Shown here one piece after another: positions 1-34,124 of a stretch of 34,124 nucleotides of DNA. Position 1 is the first letter of the stretch; each line of letters opens with the position of its first letter. The notes beneath the pieces were generated by a model that was given only the letters and a program-made list of their open reading frames with translations, ran no database searches and was not told the DNA's origin. The translations under genes and the position numbers were made by a program. This DNA is from Sulfurimonas sp. GTDB lineage: Bacteria; Campylobacterota; Campylobacteria; Campylobacterales; Sulfurimonadaceae. Location of the stretch: NCBI GenBank assembly GCA_027038255.1, contig JALVXQ010000203.1, positions 1-34,124 on the forward strand. Direction: 5' to 3'.

Positions 1-621
1 TATGATAGTCGCAATAGTATAGATATAACTAAGAACCTGCTCAATAATTTTTGAGATGGCTTTTTTGTCGTAGTAGAGCAGTGTAAACCCGAGAAGAATG
101 TTTTCTCCCTTGTAGCGGTACAAAATAGGACGTATAAACCTGTAAGCTTCAATAGTTTCTTTGCCGTTTTTAATGGTGTAAGTGTCATAGGTCACATGCT
201 CTGTTTTGCAATTTTGCAGGTAGGCTAAGAGGCTTTTTTCCAGAGGCAGTTTTTTAACTTTTTCTCCAAATCCTGATATATACTCAAAGGAGCTTTTTGT
301 GCCGTTCTTTTGTCTTTGGTAGATAGATATACCCAGCAGACCGTCAATGTGTGAATCTTGGAGACGCTCGATGGCATCATTGAGACTGAGACGGTTTTCA
401 TATGTTCGCTCAAGCAGAGCAAAAGAGGAGAAGTCAGAGATACGCTCAATCGTAGTGGAACTGACCTCAAAAGCTTTTTTTTCAATGTTATCTTTAATGA
501 AGGGAATGATAAAATAGTTCTGTACAGAGATAGCCAGAAAGATAGAAACAAATACAAAGCTGATAAGTTTAAGCTTAAGTCCACCCTTGTACAATATCTT
601 TTTGATACTACTTTTAATCAT
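1..621 (-). CDS. Membrane-anchored sensor protein, N-terminal part (cut by window start)
   Basis: An open minus-strand frame of 207 codons runs from an ATG at 621 off the left edge; the ORF track missed it because no stop is present. The product starts with a basic stretch and one hydrophobic helix (about residues 20-45, LISFVFVSIFLAIS). A soluble, probably periplasmic region of about 150 residues follows, and the fragment ends in what may be the start of a second membrane helix (SYIYTIATI). This two-helix layout with an extracytoplasmic domain is typical of chemoreceptors, histidine kinases, and GGDEF or nucleotide cyclase sensors. The output domain lies outside the window, so the type cannot be named. 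It is divergent from the FAD oxidoreductase gene. A weak minus-strand -10 (TAAAAT, 652-657) lies upstream. Confidence 0.7.
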   Translation of the reverse strand, partial: MIKSSIKKILYKGGLKLKLISFVFVSIFLAISVQNYFIIPFIKDNIEKKAFEVSSTTIERISDFSSFALLERTYENRLSLNDAIERLQDSHIDGLLGISIYQRQKNGTKSSFEYISGFGEKVKKLPLEKSLLAYLQNCKTEHVTYDTYTIKNGKETIEAYRFIRPILYRYKGENILLGFTLLYYDKKAISKIIEQVLSYIYTIATII

Positions 622-636
622 TAATCCCTACTACGA

Positions 637-642
637 TATAAT
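637..642 (+). promoter_or_regulatory. Probable sigma-70 -10 box for the FAD oxidoreductase gene
   Basis: A perfect TATAAT lies in the short divergent intergenic gap, about 30 nt before a good ribosome binding site (AAGGAG at 671-676). No -35 box is evident, which is usual for this phylum. Confidence 0.4.
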
Positions 643-680
643 CTTAGTACTATTTTACCCAAAAATTTTAAAGGAGACCT

Positions 681-713
681 ATGAAGCTTATAAAGAGAAG
701 TATATTATTTTAA
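681..713 (+). other. Ten-codon leader ORF or interrupted 5' end ahead of the FAD oxidoreductase
   Basis: The best ribosome binding site in this gap (AAGGAG, 4 nt spacing) serves an ATG at 681 that is followed by ten codons and a TAA. The next gene continues in exactly the same frame after one GAA codon. It could be a leader peptide, a nonsense-truncated original N terminus, or a chance ORF. No family is recognisable. Confidence 0.3.
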
Positions 714-749
714 GAAATGAAGATGGAGGAAGTGAATGGGAAGTTAGAT

Positions 750-1868
750 ATGTATGATGTAGCAGTTGTCGGTGCAGGCATAAACGGGTGTAGTGCTGCT
801 TATGAGTTTGTGCAAGAGGGTAAAAATGTCATTGTTTTTGACAAAGAGGGTATAGCAAGTGGAGGAAGCGGTGCTGCCGGTGCTTTCATCTCGCCGAAGT
901 TCTCTAAGGCAGGAGAGCTCAAAGAGATTATAGAAGAGGCCTTTGTTTACTCCATGGAGTATTATGAGACAAATTTCAAACATTTTTTTACAAAAGCACA
1001 GCTGCTGCATATCGCAAAAGATGAAGCAGAAGAGGAGAGTCTGCGTGTCTTTAAAGCAAAAACAACACTGAAACTCAAAAAACCAAATGAAGAACTTTTA
1101 GAGAGTCTCACGCAGAGTGCCAAAGAGCAGGAGTATGTCTCTTTGGATGCCGGTGTTGTGAATGCAAAAGAGATCTGTCAAAAGATGATAGCCGGAGCAA
1201 AGTTTGTCTCTTTGGATGTTCAGGAACTAACATGGGAAGATGGATACTGGCTGATAAATGAAAGCTATGCGGCACGTGAGCTTATTCTCGCAACCGGGGC
1301 GTATAAAACCATTATAAAAGAGCCCTATATCGGTCTTCGTGGTGTATGGGGACATAGAATAGATGTAAAAAGCAAATTAAATAATCCCTACTCTATTCAT
1401 CAGTTTGTCTCTATTGCACCTAGCAGTGAGGGTGTCATAGCTATTGGTGCGACACATAATGTGCACTATCATCCTCAAACTGCAAAAGAACCCTATGATG
1501 TTAAGGCAGGCAGAGAAGAGTTGCTTGAAAAAGCAACACGCACTGTAAAGCTTGATGCAGTGGAAGTAGTCGCTGACTATACCGGTCTGCGTTCAGGCTC
1601 ACATGACTATATGCCGCTTCTTGGTTCCCTTGTTCTTTCAAAAGAGACACTGGAATGTTGTGAAAAAAGTATACGGGTAAAAAAGCCGGATTTTGGAGAG
1701 TTTCTCTACTATCCGCATCTCTACATGATAAATGGAAGTGGAGGCTATGGTTTTGTTTTAGCACCGTATCTGGCAAAAATGCTCAAAGAGCAGATACTCA
1801 GAGGTAAAGAGATAAGTCCGAGACTCTCTCCTGCACGTTTTTTTGCACGGTGGGTTAAGAAATCTTAA
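750..1868 (+). CDS. FAD-dependent oxidoreductase, MnmC C-terminal-domain type (DAO family)
   Basis: The product is about 372 residues. It opens with a Rossmann FAD-binding strand (VAVVGAGINGCSAAYEF) and an acidic end to strand 2 (VIVFDKE). A segment ASGGSGAAGAFISPK resembles the ASGN..G..YPK region of the MnmC oxidase domain, and TGLRSGSHDYMPLLG near residue 280 resembles its C-terminal FAD contact. MnmC oxidase removes carboxymethyl from cmnm5(s2)U34 of tRNA; the methyltransferase half is absent here, so this is a single-domain form or a related amino-acid oxidase. The start is uncertain. The ORF track uses ATG 717, but ATG 750 has GGGAAG 6 nt upstream and starts directly at the Rossmann strand, so it is preferred. 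The 3' end overlaps the convergent gene by 14 nt. Confidence 0.75.
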   Translation: MYDVAVVGAGINGCSAAYEFVQEGKNVIVFDKEGIASGGSGAAGAFISPKFSKAGELKEIIEEAFVYSMEYYETNFKHFFTKAQLLHIAKDEAEEESLRVFKAKTTLKLKKPNEELLESLTQSAKEQEYVSLDAGVVNAKEICQKMIAGAKFVSLDVQELTWEDGYWLINESYAARELILATGAYKTIIKEPYIGLRGVWGHRIDVKSKLNNPYSIHQFVSIAPSSEGVIAIGATHNVHYHPQTAKEPYDVKAGREELLEKATRTVKLDAVEVVADYTGLRSGSHDYMPLLGSLVLSKETLECCEKSIRVKKPDFGEFLYYPHLYMINGSGGYGFVLAPYLAKMLKEQILRGKEISPRLSPARFFARWVKKS

Positions 1869-2592
1869 CGATGTGAGGCGGAACGGTTTTAAAGACCTCT
1901 TTTATACCGTTGGCTCTTTTTTCCCGCATCTTTCCTGTTGCAAAAGGGGAGAGAAAATATGCCAGCTCTTTACACTCATCAGCATCATAGTTGTTGTCAT
2001 GCATAAAGACGACAGTTTTGTCTAGTTTGTTGATATGTTCGCTCAGTGCTCTTGCATAGGCGATGATGTTTTTATGGTGTCTGTCGTATTTGTTCCCAAT
2101 TCCAAAAAATACAAACTTTCCGGTAAGACGAAGGTTTGGAATGTCAAGATAATTAAGCTGTTTGTCATAACGTGTGAGCTGCGTTGAGGTGAATTTATCT
2201 AAATCAGCATCAAACTCTTCTAAAATCGGTGTCGGTTCAATATTTTCGCGGTTGTAGTTAAAAAGGTACTTAATCTCTACAAGTTTGCCTTTATAGTGCT
2301 CTTTTAAAGCAGCATTGAGTATGTACATTTTTGGTGTTTCATTGATAGTTACATACTCATCATACTTCTCAAAACCGTCATCTTGTAAAAAACGGCTCAT
2401 TTTGTAGCCTGTAGGTGTCTCTTCAGGGTTGTACAAAAAGATAGTCCCTGCTACATGTTTACGCTTTTTTTTGAGCATATTTTCTAAATCTGCTACGCTT
2501 ATTTTCTCATCTTCATTTTCATTGATGTAGATATACTGCTCAACCAAATAATCCATATCGAAATTTGTCGAAAACTTTCCAAATACTTGCAT
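1855..2592 (-). CDS. Conserved-looking hypothetical protein, 245 aa
   Basis: I do not recognise a family. The protein is soluble and charged, with no signal peptide or membrane helix. The N-terminal half is acidic and lysine-rich (NENEDEKISVADLENMLKKKRK). The C-terminal half has alternating beta/alpha character, with a strand KFVFFGIGNKYDRHHKN and another VVFMHDNNYDADE, which could be a nucleotide- or metal-binding fold. The ATG at 2592 has AAAAGG upstream. A minus-strand TATAAT lies within the 2613-2626 repeat, about 23 nt before the start. The gene is convergent with the FAD oxidoreductase, overlapping by 14 nt, and ends the ancestral chromosome segment left of the restriction island. Confidence 0.75.
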   Translation of the reverse strand: MQVFGKFSTNFDMDYLVEQYIYINENEDEKISVADLENMLKKKRKHVAGTIFLYNPEETPTGYKMSRFLQDDGFEKYDEYVTINETPKMYILNAALKEHYKGKLVEIKYLFNYNRENIEPTPILEEFDADLDKFTSTQLTRYDKQLNYLDIPNLRLTGKFVFFGIGNKYDRHHKNIIAYARALSEHINKLDKTVVFMHDNNYDADECKELAYFLSPFATGKMREKRANGIKEVFKTVPPHIVKIS

Positions 2593-2612
2593 CTAAAACC
2601 TTTTAATTTTGC

Positions 2613-2626
2613 GAATTATACTATAA
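2613..2626. repeat. 14-bp direct repeat, left copy flanking the restriction island
   Basis: GAATTATACTATAA occurs here and again at 9819-9832, bracketing the whole restriction/toxin island. This copy also contains a TATAAT on the minus strand, positioned as a promoter for the 1855-2592 gene. Confidence 0.6.
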
Positions 2627-2715
2627 GTTGTTTTACAGTTTCCTATGCCCTATAAATGGAGCTAATTTACCACAAGGACTCTTGCTGTCTTTACTGTAGT
2701 ACCTGTTTATTGAGA

Positions 2716-2721
2716 TATAAT
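2716..2721 (+). promoter_or_regulatory. Probable -10 box for hsdM
   Basis: TATAAT lies 24 nt before the hsdM ATG at 2746, with an AGGAAAA ribosome-binding stretch between them. The rest of the 153-nt gap 2593-2745 holds no credible gene; the ORF track's extension of hsdM into it (from 2656) has no ribosome binding site. Confidence 0.45.
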
Positions 2722-2745
2722 ACTATAAAAAATTTTAGGAAAACT

Positions 2746-4293
2746 ATGAACAAACTTACACTCCAAACACTTGAGAGATGGCTCTGGGATAGTGCTGATT
2801 TAATGAGAGGGCATATTGATAGCTCTGATTTTAAGAACTATATCTTTGGCTTACTCTTTTTAAAGAGAGCTAATGACCAGTTTATGGAAGAGGCAAATAT
2901 TGCTGTTAGCCAAGATGGTGTAAGTTTAGAAGAAGCACTTGAAGATGAAGACTACCACCAATTTTTTATTCCCTTTGATGCCTATTGGAGTGAGCTTACT
3001 AAAAAGAGTGAAAATATTGGTCAAGCTCTTGATAAGGCTTTTTCTCTCATTGAAGAGCATAACTCACAACTTGAAGGTGTTATGACTGCTGTTCATTTTG
3101 GAGATACTGAAAAACTTCCTGATGAACTTTTAGCACGACTGCTTCAACACTTTAACAAATACTCTCTTGCTAATGAACATTTAGACAATCCAGATATTTT
3201 AGGCTCTGCTTATGAGTATTTAATCCGTGAATTTGCTGATGATGGTGGAAAAAAAGGTGGAGAGTTCTATACACCAAAAGAGGTAGTGAAGCTTGTTGTA
3301 AGTCTCATAAAACCTGAAGCTGGAAATAGTGTCTATGATCCTACTTGTGGAAGTGGTGGTATGCTCATACAGAGTGCCAACTACATTAAAGCTCATGGTG
3401 GAACTGTTGGTAAGTTTGTAGATGCTAAACTTTACGGTCAGGAGAAGAACCTTGGAACTTGGGCTATTTGTAAGATAAATATGATTGTTCATAACTTCAA
3501 AGATAGCGATATACGAAAAGGCGATACTTTATCTTCTCCAAAACACTTGGAAAATGGCGAATTAATGACATTTGACAGAGTGATAGCAAATCCACCATTT
3601 AGCTTAAAGAAGTGGTGGCACCCTGCTGAGATAGATATAAAGCAAGATGAAAAAGGCAAAGAGATAGCACCAAAATATAACTCTGTTGTCTCCGATGAGT
3701 ATGGAAGATTTAAGTATGGCATACCACCAAGGGGATATGGAGATTTAGCATTTGTTCAGCATATGGTAAGTGTTCTTAAAAATGATGGTCGGATGGGTGT
3801 AGTACTCCCTCACGGTATATTGTTTCGTGGTGGAACAGAGGGGAAAATACGAGAGGGCTTGCTCAATGATGACATTATAGAAGCTATTGTCGGACTTCCT
3901 GAAAAGCTGTTTTACAACACTGGCATACCTGCTTCTATCATCATCATAAACAAGAGTAAATCTGAGAACCTTAAAAACAGAGTTGTGTTTATAGATGCTT
4001 CGAGTGAATACAAAGACGGTAAGAACCAAAACACGCTAACCGATGAGAATATTAAAAAAATAGTAGAGAGTTATGATGGGCTTGAAGATATAGATAAGTT
4101 TATACGAATAGTTGATATGAGTGAAATAGAAGAGAATGATTATAACTTAAATATTTCACGATACATTGATACGAGCGAAGATGAAGAGATTATAGATATT
4201 AAAGCTACTCTTGAAGATATAAAAGAGTTAGAAGTTAAAGAGCAAGAGATAGATAGTAAGTTAAACGGTTATCTTAAAAGTTTAGGTTTTTAA
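2746..4293 (+). CDS. hsdM: Type I restriction-modification methyltransferase subunit HsdM
   Basis: Adenine-N6 methyltransferase subunit, which modifies host DNA at sites chosen by HsdS and is needed for restriction by the HsdR complex. The protein is 515 aa, close to the EcoR124I-type length. An N-terminal helical HsdM_N region (1-140) precedes the catalytic domain. The AdoMet motif I is DPTCGSGG (198-205) and catalytic motif IV is NPPF (282-285). The ATG at 2746 was preferred to the ORF-track start at 2656 because it follows an AGGAAAA site and gives the usual N terminus (LERWLWDSADLMRG). hsdS follows after one base, so the two are co-transcribed. The gene is intact. Confidence 0.96.
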   Translation: MNKLTLQTLERWLWDSADLMRGHIDSSDFKNYIFGLLFLKRANDQFMEEANIAVSQDGVSLEEALEDEDYHQFFIPFDAYWSELTKKSENIGQALDKAFSLIEEHNSQLEGVMTAVHFGDTEKLPDELLARLLQHFNKYSLANEHLDNPDILGSAYEYLIREFADDGGKKGGEFYTPKEVVKLVVSLIKPEAGNSVYDPTCGSGGMLIQSANYIKAHGGTVGKFVDAKLYGQEKNLGTWAICKINMIVHNFKDSDIRKGDTLSSPKHLENGELMTFDRVIANPPFSLKKWWHPAEIDIKQDEKGKEIAPKYNSVVSDEYGRFKYGIPPRGYGDLAFVQHMVSVLKNDGRMGVVLPHGILFRGGTEGKIREGLLNDDIIEAIVGLPEKLFYNTGIPASIIIINKSKSENLKNRVVFIDASSEYKDGKNQNTLTDENIKKIVESYDGLEDIDKFIRIVDMSEIEENDYNLNISRYIDTSEDEEIIDIKATLEDIKELEVKEQEIDSKLNGYLKSLGF

Positions 4294-4294
4294 T

Positions 4295-5494
4295 ATGGTA
4301 GCTGATGGTTATAAAAAAACTGAGATTGGGGTTATACCTGTTGAGTGGGATGTTGTAAAAGTTGGGGAAATACTAAATGTTCAAACTGGAAAAATGAATG
4401 CCCAAGACCAAGTAAATGATGGAATTTATCCTTTTTTTACTCGTTCTATTGATGTTCAAACTATTGATATTTATGCTTATGATACAGAAGCTTTATTCAT
4501 AGCAGGAGAAGGAAACTTCAAGGTCAAGTATTATAATGGAAAGTTTAATTGTCATCAACGAACTTATATGCTTACTTCAAAAAATACTAATAATATGAAG
4601 TTTTTGCTAAATGCTATACAACCAAAAGTGAATAAATTAATTTCTACCTCTGTTGGTTCTACTGTTCAATCTTTAAGAAAACCAATAATTGAAGCTCTTA
4701 AAATCCCACTCCCACCACTAAAAGAACAAGAGAAAATAGCTGATATTTTATCAACTGCTGATGAGAAGATAGATGCTACCCAGGCACAAATCCAAAAAGC
4801 CGAAACTCTTAAAAAGGCTCTTCTACAAAAGCTACTAAGTGAGGGTATAGGACATAGTGAATTTAAGGATAGTGAGCTTGGGAAGATACCTGAGAGTTGG
4901 GAGGTTGTGAAAGTTGGAAAATATACAAAACTTATGGGAGGATATGCTTTTAAAAGTAGAGATGCGAAAGAATTTGGAACAAGATGGTTGAAAATCGCTA
5001 ATGTAGGAATAAAAAAAATTAAATGGGAGCAAACTTCTTATTTAGAAGACACTTATCAAGAAGAATATAAAAAGTTTATGTTAAGGAAAAATGATATTGT
5101 ATTGGCTATGACCAGACCTATTTTGAGTATGAAATTGAAAATCGCTAAAATTACTAATAATGACATTCCAGCCTTACTAAACCAAAGAGTAGGAAAGTTT
5201 ATCTTTGATGATAATGTTAATAGTGAGTTTATGTTTCAATTATTTCAACATATAGATTTTGTTAAGTTATTAATGCTAAAAATTATGGGAACAGACCCAC
5301 CAAATGTAAGTAGTGAGCAATTAGAAACTATTAAAATCCCACTCCCACCCCTCGAAGAACAAAAACAAATAGCCGAAATCTTATCAACTGCTGATGAAAA
5401 GTTAGAAGTCCTTTGTGCTAAAAAAGAGAAATATGAAACACTCAAAATTGGTCTGTTACAGAAGCTTTTGAGTGGAGAGATCAGAACTGTTTGA
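4295..5494 (+). CDS. hsdS: Type I restriction-modification specificity subunit HsdS
   Basis: DNA-recognition subunit of 399 aa with the standard two-half design. Each half starts with a similar sequence (EIGVIPVEWDVVKVG near residue 10 and ELGKIPESWEVVKVG near 195), has a variable target-recognition domain, and ends in a conserved spacer helix (PLPPLKEQEKIADILSTADEK and PLPPLEEQKQIAEILSTADEK). The two helices set the spacing of a bipartite recognition site, which cannot be predicted from sequence alone. The DNA under the two helices keeps perfect 19-bp and 17-bp direct repeats 633 bp apart, a possible in-frame recombination site. The gene follows hsdM by one base. It is intact, with no homopolymer phase-variation tract seen. 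Confidence 0.95.
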   Translation: MVADGYKKTEIGVIPVEWDVVKVGEILNVQTGKMNAQDQVNDGIYPFFTRSIDVQTIDIYAYDTEALFIAGEGNFKVKYYNGKFNCHQRTYMLTSKNTNNMKFLLNAIQPKVNKLISTSVGSTVQSLRKPIIEALKIPLPPLKEQEKIADILSTADEKIDATQAQIQKAETLKKALLQKLLSEGIGHSEFKDSELGKIPESWEVVKVGKYTKLMGGYAFKSRDAKEFGTRWLKIANVGIKKIKWEQTSYLEDTYQEEYKKFMLRKNDIVLAMTRPILSMKLKIAKITNNDIPALLNQRVGKFIFDDNVNSEFMFQLFQHIDFVKLLMLKIMGTDPPNVSSEQLETIKIPLPPLEEQKQIAEILSTADEKLEVLCAKKEKYETLKIGLLQKLLSGEIRTV

Positions 5495-5499
5495 CTTAT

Positions 5500-5532
5500 G
5501 TATATAAAATAGTATATAATTAAAGATATAAT
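5500..5532 (+). promoter_or_regulatory. Promoter/operator region of the toxin-antitoxin-hsdR operon
   Basis: The 58-nt gap after hsdS contains three near-identical 8-mers, GTATATAA (5500), GTATATAA (5512) and GATATAAT (5525), spaced 12 and 13 bp. Two TATAAT boxes (5515-5520, 5527-5532) fall in the same stretch. Tandem or inverted short repeats over the promoter are the usual binding targets of ribbon-helix-helix antitoxins. This arrangement is therefore a candidate autoregulatory operator; binding is inferred. Confidence 0.5.
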
Positions 5533-5552
5533 TTTTCTAAAAGGATTTGACT

Positions 5553-5822
5553 ATGCACTCACTAGCACAACTTCAAAAACAACAAGTAGGGCTTAGATTG
5601 CCCGTTTATCTCATAGAACAGATAGATGAGTTTACACAAGAGTATAACTTAAATAGAACAGATATTATTATAGAGTCTATAAAGTCGTATATTGAGAAAC
5701 AAGAGGCAGAGGAATTTTATAGAAGTTTTGATGCTTCTTGTAAGGAACTAAGAGAAGTTTTAGATGACCCTAAAAAAGCTGAAGCATTACAAACAATAGA
5801 AGAGTTTCTTGATGAGCTTTAA
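5553..5822 (+). CDS. Ribbon-helix-helix antitoxin
   Basis: The 89-aa protein has an N-terminal strand and two helices typical of ribbon-helix-helix DNA-binding antitoxins (GLRLPVYLIEQIDEFTQEY, then LNRTDIIIESIKSYIEKQ, residues about 12-48). An acidic helical tail (about 50-89) would bind the toxin. It should neutralise the toxin encoded next and repress its own promoter. ATG 5553 was chosen because AAGGA (5541-5545) sits 7 nt upstream; the ORF track's TTG two codons earlier is less likely. The 3' end overlaps the toxin start by 11 nt. The gene lies inside a type I restriction locus, between hsdS and hsdR. Confidence 0.85.
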   Translation: MHSLAQLQKQQVGLRLPVYLIEQIDEFTQEYNLNRTDIIIESIKSYIEKQEAEEFYRSFDASCKELREVLDDPKKAEALQTIEEFLDEL

Positions 5823-6147
5823 AATTAAGCCGGTTGATGGTTTTAAAAGAGACTTTAAAAAATTAGCAAAAAAATATAAAAAGTTAGATGATGATGTTAA
5901 AAAAGTTGTCTTAGAGCTAAGGAACAATCCAAAAGTAGGTACTTATCTACAACATAATTGTTATAAAGTAAGAATGGCGAACTCTTCTACTTCAACAGGA
6001 AAAAGTGGAGGTTTTAGAGTTATCTACTATTTTATAGATGAACAAAATAACCTTTATCTTATGAATATCTACTCTAAAACAAAAAAAGAGAATATATCTG
6101 AACATGAACTGCTTGAACTTCTAAGAATAAACGGCTTAGATAAATGA
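5812..6147 (+). CDS. RelE/ParE-superfamily toxin
   Basis: A basic 111-aa protein with the compact beta-alpha fold signature of RelE/ParE toxins. It has a lysine-rich helix pair (FKRDFKKLAKKYKKLDDDVKK), the middle segment VRMANSSTSTGKSGGFRVIYYFIDE, and a C-terminal strand LYLMNIYSKTKKENIS. The GGFRVIYYF segment and KTKKENIS end match the usual RelE-like core. Whether it is an mRNA interferase (RelE) or gyrase poison (ParE) cannot be decided. Start is ATG 5812, overlapping the antitoxin end; its TGA overlaps the hsdR ATG by 4 nt (ATGA). Length is normal and the gene looks intact. Confidence 0.85.
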   Translation: MSFKIKPVDGFKRDFKKLAKKYKKLDDDVKKVVLELRNNPKVGTYLQHNCYKVRMANSSTSTGKSGGFRVIYYFIDEQNNLYLMNIYSKTKKENISEHELLELLRINGLDK

Positions 6148-9062
6148 GCGAATACCACCAATCAGAACTCCCAGCGATAGAGCTTTTCAAAAAGTTAAAT
6201 TATGAATACTTTGATGCCAAAGGCGAAATGTATGAGGTTGTGCTTGAAGAGAGACTAACAACTTCACTCAAAAAAATAAACCCTTGGCTGGGTGTTAACA
6301 ACCTTCAAAAAGTAGTTCGCAAACTCTTAGCTTCAAGCACGATGGGTAGCTCACTAATGGAGATAAACTCTGAAATCCATAAACTCATAACTCGTGCCGA
6401 TGCTCTCTCACTTAAACCTACACCAGATGAACACCCAAAGGCTGTAAAGTTTATAGACTATGACAATCTTGATAACAATGAGTTTCTTGTAGTAAATCAG
6501 ATGAAGTTTAAAGGCGAACGTGCTAACTCTATTCCTGATTTAGTAGTGTTTGTGAATGGACTTCCACTTGCTGTAATAGAAGCAAAAAACCAAAAGGTAG
6601 ATATAAGTGATATTGCTGATTTAGAGTATTATCAATCTAACTCCCCAAAACTGTTTCACTACAATCAAATAATAGGTGCTATAAATCGTATAAGTGGTTT
6701 ATATGGAACAATAGAAGCTTCAATGAAGTTCTACTCAAAATATAATGAGGTCGCATCTCCTGAGCTTATAGAACTTCTTGATAATGAACCAACACCACAA
6801 GATATTTTAATCTATAACCTATTTGAGAAGAGAAGATTTCTTGACATTGTTAAATACTTTGTAATTTTTGAAGTTGTTGAGGGTAGAACAATAAAAAAAC
6901 TACCAAGATACCAACAACTAAGAGCTGTTAATAAAATAGTTGATAGACTTAAAAATGAAAATCGTGGTGGTGTTGTCTGGCATACACAGGGAAGTGGTAA
7001 ATCTATAACTATGATTTATCTTGCTACAAAGCTCCGAGCTGCTACAAGTGGGTTTGACAATCCTACTATTTTGGTTTTAACCGATAGAACAGATTTAGAC
7101 AACCAAATAAGAAGCACTTTTAACAGAGTGGGCTTTGCAAATGTGAATCAAGCAAACTCAATCTCACACTTAAAGAGACTGCTAAAAGATAGCTATGGTA
7201 AAACACTTACTTCAACGATACAGAAGTTTCAAGAGAGAGCAGAAGAGAAAAAAGAAGTTGAAGTATTAAGTGATAAAGAAAATGTATTTGTTTTAATAGA
7301 TGAAGCCCACCGTTCGCAGTATGGACTAACAGCTTCGTATATGAGACAATCACTCCCAAATGCGAAGTTTATAGCCTTTACGGGAACACCGATAGACAAA
7401 GAGAACAAATCAACACTTCACGAGTTTTACGGTGGAGATTATATAGATAAATACACCATTAAACAATCAGTTGCCGATGGTAATACTCTACCAATATTTT
7501 ATGAAACAGGACTAAGTAAGTTTTTTATAAACAAAGAAGAGCTTGATGCAGAGTTTAAAAAATTATTTGGTAATGAGAGTGCTAAAAAACAAGCAATACT
7601 AAAAACTAAGGCTTCACAACTTGATAAAAATGCTACCCTTAGAGTTGAAGAGATAGCAAAAAGCATTGTAGAACACTATAAGAATAAGAGCTATTTAGAT
7701 GGCTTCAAAGCTATGGTAGTTTGTCATAACAGATACCAAGCAATAGCCTATAAAAAAGCATTTAACAAATTAGCAGAGCAAGGGGAAAATAGCTTCCAAT
7801 CAAAAGTTATAATGAGTTTTAACACGAAAAAAGACCCACAAGAGTTTTATGATTTAGCAACACCAGAAGCAGATATAAAACAAGCGATAGAAGATTTCAA
7901 ACTACCATTTGGAAATGAAAATGATAAAAGCCGTGCTGGAAGAAAACAATTTGATAATACTGCGTTTTTAATTGTAAGTGATATGCTACTAACGGGATAT
8001 GATGCTCCAATACTTCAAACTCTTTATGTAGATAAGATACTTAAAGAGCATAATCTTCTTCAAGCCATAGCTCGTGTTAATAGAACAAGAAAGGGTAAAA
8101 ATGCTGGATATGTAGTTGATTATGCTGGCATTACAAAACACCTTGTTGATGCCCTTGAAATATTTAGTGGAGATTTGAGAGTAAGTGATGTTATGGTAGA
8201 TATAGAGAGTGAAAAAACTGTTCTTGAAAATAGACACACTAAGCTTGTTAATTACTTCAAAAGTGTTAAGAAAAACAGAGAAACACAGAGAGATGATTTT
8301 ATACTTCAAGCCATAAATTATTTGAAGCCAGAAGATATAAAAGATAAGTTCAAAGAGCTGACAAGTGATTTTAACAAATCAATGGACATAGTGCTTCCCG
8401 ACTCTTTTGCTTCTAAATATGATTATGATTTTAAGTTGTTTAATGAAATAAAAATGATGGTAAGAGACCCAAAAGAGAAAATCACCCGCGCGGATAGTAA
8501 GAAGCTTCAAATGATTTTAGATGAACACCTTAGAGCTAATGGGATTGAGTATTTACTTGAAGAGGCTATTGATATAACTGATTATAAGAAGTTTCAAGAA
8601 GCACTTGTCAGAGAGGGAAAACACAACCCACTGGATAAAGCAAAAGCAATCATAAAAGCTAATGAAGAAGAGAACCCAGAGTTGGCACTTGAACTCTCTG
8701 AACTACTGGAGAAAAGATTAATTGATGCTAAGATAGACCGAAAACAAGCTGTTATAGATCTGTTTAGCGATATGGAAACAATTATCAATCGCCACAAAAA
8801 TAGATATAGCAGTGTTGGACTGAGTGATGTGAAGCATCTTGTAGTATATGATTTAGTAAAAGATTTATGTGATGAAGCAGATAAACTAACACTCGAAATA
8901 TTTGATACATTAAAAGAAGAACTAAAAACTCCTGCTGTACTGACTCAAAGTGATGCTCAAAAAGAGATGAGAAACTCTATTAAGCCACTGCTTGCTAAAT
9001 ATGGGGTAGATAAAAAAATGTCAAAAACAATAATTGCTAAGTTGGTAGAAACATTTGTATAG
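6144..9062 (+). CDS. hsdR: Type I restriction endonuclease subunit HsdR
   Basis: A 972-aa restriction and DNA-translocation subunit. The N-terminal PD-(D/E)xK nuclease shows PDLVVF (D132) and EAK (E146, K148). The superfamily 2 motor follows, with Walker A HTQGSGKS (280-287), LTDRTDLD, the DEAH box (386-389) with HRSQYG, FTGTP near 413, and a late motif LLQAIARVNRTRKGK. The helical C-terminal region assembles with HsdM. The motif set and subunit sizes look like the EcoR124I (type IC) group, which is inference. The gene starts on the toxin stop codon (ATGA), so its expression should depend on the toxin-antitoxin promoter and on translational coupling rather than on the hsdMS promoter. Confidence 0.95.
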   Translation: MSEYHQSELPAIELFKKLNYEYFDAKGEMYEVVLEERLTTSLKKINPWLGVNNLQKVVRKLLASSTMGSSLMEINSEIHKLITRADALSLKPTPDEHPKAVKFIDYDNLDNNEFLVVNQMKFKGERANSIPDLVVFVNGLPLAVIEAKNQKVDISDIADLEYYQSNSPKLFHYNQIIGAINRISGLYGTIEASMKFYSKYNEVASPELIELLDNEPTPQDILIYNLFEKRRFLDIVKYFVIFEVVEGRTIKKLPRYQQLRAVNKIVDRLKNENRGGVVWHTQGSGKSITMIYLATKLRAATSGFDNPTILVLTDRTDLDNQIRSTFNRVGFANVNQANSISHLKRLLKDSYGKTLTSTIQKFQERAEEKKEVEVLSDKENVFVLIDEAHRSQYGLTASYMRQSLPNAKFIAFTGTPIDKENKSTLHEFYGGDYIDKYTIKQSVADGNTLPIFYETGLSKFFINKEELDAEFKKLFGNESAKKQAILKTKASQLDKNATLRVEEIAKSIVEHYKNKSYLDGFKAMVVCHNRYQAIAYKKAFNKLAEQGENSFQSKVIMSFNTKKDPQEFYDLATPEADIKQAIEDFKLPFGNENDKSRAGRKQFDNTAFLIVSDMLLTGYDAPILQTLYVDKILKEHNLLQAIARVNRTRKGKNAGYVVDYAGITKHLVDALEIFSGDLRVSDVMVDIESEKTVLENRHTKLVNYFKSVKKNRETQRDDFILQAINYLKPEDIKDKFKELTSDFNKSMDIVLPDSFASKYDYDFKLFNEIKMMVRDPKEKITRADSKKLQMILDEHLRANGIEYLLEEAIDITDYKKFQEALVREGKHNPLDKAKAIIKANEEENPELALELSELLEKRLIDAKIDRKQAVIDLFSDMETIINRHKNRYSSVGLSDVKHLVVYDLVKDLCDEADKLTLEIFDTLKEELKTPAVLTQSDAQKEMRNSIKPLLAKYGVDKKMSKTIIAKLVETFV

Positions 9063-9753
9063 TGTAGAGTATGGCACTAAAAGTATTACATTTGATATAG
9101 AGCGCAAAGCAAATCTCAAAAATACCTATATCAATGTTGATACTAATGGGGTGCTTGTAAAAACAAATGATACCACCACCATAGAGCAAATTAACGAGAT
9201 GGTTCGTAATAAATCAGCTTGGATAAGTAAGAAGCTTGAACTATTCAAAGCTATAGCAATCAATAAAGACATTAGCACTGGTTCAAGACTTTATTATATG
9301 GGCAAGAGTTATTATGTTGAAATGATTGAAGATGAAACTGCTGAAATAATTATAATTAACTTCACTCACTCAAAATTTCATATAACTACACCACAAAAAT
9401 ATAGTGATGTTGAACTCAACAATGCCATTGAATACTTCTACAAGCAAAAAGCAATAGAAAAAATAATACCACTAACTAAAAAGTGGGCTCAGAAAATGGA
9501 AGTATTTCCAGAACACATAAGTTTTAGATACTCAAAAAACAGATGGGGAAGTTGTAGCTCAACTAATCGTATATCATTTAACTACCACCTTGTAAAACTA
9601 TCTTCTTCATTAATAGAGTATGTTGTGATACACGAATTAGCTCATATAACTTTTGAAAATCACTCTAAGGAGTTCTGGAAGTTGGTTTATAAACATCTTG
9701 CCGATTATAAAGTAAGAGAAGAAAAGATAAGAGTGTTTGAGAAGTTGATTTAA
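9055..9753 (+). CDS. YgjP/SprT-like zinc metallopeptidase (DUF45 family)
   Basis: The 232-aa protein carries the full family signature. RWGSCSS (163-169) is followed by HELAH (193-197) and the third zinc ligand in ENHSKEFW (H203). No signal peptide or membrane helix is present, so it should be cytoplasmic. The family (YgjP-like, DUF45) is often found next to type I restriction genes, but its role there is not established to my knowledge. The start is a TTG at 9055, overlapping the hsdR 3' end by 8 nt; no in-frame ATG occurs for the first 48 codons, so TTG is needed to keep the N-terminal beta domain. It is the last gene of the restriction island. Confidence 0.85.
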   Translation: MYSVEYGTKSITFDIERKANLKNTYINVDTNGVLVKTNDTTTIEQINEMVRNKSAWISKKLELFKAIAINKDISTGSRLYYMGKSYYVEMIEDETAEIIIINFTHSKFHITTPQKYSDVELNNAIEYFYKQKAIEKIIPLTKKWAQKMEVFPEHISFRYSKNRWGSCSSTNRISFNYHLVKLSSSLIEYVVIHELAHITFENHSKEFWKLVYKHLADYKVREEKIRVFEKLI

Positions 9754-9771
9754 TTAATGTAATAAATACCC

Positions 9772-9789
9772 TGTTCTAGGGTGTTCTAG
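9772..9789. repeat. Tandem TGTTCTAG repeat after the restriction island
   Basis: Two copies of TGTTCTAG lie exactly 10 bp apart in the 87-nt gap after the metallopeptidase gene. The first copy is also the loop side of a weak 5-bp stem (ACCCT/AGGGT). There is no following T tract, so a rho-independent terminator is not supported. Confidence 0.35.
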
Positions 9790-9816
9790 AGATATTTTAA
9801 GTGTAGATTTATATAC

Positions 9817-9837
9817 AAGAATTATACTATAATTCTT
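9817..9837 (+). promoter_or_regulatory. Perfect 10-1-10 palindrome covering a -10 box
   Basis: Arms AAGAATTATA and TATAATTCTT are perfect reverse complements around one base. The right arm begins with TATAAT (9828-9833), only 7 nt before the ATG at 9841, so transcription from it would start at or next to the start codon. It may be an operator, a bidirectional promoter core, or both. Confidence 0.5.
9819..9832. repeat. 14-bp direct repeat, right copy flanking the restriction island
   Basis: GAATTATACTATAA matches 2613-2626 perfectly. The outer genes on both sides (minus strand left, plus strand right) use this sequence as their apparent promoter. Confidence 0.6.
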
Positions 9838-9840
9838 CCT

Positions 9841-10602
9841 ATGATTTATATAGTTTTTATGATTTTTACACTCTTAGTTTTGATTTTTGTTTTTTATCAG
9901 TGGCAGTATTTTATGATTTTTTCTCCTCTGTATTATAGAGAGGAGCCTCTATGTGAAGCATGCAGACTTTTGAGTATTACAACAGAGGATGGCGTGGAGC
10001 TTGAAGGGGTCGTCTATGAACCCCAAAATTATAAAAACAGACTGCTTGTTTTTGTCGGCAGAAGCCATGATGCTGTAGGGCTTATCAACCGATTTGCAAA
10101 TCTCTATCCACATACGCAGATAATTACATTTAATTACCGCGCTTATGGTAAAAGCGGCGGTGTGGCAAGTGAGAAGAATTTCTTACAAGACGGTCTGAAA
10201 ATTGCACAGCTTGTCAAAAAGAATTATGGAGATTTTTATCTGCTTGGGTTTTCTATAGGTTCGAGTGTTGCAGCTTATGTGGCATCTAAAGTGAATGTGA
10301 AAGGGCTGTTTTTAGTCGGAGCTTTTGACTCCATTGCATCTGTAGCTACAAAAAAATTTGGCATAAATCTCTCAGCTATGCTAAGATACAAGTTTAATAC
10401 AAAAAAGTTTATGCAAAATGTAGATGCACCGACCTATCTGTTTGTCAGCAAAGATGATGAACTGACATATATAGAAAATGCCCGTGTGCTGAAAAATAGT
10501 ATTAAAAATCTTGTTCATTACATTGAGTTTGATGCTTTAGCACATAAAGACCTTCTGTGGGATGAGAGAACAGTGGCAAAAATAAAGGAAGTGATAGAGT
10601 GA
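9841..10602 (+). CDS. Membrane-anchored alpha/beta hydrolase (BEM46/YfhR-like)
   Basis: The 253-aa protein starts with a membrane helix (residues 1-28) and then an alpha/beta hydrolase domain. The nucleophile elbow is GFSIGSS (Ser138), after the oxyanion-side segment FNYRAYGKSGG (97-107). A late Asp in SKDDELTY and His in ALAHKDLLW complete the likely triad. The substrate is unknown; relatives are serine esterases facing either side of the membrane. There is no ribosome binding site before the ATG, and a TATAAT ends 7 nt upstream, suggesting a leaderless mRNA. It overlaps the ElyC/YdcF-like gene (TGATG) and should be co-transcribed with it. Confidence 0.8.
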   Translation: MIYIVFMIFTLLVLIFVFYQWQYFMIFSPLYYREEPLCEACRLLSITTEDGVELEGVVYEPQNYKNRLLVFVGRSHDAVGLINRFANLYPHTQIITFNYRAYGKSGGVASEKNFLQDGLKIAQLVKKNYGDFYLLGFSIGSSVAAYVASKVNVKGLFLVGAFDSIASVATKKFGINLSAMLRYKFNTKKFMQNVDAPTYLFVSKDDELTYIENARVLKNSIKNLVHYIEFDALAHKDLLWDERTVAKIKEVIE

Positions 10603-11354
10603 TGGACTTAGGATTTTTACTGAAAAAGTTTATATCGTTTTTTATTGAACCGGTTGGTTTGGTTTTAACACTCTTAGTATTTGGCATCTACTATTTTTAT
10701 GTAAAAAATGAAAACAGAGCTGAGAAGTTTTTTCTCTCGTCCTTTTTACTGCTTTTTCTTTTTGCGTATCCTCCTTTTGCAAACTATCTGGTGTCTGGAT
10801 TGGAAGATCAATATACAAAGTATGATTATAAACAAGATGTCGCATACATTCATGTTTTAGGTAACAGCCATGATACCGATGCAGCACAGCCTATCTCTTC
10901 ACAAATCAGTGATGCAGGTGTCAAAAGGGTCATAGAAGGCATCATAATCCATAATCATACGCCAAACTCTAAAATAATTTTTACAGGCTATGAAGGAAAG
11001 ACAGATCTCAGCAATGCACAGATGAATGCATCTTTGGCTCAAGAGTTAAATGTCTCACGCAGTGACATTCTCATCAATCCACTGCCTAAAGATACAAAAG
11101 AGGAAGCTCTTTTTACAAAAACAGTAGTGGGTAAAGCACCTTTTGTTCTTGTAACTTCAGCTTCACATATGCCGCGTGCGATGATGCTCTTTAAATCTCT
11201 CGGAATGCACCCCATAGCCGCACCGACAAACTTTTACAAAACTGCTTTTAGAGGGTATCTGCGTGCACCTGATGCACATGCTCTGTATATCTCTACCCTT
11301 GCAATTCATGAATATCTTGGAATTGCCTGGGCGAAGTTAAAGTCTCTTGTTTAA
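10602..11354 (+). CDS. ElyC/YdcF-family (DUF218) envelope protein
   Basis: The 250-aa protein has two N-terminal membrane helices (about 15-32 and 42-62) followed by a DUF218 domain. The domain shows DVAYIHVLGN near residue 80, KIIFTGYEGKTDLSNAQ near 130, and VTSASHMPRAMMLFKSLG near 185. The family includes ElyC, needed for envelope integrity and lipid carrier metabolism in E. coli, and YdcF. The exact reaction is not settled. ATG 10602 is used, overlapping the preceding stop as TGATG. The 3' end shares its stop region with the convergent ferritin-like gene (4-nt overlap). Confidence 0.8.
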   Translation: MDLGFLLKKFISFFIEPVGLVLTLLVFGIYYFYVKNENRAEKFFLSSFLLLFLFAYPPFANYLVSGLEDQYTKYDYKQDVAYIHVLGNSHDTDAAQPISSQISDAGVKRVIEGIIIHNHTPNSKIIFTGYEGKTDLSNAQMNASLAQELNVSRSDILINPLPKDTKEEALFTKTVVGKAPFVLVTSASHMPRAMMLFKSLGMHPIAAPTNFYKTAFRGYLRAPDAHALYISTLAIHEYLGIAWAKLKSLV

Positions 11355-12157
11355 AGAAGCTTTTTCATCAGTTCGATGTGATAGCTCTCTTGATAATTGA
11401 TAAAGTCAAAGAACTTGGAGAGTTTTTCATCTTTTATGGAGTCACTCAGCTCTTTACACATCTCTTTTGCCGCCTCTTCTTCATTAATACCATCTTTTAT
11501 AAACTGGTCTAAATCTTTGACAACATAGGTCATTTCATGCAGCTCACGCGGTAGTGCTAAGATGCCAAGACGAGCCATCATATTTCCAAAAGATTTGAGG
11601 TGAAAATGCGACTCATCTACTAAGTCCTGAAAAACATTAAAATGCAAAATATTTTTTGTGCGCGGTTGCATGTAGGCATAGACTAAAATGAGTTCATACT
11701 CTTTGTAAGATTCGGCAAAGAGAAAAAGTGTCAATGCATCAATTTGTGTTTGGTCCAGATCTTCCCACTTGCGCGCCATATTAAAAGCGGTTACCTCTGC
11801 ATCATTGTTCTTGTCGGCTAAAAGTTCAGAGATATATTGTAAAAGATAGCTGTCATCTGCTTTTATTCTCTCGCCCAAGATTGTTTGAGGGTAATGCTCT
11901 TGTATAGCATTGACTTCATCTGCTAAAGCTTGGAGTATTGCAAAATTACTCTCACGTTTAAGCAGAACCATATCTCTGTCATAGTTGTAAGTTTCTGCAT
12001 TCTCAAGTATCTCATTTCCAAGCCATTTCATATGGCGAAAAGCAATTTGTGAAAAGTCATACAAACGTGATTTTATCGCTTCATCATTAATCGCAAAAGA
12101 TGCGAAAAGAGTGCTGAGCCACAGTTCATGCTTTTTTTGATATGTTTTATTGAACAT
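11351..12157 (-). CDS. Ferritin-like helical protein, probable iron-binding
   Basis: A 268-aa, almost wholly alpha-helical, soluble protein. It has several Glu/His patterns suited to a di-iron helical bundle: FRHMKWLGNEILENAE near residue 40, FAESYKEYEL near 147, DESHFHLKSFG near 180 and YQESYHIELM near 255. The ExxH pairs are the reason for the ferritin-like call; the exact family is not recognised. The start overlaps the end of the IscU-like gene by 11 nt, so the two are translationally coupled. This suggests a role in iron supply or protection for Fe-S cluster assembly, which is inference. It is the last gene of the long minus-strand operon. Confidence 0.6.
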   Translation of the reverse strand: MFNKTYQKKHELWLSTLFASFAINDEAIKSRLYDFSQIAFRHMKWLGNEILENAETYNYDRDMVLLKRESNFAILQALADEVNAIQEHYPQTILGERIKADDSYLLQYISELLADKNNDAEVTAFNMARKWEDLDQTQIDALTLFLFAESYKEYELILVYAYMQPRTKNILHFNVFQDLVDESHFHLKSFGNMMARLGILALPRELHEMTYVVKDLDQFIKDGINEEEAAKEMCKELSDSIKDEKLSKFFDFINYQESYHIELMKKLL

Positions 12158-12620
12158 TTTTTTCTCCTTCTTCTTGGGGAACTTCGCAGCTCTCTTTCAT
12201 TTTTAAAACATGTAACTCTTCATCTTCATCCTGTTCTTTGTTCTCTCTGTTTTTGAGTGAAGCGACAAAAGCAGTAAAGACAATATCAGCACAGACCTGT
12301 TGCTGCGCAGAGAGTTTTCCGAGTTTGTCGTGCATCTTTTGTACTGCTTTTTGTGCGTAATCCGTATCATTTCCCAGTATCATCTCTGTAAACATAGAAC
12401 CAATGACGACTGTGTCTTGACAGCCGTTTGTGGCGAACTTTACATCTTTGATGATGTCACCATCGAGATTTGTGTAAAAGATAACATACTCTTTCGTTTT
12501 TTCATCGAGTGCCACTCCAACACCATCAGCATCATCGAGTTTTCCGTAATTTTTTGGATACATCAGATGCTCAAGTGCTTCAGGGCTCATCCCTTCAGGC
12601 ATTTTTACATTTTCAAACAT
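12147..12620 (-). CDS. IscU/NifU-like Fe-S cluster scaffold, variant
   Basis: The 157-aa protein matches IscU/NifU-N over residues 15-125: HLMYPKNYGKLDDADGVG, then KFATNGCQDTVVIGSMFTEMILG, then QQQVCADIVFTAFVASL. Two cysteines, C67 and C110, sit where IscU has its second and third ligands. The first ligand motif (ACGD) is missing; the region reads GVALDEKTKEYV. A C-terminal acidic extension (NKEQDEDEE) adds a cysteine (C145). It may be a specialised scaffold or carrier rather than the main one. It overlaps the ferritin-like gene. The upstream truA stop is 15 nt away, so it belongs to the same operon. Confidence 0.75.
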   Translation of the reverse strand: MFENVKMPEGMSPEALEHLMYPKNYGKLDDADGVGVALDEKTKEYVIFYTNLDGDIIKDVKFATNGCQDTVVIGSMFTEMILGNDTDYAQKAVQKMHDKLGKLSAQQQVCADIVFTAFVASLKNRENKEQDEDEELHVLKMKESCEVPQEEGEKNVQ

Positions 12621-12635
12621 AGTAATCCTTTGTGT

Positions 12636-13346
12636 TCAGTATTTTATTTTTGCAAGATAAAGCCCATTTGGCGGAGCTAAATCTACTTTATGATTTTTAT
12701 CTGTTAATTTTTCTTTGAGCTCTTTTTCATTGAGTTGCAGCAGTGCTCCAACCATCATACGAATCTGACTTCTTAAAAAGCCGTTTGCCTCAAAGTTTAG
12801 TATTATATACCCTTTGTGCTTATATGCAAATGCTTTGTAGATAATTCTAATGGTACTTTTTTCATCACTGCCATTTTTTTTAAAGTGTTTGAAATCATGC
12901 TTACCAACAAAAAGCTGTATTTTTCGATTTAAATTTTGCATATTGACTTCTTGGGTAATCGATGTTACAAAATCAGCTTCAAAAGGCGTGAGCATACCCT
13001 CTTTTATGATGTAACGGTAGACTCTTGTTTTTGCACTGTATCTTGCATGAAAATCATCAGAAACATAGGTGACTTTTTTTACTCGGATGGAAGAGGGGAG
13101 CATAAGATTGAGTACACGTTTGAGTTTTTTTATGTCACTCCAGTAAGGCGGCAGGTCAAAATGACATACCTGTCCTGTTGCATGCACACCTTTGTCGGTT
13201 CTGCCGCTTGGCATGACTCTTTGTTGTATGCCAAGTTCTAAGAGTACCTTTTCAAAGAGTCCAAAAATAGTATTTTGAAACTCTTTTTGAATCTGTGAAC
13301 CGAGATAGTGGGTGCCATTGTAAGAGAGGGTAACTGCTACTCGCAT
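12636..13346 (-). CDS. truA: tRNA pseudouridine synthase A
   Basis: Converts U38-40 of tRNA anticodon arms to pseudouridine. The 236-aa protein shows YNGTHYLGSQIQ near the N terminus, the catalytic aspartate in GRTDKGVHATGQ (about residue 48) and the C-terminal FLRSQIRMMVGAL motif. The ORF track begins 18 codons earlier, but the ATG at 13346 overlaps the stop of the upstream lptG-like gene (TAATG) and gives the standard N terminus MRVAVTLSYNG. The gene is slightly short for the family but complete. It is in the order uppS, prepilin peptidase, permease, truA known from Campylobacter. Confidence 0.95.
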   Translation of the reverse strand: MRVAVTLSYNGTHYLGSQIQKEFQNTIFGLFEKVLLELGIQQRVMPSGRTDKGVHATGQVCHFDLPPYWSDIKKLKRVLNLMLPSSIRVKKVTYVSDDFHARYSAKTRVYRYIIKEGMLTPFEADFVTSITQEVNMQNLNRKIQLFVGKHDFKHFKKNGSDEKSTIRIIYKAFAYKHKGYIILNFEANGFLRSQIRMMVGALLQLNEKELKEKLTDKNHKVDLAPPNGLYLAKIKY

Positions 13347-14365
13347 TAGAACTTTCTGACAATGGTTTTTCTGTAAAACAGATAACTCGCAGCAATCCAA
13401 AAAAGAGCAATCACAGGGATAGTGTAAAATCCAAGATACTTTTCAGCTGTTAAAAGACCGGCATAGTAAAAGAGTATGGTTAAAAACAAAAAGAGATATA
13501 TTTTTGATTTTTGATGGCGCACCTGCACAATTCCAAAACTCACTACTAAAAAGAGAGTGACTATAGGAAAAATACTCATGAGAGTATTTCGAATCAAAAG
13601 GTGTTTTTTTCTTCCGTAACCCTCTTTTGAGAGCCAATACGCAAGCGGTTTTTTGTAATGCATCAAATCTGTTTTCATGGTGTCATTTATGAGCATAGTT
13701 TTGAAGTTCACCTGAGAAAATTTTTCTGTAGAGTAGCTGTAGCCTTCACCGTTTGTCAGTTTCAAACGTAAAATACCTGCATCGTTAATAACTTCTGCTT
13801 TTTTTGCAGCGATGAGAATCTCCTCTTTTTGTTTTTTATTAAACAAAAAGACCTTCTCAAATGTACCATCTTCATTCTTTTTGCCGAGGTACAAGAGCCA
13901 GTCTCCAAAACTGTTACCAAACTCACTTGCAGAGAGGTTGAACTTTGCTTCACTCTTCTTGTAGGATATAAAATTTTTCGAAAGCACCGTTGTGTGTGGG
14001 GCAATGACTAGAAAATTAAAGAGCAGAACGAAAGCAAGCAGTACCGAAGGCCAAAAAAATGTTCGAACAATAAAAGCCGGTTTGATGCCCAGTGCAAAGA
14101 GAACGATGACCTCGTTGTCATTGGAGAGTTTAAAAAGTGAAAGTGTCGCGGCTACGAAAAAGGTAATAGGCAGGGTATAAAAAAGTATCTGCGGCAGGAT
14201 AAAAATGTAAAGCTTTGTCATCTCCCAGATAGTCAGCTGTATAATCGCGGTATAGGCTGCAAGTTTGATAAGAAAAATCACAGATGCAATGGAGAACAGC
14301 GGTAAAAATATAGATATAAAAAGGGAAGAAAAATTGTTGAGTATATACTTTCTAAGTCTTTTCAT
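13346..14365 (-). CDS. lptG: LptF/LptG-family lipopolysaccharide export permease
   Basis: The 339-aa protein has membrane helices at both ends (about 15-120 and 255-335) around a periplasmic beta-rich domain of about 130 residues. This is the YjgP/YjgQ layout of the LPS exporter LptB2FG, which moves LPS from the inner membrane to the periplasmic bridge. Recognisable parts are the early FLIKLAAYTAIIQLTIWEM and LFALGIKPAFIVR segments. LptF and LptG cannot be told apart here with certainty; the symbol is the more likely choice. It starts on the stop of the prepilin peptidase gene (1-nt overlap). Confidence 0.8.
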   Translation of the reverse strand: MKRLRKYILNNFSSLFISIFLPLFSIASVIFLIKLAAYTAIIQLTIWEMTKLYIFILPQILFYTLPITFFVAATLSLFKLSNDNEVIVLFALGIKPAFIVRTFFWPSVLLAFVLLFNFLVIAPHTTVLSKNFISYKKSEAKFNLSASEFGNSFGDWLLYLGKKNEDGTFEKVFLFNKKQKEEILIAAKKAEVINDAGILRLKLTNGEGYSYSTEKFSQVNFKTMLINDTMKTDLMHYKKPLAYWLSKEGYGRKKHLLIRNTLMSIFPIVTLFLVVSFGIVQVRHQKSKIYLFLFLTILFYYAGLLTAEKYLGFYTIPVIALFWIAASYLFYRKTIVRKF

Positions 14366-15186
14366 TAATAGCTAGCCTTGATGTAGTCCATAATCTGAGA
14401 ATCATAGAGAAAAACGATGAAAGTAGCCAAGGCTAAAAAAGGGACAAAAGGAACACGCTGCTCCTCGGCAGAACAGCCGAGTAAAAGCAGCATAACAGGC
14501 AGAGCTAAAAGAGCTGATAAAAAAATGGCAACAAGTCCGAGCTGGACACCAAGAAGTGCTCCCATCGTTGCGGCTACCATGATGTCACCTTCTCCCATCG
14601 CTTCGATGAAGGGTGTTCTGTCATAGTGTTTGTTCCAGGAAGTCTTTGTTTTTATACCTGCTCTGTAGATAGATGAAGTGAGATAATAAGAGAGCGCAAA
14701 GCGAAGGAGTGTGAATCCACCGGCAAAAAGGAGTGCATTTTGAAAATTTGTCATCACGCCGCTCACATTCCAAGCTCCAAAAACGGCAAAGAATATAGCC
14801 AGAAGATTGAGCGAATCAGGAATCATCTTGTATTTGAAATCAATGACAGAGAGGGCTAAAAGCATCAAAAAACTCATAGCTATAAAAAAAGATGCAAAAG
14901 AGAGACTAAATTTTGCAGCGATGGCAAGGAAAATGAGTCCCGAAATAAGCTCAACGAGAGGATACTGCACAGAAATGGGTGATTTACAGTAGGCGCATTT
15001 GCCTCGAAGAAATATCCAAGAGAGCAGGGGAATGTTGTGCCATGGCTTGAGCTTTGCTCCGCAGCTGACACAGTGAGAGCCTCCAAAAACGATGCTCTCC
15101 TCATTTGGTATGCGGATGATGACAACATTTAAAAATGAACCTATGAGAAGACCTAAAACAAAAGCTACCGCTAAATCATATTCCAT
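14365..15186 (-). CDS. Type IV prepilin peptidase/methyltransferase (A24 family)
   Basis: An integral membrane aspartic protease that cleaves and N-methylates type IV pilin or pseudopilin leaders. The 273-aa protein has GLLIGSFLNVVIIRIP at the N terminus, a cytoplasmic four-cysteine zinc site (CVSCG and CAYCK), and two catalytic aspartates (VIDFKYKMIPD and GEGDIMVAATMG). This is the complete bifunctional PilD form. No pilin genes occur in the window. In Campylobacter the equivalent gene lies at the same place next to uppS, as I recall, so the position is conserved rather than substrate-linked. It overlaps uppS by 1 nt. Confidence 0.92.
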   Translation of the reverse strand: MEYDLAVAFVLGLLIGSFLNVVIIRIPNEESIVFGGSHCVSCGAKLKPWHNIPLLSWIFLRGKCAYCKSPISVQYPLVELISGLIFLAIAAKFSLSFASFFIAMSFLMLLALSVIDFKYKMIPDSLNLLAIFFAVFGAWNVSGVMTNFQNALLFAGGFTLLRFALSYYLTSSIYRAGIKTKTSWNKHYDRTPFIEAMGEGDIMVAATMGALLGVQLGLVAIFLSALLALPVMLLLLGCSAEEQRVPFVPFLALATFIVFLYDSQIMDYIKASY

Positions 15187-15863
15187 TATTTTAAACCTCC
15201 AAATCTACGTTCGACTTTTTTAAATTTTTTGACTATTTTTTCCAATTCTTTGACAGAAAAATCAGGCCACAAAGTATCTACAAAGAAAAGTTCCGCATAG
15301 GCTGCCTGCCAGAGTAGAAAATTTGAGAGCCGTTTGTCTCCTCCTGTGCGGATAAGTAAATCGACATTATGTTTACAGTCAAGTGCATTACTGAGCATCT
15401 GAACGGTAATGTCAGCTTCTGAATTTTTCAGAGAGTTCACGGCACGGATAATCTCATCTTGTGCACCGTAGTTGAGGGCTAAAGACTGTACAAGACCATC
15501 ACAGTGCGCTGTTTTTTGCTCTACCGTTTTTATGGTCTTTTGCAGAGACTTTGAAAAGGCACGAATATCACCGATAGGCTCAAAGCGTACATTGTTTTGC
15601 AGGTAAACTTCCAGCTCATTTTTGAGGTAGTTATCAAGCAGTTTCATGAGAAACTCTACTTCAAGACGGGGACGTTTCCAGTTTTCTGTAGAAAAGGCAT
15701 AGAGCGTGAGGCGTTCAATCTCTTCATTGTGTGAGCAGTATGTTGTAATCTCTTTGACGATTTTGGCTCCGGCTTCATGGCCTTTGACCCGTTTTTTGTT
15801 TTGCAGCTCTGCCCAGCGGCCGTTTCCATCCATAATGATTGCTATATGTTTTACCGGATTCAT
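15186..15863 (-). CDS. uppS: Undecaprenyl diphosphate synthase
   Basis: Cis-prenyltransferase making the C55 lipid carrier for peptidoglycan and LPS O-chains. The 225-aa protein begins with HIAIIMDGNGRWA (catalytic Asp12), followed by GHEAGAK, LYAFSTENWKRP, DLLIRTGGDKRLSNFLLWQAAYAE and FVDTLWPDF. All family motifs are intact. It is slightly shorter than the E. coli enzyme. It starts 3 nt after the coaBC stop and overlaps the prepilin peptidase gene, in the middle of the minus-strand operon. Confidence 0.97.
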   Translation of the reverse strand: MNPVKHIAIIMDGNGRWAELQNKKRVKGHEAGAKIVKEITTYCSHNEEIERLTLYAFSTENWKRPRLEVEFLMKLLDNYLKNELEVYLQNNVRFEPIGDIRAFSKSLQKTIKTVEQKTAHCDGLVQSLALNYGAQDEIIRAVNSLKNSEADITVQMLSNALDCKHNVDLLIRTGGDKRLSNFLLWQAAYAELFFVDTLWPDFSVKELEKIVKKFKKVERRFGGLK

Positions 15864-15866
15864 CTA

Positions 15867-17141
15867 CTACTCTTGAAGTTCTTTTGCATTTGCAACGATT
15901 TCAAATGAAACACTCAGTTTGTCCTGTTTTGGCAGAGTGATGACTTCATTTTTTGTGATGAACTCTATGGCATTTGTGTCGCTGCCAAAACTTGAGGAAT
16001 CTTCTAAAATATTGAGACATACTGCGTCAAGATTTTTCTCTTTAAGCATTGTACCTGCATTGTCAATGGCAGAGAGGGCATCCATCTCTGCTTTAAAACC
16101 GACGACAGTGATGCCTTCTTTGTCAATGCTGCTGAGAATATCTACATTCTTTTTCAAAGCAAGAGACCAACTCTCGCCTAAAACTTCTTTTTTAAGTTTG
16201 CCGTCTTGCGTAAATTCTGGAATATAGTCACTCACAGCTGCTGCCATAAAGAGGTAAGGCCTTTTCTCTATAAGATGAATGTGCTCATCTCTGACAAGTG
16301 TCGGTTTTGAGAGTTTTGGTTTTTTTGCAATGCGGATAGAATCTATGAGATACTCTAACATTTCAGCAGAACTTTCAACGTCAATCTTATGCATATTAAG
16401 AGGGAGCTCGTTGTCAAAACGTGTGGCGATAAGATTGACATCGGCACCTTTGAGATAGAGGGCAGTGGCAAGTGCTGAAGCCATTTTTCCACTTGAAAAA
16501 TTGGAGAGATAACGTACATCATCAATCTTCTCTATCGTTCCGCCGCCGGTGACAATAACCCGTCTGTCTGCCCAAAATTCATCTTTAAGCAGTTCACGGG
16601 CACTCTGAAAAAAGATATCTTGCGGTTCAGCCATCGCACCGTCACCTACTGTTTTACATGCTAGCTCTTTTGTCTGTGTCTCTAAAATTGTATAGTTTGC
16701 GATGCCGAGCATTTTGAAGTTTGCCTGCGTGATAGGGTTTTGCAGCATGTTAGTATTTGCCGATGGCACGAGAATTTTCATACCTGAAAAAGCAAGGGCG
16801 CATTGCAAAAGCATATTATCCGCAATGGCATTGGCAAGTTTTGCTACGGTATTTGCCGTTGCAGGAGCTATGACCATAAGGTCTGCCCACTGTGTGATTT
16901 TGATATGATTAAAATCACTCGACCAATCTTCGTTACTGTCATCAAGTACTTTGTTGTTTGAGAGCGTCTCAAAGGTCAACGGTGCGATGAATTTTTTGGC
17001 ACTTGCACTCATCACAACACGTACCTCTGCACCTGCTTTGACAAAAAGTCTGACAAGTTCAAGTGACTTGTATACAGCGATGGAACCTGTTACGGCTAAA
17101 AGAATTTTTTTGTTTTGTAATAAATTATCTGCAATCTTCAT
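15867..17141 (-). CDS. coaBC: Bifunctional phosphopantothenoylcysteine decarboxylase / phosphopantothenate-cysteine ligase
   Basis: Two consecutive steps of coenzyme A synthesis. The CoaC flavoprotein domain (about 1-185) has AVTGSIAVYKSLELVR, the catalytic His in DFNHIKITQWAD, a variant of the PxMNxxM loop (SANTNMLQNP), and the reactive Cys in ELACKTVGDGAMAEP. The CoaB domain (about 190-424) opens with VIVTGGGTIEKIDDVRYLSNFSSGKM. At 424 aa it is of usual length. It heads the seven-gene minus-strand operon. A TAAAAT on the minus strand at 17165-17170 is the likely -10, 23 nt before the ATG. Confidence 0.96.
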   Translation of the reverse strand: MKIADNLLQNKKILLAVTGSIAVYKSLELVRLFVKAGAEVRVVMSASAKKFIAPLTFETLSNNKVLDDSNEDWSSDFNHIKITQWADLMVIAPATANTVAKLANAIADNMLLQCALAFSGMKILVPSANTNMLQNPITQANFKMLGIANYTILETQTKELACKTVGDGAMAEPQDIFFQSARELLKDEFWADRRVIVTGGGTIEKIDDVRYLSNFSSGKMASALATALYLKGADVNLIATRFDNELPLNMHKIDVESSAEMLEYLIDSIRIAKKPKLSKPTLVRDEHIHLIEKRPYLFMAAAVSDYIPEFTQDGKLKKEVLGESWSLALKKNVDILSSIDKEGITVVGFKAEMDALSAIDNAGTMLKEKNLDAVCLNILEDSSSFGSDTNAIEFITKNEVITLPKQDKLSVSFEIVANAKELQE

Positions 17142-17164
17142 AAAAAACTTTCTATTTTTCTTGT

Positions 17165-17201
17165 ATTTTACCTAAAAAATCTTAGAAAAAGAGTGTATAC
17201 T
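17165..17201. promoter_or_regulatory. Divergent promoter region between coaBC and the nitroreductase gene
   Basis: On the minus strand TAAAAT (17165-17170) is placed to serve coaBC. On the plus strand TATACT (17196-17201) is placed to serve the nitroreductase gene, with an AGGAG ribosome binding site before its ATG. No other structure is seen in the 119-nt gap. Confidence 0.35.
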
Positions 17202-17260
17202 TAGTTTAACTGGCTTAAGAGCAGCAAGAACAAACTCAAAAGAGGGCAGAGGAGAAAAAA

Positions 17261-17896
17261 ATGAGTAAAAAAGATGAATTTTTAAAGATGATGGATTTCA
17301 GGCATGCCTGTAAGATTTTTGATGAAAATCAAAAGATTAGTGATGAAGATATGCACTATGTTTTAGAAGTCGGGCGTAAATCTCCAAGCTCTTTTGGTAT
17401 GGAGGCGTGGAAGTTTTTAGTCATTACAAACGAGGCACTGAAAGAAAAATTACGACCGTTTTGCTGGAATCAGCCACAAATTACAACTTGCTCACATTTG
17501 GTCGTTGTTTTAGCAGGTATTGAATCTTTAAAAGTAGAGAGTGGAGTAGTGAAAAAACAGTTTATGCGTAGAGAGATGCCGGAAGAAACAGTAAATGCGT
17601 ATTTAGAGCTTTATGCTTCACATCTTAGTAATGTTTTAAATGATGATGATAAAATATACCAATGGAGTGCAAGACAGACATACATAGCAGCTGCAAATAT
17701 GATGAGTGCTGCTGCATTTATTGGAGTTGATTCTTGTCCTATTGAAGGTTTTGAAAAAGAGAATGTTGAGAAAGTTTTGGAACTTGACACAAGTAAATTT
17801 CAAGTAGCACTTATGCTGCCTTTTGGCTATAGACTCAATGATCAACCAAAGCAGTTACGCTCTGACTTTGCAAGTGTGGTAGAGTTTATAAAATAA
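17261..17896 (+). CDS. NAD(P)H-dependent nitroreductase, NfsB-like
   Basis: A 211-aa FMN flavoprotein of the nitroreductase family. It shows the N-terminal FRHACKIFDENQKIS, the FMN-phosphate loop RKSPSSFGMEAWKFLVI (compare SPSS..QPW in NfsB), and ARQTYIAAANMMSAAAFIGVDSCPIEGF near residue 150, which is the NfsB-type dimer/FMN segment. The physiological substrate is unknown; relatives reduce quinones, flavins and nitro compounds. The start ATG has AGGAG 6-7 nt upstream. It is a single gene, divergent from coaBC and convergent with the glycosylase gene. Confidence 0.88.
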   Translation: MSKKDEFLKMMDFRHACKIFDENQKISDEDMHYVLEVGRKSPSSFGMEAWKFLVITNEALKEKLRPFCWNQPQITTCSHLVVVLAGIESLKVESGVVKKQFMRREMPEETVNAYLELYASHLSNVLNDDDKIYQWSARQTYIAAANMMSAAAFIGVDSCPIEGFEKENVEKVLELDTSKFQVALMLPFGYRLNDQPKQLRSDFASVVEFIK

Positions 17897-17923
17897 ATTT
17901 TATGGTAGAAAAGGATAGAAAAG

Positions 17924-17940
17924 TATCATTGTCAATGATA
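17924..17940. repeat. Short AT-rich inverted repeat between convergent genes
   Basis: TATCATTG and CAATGATA are perfect complements around one base in the 46-nt gap between two convergent genes. It could act as a weak bidirectional terminator, but it has no GC-rich stem or T tract. Confidence 0.3.
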
Positions 17941-17942
17941 GC

Positions 17943-18440
17943 TTATGGATGCGCAGACTCTTGAAAAACTGCTTTATATCTTTGCAGTTTTTCTTCAAAT
18001 TTCATACTTGCGTGAGCAGGAGAGCTTGAGGGAAGAACTACTTTCCTTATTGGAAAATTTTTATACTTTTTATTGAAGATTTCTTCTGCCTTTTTTCCTG
18101 TAAATGCTATGAGTTCTATAGATGGGTATTTTTCTAAAAGTGCCTCAAAATCATTCACTTCAATATTTTTCAGATTTGTATCACTTGAATTACCTTTGTC
18201 TCGCTGGAGACTTTTGGCACTGTCAAAAAGTGCAATGTGATGTTTTTTACAAAGAGTGATTTTCTGCTCTTTTGTCTCTGCTTTTTCATGAAATATTTGT
18301 GCCAAGATTGGCCAGAACTGGTTGCGGGGATGGGCGTAGTAAAATCCCTTTTCAAGGGATTTTATACTTGGGAAAGAGCCTAAAATCAAAACCTTTGAAT
18401 CATCAAAGATAAGTGGTTCAAAAGTGTGATGTTCTAACAA
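17943..18440 (-). CDS. Hypoxanthine-DNA glycosylase (uracil-DNA glycosylase family 6)
   Basis: A 165-aa member of the uracil-DNA glycosylase superfamily. GSFPSIKSLEKGFYYAHPRNQFWPIL (residues 21-46) contains the family 6 GSFPS motif and the Asn of HPRNQFW (N40), the residue reported to be catalytic in this group. The C-terminal LPSSSPAHA replaces the HPS loop of classical enzymes. It should remove deaminated adenine (hypoxanthine) from DNA. It begins 5 nt after the glmU stop, so it is likely co-transcribed with glmU, although the functions are unrelated. Confidence 0.85.
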   Translation of the reverse strand: MLEHHTFEPLIFDDSKVLILGSFPSIKSLEKGFYYAHPRNQFWPILAQIFHEKAETKEQKITLCKKHHIALFDSAKSLQRDKGNSSDTNLKNIEVNDFEALLEKYPSIELIAFTGKKAEEIFNKKYKNFPIRKVVLPSSSPAHASMKFEEKLQRYKAVFQESAHP

Positions 18441-18445
18441 AATAG

Positions 18446-19750
18446 CTATCTTTTTCCGAAAAATTTATAGTAAAAATCTTTTATAAGACGCATTTTTGTT
18501 CTACTCAGTACAAGATTTCCGCTCTCTACAGTCCCGCTTGTTACAGTCGTGCCTGCTGCTATCATAACATCATCTTTGATGGTGAGGGGTGCGACAAGCT
18601 GAGAGTCACTTCCTATAAAGACATTTTTTCCGATGATTGTTCTGTATTTGTTTACGCCGTCGTAGTTGCATGTAATCGTGCCTGCTCCGATGTTCGTTCC
18701 TGCATCAATCTCTGCATCACCAAGATAGCTCAAATGTCCGGCTTTTACACCGTTGAGTGTTGCTTTTTTTGTCTCAACAAAGTTTCCGATGTGGGTATCT
18801 GTGAGTTGCGTGAGTGGGCGTAGATGTGCCATAGGACCACAATCAGAGTTTTGCATAGTGCTCTGCTCTACAACACTGCCGGCTTTGATGTGGGAGTCGA
18901 TGATTCTGCTCTCTCCTGTGATGCGACAGTTGTTTTCAAGGCTGCATTCTCCTTCAAAGAGTACACCTTCTTCGATGTAGATAGTATCTGGTAACTGCAT
19001 AGTGACACCGTTTTGCATCCATCTGTCTTTAATGCGGTTTTGCATAATGACCTCTGCTTGGGCAAGATCTTTTTTGGAATTGACACCCTTGAAGTGTTCT
19101 TCATCGACAAATAGTGGCACAATACTGCTCTCATCCTCTTTTGCCATGGCAATGATGTCTGTGAGATAGTACTCTTTTTGTGCATTGTCATTTTCCAAAT
19201 CAGGAATATAACGCTCTAATATCACTTTTGAAAAGGCATAAATACCGGCATTGACTGTTGTGACATTGAGCTCTGCATCAGAGGCATCTTTTTGTTCTAC
19301 AACATACTCTACCTCTCTATTTCTGATGATGACACGACCGTAGCCACTTGGGTCTTTGAGATCAAAAACACTCATAATGATGTCCGCTTCCATCGTTAAA
19401 AATCCCTGTAGTGCTTCAGCGGTTATGAGCGGCATATCTCCATTAAGGACCAGCACTTTGTCATGTTTTGGTGCGATGTCCATAACCGCACCACCCGTTC
19501 CAGGATAATTCTCTGTATCTTGTTCAATGAAGTTGATATCATCAAAATATTGCCCCATAGTTGCAATAACTGCTTCTTTTTGGTGTGCTACTACGACTGT
19601 AATGTCATCTGAGAGTTTTTTTGACTCTTTGATGATGTGATAAAGCATTGGTTTTCCACTGATGGAGTGCAGAACCTTTGCCTTGTTTGATTTCATACGG
19701 CTGCCTTTTCCGGCTGCTAAGATAATAATACTGATATTTTGACTGTTCAT
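18446..19750 (-). CDS. glmU: Bifunctional N-acetylglucosamine-1-phosphate uridyltransferase / glucosamine-1-phosphate acetyltransferase
   Basis: Makes UDP-GlcNAc for peptidoglycan and LPS. The 434-aa protein has the pyrophosphorylase signature [18 protein letters not shown] at the N terminus and a left-handed beta-helix acetyltransferase domain after about residue 235. That domain holds [28 protein letters not shown], and [11 protein letters not shown]. The ORF track starts 13 codons upstream. ATG 19750 gives the standard N terminus just before the nucleotide-binding loop and is preferred. In Campylobacter, glmU lies beside fliP and coaBC; here fliP is about 4 kb away on the other strand. Confidence 0.96.
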
Positions 19751-19822
19751 TGAGACTCTTTTATATAAGTTATGATGCAATTCTATCATTTTTTCTTTTA
19801 CTTATTATTCATTTTAAGAGTG

Positions 19823-19828
19823 TATAAT
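19823..19828 (+). promoter_or_regulatory. Probable -10 box for eptA
   Basis: TATAAT lies 30 nt before the TTG start, in the 108-nt divergent gap with glmU. An AAAGAGAA ribosome-binding stretch lies between them. No -35 box is seen. Confidence 0.45.
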
Positions 19829-19858
19829 TGCAAAATTTTATAAAAAGAGAACATTTCC

Positions 19859-21460
19859 TTGAAATCCTTGAACAAAATCACGCAGACACAACTTATTTTA
19901 CTGACAAGTCTATTTTTAGTAGCCTTTGATAACTATGCTTTTTTTACAAACCTGACAAAAGTCTACCCTTTGAGTGACAATTTTGGTTTTGTTATCTCAA
20001 CAGCTTTTGTAAATTTCTTCTTTACAGTTTTGCTGCTCAGTCTTGTGAGTATGCGATGGACGATTAAACCAATAATCATTCTTGTCCTTATCATCTCTTC
20101 TCTTACAAACTATTTTATGAACTCGTACCATGTTATTATTGATGCGAGTATGATTCGTAATATGATGCAGACAAATATTCATGAGTCGATGGATCTGCTT
20201 ACTTTTAAAGAGGTGCTCTATTTTGTTTTTCTTGGGCTGTTACCTTCCTTATATGTTTATAAAGTGAAAATTGAGAAAAGAGGTTTCAAGACCGAACTTC
20301 TGTCTCGCTTAAAGCTTTTTGTAGCAGCTGTTGTTGTCATTGCGCTCTCTATTTTCCTCTTTAGTAAGTACTATACCTCTTTTGCACGTGAGCACAAGCC
20401 GCTTCGTTTCACGGTAAACCCAACCTATTGGATATATTCAACCGGAAAATACATTCATAAAACATTCAACAGCGGTCCCATTATTGTAAAGCCAATCGGT
20501 GAAGATGCCAAAATAGTGAAAAAAGCGGATGATAATCGCTCAAAACTTGTCATTATGGTTGTTGGAGAAGCTGCCCGTGCAGATCACTTTTCACTCAATG
20601 GCTATGATCGAGATACAAATCCACTGCTGGCAAACGATAATATTATTGATTTTACTAACATGAGTTCTTGCGGAACATCGACTGCTGAATCTGTTCCATG
20701 TATGTTCTCTATGTATGACAGAGGGGATTACAACTATAAAAAAGGAATCACTACTGAAAATGTATTAGATGTGCTTAAGCATACAAAAGATGTAGCAATT
20801 TTATGGAGAGATAACAATTCTGACTCCAAAGGTGTCGCACTTCGGGTTCCATATCAAGATTATAAAATACCAAAAAACAATACAGTATGTGAAAATGGCG
20901 AATGTAGAGATATTGGAATGCTTGTAGGGCTTGACAAGTTTATAGCAAAAAACAAGGGTAAAGATATACTCATTGTATTGCATCAGATGGGAAATCACGG
21001 TCCGGCATATTTTAAACGCTATCCAAAAGCATTTGAAAAGTTTACGCCGACATGTAAGACAAATCAGCTCGAAGATTGCACGCAGCAGGAGATTACCAAT
21101 GCCTATGACAATGCGATTTTATATACAGACTATTTTCTTGATAATGTCATTAAATTTTTGAAAAAATATGATGACAGATATGACACAGCTATGATATATA
21201 TGGCTGATCATGGAGAGAGTCTGGGTGAGGGCGGTGTCTATCTGCATGGACTTCCTTATTTTATGGCTCCAAGTGCGCAGACACACATAGGTGCTTTAAT
21301 GTGGTTTGGCAAGCATATGAGTAAAGAGATAAATGTAGCTGCTCTGCGTGAGCGAAGCCATAAAGCATATTCACAAGATAATCTGTTTCATACACTGTTG
21401 GGTATTTTTAATGTAAAAACAAAAGTATATGACAAAGATATGGATATGCTCAAACAATGA
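19859..21460 (+). CDS. eptA: Phosphoethanolamine transferase (EptA family)
   Basis: Inner-membrane enzyme that adds phosphoethanolamine from phosphatidylethanolamine to lipid A or related acceptors (flagellar rod protein in Campylobacter). The 533-aa protein has five hydrophobic segments in residues 10-180, then a periplasmic sulfatase-fold domain. That domain shows VVGEAARADHFSLNGYDRDTNP, the Thr nucleophile motif SSCGTSTAESVPCMFS, and metal ligands in MADHGESLGEGGVYLHG. The start is TTG at 19859; no better in-frame ATG exists before the first membrane helix. It overlaps the next gene by 4 nt (ATGA). As I recall, Helicobacter pylori also pairs eptA with a lipid A phosphatase gene. Confidence 0.9.
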   Translation: MKSLNKITQTQLILLTSLFLVAFDNYAFFTNLTKVYPLSDNFGFVISTAFVNFFFTVLLLSLVSMRWTIKPIIILVLIISSLTNYFMNSYHVIIDASMIRNMMQTNIHESMDLLTFKEVLYFVFLGLLPSLYVYKVKIEKRGFKTELLSRLKLFVAAVVVIALSIFLFSKYYTSFAREHKPLRFTVNPTYWIYSTGKYIHKTFNSGPIIVKPIGEDAKIVKKADDNRSKLVIMVVGEAARADHFSLNGYDRDTNPLLANDNIIDFTNMSSCGTSTAESVPCMFSMYDRGDYNYKKGITTENVLDVLKHTKDVAILWRDNNSDSKGVALRVPYQDYKIPKNNTVCENGECRDIGMLVGLDKFIAKNKGKDILIVLHQMGNHGPAYFKRYPKAFEKFTPTCKTNQLEDCTQQEITNAYDNAILYTDYFLDNVIKFLKKYDDRYDTAMIYMADHGESLGEGGVYLHGLPYFMAPSAQTHIGALMWFGKHMSKEINVAALRERSHKAYSQDNLFHTLLGIFNVKTKVYDKDMDMLKQ

Positions 21461-22152
21461 CACTGAACCGCCAGATACTCCTGACAGCCTTACTACTTGT
21501 TAGTATCATACTTTTTTTCGGTATGACAGACTTTGACCTAAGCATACAGGATCTGTTTTACAATTTTGACACACACAAATGGATACTTGACTGGAGTCAA
21601 CAACCTTATAAATTTATTTTTTATGACGGTATCAAAAAATTACTAATTATTATCGCTGTGTTGTTTCTTCTTTCACTTCTATTTTTCTGGAAAAAACCGC
21701 TGATTCAGGAGTATAAAAGAGGTATTATTATTATTGTACTTTCGGCTATATTTGTCCCTTTAATAGCCAGTGGACTTAAAAAAGAGACAAATATGCCTTG
21801 TCCCAAAGATGAAATTCATTATGGTGGTGTCTACCCAAGAACTGCTGTATGGCAGGAGTATCCAGAAGAATTTACACTGACACACAAAAGAAGCAAATGT
21901 TGGCCTGCAGGTCACGCAAGCGGCGGTTTTGCACTTTTAAGTCTTTTTTTCCTCTTTAAAAAAAGAAGAAATAAGATCATTGGATTAACAATCGGTTTTG
22001 TAACAGGTTGGAGTATGGGTCTGTACAAGATGATTATTGGGGACCATTTTTTCTCACATACAATTATCACTATGGTGCTTTCGTGGCTTATTATTTTACT
22101 TCTTGCAAAGCTTGTGAGTGCATTCCAACTTCCAAAATTACAAAAAAAATAA
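21457..22152 (+). CDS. PAP2-family membrane phosphatase (COG3907-like), possibly acting on lipid A
   Basis: The 231-aa protein has about six membrane helices and the PAP2 active-site motifs in variant form. The first (LKKETNMPCP) lacks the usual Arg-Pro. The second is PAGHASGGFALL (usual PSGH). The third is GLYKMIIGDHFFSHT, with the catalytic His in the GxHFxSH form known from COG3907 proteins. It is translationally coupled to eptA, so it may dephosphorylate lipid A (LpxE-like) to make room for phosphoethanolamine, or recycle undecaprenyl or diacylglycerol phosphates. The substrate is not shown by the sequence. Confidence 0.8.
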   Translation: MTLNRQILLTALLLVSIILFFGMTDFDLSIQDLFYNFDTHKWILDWSQQPYKFIFYDGIKKLLIIIAVLFLLSLLFFWKKPLIQEYKRGIIIIVLSAIFVPLIASGLKKETNMPCPKDEIHYGGVYPRTAVWQEYPEEFTLTHKRSKCWPAGHASGGFALLSLFFLFKKRRNKIIGLTIGFVTGWSMGLYKMIIGDHFFSHTIITMVLSWLIILLLAKLVSAFQLPKLQKK

Positions 22153-22186
22153 TTTATTTCCCTAGACATAATAATTTTTGTGGTAT

Positions 22187-22203
22187 TATAATGTGATTAT
22201 AAT
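22187..22203 (+). promoter_or_regulatory. Two TATAAT boxes before the motA-motB-fliP genes
   Basis: TATAAT occurs at 22187-22192 and 22198-22203, followed by an AAGG site 7 nt before the ATG at 22222. I saw no sigma-54 (GG-N10-GC) or sigma-28 pattern here, so the stator genes look sigma-70 driven. Confidence 0.45.
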
Positions 22204-22221
22204 TTTTGACAAGGTAATTAA

Positions 22222-22986
22222 ATGGATTTAGGTACGGTCATTGGTATTGTTTTGATTATGGCGCTTCTTTTGGGTGCTATGGTTATGGGTGTTGGTATCG
22301 GTGCATATATCGATATTCCGTCTGTACTTATTGTTATTGGTGGTAGTATTGGTGCCTTAATGATTTCATTTAAACCTGCGCAGATGAAACAGTTTACGAA
22401 AATTTTCATGAAGGCTATCAAGCCGGGTGAAGAAAATACAAGTGAATTGATAAAAAAGCTCGTTGAATTTGCAACTAAAGCAAGAAAAGATGGTATTCTT
22501 GCCTTAGAGAGTGACGTAAACAGTGAAGAGAACGAATTTTTGAAAAAAGGGCTCTCTATGGCGATTGATGGCAGTGAACCAGATACTATCAGAGATCTTT
22601 TAGAGATTGAGATGGATCAAACGAGTACACGTCATAAGGTACACGGTTCCATCTTTAGTCAATGGGCAGGGCTTGCCGGGGCTATGGGTATGATTGGTAC
22701 GCTTATTGGACTTGTTGCAATGCTTTTGAATATGGCAGACCCTTCAGCCATCGGTCCATCGATGGCAGTTGCCCTGCTTACTACAATGTATGGTGCTATG
22801 ATTGGTAATATCTTCGGTGCACCAATTGCAAATATTTTAAATGTGCGAAATGATGAAGAGACAATGGTAAAGCAGATGATAGTTGAAGGAATTATGTCTA
22901 TCCAATCAGGAGATGCTCCTCGTGTCCTTGAAGCCAAACTGCTTGCGTATTTGGCTCCAGCAGATCGTGTGAGCCAGTTTGACTAA
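22222..22986 (+). CDS. motA: Flagellar stator protein MotA, sodium-type (PomA-like)
   Basis: Five-copy ring subunit of the flagellar stator that couples ion flow to rotor torque. The 254-aa protein has four membrane helices, two early (about 5-25 and 32-50) and two late (about 150-172 and 182-205). The late pair, GMIGTLIGLVAMLLNMADPSAIGPSMAVALLTTMYGA, is close to Vibrio PomA rather than the proton-type MotA of C. jejuni. The charged cytoplasmic loop (residues 60-145) contacts FliG. Where PomA has APAMGMIG the protein has AGAMGMIG, so the first of the two conserved stator prolines is replaced. Its stop overlaps the motB start (TAATG). Confidence 0.92.
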   Translation: MDLGTVIGIVLIMALLLGAMVMGVGIGAYIDIPSVLIVIGGSIGALMISFKPAQMKQFTKIFMKAIKPGEENTSELIKKLVEFATKARKDGILALESDVNSEENEFLKKGLSMAIDGSEPDTIRDLLEIEMDQTSTRHKVHGSIFSQWAGLAGAMGMIGTLIGLVAMLLNMADPSAIGPSMAVALLTTMYGAMIGNIFGAPIANILNVRNDEETMVKQMIVEGIMSIQSGDAPRVLEAKLLAYLAPADRVSQFD

Positions 22987-23759
22987 TGGCTAAGCAAAAG
23001 TGTCCTGAATGTGAAGAGTGTCTTCCTGCGTGGCTAGCTGCGTTTGGAGACTTGATGTCTCTTCTGCTCTGTTTTTTCGTTTTACTCCTCTCTATGTCAA
23101 GTATGGATGCAAAAAAAGTTTCCGAAGCTATCGGTTCGCTTTCGGGTGCTATGAGTGTACTTGAGGGTGGGACAAAAACAGAAATTTCCTCAAAAAGAAT
23201 GCTAGAATCTACACCAATAGAATCACAAGATGAAACAAGTGATGCTGTAAATAGAATGCAGCAGGCGGCATCTGATGCAAATGAGATGATGGAAAAGGCA
23301 CAGGGACCGGAAGTGACTGTTGATGAAGCTGAAAGTGGCTTTGTTATCAAACTGCCGGCTGCACTGCTATTTAAGCCTGGCAGTGCGACTATTGAAAATC
23401 AGGATGCACTGCTGTTTTTAAAGAGAGTTGCACTTATCGTTGGTCAATTACCAAATGATATGCAGGTGAGTGTACAGGGACATACTGATGACAGAGGACC
23501 TGGACCATCATCACCTTTTAAAGATAACTGGGATCTCTCTGCTGCACGTGCTATTGCTGTTTTGCATGAATTGATTTTAGATGGTGTAAATCCGGCTCGT
23601 ATGTCAGCAGCAGGATTTGCACAGTATCAACCTATTGCAACAAATGCAACAGCAATAGGAAGAGAAAAGAATCGTCGTGTAGAACTGCATTTCTTCGGTA
23701 AAAAGAGCGAAGAGAACAATAAACAGACAGCTTCGGTTTTAGATAAGGTGAAAAAGTAG
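22986..23759 (+). CDS. motB: Flagellar stator protein MotB, sodium-type (PomB-like)
   Basis: Peptidoglycan-anchored partner of MotA. The 257-aa protein has one membrane helix (FGDLMSLLLCFFVLLLSM) with the ion-binding Asp at residue 22 and a Cys seven residues later (C29), the same spacing as D24 and C31 of Vibrio PomB. A helical plug/linker (about 45-105) precedes an OmpA-like peptidoglycan-binding domain (about 115-240; GHTDDRGPG, NWDLSAARA, REKNRRVELHF). The cytoplasmic N terminus has a CPECEEC cluster. Sodium coupling is inferred from these similarities. Confidence 0.93.
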   Translation: MAKQKCPECEECLPAWLAAFGDLMSLLLCFFVLLLSMSSMDAKKVSEAIGSLSGAMSVLEGGTKTEISSKRMLESTPIESQDETSDAVNRMQQAASDANEMMEKAQGPEVTVDEAESGFVIKLPAALLFKPGSATIENQDALLFLKRVALIVGQLPNDMQVSVQGHTDDRGPGPSSPFKDNWDLSAARAIAVLHELILDGVNPARMSAAGFAQYQPIATNATAIGREKNRRVELHFFGKKSEENNKQTASVLDKVKK

Positions 23760-23762
23760 AAA

Positions 23763-24500
23763 ATGATTAGAATCATTATAGCTTTTTTAGCACTTGGTTT
23801 TGTCGCTTTCGGTGCTGATACCGTAACTATTCCAACAGTAAACTTGAGTCTTTCTGCTCCTGATTCTGCGAAACAGTTGGTTTCATCTCTGAATGTACTT
23901 GTTGTTCTAACTCTCCTTGTTCTTGCTCCTGCTATGGTTTTAGTAATGACAACATTTACCCGTTTTGTCATCGTTTTTGGTTTTTTACGTCAAGCACTCG
24001 GAACGCAGCAGGTCCCTCCGACACAACTGCTTGTGATGCTTGCTATGATACTTACATTTTTTGTTATGGAACCCATAGGGACAAAGGCGTACGAGCAGGG
24101 TATAAAACCCTATGTTGCTGAGAAAATAGGCTATGAAGAGGCTTTTACAAGGACAGCGCTACCGTTTAAAAACTTTATGATTCGTAATACGCGTGAAAAA
24201 GATTTAGCACTTTTTTTACGCATCAGAAAAATGGAAAATCCAAAAACTGTTGCTGATGTACCTCTCTCTATTGTTGTTCCTGCTTTCATTATCAGTGAAA
24301 TGAAAACTGCTTTTGAGATAGGTTTTTTACTCTTTTTACCATTTTTGGTCATTGATATGGTTGTTGCATCTATTTTGATGTCTATGGGTATGATGATGCT
24401 CCCGCCTGTTATGATATCTCTACCGTTTAAGATACTCGTTTTTGTACTCATAGATGGCTGGAATCTTCTTATCGGCAATTTGATTGCCTCTGTAAAATAA
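23763..24500 (+). CDS. fliP: Flagellar type III export gate protein FliP
   Basis: Core subunit of the FliPQR export gate at the base of the flagellum. The 245-aa protein has a cleavable signal peptide (MIRIIIAFLALGFVAFGA) and family segments TTFTRFVIVFGFLRQALGTQQVPPTQ, the periplasmic loop with VADVPLSIVVPAFIISEMKTAFEIGF, and ASILMSMGMMMLPPVMISLPFKILVFV. It follows motB by 3 nt, so stator and export gate are expressed together. In Campylobacter fliP lies next to glmU, as I recall. Confidence 0.97.
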   Translation: MIRIIIAFLALGFVAFGADTVTIPTVNLSLSAPDSAKQLVSSLNVLVVLTLLVLAPAMVLVMTTFTRFVIVFGFLRQALGTQQVPPTQLLVMLAMILTFFVMEPIGTKAYEQGIKPYVAEKIGYEEAFTRTALPFKNFMIRNTREKDLALFLRIRKMENPKTVADVPLSIVVPAFIISEMKTAFEIGFLLFLPFLVIDMVVASILMSMGMMMLPPVMISLPFKILVFVLIDGWNLLIGNLIASVK

Positions 24501-24515
24501 GTGTAGGATGTAGGT

Positions 24516-25628
24516 TTGAATTGTAAATATTTTGGAGAGTGTGGTGCTTGTAGAGTTTATGAAAATGGCTATGAAGGGCAGTTAGAACAGAAATTAATGC
24601 TCAATAAAGAGCGTTTTGCATCGTATTATGACGGTGATATTGAAATTTTCAGATCCCCTGATGAACACTACCGGGCAAGAAGCGAGTTTAAAATCTGGCA
24701 CGTAGAAGATGCAATTCACTATGCTATGAATCATATTGAGCAAAAAGGTGTTGTTTTAATAGACGAATGCCCACAGGTCAATGAATACATCACTGCTTTA
24801 ATGCCCAAACTTTTAGATGCAATAAAAAAAGAAGATATCGGCTTTAAACTTTTTGGTGCAGATTTTTTAAGTTCTAGCAGTGGGGAGATAGTTATCTCTC
24901 TGCTTTATCATAAGAGACTCGACACTGCCTGGGAAGAAAAAGCAAAGCGAATTGCTAAGAGACTTGGTATCTATATCATCGGTCGTTCACGCAAGCAAAA
25001 AGTTGTTATTGGACAGGATTATATTACAGAATCTTTGATGATACAAAACAGAGAGTACAAATTTAACTACATAGAAAACAGTTTCACGCAGCCAAATCCC
25101 CGTGTAAATGAGCAGATGATTGCATGGGCAATGGGTGCTTTTGCAAATCAGCAAGGCGATTTACTAGAGCTCTATTGTGGAGCCGGTAACTTTACCATTC
25201 CTTTTGCTACACTTTTTGAGAAAGTGTTAGCAACTGAAATTTCGAAATCTTCTATCAATGCCGCAAAAACGAATATGCTTTTAAACAGTGTAGAAAATAT
25301 TGAATTTATTCGTATGAGTGTTGAAGAGTTTACTCAAGCGCTTGAAGGGGTACGTGAATTTCGGAGAATGAAGCATATTGATATGAGTGCTTACAACATA
25401 AACGCTATTTTTGTGGATCCTCCACGCAGTGGCATGGATGAACTTTCATGTAAATTCAGTGTACAATATGATACTATTGTCTATATCTCATGTAATCCTG
25501 AAACACTCTATCGTGACTTAGAGATACTCTCAAAAACGCATGAAGTTGTTGATATGGCACTTTTTGATCAGTTCCCTTATACGCATCATGTTGAAATGGG
25601 TGTCAAACTTATAAGAAAAGGTTTGTAA
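24516..25628 (+). CDS. trmA: tRNA (uracil-54-C5)-methyltransferase TrmA with an extra four-cysteine motif
   Basis: Makes ribothymidine at position 54 of tRNA from AdoMet. The 370-aa protein is collinear with E. coli TrmA: FRSPDEHYRARSEFKIWH, ENSFTQPNPRVNEQM, LLELYCGAGNFTIP, VDPPRSGMD, and the nucleophile Cys in YISCNPETLYRD, ending LFDQFPYTHHVEMGV. Unlike E. coli TrmA, it begins with MNCKYFGECGACR and has C85 in DECPQ. C3, C9, C12 and C85 copy the [4Fe-4S] cysteine spacing of RlmD (RumA). The start must be the TTG at 24516 to include C3; a GTAGGATGTAGG stretch precedes it. Its stop overlaps the next ATG. Confidence 0.93.
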   Translation: MNCKYFGECGACRVYENGYEGQLEQKLMLNKERFASYYDGDIEIFRSPDEHYRARSEFKIWHVEDAIHYAMNHIEQKGVVLIDECPQVNEYITALMPKLLDAIKKEDIGFKLFGADFLSSSSGEIVISLLYHKRLDTAWEEKAKRIAKRLGIYIIGRSRKQKVVIGQDYITESLMIQNREYKFNYIENSFTQPNPRVNEQMIAWAMGAFANQQGDLLELYCGAGNFTIPFATLFEKVLATEISKSSINAAKTNMLLNSVENIEFIRMSVEEFTQALEGVREFRRMKHIDMSAYNINAIFVDPPRSGMDELSCKFSVQYDTIVYISCNPETLYRDLEILSKTHEVVDMALFDQFPYTHHVEMGVKLIRKGL

Positions 25629-26224
25629 TGAAGCGCTATTTATTTGCACTTTTGTTTTTGATGTTTGCTATAGAACTCTGTGCAAGTGAAGAGATGCAGC
25701 GCATTGACTCTATTGTCAATGATATTACAATGCTTCGAAAAAGTTATGAAGAGAAACTTCTGTATGAAAAAGAGAAAAACATTATTTTAGAGCAAGAAAA
25801 GAGAACTTCTCAAAGAAAAATACAAAATTTGGAAAATGAAATAGAAAAACTGCAAACTCTTTTGAAAAATAGAGAAAAACAAGTAAAAAAAGAGATTGTA
25901 GTGAAAGAAAAAATTAAAAAGATAGTGCTGCAGAGTGCTTGTCAAGATGAAAACCCCTTTCCAAAGTTGAAACTCAAAAAGCTTGAGAAACAGAGTAAGT
26001 TACACTATTTCAAAGCAAGTGCATTTCGTTTAAAGGAGTCTGCAAATATCTATGCGGGAATGAATACGATGAAAGTGCTGCAAAAATGGGAGAAACATAC
26101 CTCTTTCACCTCTAATATAAAAAGTGAAAAACGCATCAAAATTACAGGTTATTTTGTCAATAAAAAATGGACAAAAGCGACGCATGAGATGTGGGTTGAT
26201 CTTACTGATGTTGAGCAAAAATAA
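25628..26224 (+). CDS. Secreted or periplasmic coiled-coil protein, unknown function
   Basis: The 198-aa protein has an N-terminal signal sequence (MKRYLFALLFLMFAIELCAS), a long charged coiled coil (about 25-95, rich in Glu and Lys) and a small C-terminal beta-rich domain (about 120-195; AFRLKESANIYAGMNTMKVLQ, then RIKITGYFVNKKW). That domain resembles a bacterial SH3-like fold, a guess from the pattern. The Cys near the cleavage region does not fit a lipobox well. It overlaps trmA by one base (TAATG). I do not recognise a family. Confidence 0.7.
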   Translation: MKRYLFALLFLMFAIELCASEEMQRIDSIVNDITMLRKSYEEKLLYEKEKNIILEQEKRTSQRKIQNLENEIEKLQTLLKNREKQVKKEIVVKEKIKKIVLQSACQDENPFPKLKLKKLEKQSKLHYFKASAFRLKESANIYAGMNTMKVLQKWEKHTSFTSNIKSEKRIKITGYFVNKKWTKATHEMWVDLTDVEQK

Positions 26225-26232
26225 AGTTCTGA

Positions 26233-26238
26233 TATAAT
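26233..26238 (+). promoter_or_regulatory. -10 box immediately before the COG3400 gene
   Basis: TATAAT ends 6 nt before the ATG at 26245, so transcription from it would begin at about the A of the start codon. No ribosome binding site is present in the 20-nt gap. Confidence 0.45.
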
Positions 26239-26244
26239 ACACGC

Positions 26245-27651
26245 ATGAAAAAAATATTGATAATCAGTGATGGTGCAATCGGTGAACACTTTATTCAAAG
26301 GGTGACTGAGACATACACAAGTGAAAATATCTACTATGTCGTGCAGTTAAAAGCTAAAGAGTTCCCTGATGCCAATCCGGCCCGATTCAAGTTTTATGAA
26401 TTTGATCCTACCAGCTTTTCAAAACTTGCAAATCTGCTTAAGATGGAGTTTATTCAGGTCATTATTGCAATGGATAATCAGTCGGATGTTGAAAATACGA
26501 TTAAAAATATTAGAGTTATTAAAAAACAGCTTCGTGTCATAGTACTTAATCAATGGAATATGCAAAATGAAGATGCAAATGTTGTTCTAGTCGGTGCCAA
26601 TGAGATTTTAGCATCACGAATGCTTGATTATCTTCCAAATGTTCCCGTTATCGCTCAAAATGTTGGTCTGGGCGAGGGTGAGATTATGGAAGTGCTTGTT
26701 CCTTTTGGAAGCTCCTTTGTCTATCGCCATATTGGAGTGATTGAGCAGAAAAATTGGCGAATTGTTGCCATTTATAGAAATCGTCAGCTGTTGATGCCCT
26801 CACGCAGACGAATGATTCAGCCAAATGACCTGCTGCTCTTAGTCGGTCAGCCGGCAGTGCTTAAATCTGTTTATCGTGCCATTAAACGAGAACTCGGGCA
26901 GTTCCCTGAACCGTATGGGGCAAATATTTTACTCTATATTGATATGAATATTGTCCCTCACGCAACCATTAAAGAGTTGGTGCGACGTGCCGTTTATGTC
27001 CATACAAAGTTCAAGCATGACCTTGTCATAAAAGTACTCAATCCTTCTAATATTGAGATACTGCAGCATATTAAAGAGTATCGAGATTTAGATATTGTTG
27101 TAGATATAGATTATGACAGCATGAATTTAAAAGAGACTTTTTTTAATGATGTAAAAGCATACCATGTCGGTCTTGTCATCGTCTCTTCTGAGATGTTTGC
27201 GGATTACTATGTGAGACGCGCACTCTATGAAGTGCATGTACCTGTGCTTAAACTCTCACAGAGAAGTTTTTCCAATGTAAAAGATGCTGCGCTCATTCTC
27301 TCTGATAACAGAGATCTGGAAAAAATTTCAGCAACGATTTTTGATATCTCTGAGCAGATGAATTTTAATCTTGAACTCTATAATTATGTGCATGAGCATC
27401 AGAAAGAAAAAGAGCAGGTAATTGAGCACTATTACAATCTTTCTACTATCTTTTCCAAGTCGATTAAAGTGATAAAAGAGAATGAAAATCCTATTCGTGT
27501 GCTTAAAAATAGAGACAACTTTATCCAAATTCTGCCTTTTACATCAAAACTCACAACACGGCGTATGTATGCGCTTTTTTCAACAGACAGCGAAAAACTT
27601 TACTTTAAACTTGATGATTATCACCAAATATTTATACCTGTACAACTCTGA
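26245..27651 (+). CDS. TrkA-like RCK-domain protein (COG3400 family)
   Basis: The 468-aa soluble protein has an N-terminal Rossmann RCK domain (KKILIISDGAIGEHF, residues 2-16, then AMDNQSDVENTIKNIRVIKKQL near 80-100). A TrkA-C-like domain follows (about 135-215; GEIMEVLVPFGSSF, RMIQPNDLLLLVGQP), then a second alpha/beta region (225-360) and a helical tail. The family is common in Campylobacterota and is thought to regulate potassium or other ion transport by binding a nucleotide. No transporter gene is adjacent, unless it acts with the MscS channel two genes downstream. Likely leaderless from its own promoter. Confidence 0.8.
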   Translation: MKKILIISDGAIGEHFIQRVTETYTSENIYYVVQLKAKEFPDANPARFKFYEFDPTSFSKLANLLKMEFIQVIIAMDNQSDVENTIKNIRVIKKQLRVIVLNQWNMQNEDANVVLVGANEILASRMLDYLPNVPVIAQNVGLGEGEIMEVLVPFGSSFVYRHIGVIEQKNWRIVAIYRNRQLLMPSRRRMIQPNDLLLLVGQPAVLKSVYRAIKRELGQFPEPYGANILLYIDMNIVPHATIKELVRRAVYVHTKFKHDLVIKVLNPSNIEILQHIKEYRDLDIVVDIDYDSMNLKETFFNDVKAYHVGLVIVSSEMFADYYVRRALYEVHVPVLKLSQRSFSNVKDAALILSDNRDLEKISATIFDISEQMNFNLELYNYVHEHQKEKEQVIEHYYNLSTIFSKSIKVIKENENPIRVLKNRDNFIQILPFTSKLTTRRMYALFSTDSEKLYFKLDDYHQIFIPVQL

Positions 27652-27693
27652 TTTAGCCGTTTTTTAACAAAAATTAAGTATTATAAGTCATAT

Positions 27694-27699
27694 TATAAT
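27694..27699 (+). promoter_or_regulatory. -10 box for aroB
   Basis: TATAAT lies 12 nt before the aroB ATG at 27712, implying a 5' leader of only about 5-7 nt and no full ribosome binding site. Confidence 0.45.
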
Positions 27700-27711
27700 T
27701 TTGGACAGATA

Positions 27712-28758
27712 ATGCAAGTAAATATTCCCCTTAAACAAGTTGTTGATAACTCTTACGATATTACGATAGATGCACTGCAAAAGCGTACGTATGATGCAAA
27801 AGTCGCAATTATTACAAACCCAAAGGTAGCTGGTCTGCATCTCTCATATCTTCTATCAAAAATAGAGGCAAAAGAGCTTTATATCATTACAGTTGCTGAT
27901 GGTGAAGCGTATAAAAATCAGGACTCTATTGATTTGATTTTAGAATCACTTTTTAATCACCGTTTTAATAGAAAATCTCTGCTTATCGCTTTTGGCGGCG
28001 GTGTCATAGGAGATATGACAGGCTACGCTTCAAGTATCTATCAGCGCGGCATAGATTTTGTACAGATTCCAACAACACTGCTCTCTCAGGTAGATGCAAG
28101 TGTCGGTGGTAAAACAGGCATAAATAACAGCTATGGAAAAAATCTCATTGGTGCTTTTCATCAGCCGCGTGCAGTCTATATTGATCCACATTTTCTAGAG
28201 ACACTGCCTGCAAGAGAGTTCGGTGCCGGTGTGGCAGAGGTTTTAAAAATGGCAGTGACTTTTAATGCTGATTTTTTTGAGTATCTTGAAGCTGCTGACT
28301 TGAACGATAAAGAATCCTTGCAAGAGGCCATTAAACAGGCGGTTCAAACAAAAGCAGGTGTAGTTGCTCAAGATGAAAAAGAGCATGGACTCCGAGCGGC
28401 TCTTAATTATGGTCATACATTTGGACATGTCATAGAAAATGAGACAAAATATACCAAGTTCCTCCATGGAGAAGCTGTAGCCATAGGAATGGTAATAGCC
28501 AATGCACTTTCTGTAAAACTAGGGCTGATGCAAGCTGATGAAGCTGCGCGTGTACAAAAACTGTTAGAGAAGTATGGCCTTCCGACACACTACACAATAG
28601 AAAATCCAGAGAGCTTTTATAACGCATTTTTCTTAGATAAAAAAAGTTCTGATGCATCCATTACATTTATCTTGCCTGTTGGAATTGGCGGTGTTAAAAT
28701 TACAAAGAGTGTAGATAAAGAGACGGTTTTAGAAGTTTTAGAGAGTTTTGGGAAGTGA
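27712..28758 (+). CDS. aroB: 3-dehydroquinate synthase
   Basis: Second step of the shikimate pathway, turning DAHP into 3-dehydroquinate. The 348-aa protein shows the NAD and substrate motifs AFGGGVIGDMTGYASSIYQRG, PTTLLSQVDASVGGKTGIN, and the zinc ligands in NYGHTFGHVIE and HGEAVAIGM. All are complete. It heads a run of tightly linked plus-strand genes (aroB, mscS, mtaB, ftsH-like, bioV). Its TGA lies 2 nt before the mscS-like ATG. The same order is known from Helicobacter pylori, as I recall. Confidence 0.97.
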   Translation: MQVNIPLKQVVDNSYDITIDALQKRTYDAKVAIITNPKVAGLHLSYLLSKIEAKELYIITVADGEAYKNQDSIDLILESLFNHRFNRKSLLIAFGGGVIGDMTGYASSIYQRGIDFVQIPTTLLSQVDASVGGKTGINNSYGKNLIGAFHQPRAVYIDPHFLETLPAREFGAGVAEVLKMAVTFNADFFEYLEAADLNDKESLQEAIKQAVQTKAGVVAQDEKEHGLRAALNYGHTFGHVIENETKYTKFLHGEAVAIGMVIANALSVKLGLMQADEAARVQKLLEKYGLPTHYTIENPESFYNAFFLDKKSSDASITFILPVGIGGVKITKSVDKETVLEVLESFGK

Positions 28759-28760
28759 GA

Positions 28761-30410
28761 ATGCAGCTTATGCAAAGACTCTTTTTTACTTTTTTACTGC
28801 TTTTTACATCCTTGCATGCAGCAGACACTCCTGCTGTAACTGCAGAAGCAAACAGTTCTGAAGCAGCACAAAATGCTGCATTAGAACGTCAAGCACTGAT
28901 TCAAGAGCAGATTAATCAATATAAAAGTGAACTTGGCAAACTAGATGCTCAGATATCTGATGAAAATGTCTGGATAAAGAGTTATGCCTCTTATTTGACC
29001 TCTTTAGAAGTGAAAAATAATCTCGATACAATTAAAAAAAGAATTAAGTGGCTCTCCAAGCATGCAAAAACTTCAAGTGACATGGATGAACTTACGGGTC
29101 TTATTTCAAAAGAAAATATATTAACATTGCAGATAAATAAACTCAAAGGTGACAGCAGTGCACCGTTCTCAAAGCTCATCACGCCTCCAAAAATTGATGA
29201 TGTTCCTAAAATCTCTAATCCTTTTGAGATATTTACAGGACTTTCGCTTATTAAAACGATTGATGCGAATTATGAAGATTACAAAAAGAGAAAAGAGAAC
29301 TTAAGCAGACTCATTATTCTTCTTCGTAAAGAGCTTACGCTGTATAAAAAACTTTATAAAATCAATCAAAAAAAATATCAAGATATTCTAGAGAAAAAGC
29401 AGACAGAGTTAGAACGCTTTGAACGAGCTATTGACACGATGAATGTAACGCTGAATGTCTACCAAAAACGTCTTGAAATCGCAAAAATAAGCATCAACAA
29501 AGGCATAGAAAAACAGGTCTACAGACTGATGAAAATCGGTATTGCTGTTTTAGTTGTCTTTTTTATCTTTTTTCTTTTGAAACTTGTTGTCAAAAAATAC
29601 ATTACAGACAATGAACGTTTTTATATGGCGAACAAAATCATCACTTTTACAAATTTTACGATTATTATTCTGATTATCTTTTTTAACTATATTGAAAATG
29701 TCAGTTATCTTGTAACCATCTTAGGTTTTGCTTCTGCGGGTATCGCAATTGCGATGAAAGACTGGTTTATGTCCATGTTAGGCTGGTTAGTCATTGTTTT
29801 TGGCGGAAGTGTACATGTTGGTGATAGAATTCGTGTTGATATGGATGGTAAAAGATATGTAGGAGATGTTTTAGATATTTCACTGTTGCGTATGACGATA
29901 CTCGAAGATATTACACTCACTTCCATTATGCAAAATCGCCGTGCGGGAAGAATTATTTTTATTCCAAATAACTATATCTTTACCCAGATGATTGCCAACT
30001 ATACGCATTACTCTTTAAAAACAGTCTGGGACGGAGTAAAGATTACCATCACTTTTGATTCTAACCATAAAAAGGCGATGCATCTTGTCAAAGAGATAAC
30101 AAAAAAGTACTCCAAAGGGTATACAGACATCACAAGAAAACAGTTAAATAAACTGCGTCAACACTATAGCTTGAAAAATACAAATGTTGAGCCGAGAATC
30201 TACTCATTTATAGAAGCAAATGGTCTTGACATCGAAGCATGGTACTTAACCAATGCTTATGGAACTTTGACACTCAGGAGCGTTATATCGAGCGAGATTG
30301 TCGATGCTTTTAATGCAGAAGATGACATAACCATCGCATACCTAACACAAAAACTTCATGTCTCTATGCAGAGTGAAGAGCCTGTTGCACATAATAATGA
30401 GATAGTCTAA
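28761..30410 (+). CDS. MscS-family mechanosensitive ion channel
   Basis: The 549-aa protein has a signal peptide (about 1-20, ending SLHAAD), a long periplasmic coiled-coil region (about 30-255), and three membrane helices (about 255-345). The MscS beta and C-terminal domains follow. The pore helix region is GFASAGIAIAMKDWFMSMLGWLVIV, followed by the family's VHVGDRIRVDMDGKRYVGDVLDIS. It opens under membrane tension to release solutes. ATG 28761 was chosen over the track's GTG because GGGAAGTGAGA precedes it. It overlaps mtaB by one base. Confidence 0.9.
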   Translation: MQLMQRLFFTFLLLFTSLHAADTPAVTAEANSSEAAQNAALERQALIQEQINQYKSELGKLDAQISDENVWIKSYASYLTSLEVKNNLDTIKKRIKWLSKHAKTSSDMDELTGLISKENILTLQINKLKGDSSAPFSKLITPPKIDDVPKISNPFEIFTGLSLIKTIDANYEDYKKRKENLSRLIILLRKELTLYKKLYKINQKKYQDILEKKQTELERFERAIDTMNVTLNVYQKRLEIAKISINKGIEKQVYRLMKIGIAVLVVFFIFFLLKLVVKKYITDNERFYMANKIITFTNFTIIILIIFFNYIENVSYLVTILGFASAGIAIAMKDWFMSMLGWLVIVFGGSVHVGDRIRVDMDGKRYVGDVLDISLLRMTILEDITLTSIMQNRRAGRIIFIPNNYIFTQMIANYTHYSLKTVWDGVKITITFDSNHKKAMHLVKEITKKYSKGYTDITRKQLNKLRQHYSLKNTNVEPRIYSFIEANGLDIEAWYLTNAYGTLTLRSVISSEIVDAFNAEDDITIAYLTQKLHVSMQSEEPVAHNNEIV

Positions 30411-31660
30411 TGGCAAAAAAAGTATACTTTAAAACTTTTGGCTGCCGTACAAATCTTTATGACTCTCAGGTGATGATGAGCTCGCTTAAAGAGTATGAGA
30501 TAACGGAGAATGAAGCAGAAGCAGATGTTGTTGTCATTAACTCCTGTACGGTTACAAACGGTGCTGATACCCATGTGCGCTCTTACATTTCACAATTAGA
30601 GAAAAAAGGGGATGAGAAAAAGCTTTTTCTGACAGGGTGCGGAGCACATACAAAAGGGGAATCACTCTTGCGTGAGGGGCGTATTCACGGAGTCTTTGGG
30701 CAGAGTGAAAAACAGAAAATCGATATGCTTTTACAAAAAGAGCAACCCTTTTATGAGCCGGGTGATTTGAATCACATTGATGATATGGTTGTTGATGAGT
30801 TTGTTGGCAAAAGCAGGGCATTCATCAAGATTCAAGAGGGGTGTAATTTTAGATGTTCTTACTGCATCATTCCTTTTGTACGTGGTGATGCACGGAGTAT
30901 GAATGAGGGCAGGATCTTAGAACAGATTTCTCGTTTGGCACTTAATGGTTTTGGCGAATTCATCTTAACAGGAACAAATGTCGGCTCTTATGGACAAGAC
31001 ACAAAAACATCTTTAGCGCAACTTATGAAGAAAATGTCACAGGTTCGCGGTGTGAGACGAATTCGTCTTGGGAGTGTTGAGCCCATTCAGATAAGTGATG
31101 AGTTTAAAGAGATTCTTGACGAGCCGTGGATGGAGAAGCATATGCACATAGCACTGCAACACACTTCACCTAAGATGCTCAAACTGATGAATCGTAGAAA
31201 TGTCTACAAACAGGATAGAGAACTTTTTGAGTTATTGGCAGAGAAGGGTTATGCGATAGGGACTGATTTTATTACCGGTTTTCCTGGAGAGAGTGAAGAG
31301 CTGTGGCGTGAGGCGATGGAAAATGCAAAGGCTTTGCCGCTGACACACCTGCATGCCTTTACATACTCTAAACGTGATGGCACTCTTGCTGCTACGATGA
31401 AGCCGGAAGTAAATGGTAAAGTGGCAAAAGAGCGTCTGCATGAGATAGAGTCTCTTGTAAATGCAAAAAATTATGAATTTAGAAAGGCTTTTGAGGGAGA
31501 ACTTGATGTGCTTATAGAGTCCTATAAAAGCGGCTTATATCATGGTCTTGACCAGCATTTTAACAAAATAGTGGTAAAATCAGAGGAAGATCTTTTAGGG
31601 AACTGGATTAGAGTTTCCGATTATGAAGTTCAGAAGGAATATAACTATGCCAACATCTAA
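30410..31660 (+). CDS. mtaB: tRNA t6A37 methylthiotransferase
   Basis: Radical SAM enzyme that converts t6A37 to ms2t6A37 in tRNA. The 416-aa protein has the N-terminal cluster-binding domain with FGCRTNLYDSQ, SCTVTNGAD and LTGCGAHTK, then the radical SAM motif CNFRCSYC in QEGCNFRCSYCIIPFVRG, and a C-terminal region (about 350-416). FGCRTN rather than YGCQMN supports MtaB over MiaB. It starts on the mscS stop (TAATG), and its last 14 nt overlap the FtsH-like gene. Confidence 0.92.
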   Translation: MAKKVYFKTFGCRTNLYDSQVMMSSLKEYEITENEAEADVVVINSCTVTNGADTHVRSYISQLEKKGDEKKLFLTGCGAHTKGESLLREGRIHGVFGQSEKQKIDMLLQKEQPFYEPGDLNHIDDMVVDEFVGKSRAFIKIQEGCNFRCSYCIIPFVRGDARSMNEGRILEQISRLALNGFGEFILTGTNVGSYGQDTKTSLAQLMKKMSQVRGVRRIRLGSVEPIQISDEFKEILDEPWMEKHMHIALQHTSPKMLKLMNRRNVYKQDRELFELLAEKGYAIGTDFITGFPGESEELWREAMENAKALPLTHLHAFTYSKRDGTLAATMKPEVNGKVAKERLHEIESLVNAKNYEFRKAFEGELDVLIESYKSGLYHGLDQHFNKIVVKSEEDLLGNWIRVSDYEVQKEYNYANI

Positions 31661-33302
31661 AACAAATCGGATTGCGCTGATTGTCTCTGCTTTTGTCATT
31701 ATTGCACTCGTACTCTTTGCACTGCTGCGTGACAATGCTGACGCGATAACATTAAATCAGGCAAATTCTCTTCTGCAGCATAAAAGTGTCAAGAAAGTCA
31801 TCGTCACAAAAGAGTATGTCTATCTCAAAACTGCAAATGGCTACTATAAGATTGCTTCATCACAGGTCACACCACGCATGTTTGTTGATTATAAAGTAGA
31901 AGTTGGAAATGAATCAAATATTATTATTTATATTTTATTTTTGGTGCTTTTTTTAGGTATTGGTTCACTGCTTTTGAAGTTTTTACAAAACAGAGGCATC
32001 TTTGGAAGTTTGAATTTTAAAACGAATGAAAATGCAAACAGTTCTGCATCACCGTTAGAGCTCAACACTCCCATAGAGGCAATTAAAAGTGATGTCAGTT
32101 TTGATGAGATCGGCGGTATTTCTGATGTGAAAATAGAGCTTGAAGAGATTATTGATTTTATGAAAAATCCAAAGCGTTATAAAAATTTTGGTGCGCGTAT
32201 GCCACGGGGAGTACTTCTTGTAGGACCTCCAGGTGTTGGAAAGACGATGATTGCAAAAGCAGTTGCCAATGCTGCGGATGTGCCGTTTTTTTACCAAAGT
32301 GGTGCCTCTTTTGTGCAGATTTATGTCGGAATGGGCGCAAAACGTGTCCATGAACTGTTTGTAGCTGCAAAGAAGAATGCACCTGCAATTATTTTCATAG
32401 ATGAAATAGACGCAGTCGGGAAAAAACGCGACGGGCAGAGAAATGATGAACGTGAAGCTACACTTAACCAACTCCTTACTGAGATGGATGGTTTTGAGGG
32501 TTCAAGTGGTGTTATGGTAGTTGCTGCAACAAATAAGATAGATGTTTTGGATTCTGCACTGTTGCGTGCGGGAAGATTTGACAGACGTGTTTTTGTAGAA
32601 CTTCCAACAAAGAGAGAACGTGAAGCTATTTTACTCAAGTATCTCGACAAAGTGCCGCATGAGCTTGATGTGAAGGTAATTGCAAACATGACAGTAGGTT
32701 TTAATGGAGCAGCATTAGCCGCACTTGTCAATGAAGCGGCACTTTTGGCTCTGCGTCAAAATGATTTTCATGTTACACTTGAGCATTTTTATCAGGTCAA
32801 AGACAAGGTGATGTTTGGTAAGAAAAAACTGCAGATGTTGAATGAAAAACAAAAAGCATACCGCATTACCTATCAGGCAGGAAAAGTTGTTGTGGCAACG
32901 TACTTTGATTTGCCGTTTGAGAAGTTAATGCTCTCAAATGAAAAATTGACTCCTTCAACAGATGAACCATTCATCAAACAGGAGTTAGAAGCACGTGTCA
33001 AAATGCTCATAGCAGGAAGTGTCGCTTGTGATATGAAGTACAAAGAGCATGCAAGCAGTGCAAAATCGGACATAGATGAGGCAAAAGAGGTAACATTTAA
33101 AATGTGTCAAGAGTATGGCATGGGTACATCACTCATCCCTGAAGCAAATGAAGAAGAGTTTATGTTAAAACGTCTTTATGAAGAGACAACACTTCTTTTA
33201 GAGTCTTTAGGTGAAGTTATGCAAAACATTGAGAGTGTACTTCAAGAGCGTGAGAGCATCACAAAAGAAGAGGTTAAAAAGTATATCAATGCGATTTTTT
33301 AG
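31647..33302 (+). CDS. FtsH-like AAA+ ATPase with a degenerate, probably inactive protease domain
   Basis: The 551-aa protein has FtsH architecture. Two membrane helices (about 8-27 and 91-112) flank a small periplasmic domain. The AAA+ domain has Walker A GPPGVGKT (193-200), Walker B IIFIDEIDAVG (248-258), an FVG-like pore loop (YVGMGAKRV) and a second region of homology (LLRAGRFDRR). The M41 peptidase domain is present, but its HEAGH zinc site reads YQAGK (409-413): both His and the Glu are gone. The later Asp (SDID, about 475) remains. It should work as a membrane unfoldase or chaperone, not a protease. ATG 31647 follows AAGGA by 8 nt and overlaps mtaB; the ORF track's start is 8 codons earlier. 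Confidence 0.88.
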   Translation: MPTSKTNRIALIVSAFVIIALVLFALLRDNADAITLNQANSLLQHKSVKKVIVTKEYVYLKTANGYYKIASSQVTPRMFVDYKVEVGNESNIIIYILFLVLFLGIGSLLLKFLQNRGIFGSLNFKTNENANSSASPLELNTPIEAIKSDVSFDEIGGISDVKIELEEIIDFMKNPKRYKNFGARMPRGVLLVGPPGVGKTMIAKAVANAADVPFFYQSGASFVQIYVGMGAKRVHELFVAAKKNAPAIIFIDEIDAVGKKRDGQRNDEREATLNQLLTEMDGFEGSSGVMVVAATNKIDVLDSALLRAGRFDRRVFVELPTKREREAILLKYLDKVPHELDVKVIANMTVGFNGAALAALVNEAALLALRQNDFHVTLEHFYQVKDKVMFGKKKLQMLNEKQKAYRITYQAGKVVVATYFDLPFEKLMLSNEKLTPSTDEPFIKQELEARVKMLIAGSVACDMKYKEHASSAKSDIDEAKEVTFKMCQEYGMGTSLIPEANEEEFMLKRLYEETTLLLESLGEVMQNIESVLQERESITKEEVKKYINAIF

Positions 33303-33810
33303 CGGTTTTTCTTTACAAAATGAAGCAAATTTTTTTGCTCCCTACATCAAAGAGAATGCTTACACTGTCTGTGGTTTTAGTTATGGTGCTATCAAAGCTT
33401 TTGAGGCTGTTAAAAAAGATTTACAAGAGGGCAAGCGGGTCGATACTTTGCAGCTTTTTTCTCCTGCATTCTTTCAAAGCAAAGATGAGAAATTTAAACG
33501 TCTGCAGCTTATGGCATACAGAAAAAATGAAGATGCTTATCTTTCACAATTTATAAATGCCTGTTTTTTACCGTATGAGAGAAAAGAGCTGAAGCGGAGT
33601 GTAACGGTTTTAGAAGAGCTTGAAGAGCTGCTTTATTATGAGTGGCAAAAGAGTGAATTGGCTGAACTGAGTGCCAAAGGTGTTGTAATTGAGGTTTATC
33701 TTGGCGGAGAAGATCAGATAGTGGATGCCGATGCAGCAAAAGAGTTTTTTTTAGATGTGGCAACGGTGACATATATCAAAGCAGCAAATCACTTTTTGCA
33801 GCTTTTATGA
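33289..33810 (+). CDS. bioV: Pimeloyl-ACP methyl ester esterase BioV
   Basis: Small alpha/beta hydrolase that frees pimeloyl-ACP for biotin synthesis in Helicobacter and relatives lacking BioH. The 173-aa protein starts MRFFSGFSLQNE, has the nucleophile motif CGFSYGA (Ser31), a probable Asp in GGEDQIVD, and His in AANHFLQLL at the C terminus, with no lid domain. The ORF track starts 26 codons earlier; ATG 33289 gives the family N terminus and overlaps the FtsH-like gene by 14 nt. No other biotin gene lies in the window. The gene order FtsH-like then bioV is shared with H. pylori, as I recall. Confidence 0.85.
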   Translation: MRFFSGFSLQNEANFFAPYIKENAYTVCGFSYGAIKAFEAVKKDLQEGKRVDTLQLFSPAFFQSKDEKFKRLQLMAYRKNEDAYLSQFINACFLPYERKELKRSVTVLEELEELLYYEWQKSELAELSAKGVVIEVYLGGEDQIVDADAAKEFFLDVATVTYIKAANHFLQLL

Positions 33811-33819
33811 AGTTCTGCC

Positions 33820-33894
33820 GTATATAAATGCCTAAAACTCCGAGGGCAAATCCTCCCTTGCTCACGAGCCTCTGCGTTTTAGGCATTTATATAC
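33820..33894. repeat. 75-nt palindromic element with perfect 19-bp inverted arms
   Basis: The arms 33820-33838 (GTATATAAATGCCTAAAAC) and 33876-33894 are perfect reverse complements, separated by 37 nt. The GC-richer centre (33839-33875) can form further small stems, such as GAGG/CCTC. There is no U tract after the stem, so a standard terminator is not supported. It may be a structured RNA, a regulatory hairpin or a dispersed miniature repeat. It lies between bioV and mogA in a 143-nt gap that holds no gene. Confidence 0.7.
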
Positions 33895-33953
33895 TATATC
33901 TCTGAAATAAAAGAGTGAATATTAATTATTAAACTAAAAAGGAATAGAAAATT

Positions 33954-34124
33954 ATGAGTGAAATAAAAATAGGCGTAATAACAGCAAGTGATAGAGCAAG
34001 TAAAGGTATTTATGAAGATATCAGCGGTGTGGCAATTCAAGATACGATGAAAGATTATCTTAAAAGTGAATTTGAGATAGTTTATAGATGTATTCCTGAT
34101 GAGCAGGATGTTCTTGAAGCTACT
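33954..34124 (+). CDS. mogA: Molybdopterin adenylyltransferase, 5' part (cut by window end)
   Basis: The first 57 codons are present. The N terminus IGVITASDRASKGIYEDISG is the typical opening of MogA/MoaB-family proteins. These adenylylate molybdopterin before metal insertion in molybdenum or tungsten cofactor synthesis. An AAAAAGGAAT ribosome binding site lies about 10 nt before the ATG at 33954. The rest of the gene is outside the window, so MogA and MoaB cannot be fully separated. Confidence 0.88.
   Translation, partial: MSEIKIGVITASDRASKGIYEDISGVAIQDTMKDYLKSEFEIVYRCIPDEQDVLEAT

Follow-up and report, generated by a model that had tools for sequence, protein, structure and literature searches.

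A HigB2-like toxin-antitoxin cassette between hsdS and hsdR of a Sulfurimonas type I restriction locus is best read as a stabilising module whose operon includes hsdR

Introduction

It is still an open question how type I systems restrain restriction and what makes them persist. The RRDM island of EPEC E2348/69 exhibits the gene order RptR-hsdM-hsdS-DarTG2-hsdR-M48 peptidase, and its authors regard the toxin-antitoxin (TA) site as a potential hotspot of recombination for defence systems (PMC12255303). The SpnIV tvr locus of Streptococcus pneumoniae is arranged as hsdM-hsdS-tvrAT-tvrR-hsdR; its TA pair, TvrAT, suppresses excision of the locus, and addiction was tested there and found no support (PMC6265443). 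PrrC beside EcoprrI provides a precedent for a toxin that guards a restriction enzyme (PMC12707154). A paper on Haemophilus TA systems, checked for linkage to hsd, mentions hsd only in strain genotypes (PMC3951411).

Here we describe a locus of Sulfurimonas sp. (GCA_027038255.1, contig JALVXQ010000203.1). The DNA analysed, a stretch of 34,124 nt, is called the window throughout. Its type I genes enclose a TA pair with a HigB2-like toxin and an antitoxin putatively of the ribbon-helix-helix (RHH) type. RHH antitoxins in general repress their own operon. In HigBA2, by contrast, higB2 is the first gene and HigA2 does not belong to the RHH antitoxins; as a rule, it is loss of the antitoxin and not a restriction enzyme that releases HigB2-like toxins. 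C proteins, the HTH regulators of type II systems, come without a toxin.

Results

All genes of the locus are located on the plus strand. It begins with hsdM for the DNA methyltransferase subunit (2746..4293; PF02384, E=4.5e-107; HsdM_N, PF12161, E=1.1e-22; NCBIfam hsdM TIGR00497 above cut-off) and hsdS for a specificity subunit with two target-recognition domains (4295..5494; PF01420 Methylase_S, two stretches, E=6.1e-48). These are followed by the genes of an 89-aa antitoxin with a putative RHH-type N-terminal domain and an ATG start (5553..5822; weak match to 2k5j, 9kkd and 7by2) and of a HigB2/RelE-like toxin of 111 aa (5812..6147; PF06296 RelE, E=6.7e-8; HigB-2 5ja8, E=1e-11). Next come hsdR for the restriction/translocase subunit (6144..9062; HSDR_N, SWI2_SNF2 and T1R_D3-like; TIGR00348 above cut-off) and a gene for a YgjP-like metallopeptidase starting with TTG (9055..9753; PF01863, E=1.4e-49). 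The type I gene set of the window is complete, comprising hsdM, a two-domain hsdS and an hsdR that encodes both a nuclease domain and an SF2 motor. The antitoxin and toxin genes overlap by 11 nt, the toxin gene and hsdR by 4 nt (ATGA), and hsdR and the peptidase gene by 8 nt; this layout had already been given in a preliminary description, with which our coordinates agree. Upstream of hsdM lies a divergent gene (1855-2592) encoding 245 aa without a Pfam family.

A Pfam search of the antitoxin gave no match, and its best RHH match was a solved protein of the CopG/YiiF type (2k5j), a weak one at E=8e-4. The AlphaFold model of the antitoxin, built on a five-row alignment, was poor (pLDDT 60, pTM 0.29) and was set aside. 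We tentatively assigned the antitoxin to the RHH type on the weak match to CopG/YiiF-type structures. The toxin model, though of low confidence, matched 5jaa in Foldseek (E=4.7e-5). Together with the overlapping antitoxin gene upstream, the HigB2/RelE toxin gene thus forms a predicted type II TA module.

In front of the antitoxin gene, an AT-rich promoter with three repeats and two TATAAT boxes had been proposed, and all of these elements were found. The predicted promoter of the TA-hsdR unit (5491..5520, plus strand) consists of TTGACT and TATAAT, spaced by 18 nt, and matches the consensus at 11 of 12 positions, the best value in the region. Its -35 box (5491-5496) overlaps the stop codon of hsdS; the -10 box resides at 5515-5520 and the second TATAAT at 5527-5532. 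Between the -35 and -10 boxes we identified a direct repeat of GTATATAA (5500..5519, plus strand; copies at 5500-5507 and 5512-5519), a predicted candidate operator of the antitoxin. The third unit, GATATAAT at 5525-5532, is weaker. The promoter pattern alone is no proof of a promoter because fewer sites were observed than in shuffled sequence (21 versus 30), the TA promoter being the best one. It is made credible by its conservation across loci: the promoter block TTGACTTATGTATATAAATAGTATATAAT is kept in G525, G397, G523 and G420 despite unrelated upstream DNA, and the repeat core GTATATAAATAnTATATAAT is kept across the TA family. An equal pattern precedes free family members as well as hsdR-linked copies. 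As the promoter is kept whatever adjoins the TA up- or downstream, we regard it as part of the TA and not as one built for hsdR. Thus, the view that hsdR stands under a separate promoter was corroborated, in that this promoter is TA-borne and conserved, whereas a promoter specific to restriction was rejected, since free TAs carry it too. Scanning of the plus strand from 2550 to 9900 did not disclose a terminator-like site. A read-through transcript from hsdM is therefore expected, and hsdR may depend little on the TA promoter.

The TA-hsdR joint is common to five loci (the window, G343, G554, G525 and G397). The 11-nt overlap with the toxin gene and the 4-nt overlap with hsdR are identical in 5/5 intact hsdR-linked TA copies, and the 8-nt peptidase overlap is also identical wherever the contig extends to that gene. 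In G310, another TA (Phd/YefM with a HigB2-like toxin) is joined by 4 nt to an unrelated hsdR. The preliminary description had regarded a TA pair inserted only once and not conserved as a refutation of its view; the five loci and the independent joint in G310 do not fit such a case. None of the five intact TA loci exhibits a Shine-Dalgarno-like motif in front of hsdR, whereas six of seven loci with a non-overlapping hsdR do (one-sided hypergeometric p=0.0076). The lack of this motif suggests reinitiation after the toxin, and together with the fixed 4-nt overlap it indicates that HsdR synthesis should follow toxin translation. The data suggest that hsdR is translated mainly via reinitiation after the toxin stop codon.

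The hsdR-linked antitoxin orthologues (G343, G554, G525, G397) are 78-93% identical to the antitoxin of the window. For the antitoxin, dN amounted to 0.04-0.13 and dS to more than 0.5, for the toxin to 0.12-0.31 and more than 0.4, respectively, which points to purifying selection on both genes.

The gap between hsdS and hsdR is a general cargo slot, being filled in 89 of the 101 loci counted for this gap. Most hsdR orthologues, including some with 84-93% identity, are devoid of this TA, and other genes occupy the slot. In close relatives these include AbiH together with a Gabija-like pair of OLD nuclease and UvrD, RhuM and Fic. A YgjP-like peptidase gene follows hsdR in most loci of the clade. 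Outside restriction, the TA family is joined by 4 nt to anmK (G528, G481, G497) and uvrB (G485), and further members are free elsewhere. Since a 4-nt joint also ties related TAs to anmK, to uvrB and to an hsdR unrelated to this one, the joint is not restriction-specific, and the overlap was rejected as proof of a functional fusion. The idea that joint and promoter were made for restriction was therefore abandoned, the same promoter also standing ahead of free members. Within the subfamily of this TA, eight of nine members are located at an hsdR or show a trace of one. The HsdR tree (first 390 residues), which has too few supported forks for counting TA gains, requires at least two changes for this TA.

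Some loci have lost parts. What is left in G563 is the 3' end of hsdS (~20 nt), the promoter, a broken TA and the final 14 codons of the peptidase gene. G420 contains an intact TA followed by an exact hsdR remnant of 14 nt. In these two genomes, with one scar and one orphan, the TA appears to have outlived hsdR. In G523 the antitoxin is cut to its RHH half (63 aa) and the toxin is deleted; the promoter, the start signal and the 4-nt joint to hsdR are intact.

In the two closed genomes G343 and G554, the pairing tract of antitoxin and toxin is swapped inside a 93%-identical locus. The tract (L031:6789-7192) shows approximately 29% differences versus 2-5% on either side, and corresponds to antitoxin codon 39 to toxin codon 87 in the window (5669..6072, plus strand). 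The exchange leaves the promoter, the RHH half and the joint to hsdR in place but alters the toxin-neutralising half. Beside the TA swap, the hsdS recognition domains are swapped as well.

Discussion

The most likely reading takes the TA as a stabilising module, with hsdR included in its operon. For this complete type I locus, with a presumably self-regulated HigB2-like TA in the slot and hsdR as the third cistron, stabilisation is the effect that we consider most likely to have been selected, at about even confidence. The cassette would bring its own promoter and, between the two boxes of that promoter, a presumed operator to which the antitoxin may bind as RHH antitoxins generally do. HsdR would be made from two transcripts, the read-through from hsdM and that of the TA promoter, the latter probably damped by the antitoxin-toxin complex, and the ATGA sequence suggests reinitiation on hsdR after the toxin stop. 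Upon loss of the locus the labile antitoxin would vanish and the cell be poisoned. Deletions of neighbouring genes would have to spare the TA for as long as it is unbroken, as the scar and the orphan suggest. Modulation of the HsdR level would be a probable consequence, and perhaps not why the cassette is there. Several points weaken this explanation: the TA family resides at many non-restriction sites, and persistence may therefore be general TA behaviour; the scar and the orphan each come from a single genome; the expected read-through from hsdM may leave the TA promoter with little weight for hsdR; and TvrAT, the nearest tested analogue, gave no addiction in SpnIV (PMC6265443).

Alternatively, the RHH antitoxin may be kept chiefly to repress hsdR, so that methylation by hsdMS comes first and restriction later, as with type II C proteins. 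G523, with its RHH half, promoter, start signal and joint but no toxin, speaks for this, as does the G343/G554 swap, which left the same RHH half, promoter and joint in place, and RptR exemplifies a small repressor at a type I locus (PMC12255303). However, family members controlling no restriction gene have the same promoter and repeats, the RHH-only form comes from a single genome, where it may have arisen by a recent deletion, and hsdR orthologues of 84-93% identity manage without this TA. As hsdR was lost where the TA or a scar was kept, stabilisation fits better than a restriction timer, and we regard a dedicated controller as rather unlikely.

Another explanation, to which we give a low probability, is that a mobile TA family settles at ATG(A) starts within operons, without harm to the adjoining genes, and that hsdR is incidental. 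The joints to anmK and uvrB, the free members and the many kinds of genes in the slot agree with it; the concentration of the subfamily at hsdR, the purifying selection on the TA genes and the same joint of an independent TA of another antitoxin type with another hsdR family in G310 do not. Very improbable is a guard of restriction, in which a phage blocking restriction or host expression lets the antitoxin fall and the toxin stop translation, as PrrC does beside EcoprrI: known abortive-infection and defence genes do occupy the slot in close relatives, but no sequence link between toxin release and HsdR inhibition and no fusion or interaction domain was seen, and toxins of the HigB2 type are usually freed by antitoxin loss.

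From the swap beside the exchanged hsdS domains it seems that TA alleles may control whether restriction loci can be replaced. It is doubtful, yet conceivable, that the pairing tract serves the restriction locus as a second specificity element under selection, swapped between strains like hsdS domains, with the DNA-binding half, promoter and joint fixed. If so, mismatched TA alleles would constitute an incompatibility barrier, and a sister restriction allele could not replace the resident one. With hsdR as the third cistron of the TA operon, restriction may be coupled to the antitoxin level and to translation of the toxin; the locus makes the questions of restraint and persistence testable with one deletion.

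Compared with known systems, the window shares with the RRDM island the order hsdM-hsdS-TA-hsdR-metallopeptidase, including the TA pair between hsdS and hsdR and the metallopeptidase within the island. They differ in the TA, which is DarTG2 (DNA ADP-ribosylation) in RRDM and HigB2-like here, and in control: RptR acts at a promoter ahead of the whole island, and the available part of that report describes no TA-borne hsdR promoter (PMC12255303). No rptR stands ahead of hsdM in the window, the preceding divergent gene encoding 245 aa versus 79 aa for RptR. SpnIV likewise has a TA, phd-doc-like, between hsdS and hsdR, but possesses the recombinase tvrR and hsdS shuffling (PMC6265443); between 2656 and 9753 of the window neither a site-specific recombinase nor silent hsdS segments were found. 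EcoprrI-PrrC resembles the window in having a gene for a translation-blocking toxin embedded in a type I locus; PrrC is, however, an anticodon nuclease that becomes active when the restriction enzyme is inhibited, whereas the window encodes a classical antitoxin with its toxin. To HigBA2 of Vibrio cholerae (5jaa, 8a0x) the likeness concerns toxin sequence and predicted fold; in the window the toxin gene stands behind that of a putative RHH-type antitoxin and ahead of a restriction gene. The type II C-protein systems similarly place a small DNA-binding protein with its own promoter just before the restriction gene, yet this protein is of the HTH class, comes without a toxin and is part of type II systems (see also the discussion of PMC12255303). 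A TA between hsdS and hsdR thus has precedents, DarTG2 in EPEC and TvrAT in SpnIV. New here is a TA that, as its sequences indicate, travels with hsdR, persists after hsdR where the cluster has been lost, and exchanges its pairing part from strain to strain much like the hsdS recognition domains.

Results

The restriction locus in contig C203, whose genome is Sulfurimonas-like (Campylobacterota) and whose hsdR has its nearest orthologues in Sulfurimonas MAGs, comprises hsdM (2746-4293), hsdS (4295-5494), an antitoxin gene (5553-5822), a toxin gene (5812-6147), hsdR (6144-9062) and a YgjP metallopeptidase gene (9055-9753). The overlaps of 11, 4 and 8 nt (antitoxin/toxin, toxin/hsdR, hsdR/peptidase) reported in the preliminary description were confirmed by the gene coordinates. 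By PF06296 the toxin is HigB2/RelE-like; it matched HigB-2 (5ja8, E=1e-11), and 5jaa was the top Foldseek match of its low-confidence predicted model. The antitoxin looks like a ribbon-helix-helix (RHH) protein by weak similarity only. Both toxin-antitoxin (TA) genes are under purifying selection. The flanking genes (1855-2592 and 9841-10602) have counterparts adjacent to each other in another locus (L051:6370-7938), directly beside a related restriction locus. Apparently, this site was used on more than one occasion.

The top-scoring promoter match of the region was TTGACT-18-TATAAT (5491-5520). Such sites were no more frequent there than in shuffled DNA; the real evidence for this putative promoter is its conservation and not the consensus match. 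The block was kept in six genomes (G343, G554, G525, G397, G523, G420), although it is preceded, depending on the genome, by hsdS, by a stretch resembling a repeat, by a fragment of hsdR, by a different TA or by unrelated DNA, and free members of the TA family possess a matching -35 region, GTATATAA-type repeats and a -10 region. Thus, the promoter is a component of the TA cassette.

The overlaps of 11 and 4 nt recur in the intact hsdR-linked copies of the TA (window, G343, G554, G525, G397). A Shine-Dalgarno-like motif, taken from a list picked by eye, was absent from the 15 nt upstream of hsdR in all five loci with an intact joint and present in six of seven loci with a non-overlapped hsdR, both samples being small. 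The missing motif and the 4-nt joint suggest that HsdR is synthesized by reinitiation after the toxin. In two loci encoding DUF3800, the 194-nt gap upstream of hsdR (L051:1310-1503, L069:3182-3375) includes a Shine-Dalgarno-like motif and AT-rich sequence resembling a promoter. In this clade hsdR may therefore often be transcribed separately even where no TA is present.

The G343 and G554 loci, residing on chromosome-sized contigs (2.8 and 2.6 Mb), showed a mean identity of 93% over 195 windows of 100 nt and 97% identity of HsdR. Identity was below 82% in just four windows of the TA and in two windows (L242; 77-80%) located about 1.8 kb before the start of L031; the hsdS recognition domains did not align at all. 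Within a 404-nt TA tract (L031:6789-7192) about 29% of the positions differed, compared to 1.8-2.5% ahead of it (promoter, RHH half) and 5% behind it (hsdR start). The synonymous distance of the tract was raised as well (dS 0.42 for the toxin and 0.67 for the antitoxin, compared to 0.12 for hsdR), which suggests that it was imported through recombination and did not diverge by rapid point mutation. Contrary to the HsdR relationships, the G554 toxin is closer to that of the window (78%) and the G343 toxin to that of G525 (74%).

In G523 the toxin is deleted, while promoter, start, RHH half and hsdR joint are retained; a second TA (Phd/YefM and YafQ-like, L143:9459-9984) lies immediately upstream of this remnant and hsdR. 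G397 harbors a degenerate hsdR 5′ end ahead of the TA and another hsdR start behind it, a sign that exchange has occurred at the joint. In G420 the intact TA precedes CGAATACACACAAA, 14 nt that match an hsdR 5′ end exactly and lie at the position expected for it. What is left in G563 is the final part of hsdS (about 20 nt), the promoter, a TA disrupted by a deletion and a frameshift, and the last 14 peptidase codons. In these two cases, one genome each, the restriction genes around the TA were lost, as expected of a TA that is hard to lose.

A joint to a neighboring gene is not restriction-specific. The wider family, which also occupies many free sites, overlaps anmK (G528, G481, G497) and uvrB (G485) by 4 nt, and an independent Phd/YefM and HigB2-like pair in G310 shows the same 4-nt joint to an EcoR124-type hsdR. 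The window's own antitoxin subfamily (n=9; signature MHSLAxLxKQQVGLRLPxYLxEQID) is intact ahead of hsdR in five members, cut to the RHH half in one (G523) and accompanied by traces of an hsdR locus in two (G420, G563), G174 being the only member lacking such a trace. Judged from these genomes, its placement at hsdR is not random.

The gap between hsdS and hsdR serves as a general cargo slot. Of 101 Campylobacterota type I loci, related species included, 89 contained at least one ORF of at least 60 aa there (called mechanically on both strands). In loci of the hsdR clade this slot is occupied by XRE-ImmA and PIN/NYN-like genes (G249, L054), HATPase, STAS and PIN (L065), Phd and YafQ (L058), RhuM (L053), DUF3800 (L051, L069) or DUF3800 with Fic (L062), or AbiH with an OLD-nuclease/UvrD pair (L061), and is empty in L056 and L057. 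A PemK/MazF-like toxin gene (160-163 aa) with no adjoining antitoxin gene lies between hsdM and hsdS (L031:4930-5421, L142:9992-10483, L143:7710-8192). At a contig end, two tandem small gene pairs directly follow hsdS (L146:55-1128), the final gene encoding a HigB2-like toxin. The G125 hsdR (L034:1422-4415), downstream of a Schlafen AlbA_2 gene, is interrupted by a stop into two frames.

Discussion

The safest account of the observed anatomy, conserved promoter and joint, cargo slot, swap and scar is that a stabilising, self-regulated TA was turned into the transcriptional and translational entrance of hsdR. We infer autorepression of the TA, HsdR reinitiation, stabilisation and an effect on the HsdR level. 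The earlier proposal, under which restriction would be delayed until DNA is methylated, may hold and is somewhat strengthened by the G523 locus, where only the RHH half of the antitoxin is left.

No description of a TA-borne hsdR promoter, an RHH-only remnant or a swapped pairing tract was found in the largely open-access literature searched. Like the window, two known systems harbor a TA between hsdS and hsdR. In the pneumococcal SpnIV locus this is TvrAT, for which addiction was tested and not supported, and which suppresses excision (PMC6265443). In the EPEC RRDM, DarTG2 occupies this position, an M48 peptidase lies downstream, and the authors proposed a recombination hotspot at the hsdS-hsdR site (PMC12255303).
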